From the NCBI GenBank assembly GCA_031763025.1, contig JASSKH010000021.1, positions 9,543,358 to 9,607,357 on the forward strand: 64,000 nt of DNA. Reading direction: 5' to 3'. Positions 1-64,000 of this stretch are shown here, one piece after another. Each line of letters opens with the position of its first letter. Positions within the stretch are counted from its first letter, which is position 1. The notes below the pieces were generated by a model. It saw nothing but the letters and a program-made list of their open reading frames with translations, ran no database searches and had not been told where the DNA came from. Source of the DNA: Macrocystis pyrifera (lineage: Eukaryota > Sar > Phaeophyceae > Laminariales > Laminariaceae). The position numbers and the translations under genes were made by a program.

Positions 1-99
1 TTCCCATCATTCGTTGTCGTATGGTTAATATTACAAAAGAAGTTTCGAAACACGTTTGTCAGTTTGCTACATACTCCTTCTCCTGAACGGACCACCGCT

Positions 100-543
100 T
101 CATGTACTGCTCTGCCGCCTATTTAGCACGTCTGAACGACGTGCCCGACTTCGTCGCTGCCAGCGTCCATTGCAACTCTTCGATGGGCAGGTTGAACAAC
201 GATTGATCGTGTTCGAGACAACCCATCCGGTCGTGCTCTTGCCGTCCCAAGAAACCCTTTTCCCGTCCAGTTCCCTAGACCTCATTTGTTTACGCAGTCT
301 CTCGTTACCCAAACAAGACACGAACCCCGCTAAAAGTATCCTCCGCTTTCCCACCGTCGTTTCGAAATTCTCACAGTCAGTCTCGGCCAGTGCGTCTGCG
401 TATGAAAGCACATGGCAGCCGTCAAGATGTTTTCTCTTCCATCCAATGCAGCGGAGGAGCAACCGATGGTGAGCTATCCGCAGTATGACGACATGGGCCA
501 CGGTGGAGCTCCACGCGACACACCCGGATAGCATGGTCTGCAT
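100..543 (-). mobile_element. LINE fragment: C-terminal part of the RT open frame
   Basis: A minus-strand open frame of about 147 codons matches the part of a LINE ORF2 that lies after the reverse transcriptase. Visible blocks are LSGCVAWS, AHHRLLLRCIGW, LSYADALAET and KRRILLAGFV. The same blocks, in the same order, occur in the longer LINE at 60.4-63.2 kb (YGCVTWT, AHHKLLLRIIGF, LMSYAKALK, KRRLLFAGAV). The copy begins abruptly near 543, so it is strongly 5'-truncated, as is usual for target-primed LINE insertions. No palm motif (YADD) is included and the piece cannot be functional. The 3' tail may continue to or beyond the left edge of the window. Confidence 0.75.
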
Positions 544-1084
544 GTGCTATATACGAGCGGTCATCCTAAACCACTTTCACCAGATAGTTGATCTTACTTT
601 TATGGCTGCTGCTGTAAAATTACAGTAGAACGCGTCGCCCACAAACGAATGATGTAGAAAAAAACGGACAGTGGGCAAAGGACGATGAACAGCAGTAACT
701 TTGTGACACTGTTTCGCTTTCGAATGGACCGAGCTCTGTCTCTTTTTTCTGAGATAGACAAGAATATCACAGACCGGAAAGGCATGTGCGTAGAGTGGAC
801 GTGCCACAACTGCAGCACAAGCAGTTGATACAATCATGTGTACGACCTTCTTCTATATGGGAAGCTTTCATGAAAAACGGGTTATTTCTAGCCAACGACA
901 TAATCAGCAATTGCCCGCCTAACAGGCTGTACCTCACACACAAGTATATTCGGATCGTCCTAGACCTCTATTTGACCGAAACAAGCAAATCATCGCACAC
1001 GAACATCACTTGATTACGTAGAGGGATAGGGCTCCTACCAGACGTCAGCAGGCGATCCCAGAAGCTGGACGCGGGGGAAAACGT
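544..1084. other. No recognised gene
   Basis: Short open frames occur on both strands but none resembles a known protein. No repeat or RNA gene was recognised. Confidence 0.5.
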
Positions 1085-1605
1085 TTGCGGGCAGTAACAA
1101 ATCGAGTAACAATCTTTATTTGGGAATGTTTTGAAGATGAGAAACTGCTCGTGTCTTGTACTGCTGACGAGTTATATTTCGTTTCTGCGGCCAAAAACGT
1201 GAAACCTACCCTAACACCTGATCAGGCAGCCGAAAAACAACTATCATATGACGCTACGATGCACATGGAAAGAGACTGATGTTCGACCATGGGCGCGCCT
1301 TTCGGCAAGGTTGTGATCGCGGCCTGCTGGATGAAACGTAGTACGGCTGTCCCCCTGAGGCCCAGGAGAGGCATCGCGTTCAGTCACGGGTCGTGCGAGA
1401 TCCTACGTCAACCTTTGCTATTGTGCCGCGTGACGAAGACGTCTATACCGGGTTGTACATATCGTATTTGAAGAAGGCTCAAAGGGCCTCTAAAGCATAC
1501 GTATTTTTGAATCGTGGCGATGTAATACGTGTGCGTAAGCACGACAAGTTCCGGATCACGACCACCGCGGCGATCGCGTGCTTTGATTTCCGTAGTATCA
1601 GGTAG
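1085..1605 (+). other. Coding-like tract, unassigned
   Basis: Two open frames on the plus strand (1085-1279 and 1393-1605) have a protein-like composition: acidic and amphipathic stretches such as FEDEKLLVSCTADELYF in the first, and a run of Asp, Tyr, Lys and Arg such as VPRDEDVYTGLYISYLKKAQ in the second. They are in different frames and no splice signals join them convincingly. I do not recognise a family. The tract could be exons of an unknown gene or the remains of one. Confidence 0.22.
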
Positions 1606-4600
1606 AGACTACCGGCGAAGAACAACGCTGGTAGGCTATCATGGAAGCACCTTAAAACGCCGATTCATGCGAATTTGACAGAACCGCAGAATGAAACGAA
1701 GCATGCAGTATCTGGGTACCTATTACCAACGGGCATCTAGTGACCGTACCGTATGAAAGATGTCGACGTTGGCAGGTTTGCCTGACAGTAAGTTAGAGCA
1801 TTCGAGAACTTCCATTACGAAACCTGCGATCATATTTCCCGCGAAAGCTCAATGACAGCATTTTGAACACTGAAAACAAGAGAGAACACGCTTTTTCACA
1901 TGAAACATTCCCTTTTAAAGCAGGAATTGGAGCACTCTGCAGCCCTCCAGAACCGTGAGCACACACTTTCAGCTGATGTGGGCAACTATGATAGCGGAAC
2001 CAACACCTTCCATAGAAATAGAAGCCCCTAAGAGTATAGAAGAACAAAATCGCCGTGAGGCAAACGGCTCCAGGTAGATTGGAAACTCGTCTCTTTCTTA
2101 GAATTTTCCGCCATCCCAGGGACCAAGCGACGCGTCTCCTGAAGGGCACCCTTCCACGCTTCTTGCTCGACGATATGGACGGCGCCGCCTATTGGTGCGG
2201 CGGTGGGCACCAAGGGCTGCTTCGTGGGGGGGGGCGTGGCGTGGCGTTGCGGCAGATGTGCGTCGGTTGACCCTGGGCAGAGTCGATGTTTCGCAGGGCA
2301 TCCTGAAACAAACTCGATTGGGCAGATTTGTGCGGACACCGTCACCACCATTACTTGGCGATATGCACTATGAAGGAGGCACAGTATGTTGAAGCCAACG
2401 TCGAAGCTCTGCGTCCGCGGTGGCGGGTCTCGCGCTCGCGGCTGCCTGTAACATAGGGGTACAACCGGTATACAATGACGCACGTCTGGGTCCCGGGCGA
2501 GCTCTGTGGCGCGTGGTCTGGGGGTCCAAAGTCGCGTTCGCTAACGGTTTCGAGGGTGTGCATTTCGCCTCGTCCAGCAGAGTTGCAAAGGGGCTACAAT
2601 AAACATTACTATTAGTACGTCTGCCGCTGGATCTACGGCATGTCAAACGAATATGCAAGCTCTTCACTTTGCGGCAGCTCTCACGAGCATGGCCTAAGCC
2701 TCCTGCCGTTGACCTATGTGTGCATGTATGTTCCGTTTGGCCGAGTTGGTCACCTGCTGTAATTCGAAAAGTATTATAGGCCGTACAGTTCTGGTTTCGC
2801 TTGAAAACACCCCCTGTGGATACTACGCGGATACTGAAAACCCACACATACCCTTGGTGCCGCCTGGGCGATTTGATAGAGCAGCCGCGAAGCTACGGTA
2901 GTCCACGTACACAAGCACATCATTATCAGCCGTACTAAAGTAGTCACGCTTCAGCCCTCGTTTCGTTCGTCATAACCACATTTCTTTTCTGTGCTACCGT
3001 ACGTGCTCAAGCTCTCAGCGATCACAACCATGTTTATCATGACCGATATACTTCCTAATGCACGCTTTATTCGAATATTGTATTTTTTCATCAAGGCAGG
3101 CGATACGTTTGTGTGTTCAACATTTTTAACTTGCGACACCGGGGAGTTCATGTCACCCGCTCCCCGAAGGGGAATTTAATACGGTATGTATTCTCGTCGC
3201 CCTCAAAAGCGCGATGGATGCATCGTTAATTGACGTCGTGAACTTTGAATAATAGTGTACTGTCGAAATACAAGTACAAATACGTAGTACGTACAGTGGT
3301 ACATTAAAAAAGGCTGATCCAGGACGCTTTCTACACTATTTTTCATTGCATCAGCGTCTAGCCTGTCTTGTACTTCCTCTTTAGCTCGTGAAATGTCTGG
3401 TATGTGTTGTATTTCCACAAACTTCAGTCGCTGATCTCAATAAATTGATGAAACCATACGTCCTGTAGATGCACAGTTGCGACAAACATTTCGGGAGAAT
3501 TTACGGCGGTGTTGTTCGAAGTCCTACATCAGCCGAATAAACGAAAGGCCTGATGGTTTCGACGCGTACGTTTCCTGGAGGCGCTAGAAATACAAACTGA
3601 CAGGCAAATGAATCAAAATACCGTTGGGCTCAAAGCCAGGGGGGGCAAGAAGAGGAGTCACGTTGATGCGGGCGCAGCAATAGCATTTAGGCCGGTTACG
3701 AAATCAAAGGCACCAGCCGAAACTTGGAACTGGCAGTCTTGCTAGCTCAGACAACCCCAGTGACCACTCCCTAATGCTGTGTCACAATGCCTGTATTTTC
3801 TTGCTCTATTTGTTTCCTTCGTTAGTTTGCAATGTCCTATTCCCTGCCAAGTCAATGGTACCCCCCCCCCGCCCCCCCGTACCTTGTCATTACAAGCATC
3901 GGCTGCGTCACCTTATTTGTACATTTGTGTGACCCTCGCTACTTTTCTACCTTTCCCCTTTGTTTTCCGATTCTATTATTAACAATATTTTCCTCGTGGT
4001 ACGTACGTCTCTGTCCTCTTTGTGTCGGTCGTGTCGTCCATGACCCACCAACTTGACATGCGACTGCTCGATTTATACTTGCTGTCAGATCTTTGTCTCT
4101 AGGCTATTCTTGTGTTTGCTCCTGCCTTCCGTCCGGTCTTTTCGTGGCGTCCTTATGTTGGTCCATCAACTATTAATGGGCTTATCGTACGACTGATTGT
4201 ACCAGCAAATTGCAACTTTGTCTTGGGGAGTCGCCCTGAGCCTTGAGCTCATTTTTCTTTCAATCTTTGTTATTCCATCTTTTTCTCTGCCTTTGTTTTG
4301 TCGAGTATGCATGTAATACCATGGATATGTTCCTTGTGTCGTTCGGCTGAAAGTAACACGTGATTATATACCAAACAATTCGACAGCACCGTTTCCTTTT
4401 TCGGACTGGTGTGGAATTGCCGTGGGCAATATTTCGTACTTGTTTGTTTTCTCCCATCGAGAGGCATTGTTTGAAAAGCCTAGTTTTGTGACCCACACAG
4501 GTAAAATTTCAGGAAAGTGAGCAAATGTGAAATCATCATCATCGTCATCATCATCAGCTCTAACGACTGAGAACCATCCCCCGCTAAGCCCGAACCTTGC

Positions 4601-5179
4601 TCGTAGCACTTGCTCTGAGCAGGGTCTCCTGCAGGTGAGGCGTTTTCTCAAATTTTCATCTCCTCCATTTTTTCAATCTTCCTTCTCCTGGTCTATTCCT
4701 GGTCGCAGCTCAAATCCGGCCTCACTTAACAGACCCTCCCTACACCCCTACCTTACTTTGGTCCACACTTTCAGTTTTTATAGAGATAATATTTCTGCAG
4801 GCACCTCTCTGTTCGACTCGCGTCAAACTGTGGTTAACCACTCCACTCTAGGTGCAGGTGTATTCGTATTTCTGATATGAGATAGTTGCCGCTAGGAACT
4901 TTGGCAGCAGGATATCTATTACTGTCGTCAACTTGTGCGCGTTGCGGGATGGTAGACGGCGATACCAGTCGTTGTTTTCCATCTCGTCGAGGCTGCTAAT
5001 TATGCACTGTAGAACTATTTGTGCTTGTTGTCCGGTTAAAAAACAGAAGACATCGGATCAAGCTCCACACACGCTACCAGCACTGTACAGGTATTGATGT
5101 CGTACCGCACACAAAGTAGAAGACATGCGAATCAGGGATCAGACTTCAGATACATTACTGCCGTGTCGTCTGCCAGTAC
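1606..5179. other. Intergenic, low-complexity patches only
   Basis: No gene was recognised in this 3.6-kb stretch. It holds a cytosine-rich run at 3861-3878 and a short CAT/ATC trinucleotide repeat at 4532-4557. Open frames around 2.0-2.9 kb overlap in several frames on both strands and look like by-products of GC-rich sequence. Confidence 0.5.
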
Positions 5180-5181
5180 TA

Positions 5182-5286
5182 TTACGGACGGCCATAGTTA
5201 ATAGGACCTACGGTACACACAAAAAAACTGTATATGTACCTACTTAACTAACATTATTTGGTCCTATTTACAATGATCCCCCGTAA
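5182..5286. mobile_element. TA-flanked MITE, copy 1 (TTACGGGGG family)
   Basis: A 105-bp element with terminal inverted repeats: left end TTACGGACGGCCATAGTTAA, right end TTTACAATGATCCCCCGTAA. The left flank is TA (5180-5181); the right flank is TG, read as a mutated TA. It shares GGACCTACGGTACAC near the left end and GGTCCTATTTAC near the right end with the copies at 20.56, 36.62, 37.62 and 44.53 kb. It codes for nothing. TA flanks point to a Tc1/mariner-like mobilising enzyme, but no such enzyme is in the window. Confidence 0.8.
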
Positions 5287-7222
5287 TGCGACGTGCTCGC
5301 GCAATAATGCAACACAGCAATAAATAGCAGTACTGCTACGTCACGCTATTATTCGTATGCATCATGATATGTTACATTTGTGCGTACAGTAGTAGTGTTA
5401 TATAACTCTGGAGTCTACAGTCGACCTCACGTAGGAAAACAAACAGGTACAGCGGGATGTTGCTGTTGTTACAGCTATCGCCACCTGTGCTCTCGATGAA
5501 GTGTTTGTGTCGAGGCTGGCCGAGATGTAGCTGTCGTGCCACGGCGCAGCAATCATGCAGCAAAAAACGCATCCAAAGGACAGAGCCCAAAAACGCAGTT
5601 CCGGCAGTTCCCATCTGCACCTCCGGGCGCGCAGCGGCGGCAGCGCTGTTCAGCTGCTTGTCGTTTCATCGATAACTGCCCCGTGCTTGCTCTTGCCATT
5701 AATATTGTATGGGTTCAACCCCGGGCACAACAAAACCCCCCTTTTTTCAGAAAACGCCTCACCATATATCACCGAACGTCAAGGCGGGGGCTTCAGGCAT
5801 TCGTTTGAGCATCACTTGTTTTGCCATCTGACGACGCGTAGCGTGAGTGTCAATACCCCAATTCATCTCGGAAACACGTAAGATCCCGACCACACAAAAC
5901 TCAATCGTTAAACGATATTGCCAGCAATTTAATAACTTGCCATAACTCCCTGGTCGCCCGCGTTCACGACCTCCATCCGCGAAGCCTAAGCGCTCGTGCA
6001 CAAACACTTTCTAGGAAACACCAAACGAGAAACCGTTTCTAATATAAATATCTGGTTTGATGCTAAATGCGCAAATATTTCAAAGCGTACAAGGCAGTGC
6101 TGTATTGTTGTTTGATACTGGCACTGGTCGTGTCGAGGAATAAGTCTCCGCCGTCTTGTTCTCTCTGTAGCTGTCCCCAATAACCCCCCTACCCCTAAAT
6201 AATAGTACTCCCGCCGCTAACGTTGCAATCTCCAGCCACCAGGGCAACGCCTCAGCCACTCCAAATGTTGCCAAGAAGCATCTAACGACAAGCCGCTGCC
6301 CACATTAATCGCTTTTGGTTTCACTGATGCGCATATATTGCATCGCGTAATAGAATGCGCAATGTCGCTGACTGATTCTCCGATCGGTCGTGGAAAACCA
6401 AAAACGCACAGCCCGACCAGAACAAATCATCTACTGTACAAACCCGAGTTTATTCGTATATCGATACAATTGTTCGGCCTTCGTGAGGTGTTCTGCAACT
6501 ACTTGTACGGATTATTCTAGTTTTCATACAGTTTTTAATCTCCAGTCATCTTCCTCCTGCAACTTCTCAAGTCATCACTAAACCAGCGTGACTGGACAGG
6601 GTCCTCTTCCCGTAAGTGCCTGGAATGTTGATCAGGAAACGGGATACGCACTATCTTTTATCGTTGACCAGACTCGAATCGTGGTTATCAATGCTAGGAG
6701 CAGGTCCACCTGGCACGTTATATCTAAGATGCCAAACAACAACAAAACCAGTCTAAGAGCCGGAGCATATTCGTCACCGAATCGTGTGCCCTCGGCACGG
6801 AGGTTTTCATCTTCCGTTTTCGTATCATATTTGATATATTCGCCCGTCTTCTCTGTCCCTATCCTAGTCACATGTTATCCTCCGCCCCTCTGCTCACTCT
6901 GCGGAACATTCTTTGAATGATGATCACGGGAAGGGTCTAGTATTAGTTTACTTCCATGACTGACATCGTATTGGGTCTACCCACGCTTATATAGAGGCGC
7001 TCTGAGCAGCTAGTTGTTTTCGCGCAAACAATATAAAACCCAGACAAACATTCAAGCTCACGACATCAACGCCAATCGCGGTCAAAGCATAGGAACCGAC
7101 AAACGGGGTGACCGTTCCGTGACGAGTTGCATACCGCATACATGCTTCGGCCGACAGAGCTGCTCAAAGTAATTATCCGTTTTGTCCCCCCCCCCTCCCT
7201 TAATATCGATGAAATAAATAGC
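5287..7222. other. No recognised gene
   Basis: Several overlapping open frames of 60-110 codons occur (5.4-5.9 kb and 6.6-6.9 kb), but none shows a recognisable domain or matched splice sites. A cytosine run lies just before 7200. Nothing else could be supported. Confidence 0.45.
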
Positions 7223-7727
7223 TTATTTCGTCTGCTCCGCGATCGTCCCCTTGAACTTGGTGTACACTGCCGCCACGCGATCGTCCCTCTGATAACATAA
7301 TTTCTCGGCCGAGGGTTTGGTTTCACGCCAGGCGACTTCGAAAGCTTCACCCTCGGACGCGCAATGGTCCCACATAAACGTGTCGTACACGTAGTTCATG
7401 GAGTTGGATCGAGAATCAGGCGCCTCAAGCACCTCGTGGTTGGAGAGATCGTTCCCCGTGACGGAGTTGCTTCGAATTCCCGTCTTGACCTCGAAACCGT
7501 CTATGTCCTCATCCAGGATGCGGAACGGGAAGATATGGCTACCTGGGTGACCGTAACACTCCTCGTAGTAGAAGCGTATGTACCCAGTGCTGGTTTTGCC
7601 GTCGGGCTCGCTGACTACACCGTCGTTGTGCCAGGTGAAGCCCGTCACTTGGCCCGTCACGACCGTGATCTGCCGTAATCTTTCCGTCCTGAGGTGAAAT
7701 GCCCAGAACATTGGGTCAACCGAGGAG
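7223..7727 (-). pseudogene. Tyrosinase-like, last exon (CuB helix and C-terminus)
   Basis: This block is open over its whole length and ends at a TAA at 7223. It probably starts after an AG at 7728-7729 (minus sense), giving SSSVDPMFWAFH. It holds the second copper-site histidine region (FWAFHLRTERL), then YYEECYGHPGSHIFPF, DIDGFEVKTGIR, NHEVLEAPDSR and YVYDTFMWDHC. In the family the order after the FWxxHP helix is YxxxCxGHxxxDxxPF followed by LPYVYDxFxWxHC, so order and spacing fit. The best-preserved part of the locus. A neighbouring frame just upstream reads LCSPRLF, resembling the LCxPGHxGxxF that precedes this helix in relatives, which suggests a nearby frame change. Confidence 0.72.
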
Positions 7728-9257
7728 CTCGACTAGTCGAGCGAAGAGACGTGGTGAACAGAGGGAAACGGGCCGGGGCGGGTAGTTAGTTTCTATAGTA
7801 GGTCTATGAGGCGCACTCTTCGTGGTGTTTGTTTCCTCGCACAATATTTCCGCGATGCCAGTATCCAGGTATGACCCGGTCGCTACTGTTCTTCTGTAGA
7901 TTGTCCCGTAGAGTTGCACCGCCGTTAACATATAAAACAACAAGGATTTAGATGCCCTGCGGCTCGAAGAATTACGCGAACAATGTTTTAGAGGCCGCAT
8001 CGCGACGCCGTGCACCAAACTCGCCGAACGCCTTTATCGATAGGTGATCGGTACAACCTAGTTGCAGCGTGACTGCCAGTGATTTTGAGCCACCCGCAAC
8101 CAACTCGTCTGACTATACTGTAGTGGCTGTGTTGGAGCCCGACGCCATCGCCCGCACCACGGACCCGTGCATTCAGGAAAACCGAAGCTCGCCAAGCTAC
8201 CTCCTTCCCTCAAGGGTGACGGGGCGTGAACCATTCCATCTGCTCGGCCAGCTATTGTTTCAGCTCATGCGGCAGCGCCACCTTGTAGCATGATCAAGTC
8301 GGATCAGGTTTGACCCAAGACATTGCCAAGACACGAACAAATCAACGCAGCTTCGATCGGAGAAACCAACCAAAACCGTTTGGGGTATGGGTATGGTTCA
8401 GACGTTCTATAAGGCAAGTACAATGTACTGCTTAATCTGACCTGGGGGAAGGAATCAACACGATTCGCGCCCTGCGCCATTCCAGACTTCCTACCTCCCA
8501 TACACCATCGAACTAAAGGTTCCATCCTCGGCACCTCCGCGACGCCTTCCTTGTGTTTCATTGGGCGGCTTGCATGCTAATCTGCGCTCGGTTTGATGAC
8601 TTCCCGAATCGCGGCGATGTATACTACGTCCAGAGACGAAATCAAAACAACACGCCCTCCCAGCGTCTTCATCCTCGCTTCTACCATCTACGGCCAGCTA
8701 CGTCCGGCTTACACGTGCAATATTGGTTCTCCGCATAAGTTCATGCTTTGATGGTTTTGCAGATTTTCCTGCCTGGAGAAGCTTTGAGACTGTTATTGTT
8801 TACGTTCAACTCATGCGCCGAACCTGCGACTGAGTTGGTGTTTGCTACTCTATGCCCATTCAATCAGTTATAAATCCAACGAATGATTCAATCCGCACAC
8901 TGGAACACAACTGCGTGCTGTTGGCTTGATAGTTAAATACTAAAATGCTTCGCAGGCTACTTTTTATCCCATAAAGTACCCATGGAAACTGGGGCTGCCT
9001 TTGAATCGTTAACTTCTACCAACACAAAACATCTGGGTGGTTCATCCAAAATACGTCGTACAAGATTATTCGGTTTCTCGTAGACAAAATGTTTTTGTTC
9101 CGGAGACACAAACGCCGCAAGCTTTCTAATGGCAAGTAAAACAATGCTGTATGTGCAATCGGAGTTTGCCTCCGATTTACGGCCCCGCACATCAATAGAC
9201 ACGCACCACCAGATCATTGTCTCCCAAGGCGATCGGCCGAGAGCCGATAAGCTTTAC

Positions 9258-9392
9258 CACGTGCCGTTGGACGCCTCCGTCGTATTCTACGATGAGATAA
9301 GCAAGGGAAGCAAACCGGGAAATGATTTCTCGGCGATCGTCGCCCTGCGTGAGGTCGTGTCCGAGGCAGTCGCAAGTGCCGTCCAATAGGGC
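9258..9392 (-). pseudogene. Tyrosinase-like, internal Cys-rich exon
   Basis: The exon reads LLDGTCDCLGHDLTQGDD, then REIISRFASLAYLIVEYDGG. It is bounded by a plausible acceptor (GAAG before 9392, minus sense) and a good donor, CACGTG followed by GTAAAG, at 9258/9257. Relatives carry a CxCxGxDL segment at this position, between the HxWLGG linker and the second copper site. The block is open and shows no damage itself. Confidence 0.55.
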
Positions 9393-9502
9393 CTTCGTTT
9401 GTCAAACTCCACACATTGCCAACGGTTGCGCACGGAAAACGGCCGAAGAGAGACGCACGAAAACACGCAGCCGGGAGCGAATGTCGATGGGCGGTTTATG
9501 GC

Positions 9503-9530
9503 GGAGGCGTTCTACGATAGAGGTTCACCC
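9503..9530 (+). repeat. Short fragment of the 51.9/56.0-kb dispersed repeat
   Basis: The 21 bases at 9503-9523 (GGAGGCGTTCTACGATAGAG plus G) are identical to the start of the repeat copy at 56033 and close to the copy at 51868. Similarity fades soon after, so this is a remnant. It lies between two blocks of the tyrosinase-like pseudogene, upstream of the 9.39-kb exon in gene sense. Confidence 0.5.
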
Positions 9531-10098
9531 TGACATTTCTGAGGGTCCTCACTTATGGAGCTCCATACCTCATCCGAAAACTGACTTCAGCCAAAATCAA
9601 ATTCCATCCCGATGAGTAATCCCATTATGGCCCAAGCATTCAAAAACATCATTGTTCAAAATTAGATTGGCATTTCGACAATTTTGGGTGAAGGAACCCC
9701 GTCATGCAGAAAACAGTTCAGCGGAAATGTGTTACCTCTATCGTAGAATCAAGTCACTCGCGCCCCGCCTGCATTTGATCGTTTGTCTACTCTCGAGGAT
9801 TGACCGCGGGAAGAAATATAATAGATCTGCAAACCTTTTCCACGATCTATTGTCCGCGAGTGTATTATGTTCATGATTAATTATGACCCTCGGCTGCAGT
9901 GAAAGAGAGGACACGTTAAACAACGAGCCGTGACCTCAATGGAAAAGGGAAATTGGGTTCTATAGGGTTGGTTAAACGTTTCAGATCGAATCGTTCAACA
10001 TACGGGAGGTCGCACTTTACTCTGAGTATGAATGGTCCTACGTAAAAGGAGGCATACTTGATAGCGCCGTGAGCAAGCTGACTACTACAGTTGTTTAC

Positions 10099-10419
10099 GT
10101 GCGTGTTGCAGTTTGTTGCACGCAGCAATTCCCTGAGCTCTTCGGTATCTTTACTCACCTCCTCGGGCTTGATGTACACGGAAACCTTGTCTGCTTCACA
10201 CATCCATATGCCTTATTGGAATAGTGACTTGCGGCGCCCGGTCGCCAACAAAGCAAGCCGTGCACCGATATCGGGGCCTACGAGGGTGGCGATAGTGTTG
10301 TACATGCTCTCGCAGTCCATCACGCCTCGCAGCCAGAGATGCATGGTTCCGTTCGCCTCGCACATGCTGTCCCACACCCACGAGTAAAAATCCCTGTTGG
10401 TGGCAGTGAGGTCGAAATG
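10099..10419 (-). pseudogene. Tyrosinase-like, internal exon with HLWLGG-type linker
   Basis: The minus-strand frame from 10419 reads FDLTATNRDFYSWVWDSMCE, then NGTMHLWLRGVMDCE, YNTIATLVGPDIG and GRRKSLFQ. A TAA stop follows at 10213-10215, after which the same frame continues with CEADKVSVYIKPEEVSKD. Relatives have H(I/V)(H/W)xxxGG followed by a LVG segment and a short Cys-bearing strand. A donor-like GTAAAC lies at 10098-10093 (minus). The frame stays open to 9916, but the reading past the donor is not family-like. An overlapping frame upstream (NEACSALVDDLLDWP) suggests a further frame change near 10.42 kb. Confidence 0.6.
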
Positions 10420-10829
10420 ATCTGGCAGGTGGGCCAGTCCAAGAGGTCGTCAACGAGGGCTGAGCACGCCTCGTTCAACCTTCGAGTGAAGAACCTGGTA
10501 TATAGTCTGTATCACGAAGTCCCATCAACGCGGTCACGTGAACACAAACATGTGTAATTATGTTATCATTCTGCTACAGTATGGCTACTGTATCGCAATT
10601 CGTGAAATATGTCTTGCTCCTCGTAGCAATTTCCGACCGAGTACTGACAGATATCATCTTAGCATTTTGCAGAGTATTCCTCCTGCGCATGTGTGCCTTC
10701 TGTCTCCTACAAAATTTCCACGCGAAGGAGTGGAGGTGTTCGGGGGTTGGAGGTTGCTTCGGAAGATGTGATCGTCGCAACTATTGTCGTGGGTACAGGC
10801 AAGATAATACCGAACCTGAAAAAGTAGAC

Positions 10830-11420
10830 GGTGCATAGAGACCGGGAAAACACCAGGAACGCAAACAGCACCACGACCAAAAGGAAAAATAAAGAGCTTC
10901 AGGACCGCATACCAAACGGACATAAACACAGAGAAACCAATTCAAAACATTAGGGAAAAAAAACATTATACACACACAAATAAACACGAATTTCGAACGA
11001 ACACACATGAAACACCCACGAAGGAGAATCCATTCATATCACGAAAACCATGAAGTACACACAAAACCAACGGAATGTCTACTACGTAACGACGAAACAC
11101 CTACCAAAGTTCAAGCATATGCTGGTAATACAAAAAAAATGTGAAACAAACGGTACATCGATCCAGCGAAACGTAGGACAACATATCGCGAACGAAGCAC
11201 AAAAGCCCACCAAAACCACAAAAGCCGAGAGCCAACGGAAAAGCCATGAGCAGACACCACAACTTGCCACACGAAACGAATGTCACGACACGCTGACTGC
11301 AACCCAACAAAACGATGCCACGCCACACAGAAACACGGAAATACAGTGGAAAGACAAGACACGTTCATGAAAAAACTCTCAACAAACTAGAACCCAAATT
11401 GCGCAAGAACATCCGCGAAA
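10830..11420. other. T-depleted, A/C-rich tract inside the pseudogene
   Basis: The plus strand is strikingly rich in A and C/G and poor in T for about 600 bases. It contains many AAAAC, ACACAC and ACAAAACC runs. A 106-codon frame at 11050-11370 is open but biased to Lys, Thr, Gln and Asn, as expected from base composition alone. Similar strand-biased tracts at 30.13-30.65 and 60.06-60.39 kb sit directly beyond the 3' ends of LINEs; no LINE coding was recognised beside this one. Confidence 0.5.
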
Positions 11421-13229
11421 CCATCAACGCATCACTGCTTGACAACGTACTCACTCGAGGGCGAACGTGCTACCCATAGTAGGGCACATGCAGCTCAATC
11501 AAAAACTGAAATCACGCGAGCACCAAGGGGCTCTCTGCCCAGGAGTGGTAGTCTGCTTCAAAACCGGAATAACTGCTGTCTGAAGGCCATCATTCGACCG
11601 GAGCTACGAACGCACGAACTGATTTTTTTCAAAGTGTTGTTTTGCGTTTGAATTGCGAAACACGTGAAAACCTAGGCGCAGAAATATCGTGCGGTTCGTC
11701 GCGACTCGACTCGGTATGATTTTACGGGTTCATATCCGCCGTACTATTGCGTACAATTTATTATAAACTACGAACGCACGTCGTTTTTTTCAAATGTCGA
11801 TACACTTGTATCTATCCGTGGTGGTCATCGTAGTACTTGCAAGGAGTTTACACTGACGGAAACGGCCGGCGGCCGGGGAAGACGTAAACAGAAGTGCGCA
11901 AAACCAATAAACTGGTCAAATGAGTCGCTTGACTTGAAACCCACAAGAAGCAAGTATATCCATGTAGTCGCGACGACCACATTTTTCCCTGCAAGCTAGT
12001 AACAAAAAACGCGAGCTTTATCGCGGAGAAGAGCCCCTACCCGCTCCAAACGACCACGGGGAAATACCTTTTCGAACGCCCAGCCTCGGGAAAGTGTAAT
12101 GAAAACACCAGAGCCAAGCACGTTCACGCTCTGTCGTTGGTGCTCCACGGAGGACGAAGATTGCCGTTGATGTCCGTCGCGACTAGAGCCGGATTGTTTC
12201 CCTCTCCGTGGTGATTGGCATGTATCCCCACCGACCGTCCTTGACCTTTTCACCGATGACAAAAAATAAATGAATTTACGCACAAGCTACGGCTTCAATT
12301 GGTCTGTGGGTCGGTTTGTTTGTCGGTAGATCGATGGGTCGATCCAATCGCTGAGTAGCAAAAAACAAAGTACAAGGTACTGTTGGAAACTACTGGTAGG
12401 TAGGAGAGGAGGTCAGTACGTCAGTAGTTTCATCCGTAGGTAGGTGATTAGCGCCATCTGCACCCAACCCAGCTTCACAAAAGTGTACGACAATCCCCTT
12501 TGGCCGCTGTCACATCACGTAAGAGGGACATTATCACTTCCGTCACTGCCACAAGTCCTACCGTGCTACCAGGGGTATTTCCGCTACCAGTGCCAAATCT
12601 ACTACCGTAAGGTACGAGAGATTACTAGTACGTAGTCCGCGGGTACGAAGGTCGGCGTCGGTTTACCGCATCCAAACATTTTTAGGCTTTCGAACAGAAT
12701 TATACTCCTGTTACACCGAACGTGCTGAATATATGTATCCCGTCAGGCACGCCAGACAAAAAAGGCACCGCTAGAATGGACGTCCGTGTCGACTTCCCGA
12801 AGACAAAGGAGGGCACACATAACTACAAAATCAGTGTCCATGGATTGATGTTGTCGTGACGCATAAAAAAACGCGTTGCGCAGGGTTTTCCGTTTCTCCT
12901 TTGCCCGGAAACCCAGTTGAAACAATCGCTTGAGAGTGTGTGTGTGGCATTGCGCGCAAATATATTGGTGGCCGTTTCGGCCTGAGTCGGTCAATCCAGG
13001 AACCACAACGACAACAATTAGAAACGAGACCATAGGAATGTCACAGCTGGGGTGCACCCACTGCTTCTGAAGCTCCTCACCGGACGACCGCAATACGTCA
13101 TCCAAGAAATGTGGCTAGGGTCTAATTGCGTAAACGACAACAAAGCTAGTTGTTGGTATTAGGCAGCTCGACATGCGGGTACCACCGGAAAAATTTATGT
13201 ACCTTCAACCGAATTTCACAGATACTGAG

Positions 13230-13615
13230 CAGTCCGTTGTTTTCCTGAGCTTCGTTTATTGTGAAGCATGATGGCAACAAAGTATCAACCCAATCGTAGG
13301 TCGTCGTTGCAAAAGAGCTTGGCGAATCGAATGCGACAATCCTCTGACCATGCCGTAATTCTCGACGTCAGATGTTCTAAACCACGAGGAGCTCAACAGC
13401 TCTGTCCTCGTGTTCGGCATGCTCGGGTCGTACTCGAGATCCTTTCAGGCAGAAGTCTCCGCAGTGAAGTCCCAGTATGGGACGGTCAGTTCGGGGTTGA
13501 TGAGCTGCAGACTGAAGTCGAACCAACGGGTGATGAGCGAGTGGCTAACCAGGAAGCCGAGTCCGTCGTGAAACTGAAGGAAGGTAAAGACGGTGTAAAG
13601 GGGAGTTTGATTTAC
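13230..13615 (-). pseudogene. Tyrosinase-like, first copper-site exon
   Basis: The minus-strand reading from about 13615 is YTVFTFLQFHDGLGFLVSH, then LITRWFDFSLQLINPELTVP and YWDFTAETSA, ending in a TGA at 13445-13447. The same frame resumes with KDLEYDPSMPNTRTELLSSS, and a second frame carries TYDWVDTLLPSCFTINEAQE. His-rich FxHDxxGFLxxH followed by PYWDF is the hallmark of the first copper site and the segment behind it. The premature stop and the frame change mark it as decayed. Confidence 0.68.
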
Positions 13616-14156
13616 CACGGTCGGGATATATCAAGCCGGGGGGGCGGGATCCCTACCATGGTACCGGTTTCAAGTTCAACTAATTCGTATTCGAGCCATG
13701 CCTGTACAGTGCAGTAAGAGGGGTATACATGGCCCCTAAATTCGCTAGCCTAAACGGCGGCATATCTCTCGACGCAGCAAACGCCCACAATGTTGTATTT
13801 CCAAGCATATTATAACCCATTAGCACATAGATACTTATATTTTATAGCTGGTGTGGCACCCGACTCGTGAAAGGCATTATACCTACGAGATATGACCTGG
13901 GATGCCACACGTCGTGCGAAAGCTCTGCAGAGTCTCGTCGGCTACGGAGTCCACGGCATAGGCTTGACTGTAACGCCGTTGGATATCGTAGCTCGTGGAA
14001 GGAACAACGAAGGTCTTTATCGCCGACTGCCCCGTCGGCTGCTCTGTGCCCGTGAGGCTGTGCCTTTGGTGCAAAAACACCATTATGTGCCTTCGCGCCT
14101 GTGTCTGTGGTGTGGAGATACCCATCCCAAATAATATTCATGCATCGTTATGACAG

Positions 14157-14232
14157 CACTTCGTGTTCGCACAGTGCCCCTTTATTCCTGAGACACTTCG
14201 GGTTCGCTCAGTGCCCCTGTTTTCCCCGAGAC
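14157..14232 (+). repeat. Two-unit tandem repeat, 37-bp period
   Basis: CACTTCGTGTTCGCACAGTG and its continuation repeat after 37 bases as CACTTCGGGTTCGCTCAGTG, each ending in a CCxGAGAC tail. The two units differ at a handful of positions. No function can be given. Confidence 0.6.
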
Positions 14233-14568
14233 GCTCGATATCGTGACTTCCTCTGCAGCCTCGACTCCAAAAACGCATGTCTCCTGTTCGCATCAAGGTT
14301 TCAACCTAGGACGCTCCTCCCCAACAGGTGAATACCAACGAAGTTCCCGCACAGGATTTGCGTCAATGTGTGCTTTACAACCAAAATCAACAGGACAACC
14401 CCTCGGGACTGGGGCTTGCATAGACATCGCGGGCTTTGAGTGCAGTGGCCAAACGTGCTTTATTGCGCGTGCGACGTCCCCCTGCCACATAGCACTGCCG
14501 CCGTCCCTGCCGAACATAAAATAGTGTGACTACACATATACTGGAAGGAGACGATACCGCCACCTATA

Positions 14569-15036
14569 TTACGAGTTCTTTAGTCGTGCGGGGCGTCCTG
14601 TCTCGCGTCCCCTCAGGTTTCGAATGAGCAAACGCTTCAGCCCTAAACAAGCTGCCATCGACTTGCGTTTGTGTTCAATCAATGCTCTATTTATAGCGTC
14701 CTGCGTCTTTTTCAACTGCTTTATTGCAACTGAAGACTTCCCGAAACGAAACTGAAAGTCAACGATCCATCGACATATCGGTGAGTGGGTTCTTGCGTGC
14801 TTGGCCTGAGTACTTTCGTGCCGACTACAGTGGGTACCCCGACTCTGAAGACGTGTTTTCGGGGCCGAAAGCAGGTCTCTCAACCAGTGTTCTCTCATAC
14901 CCCGACTATTAATCATAAGCGGTTGTTCTCTCTCGACCTTTTTTTCGACTTGCAACGTGAGGTGTTGTCGAAATAATGTTCGTTTAAGAGCACCGGCCAC
15001 GCCACTGCCCCTGAGATGACACGATATGGCATGCAC
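14569..15036 (-). CDS. Hypothetical basic protein, 155 codons
   Basis: A single minus-strand frame of 155 codons is open and ends in TAG/TAA-rich sequence at 14569. The C-terminal half is basic, with an amphipathic stretch (SSVAIKQLKKTQDAINRALI) that could be helical, ending GRETGRPARLKNS. I recognise no family, no signal peptide and no splice support. It lies upstream of the tyrosinase-like pseudogene on the same strand. It may be a chance frame. Confidence 0.25.
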   Translation of the reverse strand: MHAISCHLRGSGVAGALKRTLFRQHLTLQVEKKVEREQPLMINSRGMREHWLRDLLSAPKTRLQSRGTHCSRHESTQAKHARTHSPICRWIVDFQFRFGKSSVAIKQLKKTQDAINRALIEHKRKSMAACLGLKRLLIRNLRGRETGRPARLKNS

Positions 15037-15966
15037 TCGAAGTTAAATGTGACTGTATGGATGCACGACACGCCGTTAGCATGATTGGATAATATAACCA
15101 CAAGCTCCCACCGGAAGGTTGCTGAGCCAATTTTTCACGCTCTTTAGGCCGCTGTCCATAGATCTTACGATTCATCCCACGGTGGTAGTGGTAGTACTCG
15201 ATATTTTATGACATGTTGAGCTCCTCAAACAGGCAATATTACTGGTGTGTATGACACGTTTACGATTACATTATTGCATTGTTTAGGACTATCTACCGTG
15301 TAGAAATCATGGTTGGGTTGCAGCGACGACCTTGATCGAAGTCCTTTTTCGGGTAAGATGTTCCGCTGAGCCCATGACGACCTCAGCAATGATGGGATCG
15401 TTCCTGCGGTGAGATAAGTGCCCAACAGGTTGAGTCGGCGAAATCGCGGCAAGCGTTTTGGTTTATCGCCGCGTCAGAGGTATCCCGGAAAAAAGTGTGT
15501 AGAGGTTAGGTTCATCACCCCCGGGATGCTCGCTATCTTCAACCACAACTCTATTTTTCAATAATATCGATGGCAGCAACTTAAACAGAGCAATGCGGTC
15601 TTCCTGCTGCATGAAACCGTGCGGTACAGACGAGAGCAGCCCTCCTAAAACATGGAGGTCTACAACGATTGGGAAGGCGTGTCACAAAGCTTATTTTTTT
15701 TATCTGTTTCGTAATCAGGGATATTCCACGCTTTTTACGTTTTCTTAGTTCAAGCTCGTAGCCCTCTTTTAACATTTACTGTATCATGACGCTATGTGCT
15801 ACGAATATATTCAGAAGCCGGGGTATCTTCTGCGTTGCATATTTTCGGCGGCTTCCGATTTGTGCAGTTGGCACGTTTTTTTTCGATACCACCTGAGTCC
15901 ATTCGCCTCAAAATCCATTGACATCGTCGTCACTACCACCGACCTCGCGTCGCCATGTCTTTTGCT

Positions 15967-16161
15967 TCAATCGTTGTTAGTACTACCTTCAGGCCACCGG
16001 GCGGTGCCCAAAACGTTCTTTGGCCTGAATCGTCTCACGTGGTCGCAGGTGTCGCTCCTGGTGGCCATGAAGTGAACCCGGTTTATTATGTCGTAGATGT
16101 CAGCATAGTCTTTCCCGGAAAGCTCTTCTCCGTTGCTACCGTCCCCATCCGCAAGGACCAC
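15967..16161 (-). other. Possible exon, unassigned
   Basis: A minus-strand open frame reads GKDYADIYDIINRVHFMATR, then DTCDHVRRFRPKNVLG. Composition and codon use are protein-like and better than in neighbouring frames. It lies upstream of the tyrosinase-like pseudogene on the same strand and could be one of its missing 5' exons or part of another gene; nothing in it proves either. Confidence 0.22.
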
Positions 16162-16322
16162 AATTGCAACATCTGTAAAATATCACGTGGTCGTCAGAAT
16201 TGCCGGAGTAAGCAAATAGAGAGTACGCATTTAATACATGGTATGCACGCCAGAATTAGAATTGTTGGGATCCATGTTTCAGCGGAGACGAGACGGTTCC
16301 CACAACACAATAGTGAAATTAA

Positions 16323-16410
16323 CCCCTTTAGTGCTGCAGTCCCATTATGGAGATAATCCAGTCTAATTCCAAGTGGTTTGTCCCCAAACGGAACTGCAGT
16401 CCTAAAAGGG
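16323..16410. mobile_element. piggyBac-type MITE, 88 bp, TTAA-flanked
   Basis: The element is flanked on both sides by TTAA (16319-16322 and 16411-16414), the duplicated target of piggyBac transposons. Ends are CCCCTTTAGTGCTGCAGTCC on the left and GGAACTGCAGTCCTAAAAGG plus G on the right, inverted repeats of about 20 bases with few mismatches. Starting with CCC next to TTAA is typical of piggyBac. There is no coding capacity. Only one copy was found here. Confidence 0.72.
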
Positions 16411-16699
16411 TTAATGGCGTTACACAATTGTACATGCTTCATTCTCACGGCGTAGCGCTTTGCAGACCAACATCACAACTTGCGTACAGCAGAGCACGAC
16501 TTACACGCCTCTTGAAGTAATGGGCGATCGTGCAGCACCACACATACAATGCGGAAGGTTGCTTTTATGTATATCGTATTGTTTCTTATTCCCACAAGAC
16601 AAAACTAACTGTACGCATAAAAAATGTTTTGAAGTGCCTGGCGGATCTCTGGCGGTTCTTCGGGCCTGAGCATGACTCTTTCGACAGTATGACTTTATA

Positions 16700-17020
16700 C
16701 TTTGCACATGGAACGCAGTTCCCAGTTGGCACTTTGACCCCGCATTGGACCCGTCCCTTTTGACAACCAGGTCCCAAGTTAAGAGCTCCAAGCAACGATA
16801 AAAGTCCTCCAGGCCCGTGTGACGGCCACTAACCCGTAGTATCCGGCCCCCATTCGGTATTGTATTGCATTTATTTTTCGTATACTTGCAGCGTACCTGT
16901 TGCAGTACGGGCAGCCATTATTAACCTCTATTGGTCTGCAACAGGTACGCTGTTCCCTTTAGTGGCTTTGTCCCGCAGTTGACCCTTCTTATTCGACAAC
17001 CTGGCCCCAACCAAGATCCA
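16700..17020. repeat. Two related segments and a 16-bp inverted repeat
   Basis: The segment from about 16707 (GGAACGCAGTTCCCAGTTGG onwards, with GACAACCAGGTCCC) resembles the one from about 16943 (GGTACGCTGTTCCCTTTAGT onwards, with GACAACCTGGCCCC), suggesting an old local duplication. A perfect inverted repeat, AGCGTACCTGTTGCAG at 16890-16905 and its complement at 16936-16951, could form a hairpin with a 30-base loop. It may mark the end of an unrecognised element. Confidence 0.4.
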
Positions 17021-17329
17021 CCTGATATTACAGTACGCATCGCACGGTCGCCGAAGCCCACTTGGGGCACTGCCTTTATTTTGGTATTTGAGAGTACATA
17101 TGTACACATTCGCATTGAATTTACCAGGTCGGCCAAAGGAGGCCCTGCGGGGCTTGAAATATCCCTTGTTCTCAAACGGGCCCACGGTGCTTTTGGAATT
17201 CTTTCGCTGACATCACTTCTGGCGCCGACCTATTCAGTTAACACTGGGGAAATAAACCTTGGGATCGCTACCGGTATGCGATGCACGTCCATGCAAGGAC
17301 GTCGTAATATATACCAGGTGCTAAAGTAG

Positions 17330-18438
17330 GCCCTAACCCTTGAGGCGCGCCTTCAGAAGTAACGTGTTCACTTGTTTAAGAAAAGGGGTATCTTGAAGGT
17401 TGTTCCGAGCCTGATCGAGCCCAAGTAACGATTTTTGAGGTCAGCACAAACGGAAGGCCACCGGCAACCCAATAAACAGGGCACAGTCGAGACCCTAGTT
17501 GAACGAAGTCCGTATGCATAAAGAACTATATCTCCGTGTAAACCAAACGCCTACATTGCAAATGCCTCTCGCCCTTGTCCCCGTCAAGGTGACACTAGTT
17601 GATTCAGGGACTTCGTCAGAACGTTTTTGAAAACAAGCACGCCGTTTTCGTTGATAAGACCGTGAAATTTCGCCCACAACTTCCGTGCCCTTTTCCCGAG
17701 TGGTTCATAGAGGGGGTGCATAGTTTTTTTCTTTTTTCCCTTTCCGTCGTCTGGGGCGTTTTTTTCTGAATATTAGCTTTTCTGGGAAACCGGATATCTA
17801 GCGAACAAAAACAAACTGCACTTACTTTCAATCTGTGTGATTATGCCAGGGACAGCAACCCCCCGGCCTACCCACACCACACACCACACTCGTAAGGAAA
17901 CCGCCATTGCCGACAGCAGGAAAGAGACAGCCCACAAGGTAGAAACAAATCAAGAGGCGGACTCGCGTAGTAAATACAAACTGTCGACGCTACTGGTACG
18001 GCAAACCTCTGTAACCGCTTTGAATGCGACGTTGCTGTGTTTTGATTCCCAGTTTTTGTCATTGTTCGTCCTTCCTAAACTTTGATATCAAGTAAGTCCT
18101 TGTGAGATTTTCTCCTGCCATAATCCGATTGAGGCAATTAATGTGTTTGAGCAGCTCCAAATAAACATACGGAAAGTTGCGGCTACTTTACGTATCCGCG
18201 AATGGGTTGCATAAATACCCATTTTGTTTTTTCTAATTTTCCAGGGTCTCGGGCGAGAGAAATGAACGCCCCTTGACCCCACAGCAATATCGATTGAATG
18301 GTACTTCGTACACATTTCCTACTTCTGCGTCTGCGCTCCATGACATGGTCGAGCGGCGCACCGCCCAACGCTAGATTTGCCCCCGCACGCAAGCGTTGAC
18401 GTATAAGTGACAACGGTGACTCGGGCGTAGTTTGCGCC
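17330..18438. other. No recognised gene
   Basis: No domain, repeat or RNA gene was recognised. Open frames are short and overlap on both strands. Confidence 0.45.
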
Positions 18439-18822
18439 ATGGATCTATCCTCATTTTCGAGGCGCTTGATGGCGATGTCGTGGAAGGAACACGGAAAGTC
18501 GCTCCAACCCGCGCCCATGATTGATGCGGACCAAGAGCTGGCAGCGACAAAAGAGCATGCAACCGAAACCGCACCAGAGGAGGCGAACAGAGAGAAGAGT
18601 ACCCAAGCCCAGGACAAAGAGCCCAGGAGCAGCGAAAGCCTACGCCAAGTAGACCCAGAGCGGGATGATGTGATACCAATCCATAAGCGTCGGCAACAGG
18701 CGACTTCCACAAGTAAGCGAGGAAGGCGAGTGAGGCATCCATCATCTATGTCGGCCACTGCAAAAAAAGAGGATGGGCGAGATTGTGCGGTGATTCAGCG
18801 AGCGGGGTTAAGGAGAGGATGA
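18439..18822 (+). CDS. Hypothetical charged protein, 127 codons
   Basis: An open plus-strand frame begins at an ATG and codes for a charged, probably disordered protein rich in Glu, Ala, Arg, Ser and Gln (for example ATKEHATETAPEEANREKST and KRRQQATSTSKRGRRVRHPS). A second frame from about 18818 carries LFEPNSMPSVRVQMSTDGVP and is also protein-like. The longer antisense frame over the same DNA (191 codons) is Ser/Ala-biased and looks like its mirror. No family was recognised; a broken mobile-element coding region is possible. Confidence 0.28.
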   Translation: MDLSSFSRRLMAMSWKEHGKSLQPAPMIDADQELAATKEHATETAPEEANREKSTQAQDKEPRSSESLRQVDPERDDVIPIHKRRQQATSTSKRGRRVRHPSSMSATAKKEDGRDCAVIQRAGLRRG

Positions 18823-19023
18823 AAAGCTGTCGGATCGTACGAACTACTGACACCCTGTTTGAACCTAATTCAATGCCATCTGTACGGGTGCAGATGTCTA
18901 CGGATGGGGTGCCTGAAGTATTCACGAGTGCTATTACAGGGGACCATACAAGCTGGGGGCCAGACAAAAAATTGATGAACCATCCGCACGTCGGGTGTCG
19001 TAACCCATCACGAATTAGGACTT

Positions 19024-19607
19024 GAAATTTGGAGGCACCAACCGTGACACAACACTTCGTGTACGAAAAACAATATATATATTAACGTAAGACATGTTTA
19101 TCAGTCGACCTGATCGCGACGAAATACTGGTGAAAACTTGAAAAAAAAGCTGATTTTCAACACCAACTTCGTAGGAAAGTCGTCGTTCCCGATCAAGGCC
19201 AAATTTGGTGGAGATATAGCTGAAAACCCTTCGAAAAGACCGATATTATTAGTTTGAGTGCCCAATTCGTCACCCACCGAGAGACATCGCCGCAACACGA
19301 CTTCCATACATAACACAAGTAATTACGAACATTTTTTTTGTTTTTCTGCGATGCCACGTTCAATTTACGAGTATCGACCTGAAAAAATAACCCCGTATTT
19401 CCACATACATTTATACCAGGTATGCAAATAAACAGAAATCGAGTCCTTTTCCTTGATTTTTTTCTCGGCCTAATCTCAGTAACAAACAAGAGAAGGACTT
19501 GTTTTCCATTTGTGGGCTGACGCATGATCAACACCGTGTTAACAAATCGCATCCAAATACGTAGTATGGAGCGGGGCGTGTACGATCAACCGATTTGGCT
19601 GACCCAG
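19024..19607. other. No recognised gene
   Basis: AT-rich intergenic sequence; nothing recognised. Confidence 0.45.
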
Positions 19608-19685
19608 CTCGTAGTAAATAGGATCTACGGTACACAAAAAAAAACTTAATGTTCACCGCTTTTTACTATTAATGACACTATTTCG
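19608..19685. mobile_element. TA-flanked MITE, partial copy 2
   Basis: GTAGTAAATAGGATCTACGG followed by TACACAAAAAA matches the inner left part of the TTACGGGGG family (compare GTAAATAGGACCTACGGTAC at 20577). The right side is degenerate and both outermost ends are missing. An old, truncated copy. Confidence 0.5.
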
Positions 19686-20561
19686 CCCTTTCGTCATGGC
19701 CTCCCGTATTAGAGCCCGACAGGTATGCCTCTTTTTGCAGAGCCTGGGATTTCGACACTGGAGAGCATGATGTTTGCGCGTGAGCCGCAACAAGACTGGT
19801 AAAATTGTGAGGATAGGGTCAGAGGTGGAGACCAGTGAGGAGTAGGAAAACGATCTGAACAAGGAGGAGGCTGGACTGTACGTAGACTATAGAGAGAAAT
19901 TTACAGCTAGCTGCAGAAGAAGCAGCAGCAACACCAGAAGAATGAGGAAGGCGTAAAACCTCGGTGCGGGATGAAATGGGAATGGAAGAAAAAACCCTAC
20001 GATGCCGTAGATAGGCACGTCCCGTGCAGAATAACAAGATTAATGTAAATTATATTAAACCACCCTGAACTTGACGGTCCCGTGCAGAAAGAAGGGAGGA
20101 AAAAAGGAGTAGAAGAAGAAAGAAGAAGAGGAAGAAGAAGAGTAGAGGAGGCAGAGGAGTGGGCCCCTCTCTAGCCTCCTCCCTTCTTCGTCCCAAACCC
20201 CACAAACACAAACAAGGGAGCCAAGAAAACCACGGCTGACCCTATAATTGTGCCCAACAGTCGTAGTCCACAAACAAATATATGTTGTCCACCGATACAT
20301 CGTCTAGTAATATATGTATCTCAACTCCATATTGTTTCCCACTGGCAATTCCAGGAATTCTCATATGCGAAGGATCTTCCGCCATGCGTGCTACAAACGC
20401 AAGACTCTTACGTGCCACATCTCTGCGGTGATCCCTCGTCCCATGTATTGCTAAATGCAAGACTCACGTACTAGTGCTGTACTGTTCATGGCTGCGTTGT
20501 TTCTCGCATAAATAATATTTTATACCAACAAAATACTATCACCATTGTAAAGGGGAAACTA
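19686..20561. other. Intergenic with GAA/GAG microsatellite
   Basis: A purine microsatellite of GAA, GAG and GGA units spans roughly 20095-20160. Nothing else was recognised. Confidence 0.5.
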
Positions 20562-20669
20562 TTACGGGGGTCCATAGTAAATAGGACCTACGGTACAGAC
20601 GAACACCTATTTATTTCCGTATTTTCACTAACGACATTTAGTCCTATTTACTATGATGGTCCCCCGTAA
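20562..20669. mobile_element. TA-flanked MITE, copy 3 (TTACGGGGG family)
   Basis: A complete 108-bp copy with TA on both sides (20560-20561, 20670-20671). The left end is TTACGGGGGTCCATAGTAAA and the right end TTTACTATGATGGTCCCCCG followed by TAA. The terminal inverted repeats extend about 28 bases with a small indel. Non-coding centre. Confidence 0.85.
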
Positions 20670-20671
20670 TA

Positions 20672-21825
20672 CGTGCCGTCACGTGCTACAATAGCAGTAA
20701 ACTGAAGTGTCCCTCCTGTCGTACCAATAAATTACCCGCTGTATATTATCGCAGGAAGAAAAATACAGACACTTTTTCATCACCGTACACAAAGCAGTGA
20801 CTGCCTGACCTTGAATGATATACCACATCAAGTATGTGCCGATACTCGTACCAATTATTATGTACTACACAACCATGCAGGATAAGGAATCCTCCCTAAT
20901 TCCTAATTACCCTGTCCTGTTGAAAGAAAAAGTCTAGCAACCATCCTTCAGAAAACTTCACATCACGAATCCACACTCGTACAAGAAATGTCCACCAACT
21001 ATAGGTATATAGACGTATTGTAAGGAGACACGCGACACAACGACGTGAGTTCCCATTACACCAACAGCAGGAGTTGCACGGTTAAATAATCTCACAAAGT
21101 AGCCGCCAGCTTCGACTTCCGCCGCGCCATGGTCACTCCCGTTGCCGGCTGAGCGCGAGGGTAAACAAGAAAATGTAGTAAGCGGAGACGAATGCCCCGA
21201 GGTTGGTAGGAACAATGAGCTAGACGATAGCTGTCCGGAGGACAAGGGTTTGGGCCATCGGGTGCTTATTATGTCGGTTAAGGCGTTTGACGACGTCGAG
21301 CAGGGTGAGAGCATGTGGTGGACGACGCATTGGTACGGGATGCTTTCGCAGTAGCTTGGTGGGAAGGGGACGAAGCCGGGATGTCGACAACTTGCCCGGC
21401 AGAGGAAGAGGCGGGCACGCGACGCCATGTCACTGCCTACAGGATAGAGCATTCGCTCGAAAAAAAGACGTAATTTCCATTTTCTTTGATATCATTTGTT
21501 GGTCCCGTCTGCATTATTTATGGTTGGTTGTGCTCGCTAGACTAATACATCGTACCACGTGCAAGCAGTAAGTATTAACAGTCGTTCTGTCTCGTAGGCT
21601 GGATCCTGCATCCTACCAACACGTTCGAAGGTCTCAACTGCTGTTTGATATTTCTTACGAGCTTTTAATGATTTGTGTTGGTGAATGGCAAAATTGGTGG
21701 CGATTTCGTTAAATTCGGCGTCTATCTCTGTTTGAGCAACCACATCAACATGCGTTCGCGTGAAATTCCAGTAATAGCGAAAGTTTCCTTTGGGTTTATT
21801 CATACTAGTGCGTCCCCTATCATAG
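20672..21825. other. No recognised gene
   Basis: A 164-codon minus-strand frame (20958-21452) and shorter plus-strand frames overlap here, but no domain or splice support was found. Nothing else recognised. Confidence 0.4.
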
Positions 21826-21925
21826 AGAGCTTAGTAGGTGGTCCGCGTGCCTACACAAAGATGATTGTTGTGGATTTTATTCTTGCCGAGTGCATACACT
21901 CGTAGGGACTTCTCGTTGCAGAAGA
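21826..21925 (+). mobile_element. tRNA-derived SINE, head fragment
   Basis: CTTAGTAGGTGGTCCGCGTG and CTCGTAGGGACTTCTCGTTG match the head of the SINE at 37866 (GCTTGGTAGGTGGTCCGCGA, GCTCGTAGGGACTTTTTTTC). The polymerase III B-box region is diverged here. The body is missing, so this copy is truncated. Confidence 0.55.
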
Positions 21926-22139
21926 AATGATCAGAGGTCCTATTAAAACTTGTGAGCTCGGATCTTCAGGTTGGTAGGCTGTTCAGGTACGTTGCTTCCA
22001 GTTGGGATCAAAGTACGGGCGAAGACGCAACCCACCCCCTGACCCTAACCCTTACCCAAAACCGAAGCCTAAACTGGCCATCAACGCATGAACGCGGCTG
22101 CGACACGTTTTCATTGAACCAGGAAAATGTTCAGTGCGG

Positions 22140-23193
22140 TAGAGTTGCACCCCGTCTGACTGAGAACCGGGTACCCGGTGGCGGGTACCCGGAACCGTCG
22201 GAACCGGAATCGTCCCGGTCCAACTCACGGAACCGCGGGTATTTGCACCCCGGGTAACCGGGTACCCGTCAGTTGTGGTATACGGAGCCCTCAAGACTGG
22301 GGTATGGGTTGATTTATATATACACTGCTGTGCACATAGACTCTCGTCTCTCGCCCCTGTCTTTCGCAGAGGGATTTGTCGCTCTGCTGTAGTTAACTAA
22401 GTTGATTTTAGCTACGCTCGCGAGGTACGGCGGGGTACGGTTGCCTCTCTAGGAAGCGGAGCAACCCTAGCTGCACGATCAAGCCGACTGCCAGCGCGCG
22501 CGCCGCTGGTGTTGACCATTCGATCACATGGACGTGCGTTGCAACCTCGTGAAAACATGATACCAGGCGATGTAGGACCCACCGCATTTTTTTCGCGCTT
22601 GCGTGAACCTTCCGCGAAACGAGTAACAACATGAAAAAACAGTCAACAATAACGACGCTCCTTTATTATTTTTCTTTGTTTCTGAATGTGGGTTGTTGTC
22701 ACATGGTTTAATTGATTCAAGCTAATAAGCTAATATGTTCGAAGGATTTCCAGATGACTTGACCAGCGAAATAATGATTAAGGGTGGAAGGAAAATAGCA
22801 CCGAATATTGATCGCTTATTATATTTCAGCTCCCCTCTCCACTCGATCCCACACAGAATATCCCACGTGCCTTCTGCCATATTTTTTCAGCATGGTTCAT
22901 CGCGAGAGACGAAGTGAAGTCTTGCCCTCCCACAGCCTTACCACGCTGCTGCTCACAGGCTAATAAAAGGGGAGTAAAAAGTGTATTGTAACCCGGGTAC
23001 CCGGGTACCCGGTCGTCGGGTACAGGTGTCCCCGCTCAAAACCTAAAATGGGAGCAAAATCGTGTCTGGTAACCCGGGTACCCGGGTACCCGTGTCCGCT
23101 GGACCCCCGGGTACCCGGTTCCGGTTCCGTCTGGAACGCCTTCCACCCGGTCAGGTACCCGGCTCCAATTTTTGAGGCCGGGGTGCAACTCTA
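22140..23193. mobile_element. Non-autonomous hAT element with GGGTACCC subterminal repeats
   Basis: Ends are perfect 15-bp inverted repeats, TAGAGTTGCACCCCG at 22140-22154 and its complement at 23179-23193. They fit the hAT end pattern (T/C)A(A/G)NG. A perfect 8-bp duplication, CAGTGCGG, flanks the element at 22132-22139 and 23194-23201, the length hAT transposases make. Inside each end is a dense cluster of the palindrome GGGTACCC in forms such as CCGGGTACCCGG (about 22168-22270 and 22990-23165). The middle 700 bp has no recognisable transposase. The perfect duplication and inverted repeats suggest a fairly recent insertion, mobilised by an enzyme elsewhere. A second TTGCACCCCGGG stretch at 22240 suggests duplication of the end. 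Confidence 0.88.
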
Positions 23194-23295
23194 CAGTGCG
23201 GACGACGATTCTTAAGTGCAGACCACGCTATGCATTTTTTTTGTCAAAAACACTCCTAAAGGTCCATGCTCACAGATTGTAAAACCTACTGGATG

Positions 23296-23475
23296 ATAGA
23301 GCGTGAGTTAAACACCTGTGATGTATCCGAGTAAAATCGACGAGCAGTGGGAATGCTGAACGGTAGGATGACCAAACGAAATGAAGCCACATACCGGGGG
23401 GAAGAAGGGACGACACCTACCTGTGACCACGGCTTGTCCAGAAGATATCTGGGGGTGAAATCTCCTACGATCATG
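23296..23475 (+). mobile_element. tRNA-derived SINE, body/tail fragment
   Basis: The stretch from AGCGTGAGTTAAACACCTGT through ATCGACGAGCAGTGGGAATG, ACCGGGGGGAAGAAGGGACG and CCACGGCTTGTCCAGAAGAT is the body of the SINE seen complete at 37866-38190. The tRNA-like head is absent. It lies between two hAT elements. Confidence 0.6.
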
Positions 23476-23484
23476 CTATGAGAA

Positions 23485-23580
23485 GTAATAGTAACAATAA
23501 TACTATTTTTTATTAGTACAGTAATTATAATAATAACAATAATAATGATAGTAATAAAAAAATAAATAGTAGTAGTAACA
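23485..23580. repeat. AT-rich (AAT)n-like low-complexity tract
   Basis: About 95 bases of TAATAA, AATAAC and GTAGTAG units. It directly abuts the 8-bp target duplication of the next hAT element. Confidence 0.6.
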
Positions 23581-24047
23581 TAATATCCAAGGTTTATCAC
23601 AGCAGCAGTGAGTGACCAAGAATCGGGACGGAACGGGACAGATTTGATTCGTTTGTCGGGGAAAAAAAATGAAAACGGGAGGGGACGGTAAAATGAGGAC
23701 ATAAGCCGTTGGCCGGACGGGACGGACGGGACGGGACATTGGGTACGAAAATTCTAGACGGCACGGCACGGTAACAGACAACGGGCTGATTTCACGACGG
23801 AACGGGACGGTAAATATTTTCTCCTCGGCTGGACGAGACGGTAACTATATTTTCTCTTTTCCCGCGGCAAGGTCGGTGCGGTGGTACGGTAAGAATTTCC
23901 CGCACACTGCTGCTGGTTCCGCAAAGGGAGCTGTCCCGACGCAGACGTTTTCATCTCGACCCGCAGCGCAAGCGCCGAGAATTGCTGCCACTACACGGGC
24001 GACGTCGATTTTTCTTCCCACCCCTGCCCCATGCACTGTAACAGTTG

Positions 24048-24379
24048 CTACATTGCCAGCTCATGGTGGCTGTTCAGATGGTTGTGCCTCCGCTGTGTTG
24101 CTGGTGGCTGTGGAGGTGGAAGCGGTGACGGCGGCGGTGGTGATTCTAGGGCCGCCGCTGGTCGATCGACCCCGCTCGTGAGGTAGGCATCTATGGCGTC
24201 CGTGCCGATCAAACCGAAGATGTTAGGAGACAGCGCTTTCACCCCTTGACAAACAGCAACGTTGCATTGACATGCTTTGACTGTGACACCCAACTACTCG
24301 GTTTTAGTGTTGAATACTCGGCTCCACATCCTTGACAGCGCACGTTTTGCGTCCGGCTTGATGACATATCTCCTGACAT
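24048..24379 (-). pseudogene. hAT transposase N-terminal remnant, zinc finger
   Basis: A minus-strand frame starts at an ATG (24379) and reads MSGDMSSSRTQNVRCQGCGA followed by EYSTLKPSSWVSQSKHVN, ending at 24239. An overlapping frame continues with CNVAVCQGVKALSPNIFGLI. Together the pieces carry a CxxC pair, and then an H and a C at the spacing of a BED-type finger, the DNA-binding domain at the start of hAT transposases; a single frame change falls in the finger. The rest (RNase H-like core with its acidic residues, C-terminal dimerisation region) is missing. It lies inside the 23588-26845 element and supports the hAT assignment. Confidence 0.5.
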
Positions 24380-24947
24380 GTTTTAGGCCACACCAGTGGT
24401 GTGGCCGTGAGTTGCGTGGTCTCTGTGTTGTTGCGTTGGTGCGTGGTGGCGAGCCTGTGGCAGGTGTTGTGTCATCATCCTGGCTTCAGTTGCGGGTGGA
24501 AATATGAAGTATGAAGATTCAATAAATATAGAAATGAAAAATCAACACCACGAGGTATACAACTTACTACTTGCTAGTAATTTTCATTCTTTTCGTAGAT
24601 CGTGATACTTGTACTTAATTTCAATTGAAAGTATGTAAAAACAAATCATCAACGAGCTGGTGATCATCAACACCAGCACAGCTTTTTCTGCTAAAAACAA
24701 ATGAAGCAAATGTGGTGCGGAGCAAGTTCATACCAGGTATTATATAAACAAGATCAAGACGAAGAAAATACGTCATCTGTGAGATCGACTGGCTAATAAT
24801 TGAATAGTTGATACCCAATTTTGCAAGCTGGGTAGTACGCCTACTACTACCGCTGTTCTATATTTCATCTATAGTATGGGAGTCGTGCATAATTTATGGT
24901 AGCACATGTATTTAAGTTTGGTACAACTAAAATTTCTTGAAAATTTC

Positions 24948-26459
24948 CAAGGGTATGTTCTGTAGGGTATCACAGACGGGTATCCTACAGAAAAAACTCT
25001 GTAAGTACCCTACAGACGACTTCTGTGACGTCTGTGGCAGTTCCATCACAATATAGTACCCTATTTCTCTGTGAGGGTCTGTATCATTTCCATACCCTAC
25101 AGAGAATATCTGTGACGATCTGTGACACTTTCATACCCTACAGAGAACTTCTGTGACGTCTGTAACTAATCCAATACCCTACAGAACATTCTCTGTGACC
25201 CTCCACCACAATACCCTAATTGTCTGTGAGGTTCTGTGGCACTTTCATACCCTACAGAGAATATCTGTGACGATCTGTGACACTTTCATACCCTACAGAG
25301 AATATACGTGACGATTTGTGACACTTTCATACCCTACAGAGAACTTCTGTGATGTTCTGTGACAATCCAATACCCTACAGACAGAGACGGTCTGTACGCA
25401 CGGTGGAACAATACCCGCGGTACGGGTAAACATCTGTGCAATACCCCGTCAGCCTGTGCCCTACGTCAGCCCCACGAACCACACTTGAAGCGTGCCTCGA
25501 CGGCCACACAGAGAGAGTCACACACACACCAAAATCTCTGTGTGCGTCTGTGTCAAGCTGGATTGTGAGGGAACATGAGTGCTACTGCGGGCCCCAGCGG
25601 TTCCTCCACGCCGCAAGGCACGGGTGAGGCAGGCGTAGTTCAAGAAGGTGAAGGCGGCGAGGGCGAGACACAAGGAGGCACGTCAGAGGGAGGCGGAGGT
25701 GGCGAGAGCAAGGAACAGGAAGGCTCGAACGACGTACAGATAGTCGATGGAAGCACAGGCGTACCCGTAATCAAATCGGCGGTAGTCTACACGAAGCAAG
25801 GGGACGTGGTGGAGGTGGCCCCGAATATAGTCATTGCGGTCGATGGATTCCGAGCGCAGGATGGTTTTGTGAGGAAAGGCTCTCGCGAGCAGTCGTACAT
25901 GTACTCGCTGGGAGCATACATCGAGCAGAGCGGAGGCGTCAACTACACGTTCTTCTGCATGGCAAGCTCAGATTGCCGCAGGAAGAAGCGGGTGTTCCCA
26001 TGCAAAAAGGGAGACCGCAGCAAGTAGGTACCTACAGACGCGCCTACACGCTCTACAGACGTCGCTCTGTAGGTACCCTACAGATGTCTTTGTGGGTCCT
26101 TACTGTAGGTACCCTACAGACGAGCTCTGTGACGCTCCACCACAATACCCGATCGTTCTGTGAGGTCTGTGACGCTCCACCACAATACCCTATTTCTCTG
26201 TGAGGTTCTGTAGCATTTCCGTACCCTGCAGAGACTGTCTGTGAGGTTCTGTGACACATTGATGCCCTACAGAGAACTTCTGTGATATCTGTAACAAATC
26301 CCATACCCTACAGAACATTCTCTGTGACCCTCCACCACAATACCCTATTTCTCTGTGAGGTTCTGTAGCATTTATATACCCTACAGAGAACGTCTGTGAC
26401 CTCTCTACCAAATCAAATACCCTACAGAGAATACCCGTACCCTACAGAACACACCCTTG
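24948..26459 (+). mobile_element. Nested TIR element with TACCCTACAGA subterminal repeats
   Basis: The left end CAAGGGTATGTTCTGTAGGG and the right end read inward CAAGGGTGTGTTCTGTAGGG are inverted repeats of 22 bases with one mismatch. They match the hAT end rule. The element lies wholly inside the 23588-26845 hAT element, so it arrived later. Between the ends and the central gene sit two arrays (about 24970-25380 and 26030-26450) of TACCCTACAGAGA and TCTGTGAC motifs every 35-45 bases, in the same orientation on both sides. No clean target duplication is visible: the flanks GAAAATTTC and ATTAATTTC share their last six bases only. It carries one intact 150-codon frame. Confidence 0.82.
25575..26027 (+). 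CDS. Element-borne protein, N-terminal part of a zinc-finger transposase
   Basis: An ATG-started frame of 150 codons fills the space between the two repeat arrays of the nested element. The first 55 residues are low-complexity Gly/Glu/Ser. A folded-looking middle follows (VVEVAPNIVIAVDGFRAQDG), and the end is YTFFCMASSDCRRKKRVFPC KKGDRSK. That end looks like the first half of a BED-like finger, with the two cysteines but not the following His pair. The frame ends at AAGTAGGTACC, so GTAGGT could be a splice donor and the finger may be completed by an exon now lost. A complete hAT transposase would need 450-600 more residues. Either a deletion derivative keeping exon 1, or a short accessory DNA-binding protein. 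There is no damage in the frame. Confidence 0.5.
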   Translation: MSATAGPSGSSTPQGTGEAGVVQEGEGGEGETQGGTSEGGGGGESKEQEGSNDVQIVDGSTGVPVIKSAVVYTKQGDVVEVAPNIVIAVDGFRAQDGFVRKGSREQSYMYSLGAYIEQSGGVNYTFFCMASSDCRRKKRVFPCKKGDRSK

Positions 26460-26853
26460 ATTAATTTCGTAATTCGTGGTGGAAATGGATGGGCAGAGAT
26501 GACGACGAATGGTTCTTGTAGGTGAGGAGGCAAGTTGTGTCCGCCGGGGGCGGTGTCACGACGGGACGGAAGGACAGTTCCCTACGGAAGAGATGATAGC
26601 AGCGGGACGGGAGGGTAATTTTTCGGTGTCACGGCCGGACGGGACGGTGATTTGTCGGTGTCACGGCGGGACGGGACGATATTTGTTCGGTGCTACGGCG
26701 AGACGGACTGTACATAAGTGACGACGGTCAGGTATGTCGTTGGCGGGACGGGACGGCGTGACCATTTTGACGGTGGTTTTGTCGTCCCGTCCCGTCCCGC
26801 CGTCACCGCCGTTGCCATCCCGCCGAAATACCGTGATAAATCTTGATAATATC

Positions 26854-27054
26854 CACCAATCAAACCATCTGGTATGTATTACCCACGCGCCATTTTAATG
26901 GCATGCGCGTAGCTTTTTCCGGTTGAAATTCCGAACAACTCCACTTTTTTCGTTTTCAGTACAGCTTTGTTGGGAGAAGGTAGAAACTGCTGTAAGCAAG
27001 AAGAGCTTTAATCGCTGATTCGAGTACATTCGTACTTGTAGCAAGGACGGATAT
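26854..27054. other. No recognised gene
   Basis: Short stretch right of the hAT element; nothing recognised. Confidence 0.4.
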
Positions 27055-27465
27055 ATGTATAGGATGGTAATGTTCCACCTGGTACATGCTATACACTGGT
27101 GTGCTCGAAACACGACAGAGAGTTTGCAATTTGTAAAACAGGACCAGCTAAAACGAGTGCATGGAGCTCTCACGCCAGCCGTCTTTACGGCTCTATCTCA
27201 TGCTTGTGTCGAGTTCAGTCCTTCCGGGGCGACATTGCTATCACCAACCATAGCCGCGGCAGCCAGGATCGGACTGGAGTACAAAGGTTGTGACGAGGGC
27301 ATCCGTCTCACATCCGTAGAAGGGGGGGTGATGATGCACGCGTACATATCTACGTGCTTCGAGTCGATAGTGATACCCATGATTTTCTTCTATTTTGCTT
27401 TTTCTAGGAATCATCGTGACCTTCAACATGGATGTGACGATACTGAAAGATTGAAGCCAGAATAG
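27055..27465 (+). CDS. Hypothetical protein, 136 codons
   Basis: The open plus-strand frame has protein-like character: FVKQDQLKRVHGALTPAVFT, then LSPTIAAAARIGLEYKGCDE and GIRLTSVEGGVMMHAYISTC. A hydrophobic stretch (IVIPMIFFYFAF) follows, which may simply be non-coding sequence after the true end of an exon. I do not recognise the family. No operon or splice context helps. Confidence 0.33.
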   Translation: MYRMVMFHLVHAIHWCARNTTESLQFVKQDQLKRVHGALTPAVFTALSHACVEFSPSGATLLSPTIAAAARIGLEYKGCDEGIRLTSVEGGVMMHAYISTCFESIVIPMIFFYFAFSRNHRDLQHGCDDTERLKPE

Positions 27466-28660
27466 CTTACAGTAGAAATATGCATTGATGCTTGAGCTCT
27501 CAGAGTGTCTCATCAGAGATGTTTCGTGCATTTTTCCTGGTTGATATTGTGATTGGATGAAGACTGTCTTGACTGTAGAACAAGCAGGGGGGGATGTGGA
27601 ATTTGCTGGCACTATAGCTAGATAGTCTGATTGAACTCATTGATCTGATTTATGTGACGGCACAATGACCTGCAGGAATTATCGGTGGGTTTATGAATCC
27701 CCGAATGGCTTGCATACCGAAGCAATTTGGGAGAACATCCAGAGATGAGAGGCTCCTTGCCCCCGCATCAACAGGAATTATTGATACTTCGTACATTTTT
27801 TCTACTTCTTCTGCTCATGCGCCTCAGGACGTGCTATAACTCCCTCCAAAGTTTGTGGCAACCAGCGGAACGGAAGGAGGCTGCTCGTGGTCATTCGTTC
27901 CGCTCTCACGTAAACAAAACGTGTTTCTGGGTCCAAGCGGAATCCAGGGCCTCGCAGCCGAATCAGTACGAACGGTGTCTTCGGCACAAGTCGCGGCAAA
28001 TTGGTGTCGTTATTCATCTACGGTGGTGTCCATCTCCACCAAATAATATGCTATTTGTTCTTGCTCGGTCGGTCCGTTTGGTCCTCTCCACGAAGAAAAA
28101 AGGGGGCTACTACACTTCTTCGCTTTCCTAGATACACCTTTTTTCTCGGGCTGCATTGAATCTATTCGTTTCCCACAACCAATCAGCATCAATTCGACGT
28201 GGCCAACTACTTGCCATTCGGTTCGTTCCAATGCTCCCTGGAAGAGCCTTTCAGTATCGCAGACCCGTTTTGGAGACAAACTACTTGAAGTTTAAGTGGT
28301 TTATCCCTAAAACTGGACAGCAGTTGAAAATGGGCCCTCTTAGCAAAGATGAGCGGCACACCGCCTGGCGCACAAGTTGTCTCGTCAGTCCTACCTGGCT
28401 AGGTGGGCGGCGAGCCTGTTTTGCTTGGTGCATTTTTTTCAGTTCCGTTTTCTTTTGTTTACTGCTTCGTATTGTCCGTAGCAGCCCTCCCAGCGGGACA
28501 CGAGAGCGATGCTACAACCCCTCATCATATACTTGTAATATTGCTTATTTTGGTTTGGTCGCTTTTTTCCTTCGCTTACTGTATTTTCGTGCTTTTCTTA
28601 TAGCTTGGGTTGATTGGCATGCTTTTTAGCTTTCCAGTTCATAGTACAAAGCCAATGTAC
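27466..28660. other. No recognised gene
   Basis: Open frames of 60-157 codons on both strands overlap without recognisable domains. Nothing else seen. Confidence 0.4.
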
Positions 28661-28955
28661 CTGGTGGATTGGTGGGTGTCCTGGGTGTCCTCAGATTGTC
28701 CACTTTCCTACTAAGATTTAATTCATGGTTTCGAATCTCACCGCGTGCGTATTTGTAGGGACGTTTTCTTCCATAAAAATTGATTCGCGGAAAGAGCGAA
28801 AACGTGCGTTAGCAGCAGAAGTCGATTGAAATTGACAAGGAGTGGAAAATCTTAACCCAATTCCCGAGAAAAATGAAGACAAGTGTCAGGCGGCTTGTCC
28901 AGACGATCGTAGAAGGTGATACCACCTACCAGGTACGAGTTAAGCTGAAGGGTAA
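28661..28955 (+). mobile_element. tRNA-derived SINE, diverged copy
   Basis: The copy runs from CTGGTGGATTGGTGGGTGTC through a B-box-like GTTTCGAATCTCACC, GTAGGGACGTTTTCTTCCAT, AAAATTGATTCGCGGAAAGA and CGGCTTGTCCAGACGATCGT. All these blocks occur in the same order at 37866-38190. A tRNA-like head with A and B boxes would give internal polymerase III transcription. Confidence 0.6.
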
Positions 28956-28974
28956 ACGTTCGGTTTTGCACCAC

Positions 28975-29265
28975 GTCGCGTGCAATTCCGTGATATATCA
29001 ATTCCGTCTCGTAGAACACCGTGTTTTTTCGCGTACCGTACAAGCACGTCCGATCTCAATCCCGTACCGGTAAATCGCGTCTTTCTTGCCACCCGTTGAA
29101 TCCCGTTCCTTGCAACCTCGTTAGATTTGCGCCCCGTAAGACCCAGTCCCGTGAAATCTCGTGATACATCAATCCCGTACAAACTGTCCCGTTTAATCTC
29201 GTAATGACTCAACCCGTGCTGCAAGGTACCGTGACATATCTCGTCCCGGGAATGCCTGGATGAAT
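28975..29265. repeat. Cluster of short CCCGT-type motifs
   Basis: About 15 occurrences of TCCCGT, ACCGTG or close variants (often CAATCCCGTA or CTCGTRAT) are spaced 10-25 bases apart. The texture resembles the subterminal repeat clusters of the hAT elements at 22-27 kb. No terminal inverted repeat partner was found, so this may be one surviving end of another element. Confidence 0.4.
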
Positions 29266-30129
29266 CGATCCCGCGACATACTTTCTCCAGACCAACACCC
29301 GGTCTCGAGGAAAGCTCTGGTACTTAATCGGCTGGTAAATTTTTTTATGCTTTAATTTTTTAGTTTTTTTGTTGCTTGTGTTTGGCACAGAGACGAGGCG
29401 AAATTGAGTCGGACACCCGTTCTACGGGTGGCGTCCAAAGGAATATGGAAAGGAGAGAGTTGGAAGCGCCACACGCATGTTATTAGGGCGGTGTCAGGAA
29501 CAGGGAGGGGGGCGGCACAGACGTAGGGAAACCGCGCTTGACGAAAAGAGGAAATATACGGCAAACAGAGTAGCGAGGTCCCAGGCCGACTAGCAGGCAA
29601 ACCAATTTTGTGCTAGCCGTACCACAAACTACTGCTGCCTGGGAGGTGCTACGACATCTCATGTGCATCGGTTTCTTGGCGTGGTTTTCGCTATTTGCTT
29701 TTACTCTGCAGCTTGTTGCTCCATTGTTGATTTTAGGGCAATAACCAAAAACGACTACAACAGCAAAGACGGTCCATTTTGAGTCGAAAATGGGTACACA
29801 CTGGAAGCAAGAGACATCACGCGGTATATTCACCAACAACCTACAACACATCTTGCCCGGTTCTGAGAAAACAACTAGCCACAGAATGCACAACACTTGC
29901 TGCTGGCTGAAAGTTTGCTTTAGCGTATCCCGGTTCCAGTGGGGGTGGCACAGGTCCTCGGGGTGGGACCAGGTTTGTGTGGGGTGAGGGTGCCAGCGGT
30001 TGTGTACAATCAGAGGTTATATGTCCAACATAGTTTCTTTGGTTGGCTTACGAAATGGTGTAAAGCATATAAAGGGTGTACATGTTTGTTCATACGTATG
30101 AATACATAGGCACACATTCGCAGAAAAAA
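29266..30129. other. No recognised gene
   Basis: Nothing recognised; open frames here are in overlapping registers on both strands. Confidence 0.4.
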
Positions 30130-30660
30130 TAGATAGGATAAAACAATACAACTCGACGTCGAAAACTGGAAATTAAAATCGAGAAGATCACAAAACACAC
30201 AAGGGAAGAGAAGAAAAAGCTTAACTCAAGCAAGAAAGCAAGAAAAGAAACACAAAAGAAATGCGCAGATTTTCGCAGATTGCAGGCTCGCAAGCTACGC
30301 GGAAAATGTAGAACAGAGATGAAACCAGAACACAAGCATACGTCCTTTGCTACCAGGGAAGCGGAAAAAAAAAAAAATGAATATACAAAAAAAACGATAG
30401 GGACGACAACCAAGCAAAGGCGAAAGAAAAGGCAGACAGCACAACGCACAAAAGAAGATACAGATAGAGACACAAAGAGGGACAAACTGGAAAAGAAGAA
30501 ACAGCAAAGCAAACAAAGAAAAGGAAAAAGGGACAAAGGGACAAAAATGAGACGGGAGAGAAAGAGAGGTAGGCACTGGTGCATACAGACACGCAATAAC
30601 AAGAAAGGTAGGCACTGGTGCCTACAGACACGCAAAGTTGACCGGGTAGCATCATGTTAG
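30130..30660 (-). repeat. Pyrimidine-rich (minus strand) tract at LINE 3' side, with tandem repeat
   Basis: On the minus strand this is a T/C-rich tract of over 500 bases directly beyond the 3' end of the LINE copy at 30.79-32.08 kb. It is probably 3' untranslated sequence of that LINE or its insertion neighbourhood. At 30568-30635 GGTAGGCACTGGTGCATACA and its continuation are repeated with a 39-bp period. The open frames here on both strands (mostly Lys/Arg on plus, Leu/Phe/Ser on minus) reflect the base bias. Confidence 0.5.
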
Positions 30661-30786
30661 ATACTTGGGTCCCAAAACAACGAGCGCATCATGACGGTGA
30701 TGGTCATACCCAGGTGTCAGTCTGTTGGGCGAACTGCCTCCCGCCCCTCCCTCTCTTCCCCATACCCCCCCCCACCTCCTCTCCCT

Positions 30787-32083
30787 TCACCCTGCTCCCC
30801 CATTCGCCTCCCGCCTCTTCCCTGCCATGATGCGCACACTCATGAACGTTAACGGTTGTAGTCGCGGTTGCAGCCATCCTGTGCCGTTCCGCGAGCCATC
30901 ATTACGTATGTTCCGCATGAAGACCTCCGCCCCTTCCTCGACCCGTCGGAACCATCTGCAGGCTTTTTGTCCTGCCTCGCGCCACCCTTTGCACTTGATG
31001 CCAAACTCCTTGAGGTCCTTCTCATGGTACCTCATCCAGTCCCACTCCTGTCCTCTAGAGTAGCCCTTACCCCCGACCATCTCCCCAAACATCACCCTCC
31101 CTCTTCGGCAGACGCTCCTCTCCCATGAGTGTCACAAAGCCCGCAAACTATAGCCTACGCCTGCGTACCGTCGTCTCAACACGCTCAAAGTTTGTCCCGA
31201 CAAACGCGCTGGCATAGGAGCATCTTGCGGTCTACCTCCCCTATCCTGCCGTGATCAGTTTTGCTCGGGATCCAAGTAACGCATCCGTAGAGCAACGTTT
31301 CGATCACCTCGGCTCCCAGCTCCCGCACCTTTAGGCGTAGGCGCACACCCGGGTGGTGACATAATCCCCTCTTATACCGCCCGAAGCACCGACATGCCCT
31401 CTAGCGTTGACGCGATACCTCGACACTTTTGATTGTTCAATCTGTGCTGATAACCCCGCCCTAATACACCAACTCGAGTGTTTGTTTGTACACTTGGCCG
31501 GCTGCGGTGACGGTGAACGGCACGTTTCCCCCACCTTTCGTCAGCAGACACATTTTCTCCGTCTTGGCCTCGAAGACTGTCAGGTCAAACGCTTCACATG
31601 CAGTCACGATCACCGTCATCATCCTCCCTAGGCCGTTAGACGATCGCCATACAATGTCCGCATCGTCAGCTTACCGTATTGTCCACAATGTCTGGGGTTC
31701 TTTATACTTCCCCTGCCCGTCGGCTTGTCCGGCCCGTGTCTTCCCCCTCTTCTTTTACTCATTTTCCTTCTTTCGTTGGAGTTGCACCATGCTGTCCGTG
31801 ATGGCTGTATAATCGGCGAAGCGTGTCTCCAGAACACGCAACACCGCTGTGAAAACATGTTGAACAGCATTTGCGCGAGCACACACCCTTGCCGACGACC
31901 CTGTTCAACGTCGAACATATCTGAGCACTCGCCATCATCCAGCCGCACGCATGCTTCCATGCCGCCGTGGAATCGGCGGAAAACAGCGAGCATTCTAGGT
32001 GGCACGCCAAAGCGAGTCAAAACAGTCCACAAGAGGGTTCGGTCGACGGAGTCGTAGGTTTTGGTAAAGTCGACAAAGCACAT
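30787..32083 (-). mobile_element. LINE copy, decayed, 5'-truncated
   Basis: Minus-strand blocks follow the order of a LINE reverse transcriptase ORF. 32083-31850 reads [20 protein letters not shown], then [20 protein letters not shown] and [14 protein letters not shown]. Around 31.6-31.4 kb come ACEAFDLTVFEAKTEKMCLL and VTAAGQVYKQT. At 31095-30787 comes the C-terminus, MMFGEMVGGKGYSRGQEWDW then RRVEEGAEVFMR. The palm segment with YADD appears deleted between about 31.75 and 31.63 kb, and several frame changes separate the blocks. The endonuclease is absent. The copy is of the same broad type as the one at 60.4-63.2 kb but a different subfamily. Confidence 0.8.
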
Positions 32084-35000
32084 TTAGATATACATCTGGT
32101 AAGTGCTTCTTGTTTTCGTTTTGTTTGGCAGTCACGCATATATAGCAGTTGTATAGGTTTGATTATCACGTTTTTATCGTACAGCAGTGCTTGGGTAGAG
32201 CTTTGTGAGTGGTGGGTTTGTCTGTTGGTGAGGTTTTCGATGATTCGTGGGTGGGTGTGTGGGTGGGTGGGTAAGTTGGTCTATTCGTTTGTGGGTGGGT
32301 GAAAGCTTTCTTCGTGCATGTGGTTCGTGCGTGCGGGTACGTCGTACCCCTGTTCATAGCAATACTAATACTGTTAGCCGTGTATTTAGTCGAACAATGT
32401 ATAATTATATATAGGGAGGTACATAAGTATTCTGTCGTATTGATTTGAGCCTTTCTTGCGTCACCATCGTTATTGTTGTAGCACGACGACTCCGGAGGGA
32501 ATTCTCCTGCAGGAATGGCGGCCGCCCAACAACCGTTGTGTTCAACATTTAGTTCCAAACCCGAACAGTAATTGTCGCGGGCACTATAACTACCGCTCTC
32601 CCCTCGTACCGAACCCTCCTTTAATCTGTATGGTATAGCCTAAACGCAACATATCATCCCCACGTCCTGCATCACCGAACCTTTGCTCCTCACCTGGTAC
32701 CTGCTTATCCTGCTGTTTTTCGCCGCGGTTAAACCTTGCTCTTACATCACCCGCTCATCGGTCACAATTTCGTAGCCAACACATTTTTTTGTTTGTTGTG
32801 TCTGGTTAGCTTTCGTAGGGTTAGTCCGCATATATTAGCGCAACAGCCCAAAGCCAAACAAACGAAGTCGTATTGGTACAAGAAACGCCTCCATCGTACT
32901 CCCGCTCCGAAAGAATGCCTTGTAGTTTATATCAGTTCCGGACGGACGTCATCGGGTGTACGTACGCATATGAAGTCCTTGCTCCTGGCGCAGAATTGCT
33001 TTTAGAGGTACCATATACATGATACCTGGCACCAGGTGTGAATTTACGATACCTTCATCGTCAGGTGTTGTCTACCTCGTGTCGGGCTATTCTCTCTGCT
33101 GCGCTATGTTCCGTGCATTTGGGGCCTACAAATACTAGTGTTAGAGTGTATACACTCGCGACAAAGAGACACGGAATAGCAGGCTTGACGAAACCCTACG
33201 TACCATTCAACGATCAGGATACGTAGGATGCGCGGATCTGTGCGTTCGATCGTACCATGTGGAGTACGAGCACATTCTCTTGCGGGGATATTCTTTGATT
33301 CTTCATGCGCGTCTCTATATGCGCGCCGGGCGACGGAGGCGGGCCTGTCCGCAAGGAAAATTCTCCAAACAATTTGAGCAAACAGGCGATTTTTTTTTTT
33401 GTGATATACAGCAAGCAGCAAAATGTATCGGAACAGCGCAATACGAAATTACTGCGGAGTAGGAATGACGTAGAGGTAATTACTCGACGGCCCCTGTCCC
33501 CTATCCACAAAACAGACTACGGGTACCAGGTAGCTAGATTGGAAGATACGCAAAAATGAGCGAGATGAGAGCGGGGGTATATACGATGTACGTGCGTTGC
33601 GATCCTAGCGGGGATGAATATTGAACGTCCCCTGTATATGAGGAAGTTCCTCACATGCAGCCGTATTCAATGTTTTGCGGTAATTCGCCAAAGCACCAGC
33701 AATTACAGGATTTTTTTTGCGTTAATCCGACATGTTCGGCAAGCAGTACAGGGACACCTGCATGTATCATAAATCAAATGAATACAACAGATTTATATGA
33801 TGACACCCAATATCAGAAACAGAATTGTTCACGCCAGTGGAGATAGCGCGGCAGCAGCCTGCCACACCATTCCGCCAAAAAAAATAAAAGCAGCGCCATT
33901 GTGGTAAGCGGATTGCCATAGGAGGGCCATCCATCTTGTCTGCTGCATTGCCTGTGAGCCTTGTGGTTTATCTAGGTTGGCGTACCCTCTGCAGCTGCAG
34001 CAAGACCGGAAAATGTTCAGACATCGTGTGTCTCGCGTTGCTGCGGCTGCCCTTCTACTGCCAGGGGCATCTTGTGGTGTGTCGGCATCGTCTCCACGGA
34101 ACCACCACCAGGTACACTACATACAGTAGCGCAACAGAAGGGAGAAGAGGGAGGGCGGGAGAGAGGGATTGAAGAGGGCACAGTCGGCAAGTCCAGATGG
34201 CCTATACGCCAGATGTTCGATGATGTTTAGTGTAAAAACTAAGAGAGGAAGGAGCGTAATCATCCACTGACAGCCCGACTTGTGGTGGCGAGTGAGGAAC
34301 GAACCAAATGTGTTCCCATTGGATTTGTAAAGTTGTTTCGTTTTGATCTGTAACACTCACATATATAACGTACGACCCATTCTATCTTGTACGTACAGCA
34401 GTAGTTTGACCCCAGAAAAAACGTATTCGCTGTAGACTATATCATAGCCTGAGACGTGCATGGGTTGGAGATTGGGTTTTTACTGGCTAGTTATATGCTA
34501 TTTATGCACCCGTAGGTCATATGGCTGATACTACTAGTTGCAGCGATGCCAACTATCTTATTCATCTTTAAGATCCTCAGTTCGTGAGACCGCTTGCTGA
34601 TAGACAATAAGCGAGAGAGAAAAAGAGAGAAAGACAAGGAGTGGCTGAATGCTGTCTATGGGGCATAGAACACGTCCCCATCGACTTTGGCCGTGCCGAT
34701 GGCTGGCCGTCGTCGTGTATCGGACCAACGTGTATGTAGATATCAACACCATCCTGTTTGTAGAGCCTGACAATTATCAAGTTGAGTCAGTTGGCTGGCT
34801 TGCCAACTATGACTATTAATAGCCGGAAAGTAAAGCCAACCCCATCAGCCAAAGTCACAGCGATTTCTGGAGTCTTTATTATAGTTTTTGAAACGATTGA
34901 ACTCCTAGCCCTTCACCCAAACAACGTAACAATTAAAGTAGCAAAAACATCGCACATGTTGTGTTGGTAAGCACATTTGTTTCAGACTCCGAGGCGACGC

Positions 35001-36456
35001 CGCGCTGGGGTCGAGCTCAGTCTGGACAAAGGGTAGATTCAGGGTTGGAGTTAGGGTTAGGATTGGAGTGGGTTGACGCCTTCTTGTAATCTGCGCAGAC
35101 AAAATACTCAAAAAGCGCTTATGACCTGCAAACAATGACAACATGTTTTGTAATTCATCTGGGAAAAATATGTGCCCAAGACCTGCGGAGGCGTCGCAAC
35201 AAACACGCCGAGCATCTGTCTCTCTCCGTAACTCTCTGCCTCTGGCCCTCTGTCGCTCTCTCTCTTTGAGAACCGCCTTGACGAGCTCAGATATCAGGTA
35301 TTTACTAGCTGCCCCCTTTCAATTTTCGCTGCAACATTTTTTCGGAACCATTTTTTCCCTCTCAGCGCTTTCTGGGGCATTCTTTTATCGCATGGAAGAA
35401 CCATGATTACGATAAATTAACCAGGTATATTTTCAGCGGTAGTAATCCAAGTTGTTGTTTTTTTTCTATCCGTCGGGATCGCGTTCCACCACTTGAACCA
35501 GATCGACGTCCAGCTCGACGTCTCGTGTGTCTGACACCAACACGCTGTGCCGCGTATCATGTGATCCTTCCTGCTCGTTTCGGTAACCACACACAGGTGC
35601 TTAAGAGCCAGGTGGGCGGGCGAGGTCCTGTTCACCGCCACTTGCAGACATGCACCGCCGCCGACGGCTTCACCGTCACTTCAGACGTAAGCACCGCGTT
35701 TATTAATAGGCCGAATCCGAATATTTTTCAGTACCGGTAAGTCATTTAGATGAACAATGGAGCTGTGACTCGCCACGCCTTGAGTGCAACAAAAATATAG
35801 AGTCAGACTGTGGAGTATGAGTTGGTGGTTTGCTGGAGGTTCCGACAGTCTGTCCGATTGAGTCGGTTCGATCGTTCTTGTAGGAAATATTTTCGAATTT
35901 CGGGGTAATTTCTACTTCGGTTTAGGGTGGGCGCTTCGCGTTAGGTAAACGCTAGGTTTTTGGCTAACGAGATTATCAAGTCAACAGATCAGCTGGCAAT
36001 CAGATGGACTGGCCAGTCCACTCTTGCCAATCAAAGCCAGTTACAGTAGTTAGTTAACGGCGCTTGCCTATCTTCTTCTCGTCTCGAGCTCGTACCGACA
36101 CGCAGTGCTCTATCTAGCGATTGTATCGGTTTCTACGGAGACTCCGGGATATCTGGTCTTATTTCTCATCAGCATCGTTCAGAGTGCATTAGGATTATCG
36201 TGTGCTTGTAGTATTAATAGTATAGTATATCTATCAACGTTATACCTTTGTCCACCCCCATACTATATGGGTACGGATTTCGCTTGGCAGGGAAATGTTC
36301 TTCCTTGATTCCACCATTTTTTATGCTACGAAATGATTCATATTTATCCCAGTGTTGAAGTGATGCGGCCGGCCTAAAAATTCAGAGACTTTAAAAAAAC
36401 ACATTTTGACACGAGACCTCTGAAACATTCAAAACACATATATTATGGGACTATGT
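32084..36456. other. Long intergenic stretch with GT-rich patch
   Basis: No gene was recognised in 4.4 kb. A GTGGGTGGGTGTGTGGGTGG patch lies at about 32205-32305. A short stretch with TTAGGGTTAGGATT occurs near 35050. All open frames are under 130 codons and none is family-like. Confidence 0.45.
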
Positions 36457-36615
36457 TAGGGTTGGCAGTTGGCAATCAACTAACAACACAATCATGACTA
36501 TTCTTGTCTTTTTAAAGCGCGGTTATTTTAAACATATTCATGATTACATTTCCGCGATTATTTGATTATATCAAAAGTATTCATGATCGATCAATCAACT
36601 TAGATTTGGTGATTA

Positions 36616-36718
36616 TTACGGGGGTTCATAGTTAACGGGACCAAATATTGTTAGTAAAAATACCTATATATAGGTTTTTATGTATGCCATAGGTCCTGTT
36701 AACTATAGACCCCCGTTA
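36616..36718. mobile_element. TA-flanked MITE, copy 4 (TTACGGGGG family)
   Basis: A complete 103-bp copy with TA on both sides (36614-36615, 36719-36720). The left end is TTACGGGGGTTCATAGTTAA and the right end TTAACTATAGACCCCCGTTA. The inverted repeats are near-perfect over about 25 bases. Confidence 0.85.
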
Positions 36719-36800
36719 TAGTGGTGATTATATGTTGTAAAAATTACCACGTCGTATTGTGCTTCGTATAAATCACACCCTGAACAGTCTACTAATAACA

Positions 36801-36965
36801 TATGCCTATTGGTCTGTCAAGAGTTTGGGTGCGTATCGATACATATTACCCCCTGCAATAGGAAAGTGAAAGTGTCTATCGATAGCTATCTATTTGATCA
36901 ATATGTTCAAAGCAACATATATATACAATAATGCAATATTAGGCTCATGTTCTTAGGATATACAG
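36801..36965 (+). repeat. Long-period repeat, unit A
   Basis: TATGCCTATTGGTCTGTCAA, then CGATACATATTACCCCCTGC, and AGTGTCTATCGATAGCTATC, all have counterparts in the same order at 39105-39258. More diverged relatives built on TATCGATA, AATAGCCTATT and TTCAGAG motifs fill 37.4-37.6, 38.3-38.7 and 39.2-39.5 kb. The pattern is that of an old satellite or of repeated copies of one element. Confidence 0.5.
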
Positions 36966-37616
36966 TAGTTTATGCCCTCCGATATGGTCCCCAAGGTTTT
37001 CCGTCCACACTCGCAGCTAGCTGCTCTCGTACACTCACAAGACACCACGAACGAGTCGCTCCAGGGAAGCTCCCTCGATCAAGAAAACAAAAATTAAAAG
37101 GTGTCTGGCTGGCGAAAATCCTCCCTGCTCAGCGTTCAAACAGATCAGATCGAACGCTCAACACAGAGCCCTCTTCGAACTCAAACTAATTGGTGTCACA
37201 CCTTTACTCTTGTAGCTCTGACTCTGTTTGAACGTGTTTAGCTCGCCGGTCAGCAACTACGAATTAGGCAAGGTGTGTCTCAAGGCTATCCAATTCTTAT
37301 GTACAAACCAACCCGCGTTGATCTGATTGGTTGCCCAAACTTTTTCCGTACGTCTAACAAAACTCGCATTTTCTCGTGCCTCGATAATACTATGCGTATA
37401 TGGATTTGTCTACCGATTTTTTTTATCATTTGATAAATACTTCTGTAGGTTCATAGCAATATTATTTTAGGTACAATAAGCTATAGTAATTGTTCTCAGG
37501 ATAAGTATGTGGAGTTATCTATTCATACCGATTGATTTCCTAGAATATTCAGAGAAGTACCCATCGATACGTACTTATTTGATCAATACGTTCAGAGATT
37601 TTTGTGCAATAGCCTA

Positions 37617-37721
37617 TTACGGGGGGCCATAGTAAATAGAACCAAATATGGTTAGACAAAATGGGTAAATATACAGGTTTTAATGTTTACCATAGGTCCT
37701 ATTAACTATGGATCCCCGTAA
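37617..37721. mobile_element. TA-flanked MITE, copy 5 (TTACGGGGG family)
   Basis: A complete 105-bp copy with TA on both sides (37615-37616, 37722-37723). The left end is TTACGGGGGGCCATAGTAAA and the right end ATTAACTATGGATCCCCGTA plus A. It lies 1 kb from copy 4, in the same orientation judged by the GGACCAAATAT/AGAACCAAATAT block. Confidence 0.85.
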
Positions 37722-37865
37722 TACGATAGTACTGCTCTTACGATAGTACTGTTCTTGGTCGATCGATACCTTCTTCTTTGACCACTGCCAAGACAAATGG
37801 TACCTCCTAGGCTGTTATATGGATAGAGATGGATGCGACATTGTCGATCAGTACTACCGACGTCC

Positions 37866-38190
37866 CCGGTGGCTTGGTAGGTGGTCCGCGAGCCTATCAA
37901 GATCAATTTCGTGAGTTCGAGTCTCACCGAGTGCATGCTCGTAGGGACTTTTTTTCTTGCATAAAATTGATTAGCGGAAAGCGCGAGAGCGTGAGTTAGC
38001 TGTACATTCGATGAAAATCGACGAGCAGTGGGAATGCTGAACCCTATGCGCGATAAAAACTAAAGGCACGTACCGGGGGGGACAAGAGACGACACCTGTA
38101 ACCACGGCTTGTCCAGAAGATCGTCGAGGGTAAAACCTCCTACGAGTGGGCTGGAAAGTAAAAGTGAAGAAAAAAAAACAAACAAAAAAA
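37866..38190 (+). mobile_element. tRNA-derived SINE, full-length copy
   Basis: The head carries an A-box-like TGGCTTGGTAGGTGG (37870) and a B-box GAGTTCGAGTCTCACC (37913), as in a tRNA gene. The body follows: CATGCTCGTAGGGACTTTTT, AAAATTGATTAGCGGAAAGC, ATCGACGAGCAGTGGGAATG and CACGGCTTGTCCAGAAGATC. It ends in an A-rich tail, GAAAAAAAAACAAACAAAAA at about 38168. At least three other partial or diverged copies occur in the window (21.8, 23.3, 28.7 kb). Such SINEs are copied by a LINE enzyme in trans. Confidence 0.75.
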
Positions 38191-39104
38191 AGTACCTGCC
38201 TTTTTGGCCCGTACATGCATCCAGATAAAGAGATACAATAGGCTTGATATCTACCTGGTACATATTTGACCAACTGTTGTTAACAGATACAATGCAATAT
38301 GTGGTCTGTGGGTGCACCAGGCTAATGCTTTTAGGATAGGGATGCAAACAAAATGTCGATCGATGCAAATATATTTCATGTAAGTATATCTACTGTAGTA
38401 TCAATAATACCCCTGCAAACCTACTTGAAGAGTTACAATAAGCAGTATGTATGGATGGGCACCCTTGCAGACCTATTTAATAGAGCAATAATAGGTATTG
38501 TATGACAGTATTGCAAGCCTACTGAACTGATCGATAGGCATCGATCGATATCAGAGCAAATCGCTTTTATCAATACGTATCGATAGGTGGCGATGCAAAG
38601 GTATTGTTCGTACGATAGCCTATTAAGGATTACTTTCAAACTATATTGTTGTCTAAGATAGCTATCGATGGACAGACACCCTCGCCACCCTATCGGACGC
38701 ACAATAGCCTATTGTGGCCGCTGCCCCTGTCCTATTGTTGCTTTCAATAACTATACATATGCCCCCAAACTAACTCATTCATTGTGGTTTGCAATATGTA
38801 TCGATACACATGATATCCTATATAAGAGGGTATTTTCCAGGGTATAAGAAGAAACTACACGGTACACAAACATTTCGGTCTAGAACAGTACAGGCTCGAC
38901 CCTCACACCACCTCGTTTCGAAGGCCATCCACCTCAAGCTCTTCGGATGCAACAACGACGGACACCGCCGGACATGCGGATGCTGCGCCAACCTGAAGTG
39001 GCACACCGTATGGATTTAAAGCTCTATGGAAAATGGAGGGGTCTTAGCCTATCGAACATACCACGCCGCAATGCCCGGAACCTTGGGCAGCAAGGCCTAT
39101 CGGA

Positions 39105-39258
39105 TATGCCTATTGGTCTATCGATAGGTTGGGGTATTTCTTACCGATACGTATTGTCCCCTGCAGTGGGATGGTGACATTGTCTCTCGATACCTATATA
39201 TTGGGCCGGTAGGTTCAGAGCAATACGTACAATAGGCGTTTATCTTCGGATAGGCCAT
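39105..39258 (+). repeat. Long-period repeat, unit B
   Basis: The partner of 36801-36965: TATGCCTATTGGTCTATCGA, then CGATACGTATTGTCCCCTGC, and TTGTCTCTCGATACCTATAT, with roughly 75 percent identity by eye. Both end near AGGTTCA/TGTTCAAAGCAA and a TTAGGAT/TTCGGAT block. Confidence 0.5.
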
Positions 39259-39575
39259 ATATATATATATATATTTTTTTTAATCGATACCCATTCTTTC
39301 TCCAGTATGTTCAGATAATTTTATGCAATAGCCTGTTGTTCTCAGGAGATGGGTGTGTGGTTTTGTCGATCGATGCCTATTTCTTCGACCAATGTGTTGA
39401 AATGATAAGTACAACATGCTATTGGCCGAACAGTAGATCAGTGAAGATGTCAATCGATGCTGTCGGCCACAATTGGCTCCAAAGAGGTTCAATCGATACC
39501 TATCGCAAGCATCAGTAGCCCTCCTATTGGAATAGGAACCTATCGATTGCCTACTGACCCGAAACATGTAGCACC

Positions 39576-39968
39576 GTGGCACCGCTGCAAGCCTCCGCTG
39601 GCATGGCAGGAACAATGAGGGCCGCCTTGCTCGTTGTTGTGGACAGCATTGATGGGAAACAGTGGTACACACCCACAAAGCAGCTACAAGAAATGTCGCT
39701 GCAGCTGTGTGCAGCTGTGCGAAGGTTGCCGCGGGAGAAATTGGTCGTGCTCTGCGATATCCCCAACCTACTGCCAATGGTGGCTGTTGGCGAAACTCAC
39801 CCCAAACGTGACGGCCCGGCTCATGTGACGCGGGTGCCACAGATTCGAGTGCGGAGCGTTGAGTGTAGCATCTTGCCAACCGCAGTTTTAACTTGCTATA
39901 TGCGCTCGATTGAGGATGTTGAGGACATGATGTTCGGCGACAGGTTCGACGGACGTGGCGTAACTTGA
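39576..39968 (+). CDS. Hypothetical protein, about 120-130 codons
   Basis: An open frame with an internal ATG at 39603 codes for MAGTMRAALLVVVDSIDGKQ, WYTPTKQLQEMSLQLCAAVR and KLVVLCDIPNLLPMVAVGET. It is regular and protein-like, without low complexity, in an otherwise repeat-filled region. No family was recognised. It lies inside the probable older hAT-type element and could belong to it, or be an exon of a host gene. A long antisense frame covers the same bases and looks like its mirror. Confidence 0.35.
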   Translation: MAPLQASAGMAGTMRAALLVVVDSIDGKQWYTPTKQLQEMSLQLCAAVRRLPREKLVVLCDIPNLLPMVAVGETHPKRDGPAHVTRVPQIRVRSVECSILPTAVLTCYMRSIEDVEDMMFGDRFDGRGVT

Positions 39969-41020
39969 TTAGGTGGTTTGTCGAGAGATCTGTGTCGCCT
40001 TCGAACAGGAGATTGACGGTGTCCAGTGGCCGGATTATCAGTAAATAGCTGTCGTTTCAACCATGTGACTGGGAGAGGAACATGGCCGAGCAATCCGAAA
40101 TAATAATAGTGTCGGCCGAGTTTGAGCACTCGACCGTATGAATCACTTCTTCTTTCTCCTTTAGGTCATCAATCGAGGTGTTGAAGTCTTGAATGTTTTG
40201 AGCATTTTCGAACTGCTGCTGTTTTTCGAAGGGGGGGGGGGAGTCGCTATTATCTACCAGGTAGTATGTAATCGTTGAATATGTCTTGATGGAGATGTCT
40301 TGTGGGTTGTAAGTTGTACGGCGATACGTGCGGCGTTGTTCATTGCCGGCTCCTTTTTTGTTTTTTTTTTCGGGGGGGTGGTGTGGGTGGTAGATTTTGG
40401 TTTTACGAGGACGCCCTAATTTTAAATGGGTGCTTTTGTTTTCGCCCGATTATAGTGTTATTAGGAGGGGAGGGGTAGTGCAGAAATCGATATTGGTTTG
40501 GGCGCCCTCTGTTCGAATGATTGTGTGCGTCTTGGGCTGAGATTATCCCACTGACTATCAACATAACTGCTCTAGCTGATAAACCAAAGTTCTTGTGTGG
40601 AAAAGCGTACGTAACACACCCTCTAAATCACACTGCATCGTGAAATCTACGTAGCCTGGGCCAGTACACCGGTATTGGGTACACATACTATCGAGATGGG
40701 ATTTGGCCGATGGCGGATTCGCAGAAGCAGGGCGTGACGGTTTGAGTCTCGAGTGCAAAAACAAACAGAGAGGTAGTTCCTACAATTAACGACAAGCGGC
40801 TCTCGGCGACGCTGCTGCGGCGTTCGGCGCCGCCGCTTTGCGCTTGCCGGCGTTCCTCATGACTCCAATTGACGAACCCCGATGGCAAAAGGCACGACTG
40901 CCGTGGCTTCGTTGCTCTAGTAACTGCGTGCTGGGTGTGCTGTTGTGCGCTCGGGTCGGGTGTCGTTGTGTCGTAGCAACCTATAGTATTATCCCGGCAT
41001 GATGGCGCCTTCTATTTCTC
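39969..41020. other. No recognised gene
   Basis: Contains G-runs (about 40229-40238 and 40371-40380) and short open frames near 40.6-40.9 kb without recognisable domains. Confidence 0.4.
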
Positions 41021-41190
41021 TATAAATAATCAAATAATCATGACTATAGTCAATCATTTTTTTTTCCTGATTTAATCACGCCCACGAGGAGATTATAACT
41101 GTAATCAAATTAAAAAAAAAATCAAGCCAAAAACACCCGAAATAGTCAATATGCAAATGAAGGCCGTTTGTTACTTGATTACCGACACTA

Positions 41191-43587
41191 GACCACAGTC
41201 TGTGGGGTTTGGCGGATCGTGTTGTGATCACCTGCTGCTATAGGAGCTTCCTCAGGGAGCCCTTGGCGAACTTCTTCCGGCGGGGGGTTATTTCGAACGA
41301 ACTCACAGCGACCTGGCGATTTCTTGTAACATTGCATAAAAACTGAACAATTCGTCGGCTGTGAATTCTTCCGTTCGGTCGATACTCAGCTTAGCAAGCT
41401 GCGCAATGCACCGTTAGTGGATTTCAGATTTTTCCATATATATATTCCTCGCCGAAACATGTTCATACTACTGCTTTATTCGCGAATCGTTTTTGGGGTG
41501 TTGGTATTCCTGTAAGTTTACTTATTCTTATAAAAACGTTCACCAATTTTTTAGTCTGAAATGGTACAACAAGTTTATCTAGTGAACCAACGCAACCTAC
41601 TCTCTAAATAACGGAAGGCCATTTTGCTACGATTTCGGTTTTCAGCAACACCCACATTTGTTTCTCTAGAGTCCATTCGAAACCGCTGCTACTGTATCGT
41701 ACGATACTACATACACTTGATCGCAGACATAATATTTCGGATTTTATAAAAATAGATTACTCTGCTCTGCTTGATCGGTTTTCGATTGTAAGTAGTAGGA
41801 AAGTGTGCGATATATTGAAAATTAGGACAATCACCATCAGATGTGATATTCAAGATTTCGTCGACGCGTATTGACGAGGTGTGTGTGATAATTCGTTCCC
41901 GCGATTTACAGGTTTTGTGTGAGCTCTTGATTTTGTTAGTATATATATTCCCCATCGAATGCGACGAACACTAGTTGCTGTGGCACTCAGGGAGGCATAC
42001 ATACATATATATCTCAAGATTTTGCATCAGTCGTCCGAGACTATAATCGGAAATTGTATTTGTGTATGCACGAGTGCAGCAGTGCAGTGTATATATTCAT
42101 ATCTCGTATGCTACATTCATAACTGCAGCACTTCCGGGAAGTTATGTCGTAACTACAGCAGTTGTAGTAGCCGTTCAGATCATCATTTCATGCCTGGTTG
42201 GTAGCGAAATGTTAGCGTACAAAACCTGTCAGTATGCGTGGACCACTATTTGAAAGCTACACACCCCGCAGAACGCACGATCGAAGCATCACAGCAGAAA
42301 GCTTGCAAATATCAGATAGGAGGAAAATATTTCCTCGCCGCTTTGGTTTTTGTTTTCCTAGCTTGCGGCTTTTTTTCGTGTGGAGCCACTTAGCCCTAAA
42401 ATGCCAAACGGTATACACTTGGATTGCCTCTCGGGAAGGAGGAGTAGAAGGGGGGGGGGTGTACTCGATAAGAGAGATGTACTCGATATCATGCATGGCC
42501 GTAGTCGTATGACCATAGACCCTCGCATCCCTACAATGCCGGGACGGAGCATGTCGGGTTTTCACCGACCAGGCAGACATTGCTTGCACCAAGCGCGAAG
42601 CGCCGTGAGGTGTCCGGCGAGTCGCATGAAGGGTGAGCTGCATCCTACTAAGAACCGCTTGTGAGGCGGACTTTCTTGCATATGGATGACAGCTTCAATG
42701 AGTTAGTTTAATTTCCGGTGTAGCCACTTCCAGAGACAGCAATGGGAGTACTATGTAACTGCCTCTTGGGTGCCTTACCTTGAACACTACGTGATACGAT
42801 CAATTCCCTTGTGCAGAGTAAAGGTTATTTACTTCGCACAAATGATATAACTAGACGACCAGCTGTGGGCAACCGCCAAAAAAATAAAAAACAGTACCCT
42901 GGATGTCTAGCTCACGTAGTGAGCGGCATGTTTTACAGTGTCGTTGCCAACCGACGCCAACCCAACCCATATATAATAGCGGGGTGGGGAGTAGAAGGGG
43001 GGGGGGGTCACTTCGCCGGGTATTTTACATCACAATGGAGAAAGTACGACTGTGCCAAAACGATGTATTCGTTAATATACGGATGATGTTACGCTGGCCG
43101 TTACCTGGAAAACCATCTGGCAAAGCATAGTCCCCTCCCGGGCTTGACACAGAAGATGGTGATTCAAAGTGGTTCATTGTGGATGTTTCCTTTTTCGTCG
43201 GATAGGAATCTATAGTTAGGAACTTGCATTACAAACTTCATATTGGCACGGTATAACGGTACGCGAGGTATTGTCAGTGTGTCTACTGAGCGAACTAAAG
43301 TATTTGATACCCGTATAAAAAACATTACCGAACTTAGCACAGTGTTGGGTACTCGCTATCGAGGCCGAATCGAATAAATCTCAGGCGGACGCAGTGAACT
43401 TACGGAAGTTTACGGTACCGGCATCGAGATCGTACCGAACCATACAGGACTGTTCGGTAGCTTAATACGACCGTGCTGAACACACCGGTAAACTCTGGCG
43501 GGGAATGTAAAGAGGGAATATCCCCGGGATATCATTCGATGCACCTGACCGAACGAACCCATGAAAATACCTGATTACGTCTCCGGC
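41191..43587. other. Intergenic with G-runs
   Basis: No gene was recognised. Two similar GAGTAGAAGGGGGGGG stretches lie at about 42440-42462 and 42985-43008; both could form G-rich structures. Confidence 0.45.
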
Positions 43588-43710
43588 AGCCCGAAAGCGA
43601 GATTTGAAAACACTAGATGAAAATCGGCCAAGACAGTGGGGATGCGGAACAATCTATACCTTTATCGGGGGTGGGGGGAGAGGCGCATCACGACAGGAGT
43701 GGTAATTTCT
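43588..43710 (+). mobile_element. Possible SINE body fragment, highly diverged
   Basis: CGAAAGCGAGATTTGAAAAC and GATGAAAATCGGCCAAGACA GTGGGGATGCGGAAC resemble the body of the SINE at 38015-38045 (GATGAAAATCGACGAGCAGT GGGAATGCTGAAC). Identity beyond that is weak. Confidence 0.3.
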
Positions 43711-44525
43711 GTCCGAAAAAAGTATTGGCCGGCCGGCAGGGCTCCGCAAACAAACACCATTGGAATACCATTCGTATTGGTATATCCTTGGTTATTTACC
43801 TAGGCGTCGCGGTGGTTGATCTCGAAATCGTGAACGGATGAAGTATAGAACTCACAAAAGACTGGAGCCTTGGAAAACTCAGATGCTGCCCTACCCGCAC
43901 GGTAGCACTAGTCGAGAGAAGGGAAGACAGTCGTCATTACGGTTTGTCCAGATGGCCATCGCCTGTTGAGCATTTACTACCAGCATTAGCTGGAGAGATG
44001 AACCGTGGTAGTTCTGGGGCGGTTCGACCAAAACATAATGCACGGTATCATACAACCTGCTTTCGGACTGCATGCTATTTGGTACTTGTTGTATAGACAT
44101 GTCTGTCGAGACAGGGGTTGTGTTGTGTGTTTTGATCTGCTCTCAAGCTGGAGAAGTCGGAGCAGACCTGGTACACGGGTGGCAATAGTATGACACCTGG
44201 TGTTGACTTTTGATACTTGTCATCCTGCAATAAGCAGCGAAACACGGTTGAACCTCGATCGCTCATGATCTCCAAAGAAGAGAAAGCCACGAGGCACACT
44301 TCCACGTTGTTTGTATTTCCTCCCGGCTAAACACTATTACGTTGCTGGCGTTTCTTTACCCTTATACTCCTGCACTTTTTTTAATCTTCTTCTGTGTCTA
44401 GCAGAGCTCTGTCCCATGGGTGTGGGTCGATTTCTCTCCCTCCCCTCGCATGTTCAAATTCCTTGTGTCCCCACAAGTAATGTTCTTGTCTACAGCGATT
44501 TTTTATTCGTGCCTTCAAACTACTT
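43711..44525. other. No recognised gene
   Basis: Nothing recognised. First exons of the 45-50 kb gene might lie here or at 44.6-44.9 kb, but no signal peptide followed by a matching donor was found. Confidence 0.4.
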
Positions 44526-44630
44526 TTACGCCGGACCATAGTAAATAGGACCAAATATTGTTGGTGAAAATAGCGAAATATTTGGCTTTTTGTGTGTACC
44601 GTAGGTCCTATTTAATATGGTCCTCCGTAA
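44526..44630. mobile_element. TA-flanked MITE, copy 6 (TTACGGGGG family)
   Basis: A 105-bp copy: left end TTACGCCGGACCATAGTAAA, right end TTTAATATGGTCCTCCGTAA with TA at 44631-44632. The left flank is TT. The centre carries GGACCAAATATTGTTGGTGA, shared with copies 4 and 5. It lies some 360 bp upstream of the first exon I can recognise in the next gene. Confidence 0.8.
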
Positions 44631-44927
44631 TACTATACATCACAAGTGCCCGCAGAGCTTGTTTCGCGCCCGCCGAAACGGAGCACCGCTCGCAACAAAC
44701 CTTATGCTGCAAGCCGCACGTGGTGCGCCTTCACCAATAGTTGTTTCAGTAAAGCTGTTATTCAGACCCGAACGTTGCGCCGCCGCAAAACAAGACAACA
44801 AGAAATGTGCGCCGTGTGCCAACCAGTACCAAGACATTATGACCGGAGAATAGGTAGAATGGTGAAACCAAATATTGCCGTATATTTTACCCGCGAATGA
44901 GGTGAGGTTCGCGAGCAGCAACTATAA

Positions 44928-44950
44928 CCCCCCCCCCCCCCCCCCCCCCC
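44928..44950 (+). repeat. Run of 23 cytosines
   Basis: An uninterrupted C-run, 42 bases upstream of a splice acceptor (44991-44992). It lies in the presumed intron before the first recognised exon and is likely to vary in length. Confidence 0.9.
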
Positions 44951-44992
44951 GGTTTTTGTTGATGCTCCTGTATGTGCTTATATTTTCAACAG

Positions 44993-45133
44993 GCATTTCC
45001 GGTGATGAACGGCTGCTACGCAGAAGAGGAGGTCCCGCCGAATGGAGGCGGAAACCGATTGGAAGTAATTCGGTACAGCCTTTCCGACCGAACGGCAAGC
45101 TTCGACGTTGGCTCGTATAATCCCTACTTTGGG
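44993..45133 (+). CDS. Mosaic protein, exon a
   Basis: Acceptor TTTTCAACAG precedes 44993 and donor GTAAGT follows 45133. The 47 codons (phase 0 to phase 0) read AFPVMNGCYAEEEVPPNGGG, then NRLEVIRYSLSDRTASFDVG, SYNPYFG. An earlier exon with the start codon and signal peptide must lie upstream. Confidence 0.68.
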
Positions 45134-48100
45134 GTAAGTGGGCGCATGTACGGTTTCTAGTTTCGCCGCGCACATAGCGGCCCCGCGACCGAAAATATAG
45201 TGTTTAGCTGCCAAGGGATCATTCAAGATGATAATGGCAAAGTTAGCCTGATTGAATGACCCGCCGCAATCGGAGGCACACCTCGGGACGGGTCGCCCTG
45301 CAACAGTGCTTACCCTCGCATTTTTGTTCTTTGTTTGCCATCTTCTTTAGCATGGTGTTACCTACCTGGTAGTACTTAATCGTTTCCATGGCTCCTTTGC
45401 TAAAGAGCTCTGTACCGCACCGAAACCATGAACCTCTGCGTAGTATGCAATGTTAATCCCTGAGCAACCCCGTGCACCTGGAACACCACGAGACCGTAGC
45501 CAGGGCGCTATCTGTACTCAATTGACGTTGGGTGGCTGCTCAGATGAGGAGCCCGGCCAGTCAGAAATAGTATTTGTCGAAACGCGTTGTATCTCTGTCT
45601 TAGGGCGCCTCCTTTCACACTCTTTGCAGATTGTTATGTTCCTACTATCTCTTGGTGGTCGGGCTTGACATATATTCGCTTCTTGTGTTCCGCTTCTACT
45701 CTCCACTCTTCTTGATTGGACTTGGCTGCCTGTTTTCGCCTTGCAGTACAAGTGGCTCGCTATTTTTCACGCTGGCGGCACCGTTGCTGGCGACTCGAGG
45801 GTAGCCTGCCAGACCAACGAGGAAATTGGGGATCTTACACCCGCGGACCCGATGTTCACTTGGGAATGCGAGTAAAGCGTGATATCGTTCGTTTGTGTTT
45901 CGATGAATCCGGGCCATTGTCTGACACGTCGTTAGAGACTAACGTAACTTCAGCTTAAGGTGGCGGTCAGGACTAGGGAGTCCTGAAATGTTTCACGTAC
46001 CGATATCCGCTGAATCCGAGTTTCTCTTGGGCAGTGTGGAGTCCAGTGTGGGCCCGTAAGGTTCGGGCTCTGTCGTTTTTCGCGTCACCCAGGCACGCTG
46101 GCAATGGCTGGCCTGCGACCACTAAAAGTACTGTAAACCAGCGTTGCCTTTTGCGACGATCGTTGTCATCTTCACACTCATATCGTCATCGTTGTTGCCA
46201 TGAGTGTTGTCCCTGCCCTCTCAGATCAATTCTGAACAGACAGGCAGCTGTTAGATTTAAGAAATGCATTGCGCTTGTTCGTCAAGGAGTTTCCAAGATA
46301 CTTCGTGCTTAGCGCTTGCTGCTGACTGTACTTACTGTCCAACTATTAGTTAATTAATTTCAGACTCGAATTTCGGACTCGAAATGTTCTTGAGGGGCGC
46401 TGTTTAAGGGGGGCTGGTATCGACCGTTATTTGATAGATTTTTCTTGTAGAGTCCCATGCCCACAGTACCACGCTGTGGGTGCTTTGTTGCACATAATAT
46501 TGTCAGCCAAGTGTCTTGTAATAGTTTCGGGGTGGTTGTGTTACGCATGCTCAAGCCTAGTCTTCGAAGTCGCTGGAAACTAGCTCATCAGGTAGACCTA
46601 CTGTGCGAAATACTCTCGGTGCTAGAGATTTTGTGTTTGGGTAGGGCTTTATAGCCTACACGTTGATATTATATGCTGCTGCGGCGGCCACTGACCTTAC
46701 CTATACTGCTTCCTCTCCTCAAATACCAATAACGCCTCCACCAGGTGACCTCGATGGAGACGATACTTACGAAACGCCGATCGCAACGGACGCCATGCTG
46801 TCCATATCGTGCGGCTGCGACAGCGACAGCGGAGAGACAGAACCATCTCCTTCACCCGTATCCCTTACGAATAGTCCCGTCATCACCGCCTCTACAGGAA
46901 CGCCTATTTCAACCTCCGCCCCTGCATCCATCACGCTTAGCCCAACTGTCGTCGCCGCTACCGGGACGCCTTTTGCTACCACTGCTCCCGAATCCGTCAC
47001 GCCTAGCCCGATCGTCCCGTCCACTACCAGGACGCCTTTTAGTACAACTTCTCCCGCATCGTATACGCCTAGTCCAACCACCACCGTCGCTACAAGGACG
47101 CCGAGCACCACCACAACCCCTGCACCCATCACGCCTAGTCGAGGCGTAACCCTCGCTCCCGTTGCGCCTGGCACTGACGATACCGCCGCCGCTGCCGCCA
47201 CACCGGTGCCCATGGCTACGTTGGCGCCCACGGCTGCAGCTACTGTGCCAGGTTCTGTCGGTGAGCGAGGTGATTCCCCAAACGTCGTTGATTCCGACCC
47301 CTTTGTCATATCTACAAGATCTAGAAACGATATTTATCCAATCTTAGCGGCCGAAGGTTTGAGGTGTTCTGAATTTATTTTTATACTTCTAGCGTCGTTT
47401 TCACTCACAGTTTCAAGAGGGATAACGTCGTTCTGTTCGTAAAAAATTGTACCGGTGTGACTTTCTAGGGTAAAGGCAGCACCTCCGTCTACGGAGGCTT
47501 CTCACTTGAGACCCTATGTGTCTCTCCCAAAAACCTACTTTGAGATGGACAACGGACGCTTAATTCCCGCCTATCGTGCATAGTTTTCAAGCATTATCAT
47601 AAACTAAAACGATATTCACAACATCTCATACAGCAATCTTTCAGTTGAAGATTCTCGTCGAACACACTAAACGCTAAGCCAATAGCTGCTACCGCTATCG
47701 CAGCACTCGTTGACTGTCCTTTGCAGACAGTCCCGTTTTCGTTTCGTGTATGGTTGTGGTGTACATTTAAACCGAGTATCTTGGGTGACAACGTCACGTT
47801 GCTCTGTTTCAACTTGCTTCATGCAACCATCGACTTTAGCGTTCGCTGTCGTGGGGTACCGAGCTCCCGAAACAGCTGTACCACCGTAGCGAACCGGTCT
47901 AAGTGTCTTACTCTGTCTGAACTAACCTGATCTCGTAACCGAATAACAGCCCGGAGTGTCATCTACGAATCGTGTCAGCCGAAATGGCTGTATAAACACA
48001 GCGCTTATCAGCATCGCCATGTGAATATCCGAGTGTCTCTCCCGCATTTAACAGGCCTAAATGTGCTTCCTGTTCAAGTATATTCCCGTTGCTCCGTTAC

Positions 48101-49898
48101 TTTACGTGCGTCCCTCTGTTGGGCTTGTTTGAGTTTCCAGCCCAACAGGTCGATCCTGCTTTGGACTCCGTCTGCAGCAACGGTCTTGTAGGCATTGAGG
48201 CAGATGAGGTCTGCTGCGAGTTGTCCTGCGGCGTCTGCGGTGGCGTAGGTTGCGGTAACGTGCCCGGCCTTACAGGCGACCAGTGCTGCGTTGCCACCAT
48301 CGAGGCGACTGGGGACCTTTGCTCCATGACCGGCGCTGCTCCCTGCCGCGTGGACCCTCCTGGTGAGTGCTTGGTTTGTTTTTCAAGCGCTCAGAACGCT
48401 AACCATTTATAGGGAGACGGGCTCTATTGTAGCAGCAGCTCCACAACATTCTGAAGACCCCTTCTTGAGGAGCTCTCTACGTCATACAGACGATGTAAGA
48501 ATATACCACCAAGATAGACTATTCTATTGTATCCTGTAGGCATACATCAAAATCTATGGTATTCCATTAATGGCACTCCAAAGATGTTTGGTAATTTCCT
48601 CAGTTAAAAAGCTCCGTCCGTCAGGAATGTTATGGGCGAAGGATTCCAGTCTCTATCATTACAGCCGTCGGGACTGCAACTGAGTTGAACGGAGAGAGTT
48701 GTACGCGTTTAGGATAAATATACATTTAACTCGTGCCTTTTAGAGCCCCCATTTTTAACAATCCATATCCCTCAAAGCAGGGAACCGTATCTTCAGGAAG
48801 ATTCCGTTCGTATACAGTCCAAGTGCATGCATGCATCACATTTGTATCGCCATTGTCAATACACATTCGACCTCTTACCCCCCTGTGTTCATCGGGTTTT
48901 CTTACCTTTTGGGCGGTTTGCGTTAATACATTGTTGCGCTACGGTAGGGAGGTTGCTTGTTTGAGTCTAATAATTTACAGCCGACCAGAGTAAGGCCGAG
49001 TCACTACCATTTTTTTTCGCAGTAGTTAAGTTTTCGACATCTTGTTTTTCGCGATATGCACCGCCATGAGTCTGTTTGTTGCTCTGCGACAATTAGCCGC
49101 CAAACGGCCAAGTCGGAGTGAGGTACACAGAGCCACGCACCTGAGTGGCGTATTCGCGGTGGTGAAAATGGAAGTAATCCCCGTGTCTAGAACCAGTCCG
49201 TTCACTCTGCATATTCAACTTCTCCAGTGTGTTAGGAAAACTTATTTTATATACATCGTACTTCGATAACGTTTTTGCTCGCAGAGGTCAACCCATCCAC
49301 CTGCCCCAACGGTCTCCCGGGAGTTGCGGACGGCGACGCCTGCTGTGCGGAGGCTTGTAACGGTTGCGGCGGTGTTAACTGCGGCATTATCGCCGGCACG
49401 AACGGGGCCACCGACTGCTGCTCAGGCGTAATCCTCGCTTCAGGCGTGCTCTGCGACGACAGCGCCGCCGCCCCCTGCATCATGACCTACGACGACGGCA
49501 GCAGCTATCAGGGCGCCTCCGGTGCCGGCTCCGGCAGTGAATCCATCATCTCCATGGCCCCGACTCCCGCCGATTATACTGCCCCACCGACTGCGGTCGA
49601 CGGCGCCCGTGGGGGGTTCTTCGGAAGCGTGGCCCCTACCGGCGCCTCAACCATCTCCTTCACAACAGCGACCCTTTCTCCGACTGATGCTGCTTCCACT
49701 TTGTCCCCTGGGGGTTTGCTTACGACGTCCCCGGAAAGCGCGGCGACGACGAAGGCACCCGTGCCGGTTGAGCGGGGCAGCGATACGAGCGGTGCCGGCG
49801 GCCCGTATTCGACAGCTTTATCTGGTGCTGGTTTCGTTGCCACGCTTGCCGCGATGGTTAGTGGCGTGTTCGCGGTTCTCGTGGCGGTACGCACCTAA
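44993..49898 (+). CDS. Surface/secreted mosaic protein with stalk and two Cys-rich modules (gene span)
   Basis: Six exons can be placed: 44993-45133, 45747-45871, 46364-46416, 46745-47260, 48141-48362 and 49285-49898. Splice phases agree throughout: 0, 2, 1, 1, 1. The product starts (as far as seen) with NGCYAEEEVPPNGGG and YKWLAIFHAGGT, followed by a Ser/Thr/Pro stalk of about 170 residues. Two related cysteine modules with CC, CGxCGG and a second CC come next, then a second Thr/Ser/Pro stretch and a hydrophobic tail (GFVATLAAMVSGVFAVLVAV). A signal peptide is expected but the 5' exon was not found. Tail, stalk and disulfide-type modules suggest an extracellular protein held by a lipid anchor or membrane helix, possibly in the cell wall. 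No frame damage is seen. I know the module as common in brown algae; its ligand is unknown. Confidence 0.68.
45747..45871 (+). CDS. Mosaic protein, exon b
   Basis: Acceptor GCCTTGCAG precedes it and GTAAAG follows. In the frame expected from exon a it reads YKWLAIFHAGGTVAGDSRVA, then CQTNEEIGDLTPADPMFTWE C, ending in phase 2. Without the splice the frame stops at the TAA formed by GAGTAA, which supports the intron. Confidence 0.65.
46364..46416 (+). CDS. Mosaic protein, exon c (short)
   Basis: Acceptor TTAATTTCAG precedes it and G followed by GTATCG ends it. The 53 bases turn phase 2 into phase 1 and read E-LEFRTRNVLEGRCLRGA-G. This is the only small exon found that joins exon b to exon d without a stop; it rests mainly on phase, so it is less certain. 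Confidence 0.42.
46745..47260 (+). CDS. Mosaic protein, exon d (Ser/Thr/Pro stalk)
   Basis: A pyrimidine-rich acceptor ending CCTCCACCAG precedes the exon and the donor is GTGAGC. The 172 codons start G-DLDGDDTYETPIATDAML and continue as a mucin-like stalk with repeating units such as TPSPTTTVATRTPSTTTTPA; units of about 22-23 residues (Ala/Ser-Thr-x-Thr-P-x-P) recur four or five times. Such stalks are usually heavily O-glycosylated. Phase 1 at both ends. Confidence 0.68.
48141..48362 (+). CDS. Mosaic protein, exon e (Cys module 1)
   Basis: The acceptor is GAGTTTCCAG and the donor GTGAGT. In phase 1 it reads A-QQVDPALDSVCSNGLVG, EADEVCCELSCGVCGGVGCG, NVPGLTGDQCCVATIEATGD and LCSMTGAAPCRVDPP. 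Ten cysteines in the pattern C...CC...CxxCGG..C...CC...C...C. Symmetrical phase 1-1, so the module can be added or lost without changing frame. Confidence 0.78.
49285..49898 (+). CDS. Mosaic protein, last exon (Cys module 2, stalk, hydrophobic tail)
   Basis: The acceptor is TTTTTGCTCGCAG. With the G of exon e the junction codon is GAG, giving E-VNPSTCPNGLPGVADGD, then ACCAEACNGCGGVNCGII, TDCCSGVILASGVLCDD and AAPCIM, a second copy of the module. A Thr/Ser/Pro-rich stretch follows (ISFTTATLSPTDAASTLSPG) and a C-terminal hydrophobic run ending VRT-stop at 49898. The tail is compatible with a GPI-anchor signal. Confidence 0.8.
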
Positions 49899-50720
49899 TC
49901 GAGAGAGACAACGCTGAACTGCAGCGGCATGTACCGCTCCTACCGTGATTACGGCGATGTCGAGTGTTTGTGTTTGTAAGTGTTTGTTTTACGTAGTGTT
50001 TGTTCCGTGTGGTTGTGGTGTGTCCGATTTGTTGTTGTGCAGTTTGGTGCCGTGAGCGGGTGCGTTGTAGTCAGGGCACACATTCTTCCCTTGAATAGGA
50101 ACATTGGCCTTGAATCGACCGAACTAGGTTTTCCCGTGACGTCCTCAGATGCCATCAGCTGAATAAATACTTCCATCGTAGTTCTTCGGGTCCTCCCTTA
50201 CATTGCCGTATTGTATGCTCTCTCGGTTCCACACTCTGCATGACGTACGTATAGTATTTAACGGGGCATCGGACAAAACCAAATCCGTTCTTGTGGTCGT
50301 AACATCCCCATCGACCGCACGGTCGCACTGCCCGATATTTTGTGCCCAAGGTGCGTGGAGGCTGCCAGTGCATTCATAGTTGTTTGTTTTTTTCGATTTA
50401 AGGTGTCGGTCAAGCGCATGGAAAACGAGGCACGAGCTTGGGGCGATTTACACCTCGAAGTTTTTTATGGATATCATTGTTTGCTTGAAGAAATGCTGCC
50501 GGTGTCGATCCCACGAAGACGATAAGGTTGTCCAGTTTGTTCAGGCATAGGCAATGTTTTGTGGGAAAACGAGCTTATGTAGCTCATTATACTACGGCTC
50601 TTACTAGTAACCACACTTGGAGAAGACGGTAGGTTGAAACACCTAGTTCTTTCAGTTCTAATTTAGTGAACGTTCTGGATCATCGTGCACATGTTGTAGC
50701 AGTACGTGGTTCAGGACGAA
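49899..50720. other. 3' flank, nothing recognised
   Basis: Probably holds the 3' untranslated region of the mosaic-protein gene; a T/G-rich tract lies at 49965-50050. No clear polyadenylation signal was picked out with confidence. Confidence 0.4.
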
Positions 50721-51535
50721 TATACACAGGGGAAGAGTAGGTGGTAGGTTTGGACAAGCTAGGAAGGGAAACACACCCCACCGTTTTCATCCCGTCTACC
50801 TCGTCCTACTGTACGAGCAATTGTGTTTTAATCGTTGTGTTGAGCTACCCTTGTGGCCGATCGCCCCCCGTCAAGCGTAGAAAACAGTACATAATTCACA
50901 AGTTTTACAAACCGTGTCTATTTGGCTAGTCGTGAGCCTAACAGCGCCCATTCTTGCATCTTTCCGCGATCAAAAGATTGGGCAGCCCTATTAGATTACA
51001 AGGCCCAGTGCACGGCGTCGTGCGCACCGGGAACCCTCAAGGGCTCAGAACTGCGTCCGCAAGTAACATGACATATGATCAGTAGAAAATCAGCGTGAAT
51101 GTGTACAGCCCGACACAGCTCTGTTCCGTATACACAGGGGAAGAGTAGGTGGTAGGTTTGGACAAGCTAGGAAGGGAAACACACCCCACCGTTTTCCTCC
51201 CGTCTACCTCGTCCTACTGTACGAGCAATTGTGTTTTAATCGTTGTTTTGAGCTAACCTTGTGGCTGATCGCCCCCCGTCAAGCGTAGAAAACAGTACAC
51301 AATTCACAAGTTTTACAAAGCGTGTCTATTTGGCTAGTCGTGAGCCTAACAGCGTCCATTCTTGCATCTTTCCGCGATCAAAAGATTGGGTAGACCTACT
51401 AGATTACAAGGCCCAGTGCACGGCGTCGTGCGCACCGGGAACCCTCAAGGCCTCAGAGCTGCGTTCGAAAGTAACATGACATGAACCGTAGACGATCAGC
51501 GTGAGTGTTTACAGCCCGACACAGCTCTGTTCCGT
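50721..51535 (+). repeat. Tandem duplication, two copies of about 408 bp
   Basis: Unit 1 starts TATACACAGGGGAAGAGTAG at 50721 and unit 2 with the same bases at 51129. Both run through TGTGTTTTAATCGTTGT, CAAAAGATTGGG and CCGACACAGCTCTGTTCCG, and they differ at only a small number of positions (for instance CATCCCG/CCTCCCG, GGCAGCC/GGTAGAC). The high identity points to a recent event. No conserved coding frame was recognised in either unit. Confidence 0.9.
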
Positions 51536-51864
51536 GGGTCCAGCGCCCTCCTCGTACAACTTCGGGCGCGTGACTCTGAACGTCCTAATGCGGACGCGTG
51601 TGCAATCAGTTTTGTACGTTATGAACCTGGCAGCTTTTAGTGCCGAGTGGTCACCATGGAGAACGGATAGCTCCACCACAACCTTGAGTGTAAAAACGTC
51701 CGGTTTTCACGGGCGGGATCGTGCACAAAATTCCACACACAAATAAGCAAGAATTGCGTCAGTCGTTGCCTTCCCAGCGAATCTATGTTCGACGTTGGGT
51801 TTGAAGGCAAGCCTCAGCTATCATCTACCTAAACAGGTCAAAAAGTAGAAATCAAGTGTTCGAT
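51536..51864. other. No recognised gene
   Basis: Nothing recognised. Confidence 0.4.
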
Positions 51865-52110
51865 AGCCGACGCGTTCTACGAGAGAGGTATCGCATTAGG
51901 AGACAAACATTTCTAAGCCACCACGGCGTCCTTACCGGGCGACAATTGAAGGATGGGTACCTTAATCGTTCTCTACATCGTTGGTAACAATGCGTACGTA
52001 GACGTATGAGAGGCGTGTAGCATTCGTCGTCTTCAGATATTTGTCCTCCGTCGAAATTCCGCATTATACCTCGGAGGGAGATAAGAGCCTCAGAGATATC
52101 AGGGGAGAGC
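51865..52110 (+). repeat. Dispersed repeat R, copy 1
   Basis: About 245 bases resemble 56032-56275 in the same orientation. Shared blocks include GTTCTACGA-AGAGG, GCCACCAC-GCGTCCTTACCG, TTGAAGGATGGGTACC, CTCTACATCGTT and GAGGCGTGTAGCATC. Plus-strand readings hint at short peptide pieces (AFYERG, LLSHHGVLTGR-like) as in the N-terminal region of some integrase-like proteins, but the match is too weak to name. Damaged and probably part of an old mobile element. Confidence 0.55.
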
Positions 52111-53092
52111 GGCTATCGCAGAACCCCTCAGCCGATTGCGCTATATACTGGGCGAGTACGTCGTCGGCGTATTTCGGTAGCACGTTGACCGTGAGATGTA
52201 AAAACGTAAAATAGATTTTTGGTTGAAGGAACAGCCATGACACCACTGCGAACAAGGCAATAAACGTTCAGTCCCCCTGCCGGAAGTTTTACCTCATAGT
52301 CACATTTTGCCGCATGTTTGCGGCCCGCAGCCTCTGTGGTGTGCTATATCTAGTCCGGGCGATAAAAACCCACCGAACGCCTAACAACGTGCATGCAAGA
52401 CTCCACCTTGAGTTCGTTTGATGTTTGCAATCCTTGAGCGTTCTAGGCTGCTTGACCTGCTGTTCAGCTTCGTTTGTGAAACAGACGTATCGTGCACTAC
52501 CACCCAGAGCCTCCCTGATTCCTCACAACGTGTTGGGTCAGCCAGTTGTCCTCAACGCCGCACACCGTACAGTGGATACGGTCTGAATACCCCTAGCGAA
52601 ATTTGAGCACATACAATTTTGTTGCCGTCGGCGATGCGTATGATTCGTCTGTGACGATATGAGGCTTTGACTCGATACCTCAGGCTTGCATATCACGGTC
52701 GCCGGGCATATTTCAACTTGCAAGGACCACGGATCTCCTAGTCAGAAACAAAGTACATCATAGAAGCGTAGACGTAGGGTGAAGTAGGAACGATGCGCTT
52801 CGGGGCTCGCCCATATATATTAATCTCCCCACACGAAGACGCCATTGGGAATGCTGTTGACCGACCCCGACTACGAGTGCGTGAGTCCGGCGGGCCACCT
52901 GACGAATCTCAGAGGCGTTTCAACCACACGCCCATGCCGACACTCTGATAAGATGGGCCTTAATGTTCCGTACGTCCTGCATATTGCGAGCCACCGGGGT
53001 CATGGAACAAATGCACAGGGACGTCGACGACGGGACGGATGTTTGTGATGTGAGCCTCACCACGGAGAGGCCAGGGTCCTCGTAATTAGGAA
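52111..53092. other. No recognised gene
   Basis: A plus-strand frame at 52845-53048 (TDPDYECVSPAGHL) is protein-like but unassigned. Nothing else recognised. Confidence 0.35.
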
Positions 53093-53880
53093 CTACGTTA
53101 CGAAGAACGGTATTCGCCGCAGCCGACGACTCGTAGTAGAGCTTTCATGGATATCGTTGCCGGGAAATACCGCTTCGAAGGATGGTACTGGTACATAGCT
53201 GCCAAACTCACCGCTACCAGGATCTACTACGGTGATATACGAGTACGGAGTCATACCACTCCTTCTTTGATAGTAAACCTGTAAAGCTTACACCTCCGTA
53301 ATCGCGAACGACCTCCAACTTCAGGTACGTGAGTGTTCACTATTTTCGTTTTCGAAATCGTTTCGTCCAGCAGAACAAGGTCTACTCCGATGAACCATAG
53401 CCGATCGATTTCGGTTCTTGTGTAGATGACGAGTTGATTAAACAATATCACTTCGGCTGCGCTGCTATTGATTGCACAGCAAGAAAATTTGCGTAGAACC
53501 AAAAACTGAGGCGGTCCTTCGAATCGATGGCGAATACTTCGCTGCTGCCGTGTGCTGGAGGGGGAAAAACAATATGCGGAGGTGTAAGCGATTTTAACGT
53601 TAATCGCAGTCACTCCAACTCGTCGAGGGCAATCAAGATTTTCAACGGTACCAGCCCCGAACGGTTGAGGGATTGAAAGAAAATGGCTTCCCATCTTCTG
53701 AACATATCTAGGGTCGTAAGTACTCCACCTACTGGAAGGCCATCCCAGGCTGACCATCATCACCAATACGGGTATTTGGAGGTACACGAGAACGAGTACG
53801 ACTGCCCCAACCAGAATATTGTTTTCATTCCCTAGTTGACCCCCGACCTGATAGGCGGCTCTGCTGGTGACCAGAAACAT
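53093..53880 (-). CDS. Hypothetical protein, two overlapping frames
   Basis: A minus-strand frame of 209 codons (53880-53251) carries a hydrophobic stretch near the start (GAVVLVLVYLQIPVLVMMVS) followed by STYDPRYVQKMGSHFLSIPQ, and later YTRTEIDRLWFIGVDLVLLD and KTKIVNTHVPEVGG. A second frame (53254-53093) reads MTPYSYITVVDPGSGEFGSY, VPVPSFEAVFPGNDIHESS. Both have good protein texture and abut, so they may be parts of one gene joined by an intron or split by a frame change. I do not recognise the family. Confidence 0.38.
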
Positions 53881-56031
53881 GCGGGGTCAACGCGAAGCCC
53901 AACGCAATGGAAACAAAACTCGCAATAGAGTTTGAGTCGATTAGTGAAGGTTTTCGAAAACACGATCCGCGCCGCACAGGAGCACTCGGTACTACGACGA
54001 TGTCCCCTGTGCAAGACCCAGGCGGCTGCGGAAAGGATTTCCCGCGATCGCAGGACCCACCAGGAACTAAATTTGAGACACATCAGCCCCCCCACGGACA
54101 GGTCGCTACCTTCACCCACGTCGTTCCCCACTGTCTGACGGAGGAGTACCGAGAGATCAAGGAGAGGGCCTGGAAAGGCACAGACTTCGATCTCCCAAAC
54201 AATCCACCTTTAATACGCCACCCCTATCTGACAGTGGTTTTCCAGACCAGCATGGGATTACGGCTTGCAATACCACGGGGATGACGCCAGTCTCAGCTTC
54301 ACCTGTTTTCTACTCTTTTTCGACAAGGTGGGGGTATTTAAGAGACGTTGCACAGTGCCCACCGAGGCCGACCAGAAACGCAACACGCCACCGGGCAATA
54401 TCGCTGAAGCCACGGAAACCACTGAGCATACCTGGAGCACGGTGACTAGGACGACGAAGCAGATCGATGCCGAGCACTGCGCGTAAGGACTGCCGCGCTT
54501 GCACACGAGTAGAGCCCACACAGCGGCTGCCGTAGATCCCCCGACCCGCCCTGATAACGCCAAACATATGCTGGCTGGTCGTTTCGACTTCGGCAACCTG
54601 TTTCAAGTTTAGGTCGTGATATTTCTACACGGACCGTCAGAATCATCACTAGCTACGGGTCGTCATATTTATCCGGAGTCGCGGAAAGAGGTTTCACGCG
54701 ATCGCTGCAATCACAAGGGGCGTGAAATTGCTGTAATTCAAAATCGAGAAATCACTACAACTCTGTTCTACAGAACCGTGGGAGCACTCGGAATCACCGC
54801 GCGAACAATAGGAACATGGGGCCTCCGACGTGTTTGTTCGGGATGGGGGCACATAATCGTTCGTATATTGAGCTTTCTTGGAGAGAACGGGTCTGGAAAC
54901 GCGGCATGACATTAACTCGTTTGAGCTGCTGGATCATTGCTTCTAGGGTCTGTGAATAATACACGTTTCAGAACGGCTTGCACGCAACTCCTGGAGTCGA
55001 TGGACGTCGTCAACGTTCCGGGCTGAGCTGGACCGTCACGCCTGGACCGGCCGAACATCTTCGCCGTTTGGGTCCAGGCGAGCACCAGGAAAGTGTTGGG
55101 TGGCGCCGCGCGCTTTGTTCGTACGGGGAGGGGGGAAATATATGTGGTACGCTGTTGTTAGCAGTCTCCGTAAGTTAATATCGTCAGTTCTCGGTTCCTA
55201 TAGACCGTGTTTTTTTAGAGCTGCAGTTGAGAGTGGTTTTGCAGCAATACAACACACTCATACCACGTAGACCTGAAGTGGATAATGTCATTTCTTTGTA
55301 AGCAGATGATATAGATACTGCAACGACATAAGCTCGGCGCAGTCCCTACCACGACGCCCGGGTATTTTGTGGGAAAGGAATTGAGTGTGCCATCACGGGC
55401 GAAAGAACGAGCTGCGGTCAATCGTGAAACAAAGCCCCCGGTATGGCAGTCGCGCGCAGCAGACATACAAGTGATGACAATGTGCCAAGTAAAGAACCAC
55501 CACTTCCTAGAATGGACATTTTTCGGGTGCCGTGTACCGTGTTGAATTCCCTCCATGGCAAACGTGAACAGTTTCGGGTCAAACTAGTTTCTCCCTGGGG
55601 CACCTCTACGGCGACGGATGCGTCGACGAGCGGGCCGGAGACTAGTTTACGCATTGAAGGCATTCGAATCGGTTCAAGCATGCAGAATTCTCAAGAGGAT
55701 GCAACGCGCAAGCGTCTCTCCTACCAATCTGACAGTACTTGGTTCCTCATCACACATTTTCTAACTCGGCATTTTCTGGCCGGTTTGAGCCTTTCAGGTT
55801 AACAACCACCAGCCAATGTGATAGTTGTGCCAGTTTAAGAGCGTATATATATATATATTCACTCATCATGGGGCACAGAAATGGCCGGGTTAAGCACAAC
55901 AAAAATTTTGAAGTGACGTTTTAGGTGAGATGGTAAGAACCTTACGTGAGGATGGTGGCTCATAAAATAAGCCACCAGCCCCACATACCGTGGCATTGCT
56001 CTCACATGGCCTTTATCCTCTTTGCCATGTC
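53881..56031. other. Unassigned, overlapping open frames
   Basis: Several frames of 90-125 codons overlap on both strands at 53.9-54.9 and 55.4-55.8 kb. GAGCACTCGG and TTTCxCGCGATCGC motifs occur at both 53.98-54.05 and 54.69-54.79 kb, hinting at an old local duplication. No domain was recognised. Confidence 0.35.
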
Positions 56032-56275
56032 AGGAGGCGTTCTACGATAGAGGAACCGCATGTGAGAATATAACGTTCCTGAGCCACCACAGCGTCCTTA
56101 CCGGGCGCCGGTTGAAGGATGGGTACCTAAATCGTGCTCTACATCGTTAGGAACAATGCGTACGTACACGTGCGAGAGGCGTGTAGCATCAGTCGTATGG
56201 AGATATTTGTCCTCCATTACTTTCGCATTATACCTTGGGGGGACAGAAGAGCTTTAGAAAAATCAGGGTAAACTT
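56032..56275 (+). repeat. Dispersed repeat R, copy 2
   Basis: The partner of 51865-52110, 4.17 kb away in the same orientation. It starts AGGAGGCGTTCTACGATAGA and includes CACCACAGCGTCCTTACCGG, TTGAAGGATGGGTACCTAAA and TATTTGTCCTCCATTACTTT. Its first 21 bases also occur at 9503-9523. Confidence 0.55.
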
Positions 56276-57950
56276 CTAATGTAGAACCTCTGCCAACGCT
56301 CTGACGACGCTGCCCGACGGCAGTTTCGGGAGAATACTTTCGACAACATTGTGAGTGTCTCTGCGCACTGCCCAGGGATACTATGACGCACCATGATACC
56401 TACAGACATGTGCATGCGCAAAGTAACGAGGTTCGCGCCCACCCCTGTGTCATCGGTCGCCCTATGGTAAGAAAGTGGGGGGTTGAGTCACCCAAGGTTT
56501 GGAGTGGAGACAAGCGTGTCTTTCGAGAGAAATATGTGGTTGTTTTCACGAAGCACCCATGAGTCATGGTGCTAGCGAGTATTGACGGCCGTTGCGTTTG
56601 TTCGCGAACTAAATTACCATCACAACAGAGTAGCATTGTTCGAGTTGCCAATCACACGCGTAAGGCTCGTTGGCTCCTCCTTTTGATGTGTGTGTGCGAA
56701 CCACCCCGTGGTCAGGCGTCTGGAAGGAAACCCAGATCTGCAAAGTGTCCCCACCCAATAAGTACTCACTGCGAAGGACTCCGCTGTGATTGGCTGGCGT
56801 GCGGGAGTTAATGATTTCGGAACCGTGGTTTGCCTGATGTCGCGAATAACCGCGAAGATCAGGTTTCCTCGGAGAGGGTGAGGCACGACGGAGGTTTCCC
56901 GTTTGCCTCTGATTATGGCGTCGTTTGTGTATGGGGTTAAACTTGAGACACTGCCCTTTCACGTTTTCGCGGCTGCCGCCGAGTATCATCCGACGTGTGC
57001 ACCAGAGTCCGAGCGCGGATCAGACAAGCACCAGAGTTTCGGCACATACTACCTGCCGTGCTATTTCAGCCGTGCTTCGTGTATGCGTCGTTTGTTTTCG
57101 TGGGTGCTACTGTTGTACGACACAATCGAGCCCCCTACGTATTGTAATGCGCTGCGTAGTAACTCAAAAGGAGGGGGAGATATTTTGTATAGAGGACATA
57201 ACATAACGAGAAGAGATAATACGTAAACTTTAGAAGTGGATATGTTGTTCGCTTGTACGGAGTACTTTGGCCTGGTGTTTTTAATCGCGGTACATGCTTT
57301 TACTACCAAGTGTAGCGTACGTATGATAGCTGCCTACGGTGTGAGTTCTTTCTGACGTTTACAATGCGCGTTGCTCCAGCGCCCCTCCTTCTGTCTCGCT
57401 GTAACAGCTTTCTCGTCCAACCTTAGGCTTGTGCCGTGCTCTCTACGCGCACAATGTGACGAACTGGAAAGTGGACAGTACCTTTCTGGCTGATTGTTTT
57501 GACCTTTTCAGAACTACGGTACCTGTTTGGGGACAAAGGCGCGTGGTTTGCCAAGGGAAAAAATCCTCTTCAAAACACCTCGCGTACGAGGGTAGAGTGC
57601 ATTGTTTAGAGTTTCTCTGTTTGTTTTTGTATATGTGTGTCCGTCATCATGATTTTTACCTATTTTTCGACCACGTTTGTCGACCGCGCTCAACGCACAT
57701 GGGACCAGTTTCCAGTCCCGGCGGGCTCTGTGCACGCACACACACAAACGAAACCATCTCGTGCTGGTACGGGGGTAGGTCGTTCACAGGTCGTCGGGCT
57801 AGGTGCGGCAACGTGTGTAGACACATGGCTGTGCCATGGTGTAAAAGAAATAGAACCTACAACCGTAAGATATCATACGTGACGTTTTATTATTTTTTGT
57901 TCTACCTAACGAAAACCAACTCTACGTCGAGTACTTGTAGGCAGACTGTG
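56276..57950. other. No recognised gene
   Basis: Open frames up to 126 codons overlap in several registers, and a 242-codon plus-strand frame begins at 57429. None has a recognisable domain. Confidence 0.35.
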
Positions 57951-57954
57951 CCTG

Positions 57955-58690
57955 TCTGTCCACAGCAACGTTCGGGCCATGTCACCAAGATATGCTGCAG
58001 GTGGTATTGTCAGACCAGCCCTCCTATTGACGAGGGAACGGAGAAGCAGGAGAAGATCTACTGCAGATGTTGTACTGCAGTAGTAGTGGTGGTACCTGCT
58101 ACGAGACCTTCTGTTGGACAGATGTCAGGTAGTAGATTCCACGTCTTCGTATTATGAGTGCGGAACCAGGAAACACACAACACCATCGAGTACGTCTACA
58201 AAGGGTTAAACCGACACAAGCCGAGCGTACACGCGTGTCCTACTGCTACAGCTGCTGCTTTTGCTGCTGGAGAAGCTCTGCTGTAGTAGATGTCGTACAT
58301 CCGTAGTAGTGGTGTCGCCTGCTACCAGAAGCATTCTCTGTTAGACAAAACATGTCAGGTGCTGGTTTTTCGTCTTCAAATTATACCGAAGTTCGAGTTC
58401 GGAACCAGGAAACACACGGCACAAATCGAGTATGTTAGCAAAGGGTACAAGGGTTATTGTATATTAGACTGACAAATCGACCACACAGCGACGCTGACCC
58501 TGGCCTCGTGTGTCCTACTGACACTGCTGCTGCAACTGCTGCTTCTGTTTTGCTGCTGGAGAAGCTCTGCTGTAGATGTCGTACATCAGTAGTATTGGTG
58601 GCACCTGCTACTACGAGAAGCTCTTGGTGTTGGACTCAGGCGCAGATTTCTCGTCTTCAAACAAACTTCCGATTTCGTTCTGGAGGGCAT
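57955..58690 (+). repeat. Three imperfect tandem units of 225-290 bp
   Basis: Shared landmarks recur three times in order: a GCTGCT-rich stretch, GAGAAGCTCTGCTGTAG or its diverged first version GAGAAGATCTACTGCAG, ATGTCGTACATC or TGTTGTACTGC, GTAGTAGTGGTGGTACCTGC, then CTGTTGGACAGATGTCAGG or variants and TTCGTCTTC. Landmark positions for the GACA/TCAGG block are about 58111, 58338 and 58629. The last unit may overlap a minus-strand frame ending LQNEIGSLFEDEKSAPES. Confidence 0.55.
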
Positions 58691-60059
58691 CATCCTGAAT
58701 ATTCCTCATATTATGTCCAGCTGCCTTGGCTCGAACGCCGGCAAACAAAGTCCCGAGAACGTCGGGGCTGGTGCTGTGGTTCGCCTGCTGGCTGTTTACG
58801 GGGGGGTCTGTGCGGCTGTGTTGCCGTGATAGCTGTGGGTTGGATGCTGTGTACGGCGATCCTGACGTTATTTTTTGACGTGGCCGCACTGACTAGTAGG
58901 ACGCACTGAATTGTTGCTGTTCGTGTTTTCGATTCGCTTTTCGATTTCTGGTCGTCAACTTTTATATTTGTCATTGACTGGGTTGTAAATCGTTCATTTT
59001 CTCGGAACCTGAAAAACGAACGGGAACATGTTTGGGCCAGCGCAACCGTCACGGATACATACGACCGCGTACGTACGCAGATGTTCGTTCGTGCTAGTTG
59101 AGCACAACACAGAGTAGTCCGTATTCGCCCAGCATGATGCATCGCAGACACAACTACTGCAGGTATCGTAAAGATCGCGCCTAATTATCACCAACTACTA
59201 GTAAGTACGTAGTTTGTCCTCAAACCGAGACTGCGGTACAAAAAAGGTTAAGGCAAGGGGTCAACTACGAACACACCGTCGATTCGAAAAAATAGCCTGA
59301 AGCAACCCGGCTAATACGTGATAAAAGGGGGGTCGGGATTGAGGAGGGTCATAGTAAACACACGTTATTCTTGTTTCCGGTTGCTTTGTCCAATCTGCAG
59401 TGTGACCGTAGATATCCGTCGATTTTAAACTTAGAGCAGCCAGTCGGCAACAGAGTAATAGGACTGGCAATCCGTTACTGAAGATTTTTAGGGATGTTTT
59501 TTTCTTGAAAATTGCGTAGAGCGGTCTGGCCCGCATCTTGATCCCAACAAGACAAAATAACAACAAAAACATTTCCACAGATCCGTACTCACAGATTGTA
59601 AGAGGACCTCGTCAAAAGTACTTCCATTTTCCCGTTCTTCTTGGTGGTCGTGACAGCAGTGGTACTATCAATAAAACCCTTGCAATTAACCTAAACACCA
59701 ACGCACACAAAGTGGAGCACCAAACGTGCCGCTCGAAACGCAGACCTGAGAGTATATATATTGAGACTTGCGTACTTTGCAGCTGTCCATCAACATCGGA
59801 AGGCGGGGTACGCAGACCAGGCGGCGCTGTAGTCGTATGACCACAATAGGCCCCACCCACGACCCCGCAACCGTCCGCGCCTGCACCCTTCCGGCTCCCG
59901 GGCACCCCCTGCGGTCTGCATACACAAATGCGTTTTACTAGCGGTACGCTGCAACACCAGCGGACTAAACAAAATAGAGAGTTGTTTTTGTTATTGTCTT
60001 GACATTAAATCGTCCTTTCTACCCAGGTTTATCAGTGCACCCAGTGTCCGTCCTGATTC
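58691..60059. other. No recognised gene
   Basis: Nothing recognised apart from overlapping frames of 60-146 codons. Confidence 0.4.
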
Positions 60060-60374
60060 CTTACCCTAGAGAGATACTGATTCCGTGGTCACAGACTGTG
60101 AGACAGAGGAAGACCCAAAGTAAAAACTAATCGCAAGTTCATATGTCAAGCAAGTGAAATGCCAGCGTGCCGGGTACGAAAACACAACAACAAAAGCAAG
60201 ACAAAAAAAGAGAACAAAAAGACAACCAAAAACAAAAATTTGAAATGAAACAGAATACAAACGACACAAGGACTTCAGAAAGGCTGCTAGACGGAACGCA
60301 TACGTACTCAGGAAGGCCAGATATCTTCTGCGCTGACGAAGAAACACGAAATAGAGGGAGCTACAGGCAAAATT
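60060..60374 (-). repeat. T-rich (minus strand) tract at the LINE 3' side
   Basis: Beyond the C-terminal codons of the LINE at 60375-63165 the minus strand is T-rich (TTTTTGTTTTTGGTTGTC and similar), matching the situation beside the LINE at 30.8-32.1 kb. Probably the 3' untranslated region of the element. Confidence 0.45.
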
Positions 60375-63165
60375 CTATAAGAGGTAGTCGAACCGATACC
60401 TAGCCACCCGATCTGTCATTTCGTTTCTGCATTCGTCGACAGCTGTATCAGTACGGCTGCCCTTCCCTCCTCCCCCCCTCCCGTTGTCGCCGTTCTTGGC
60501 GTCCTCAGCTGCGTGGCGCGGCCGGCTCTTCTGCGCCTCGTCCCTGAGCCACCCCGCCATGAAACAGTCAGCCGCTTCGACGACCCCTCGGTACCACTTC
60601 CCGCTCTTCTTAGCGACCCTCGGCCATAACACCGTTTCCACTCCGAACAGCAGAGGGGAGCCTTCCGTGGACCCCTCGGTGGCTTAGAAACTCTTGAGAT
60701 TGTCTGCTAGATATTCGGCCCAGTTATTTTCCGGTCGGCCTGGTCTAGGGTTCTCCCCATCAATCATCGTCCCAAACATCACCCGGCGGGTCAGCCGCTG
60801 ATTGGTCGTCTGCGGTACGGCACCCGCAAAGAGGAGGCGTCTTTTGCCGATGGTCTTCTCAGTGCTCTCGCATTGTACCTTTTTGAGGGCCTTGGCGTAG
60901 GACATGAGGTGGTCAGTGCACTGCTGGAGCTGGAAGCCAATGATCCGTAGGAGAAGTTTGTGGTGTGCCGTTCGGAGCTCAGCGAAGTCCTCCTGATCAA
61001 GAGTCCACGTCACACACCCGTAGAGCGGGGTCTCCATCACCTCGGCCTTTAGCATGCGCACTTTTAGAGTGAACGGGGCATCCTCCATATCATACAGTTC
61101 CCGTTTGAACGGATTGTAGCACGCCCAGGCGAGTCGGATTCGCCGTGTGATCTCTGGCGTAATGTCAGCGCTTGCGACGACAAGACCGCCCCGATATAAA
61201 AACTGCATCGTCTGTCTATATCTCTGTCCCGCTGCTTCGATGATGAGCGGTGAGGTCTGGCGTGACTGATTCGGAGTTCGCAACAGCATGGTCTCCGTCT
61301 TCTTTCGGATACGGTGAGGCCTGCTGCTCCCAAAACGGTCATGATGACGGTCATCATCTTCACAAGGCCTTCTACCGACTGAGACACAAGGCCTGCATCG
61401 TCCGCGTACAGCATACCCCATACTGTCTTCCGTACGCAAGTTGGTGGGTCAACCTTCACCTTGTTTTCGCCGAGGTCCTCCTCCACGTGAACCGAGTCCC
61501 TAAAAATATCTGGGTCTTCACTGAAGCGTACCAGCACGGCGTGTATCACTGTGACAGCAGCGAAGAAGACATTGAACAAAAGTGGTGACAATGCACATCC
61601 TTCCCGCAGCCCCTGAGTGACGTCGAACCATTCCGAGTGCTCGCCGTCATCCGTACGCACGCGGACTCGCATGCCTTCGTGAAACTGGCGGATAACGGTT
61701 TGCATCATCTCTGGTACGCCGAAGCGTGCGAGCACCACCCACAGCAGCTCACGGTCGACGGAGTCATATGCTTTCTGCAGGTCGATGAAGGACATGCACA
61801 GGGGATTTTTCGAGCTCGTCCGAGTTCTTGCAGTCGGCGCACGACAAACAGCTTGTCGACTGTTGATCGTTCTGGGCGAAAGCCGCACTGCTCCTCGGGT
61901 AGTATCTCTTCGGCCTCGCAGTAGTTACTGAGGCGGGTCGCGACCATTTTCAGCAAAACCTTGCCTGAATGGGCAACAAGCGAAATCGTTCGGTAATTGT
62001 TGCAATCGGATCCTTCGTTTTTTTAAGGACCTTAATGGTCGCATCTTTCCATTGCTGGGGGACGTTACCCGTTCTGCACACGTTGACTAGTAAGTTGTGA
62101 AAGTACCGGATTTATTCGGGGTGGTCGATTTTCCGTAACTCGGCCGCAAGGAAGTCTGGTCCCACCGCTTTCCAGCTTGGCATACCCCGAATTATCGCCG
62201 TCATATCACCTATGGTAGCTTCATCTCCAAGCGATGGTGCCAACGGCCGTTGTGGGAATAGGGCGCTGGTGGTTGGGTCAAGCTTAGACGATTTCGTGGT
62301 CAGGAGGGTGCCGAAAACCTCGCCCACCGTTCAATAATGCTCACCTTGTCCCTTAGAAGCGTGCCATCCTCGTCCCGCATGAACTGCTTGCTTCTCACCT
62401 TTCGACCGTCCAACCCGACCGTGCCCTTCAAGTGTTTGTAGGAACCCCGCTGGTCATTTTCGGCGAGCAGTCTCTCCGTTTCAGCAAGGTACTGGTCGAA
62501 GTAGGCGTGCTACGCTGTATCAATCGCCCTTCGCAGATTCGCGCACGCTGTCCTCAGCATCTTCCTCGCGGTTTTGCCCTTCTTGATGCGCATGACTCGT
62601 CGGGCATCCATCCTCGTATCCCATGCTAGTTGTATGGCGGCTGAGGTTTCCGTGGTCTCGCACCACCCGGATTTGTATCAGTGCCGTGGTGGGGGGGGTA
62701 CGTCTTTAGCTAGTGTATCACGAATAACATTAGCACAGGATTCAGCCATCTCAGAGATACTGTTCGGTTGCGAAGGAAGGAAGGGAAGCTTTGAAAGGAT
62801 CCGCGCCACGACTCGTCGCCTGCAATCTCCGTCGAATCGAAACGTCTGCCGGTCGAAAGGCCGAATTAGTTTTCGTTCGTACGAGTATGTGTCTGTTGCG
62901 TGCGAAACGATCGCCGAGGCGGACCATCGCATATACGATATTGTGGTCTGAATCCGCCTTGGCTGGAGGCGGAGGCTGGGGGTGGACCTTAACATCATGC
63001 ACGCGAGGTCGGTGTGCTTGGCGGGGTTAGGATATAGTCAATGCGTTTGTTGTCGCTGCGGCTGCTGATACCGTTGAAAGTATGAGATATTCCACCCTTG
63101 CGAGCGCTCAAAAACGCGTTCGACAGAGCGAGCTTACTGTCTGAAGCGAATGCCAGCAGGTGTTA
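60375..63165 (-). mobile_element. LINE copy with endonuclease end and reverse transcriptase
   Basis: The minus strand reads, 5' to 3': the end of an AP-type endonuclease (63.16-62.75 kb: LLAFASDSKLALSNAFLSAR, KRIDYIL, then KADSDHNIVYAMVRL with the SDH motif); a linker at 62.33-62.11 kb (MPSWKAVGPDFLAAELRKID); and the reverse transcriptase at 61.96-61.29 kb ([47 protein letters not shown]). The C-terminal part follows at 61.30-60.38 kb ([58 protein letters not shown]). The first part of the endonuclease is missing (5'-truncated near 63165). At least three or four frame changes or stops break the ORF, among them one near 61.30 kb right after LTVSE. Inactive, but of a type that could once have mobilised SINEs. 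Confidence 0.88.
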
Positions 63166-63577
63166 GCCGGTTAGCCGTATTGTTGATCTCATCACGTTCG
63201 TAAACTTTGCCAGCCAACGCGTGGTCCGACCCCTCCGCCTTTTTTGTCTTTTTCTCCTTATTGTTTTTTGTATCACGATGTAGGCTCTATGTTTTCTAGC
63301 CAATAACCAACATCGAATTTCAGCTTCCAGCCTGCCAGACAGAGCAACTGCTTGTGCGTGGTACAATCAATGCAGTAGAGTCTACCAGGTTATTAGTGAA
63401 ACTAAAATGACTGGAGTTGCTCGTATACCATTTAATCACAAACAGTTATACGCCAGCTGCTGAACAATTCCTTCCAGCATGTACCTACTTCTCGTCCTCG
63501 TTCACCATCTGCTCCTCCTGTTCCGTATCTTTGAACAATTCGTATTGATCAGTTGCTCGCTACTCTGGCTGGCTGTT
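63166..63577. other. No recognised gene
   Basis: Gap between the LINE and the Gln-rich frame; nothing recognised. Confidence 0.4.
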
Positions 63578-63948
63578 TTAAAATGACAAAGCGCGGATTT
63601 TTCGTTCGACGGCAATCGCAATCAAGGATGTTGCGCCTGATGGTGGGGCGTTGCTCCCCCGGGCTGATGCTCCTCTCCCATCTTCTCCAACTTCAACTTG
63701 TTGTGCGTAACTAACGTCGGCCGTGTCTCGCTGGATGACATGTTGTTGTTGCTGCTGCTGGTGGTGATAATATCGTCGGTAGTAACACTGCGGTTGCTGG
63801 TGGTATTTATAGTAGAGATTCGGGTGTACTTGATGCTGTCGTTGTTGTCCTTGGGAAATAGAATAGTGCTGCTGCTGCCGCTGCTGGTGGTGGTGATGCT
63901 GGTGGTCACGTTGCTCCTGCTCGCTGGTACTGCTGCTGTTGCTGTTGT

Positions 63949-63980
<32 letters not shown>

Positions 63981-64000
63981 GTGGCTGTCGTGCTAGCTTT
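63578..64000 (-). CDS. Gln/His/Ser-rich protein, C-terminal part (partial at edge)
   Basis: On the minus strand one frame is open from the right edge to a TAA at 63578, 140 codons without a stop. It starts with Ser/Asn runs encoded by a CAG/CAA repeat, continues as Gln/His-rich (EQEQRDHQHHHHQQRQQQHY), then Tyr-rich (NLYYKYHQQPQCYYRRYYHH), and ends SLIAIAVERKIRALSF. The trinucleotide repeat keeps phase with the frame, as in many regulatory proteins with polyglutamine tracts, and the repeat-free end stays open. A second frame on the same strand (63622-63909, Thr/Ser-rich) is the competing reading. Start codon and fold lie outside the window. Confidence 0.42.

What the first reader, a model, noticed from the sequence alone, without database searches (positions are those of the whole stretch)
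22132..26853. Nest of three TIR elements, two with perfect 8-bp target duplications
Within 4.7 kb lie a hAT element flanked by CAGTGCGG twice, a second flanked by ATAATATC twice, and a third inserted in the second. The exact duplications define the ends to the base and give an insertion order. No transposase for any is complete here, so active partners may exist elsewhere in the genome.
Basis: partly seen in the sequence, partly recalled or inferred. Interest (0 to 1): 0.8.

Follow-up and report, generated by a model that had tools for sequence, protein, structure and literature searches.

The report
Three small transposons, one nested
Two transposon copies lie side by side and a third sits inside one of them; none carries a recognisable transposase, so this looks like an ordinary cluster of mobile DNA of a known kind that needs an enzyme made elsewhere in order to move.

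Summary
E1 (22140-23193, 1054 bp) has perfect 15-bp terminal inverted repeats (TIRs) between two copies of CAGTGCGG. E2 (23588-26845, 3258 bp) has 13-bp TIRs (12/13) between two copies of ATAATATC. Chance does not give this: 0 of 120 simulated windows held a pair at 12/13 or better, the real window holds two. E3 (24948-26459, 1512 bp) has 22-bp TIRs (21/22) inside E2. Corrections: E1 is a neighbour (378 bp away), not nested, so only the order E2 before E3 can be inferred; E3 has no 8-bp duplication (4/8). All three look non-autonomous: 0 of 49 ORFs of 55 aa or more reach a Pfam cut-off. hAT membership of E1 and E2 rests on ends and duplication length only; Zisupton (KDZ) also makes 8-bp duplications. 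The one oddity is that E3's subterminal arrays (about 330 bp, 81% identical) stand in direct, not inverted, orientation. The limited searches that could be run found no relative; no host genome is held. Ordinary; low interest.

The parts
22132..22139 (+). E1 target duplication, left copy CAGTGCGG
   Evidence: exact match
22140..23193 (.). E1, non-autonomous TIR transposon, 1054 bp; TIR TAGAGTTGCACCCCG 15/15; 8 GGGTACCCG motifs near the ends (self-palindromic core)
   Evidence: no Pfam hit above a cut-off
23194..23201 (+). E1 target duplication, right copy CAGTGCGG
23580..23587 (+). E2 target duplication, left copy ATAATATC
23588..24947 (.). E2, left arm (1360 bp); TIR CAAGGTTTATCAC; CGGGACGG 4 times, all on the + strand
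24948..26459 (.). E3, 1512 bp, inside E2; TIR CAAGGGTATGTTCTGTAGGGTA 21/22; no 8-bp target duplication
24979..25309 (+). E3 left subterminal array (about 41-bp units), direct repeat of 26108-26438 at 81%
25575..26027 (+). 150-aa ORF in E3 starting with ATG; possibly a first exon of a lost transposase (recalled resemblance, no database support)
26108..26438 (+). E3 right subterminal array, direct repeat of the left one
26460..26845 (.). E2, right arm (386 bp); TIR CAAGATTTATCAC (on the - strand); CGGGACGG 6 times on +, 2 on -
26846..26853 (+). E2 target duplication, right copy ATAATATC

Best explanation
E1 and E2 are non-autonomous cut-and-paste DNA transposons, most likely of the hAT superfamily, each inserted through a staggered 8-bp cut whose repair gave the flanking duplications. 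E3 is a third non-autonomous TIR transposon, with other ends and other repeats, that later inserted into E2. A transposase made elsewhere in the genome would have bound the subterminal repeats (GGGTACCCG in E1, CGGGACGG in E2, TACCCTACAG/TCTGTGAC in E3), cut at the TIRs and integrated them. Shown: TIRs, the duplications of E1 and E2, the subterminal repeats, E3 lying within E2, no recognisable transposase. Inferred: hAT membership, mobilisation in trans, E2 before E3, binding at the subterminal motifs.
For: TIR plus exact 8-bp duplication at both E1 and E2; 0 of 120 simulations reach 12/13. TIRs of 15, 13 and 22 bp lie in the 10-25 bp range given for hAT in PMC3942097 (passage). Each element has its own short motif: in the window TACCCTACAG and GGGTACCCG occur only inside 22132-26853, while CGGGACGG has 3 and TCTGTGAC 2 copies outside it. 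Subterminal repeats serve transposition in Hermes, Tol2 and Ac (passages of PMC10368747 and PMC3260210). 0 of 49 stop-to-stop ORFs of 55 aa or more overlapping the region reach a Pfam cut-off (2, 47).
Against: No transposase links any of the three to hAT. KDZ and Merlin also give 8-bp duplications. Neither duplication fits the Ac-type (nTnnnnAn) or Buster-type (nnnTAnnn) target consensus as I recall them. E3 lacks an 8-bp duplication. No second copy of any element lies in the window, and the few searches elsewhere found none. If the host is a brown alga (my recollection of gene style, untested), hAT is scarce in the one census I saw: 4 families, 128 copies, 0.05% of Ectocarpus against 1.80% KDZ (PMC12477816, passages).
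Confidence: 0.72

Rival explanations
1. E1 and/or E2 are non-autonomous members of another superfamily with 8-bp duplications (KDZ/Zisupton, Merlin, or P; for P the length is recalled).
For: Zisupton and a Dileera element make 8-bp duplications (PMC12730594); Merlin 8-9 bp (PMC8101967). Kyakuja, a KDZ lineage, ends in CA..TG, as E2 and E3 do. In Ectocarpus KDZ outweighs hAT, 1.80% to 0.05%. No transposase decides it.
Against: Merlin ends begin GG; E1 begins TA, E2 CA. The two Kyakuja families described have 7-bp duplications and no TIRs. TIRs of 13-15 bp fit the range given for hAT.
Confidence: 0.2
2. E3 is not a separate insertion but the inner part of one 3.26-kb element, E2, whose inverted and direct repeats are all its own.
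For: E3 lacks an 8-bp duplication (4/8); E2 and E3 share the first five end bases CAAGG; 3258 bp lies in the 2.5-5 kb range given for hAT elements.
Against: E3 has its own 21/22 inverted repeat of 22 bp, and its motif TACCCTACAG occurs 15 times in E3, both strands counted, and in neither arm of E2; E2's motif CGGGACGG is absent from E3.
Confidence: 0.12
3. The TIR and duplication matches are chance in low-complexity DNA (E2's left duplication lies at the end of an AT-rich simple-repeat stretch).
For: 23522-23585 is a degenerate TAA/AAT-rich tandem repeat; ATAATATC occurs 6 times in the window, both strands counted.
Against: 0 of 120 simulations give even one pair at 12/13 or better, the real window gives two; both elements have repeats just inside their ends.
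Confidence: 0.02

Closest known systems
Ds-type non-autonomous hAT elements of maize (Ds1, Ds2, Ds-l3, Ds-l4; PMC3260210, passages)
   Same: Short TIRs, short subterminal motif repeats, sizes near 1 kb in one class, fragments of a transposase gene or none; an example of one Ds-like element nested in another is given there.
   Different: No autonomous Ac-like partner is known for E1-E3; the motifs differ; E3's arrays are about 41-bp tandem units in direct orientation.
Hermes (hAT; PMC10368747, passages)
   Same: Imperfect TIRs plus many subterminal repeats; 8-bp duplication (recalled).
   Different: E1-E3 code for no recognisable transposase; no sequence likeness was tested or is claimed.
KDZ (Zisupton, Dileera, Kyakuja; PMC12730594, passages)
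   Same: 8-bp duplications in Zisupton and Dileera; CA..TG termini in Kyakuja, as in E2 and E3.
   Different: No KDZ protein seen here; Kyakuja has 7-bp duplications and no TIRs.

Membership tests
hAT superfamily | 8-bp target site duplication (E1, E2) | tested here: met
   both exact
hAT superfamily | 8-bp target site duplication (E3) | tested here: not met
   4/8; 6 bp AATTTC shared only at an offset of 3 bases. hAT groups with 5-, 6- and 7-bp duplications exist (PMC12730594)
hAT superfamily | short TIRs, 10-25 bp | tested here: met
   15, 13 and 22 bp; range from PMC3942097
hAT superfamily | terminal pattern YARNG (recalled) | tested here: met
   TAGAG, CAAGG, CAAGG; the pattern is recalled, and no held paper contained the word
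hAT superfamily | hAT transposase | tested here: not met
   0 of 49 ORFs of 55 aa or more reach a Pfam cut-off; expected for non-autonomous copies, so this bars only the claim of an autonomous hAT
hAT superfamily | target consensus nTnnnnAn (Ac) or nnnTAnnn (Buster) (recalled) | tested here: not met
   CAGTGCGG and ATAATATC fit neither, by inspection of both strands
hAT superfamily | further genomic copies with the same ends, one with a hAT transposase | not testable with these tools
   no host genome held
KDZ (Zisupton) | 8-bp target site duplication | tested here: met
   E1 and E2; length from PMC12730594
KDZ (Zisupton) | KDZ transposase | tested here: not met
   same ORF search; equally uninformative for a non-autonomous copy
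Merlin | termini 5'-GG | tested here: not met
   ends begin TA or CA; GG rule from PMC8101967

The most novel reading that the evidence does not exclude
E3 belongs to an undescribed hAT-like lineage that does not make 8-bp duplications (its flanks share AATTTC, 6 bp, if its right end is 3 bases longer) and whose transposase recognises long directional arrays set head-to-tail at both ends, so that the two ends are told apart by orientation.
Probability: 0.07. Interest if true: 0.4.

Novelty: new member of a known kind. Interest (0 to 1): 0.13.

Why it matters
It gives base-exact ends for two transposons and probable ends for a third, useful as seeds to annotate the host genome and to look for autonomous partners. 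If the host proves to be a brown alga, three hAT-like elements within 5 kb would be mildly notable, as hAT is scarce in the one census I saw (Ectocarpus, 0.05%).

Tried and rejected
Relatives of E3's 150-aa ORF: none in viral contigs (23 pattern matches, 0 confirmed by tblastn), genome contigs (156 pattern matches, 0 confirmed), plasmids by tblastn or PDB sequences; Pfam gives only two matches below cut-off. A fold of its residues 50-150 without an alignment failed (mean pLDDT 35.5), so no fold search was made.

Relatives of the DNA: E1's TIR 15-mer matched 11 viral contigs; in 0 of 11 was there a TIR in the opposite orientation to the match at up to 3 mismatches in the stored DNA, so I take these as chance. 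E3's TIR was sought in viral contigs only (0), its repeat unit in viral contigs and genome contigs (0 and 0). Window 21500-27600 gave no match in the phage collection.

Identity of the host: the ORF at 49236-49895 and the reverse-transcriptase fragments remind me of brown algae, but this is recall; that ORF had no confirmed relative in viral contigs (19 pattern matches) and no Pfam hit. Not used as evidence.

E3 duplication: 8 bp rejected (4/8); 9 bp gives 6/9; AATTTC is shared at an offset of 3 bases on the right side, which random pairs of points in E2 reach with frequency 0.008; left open.

E3 ORF as coding: G+C by codon position 0.607/0.500/0.653 is compatible with coding, but 27 stop-to-stop ORFs of 150 aa or more exist in the window, one of 183 aa overlapping this one in another frame, so length proves nothing. 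The likeness of its last 40 or so residues to hAT BED fingers is recall only.

Full report
Observation. The finding is accurate to the base. E1 occupies 22140-23193 between two copies of CAGTGCGG; E2 occupies 23588-26845 between two copies of ATAATATC; E3 occupies 24948-26459 inside E2. The first 15 bases of E1's two ends agree 15/15, the first 13 of E2's 12/13, the first 22 of E3's 21/22, after which the ungapped alignments fall apart.

Chance. Of 8,361 exact 8-mer pairs lying 200-6000 bp apart in the window, 3 flank inverted ends of 11/13 or better: E2 (12/13), E1 (13/13) and one pair inside E1's own palindromic repeats (11/13). 120 first-order Markov simulations in 2-kb blocks (mean 5,811 pairs, fewer than the real window has) gave 7 such hits in total and 0 at 12/13 or better. 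A looser scan with 30 mononucleotide block shuffles gave a mean of 0.23 against 5 in the window, 3 of these 5 lying inside repeat arrays of E1 or E3.

Corrections. E1 is not nested: 378 bp separate its right duplication from E2's left one. So the sequence orders only E2 and E3. E3 shows no 8-bp duplication: AAAATTTC against ATTAATTT, 4/8. Nine bases give 6/9, and AATTTC is shared exactly if the right end is taken 3 bases further out; random pairs of points in E2 do as well with frequency 0.008. This is suggestive at best. hAT groups with 5-, 6- and 7-bp duplications exist (PMC12730594, passages).

Anatomy. E1 carries 8 GGGTACCCG motifs near its ends (self-palindromic core, so orientation has little meaning). 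E2 carries CGGGACGG 4 times in the left arm and 6 times in the right arm on the + strand, and twice on the - strand near the right end; 104 bp of the left arm match 96 bp of the right arm in direct orientation (66%, E 0.005 and 0.001), and 26742-26801 is a weak palindrome (67%, E 0.009). E3 carries TACCCTACAG 14 times on + and once on - (that one in the left TIR), and TCTGTGAC 13 times on + and never on -; its left and right arrays, 24979-25309 and 26108-26438, are direct repeats, 81% identical (aligned), of about 41-bp units. Between them lies a 150-aa ORF (25575-26027). Subterminal repeats are known from hAT elements (Hermes, Tol2, Ac; passages of PMC10368747 and PMC3260210). Long arrays in direct orientation at both ends are the one feature that I would call unusual, and I do not know how rare it is: one paper search on orientation listed 4 papers, and I read passages of one of them, PMC3260210.

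Coding. 49 stop-to-stop ORFs of 55 aa or more overlap the region; all 49 were searched against Pfam (2, one of them from its ATG; 47). None reaches a curated cut-off; the lowest E-values are 0.028 (DUF4689) and 0.029 (LTP_2), which I take as chance. The 150-aa ORF found no relative in viral contigs, genome contigs, plasmids or PDB sequences, and its fold could not be predicted. Its G+C by codon position is compatible with coding. I read it as possibly the first exon of a lost transposase, on recalled likeness alone.

What it is. Three non-autonomous TIR transposons. For E1 and E2 the superfamily is most likely hAT: 8-bp duplications, TIRs in the hAT range (PMC3942097, passages), ends fitting the recalled YARNG pattern. 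The main rival is KDZ, of which Zisupton and Dileera make 8-bp duplications and Kyakuja ends in CA..TG as E2 and E3 do (PMC12730594); in Ectocarpus KDZ outweighs hAT by 1.80% to 0.05% of the genome (PMC12477816, passages). That comparison counts only if the host is a brown alga, which is my guess and not tested. Merlin is unlikely on its GG ends.

How it works. Inferred from the families: a transposase from a full copy elsewhere binds the subterminal repeats, cuts at the TIRs and joins the element to a target cut with an 8-bp stagger. Nothing here shows that such a full copy exists or that any of the three still moves. The duplications of E1 and E2 are intact, which speaks against great age, but no age can be given from single copies.

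Limits. The collections searched hold viral contigs, bacterial and archaeal genomes, plasmids and phages, where a relative was hardly to be expected, and not each element was sought in each of them (see Tried and rejected); the absence of relatives therefore says little.

Verdict. Real, correctly delimited, ordinary.

Noticed in passing
36614-37723 and 44521-44635: Another TIR family, apparently with two copies: a 1.1-kb element flanked by TA with ends TTACGGGGGTTCATAGTTAA / TTACGGGGATCCATAGTTAA (18/20 in the scan), and a hairpin of about 115 bp whose ends share TTACG, CATA and GGACC with it; the two left ends also share GGACCAAATATTGTT.
   Followed up: partly
31631-32083 (-) and 61067-61924 (-): Fragments of reverse transcriptase (RVT_1; E 1.1e-05, below the cut-off, and 1.2e-15, above it), likely remains of retrotransposons.
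   Followed up: no
25575-26027: The stop codon of the 150-aa ORF in E3 lies within a GTAGGT that could be a splice donor; unproven first exon of a lost gene.
   Followed up: partly
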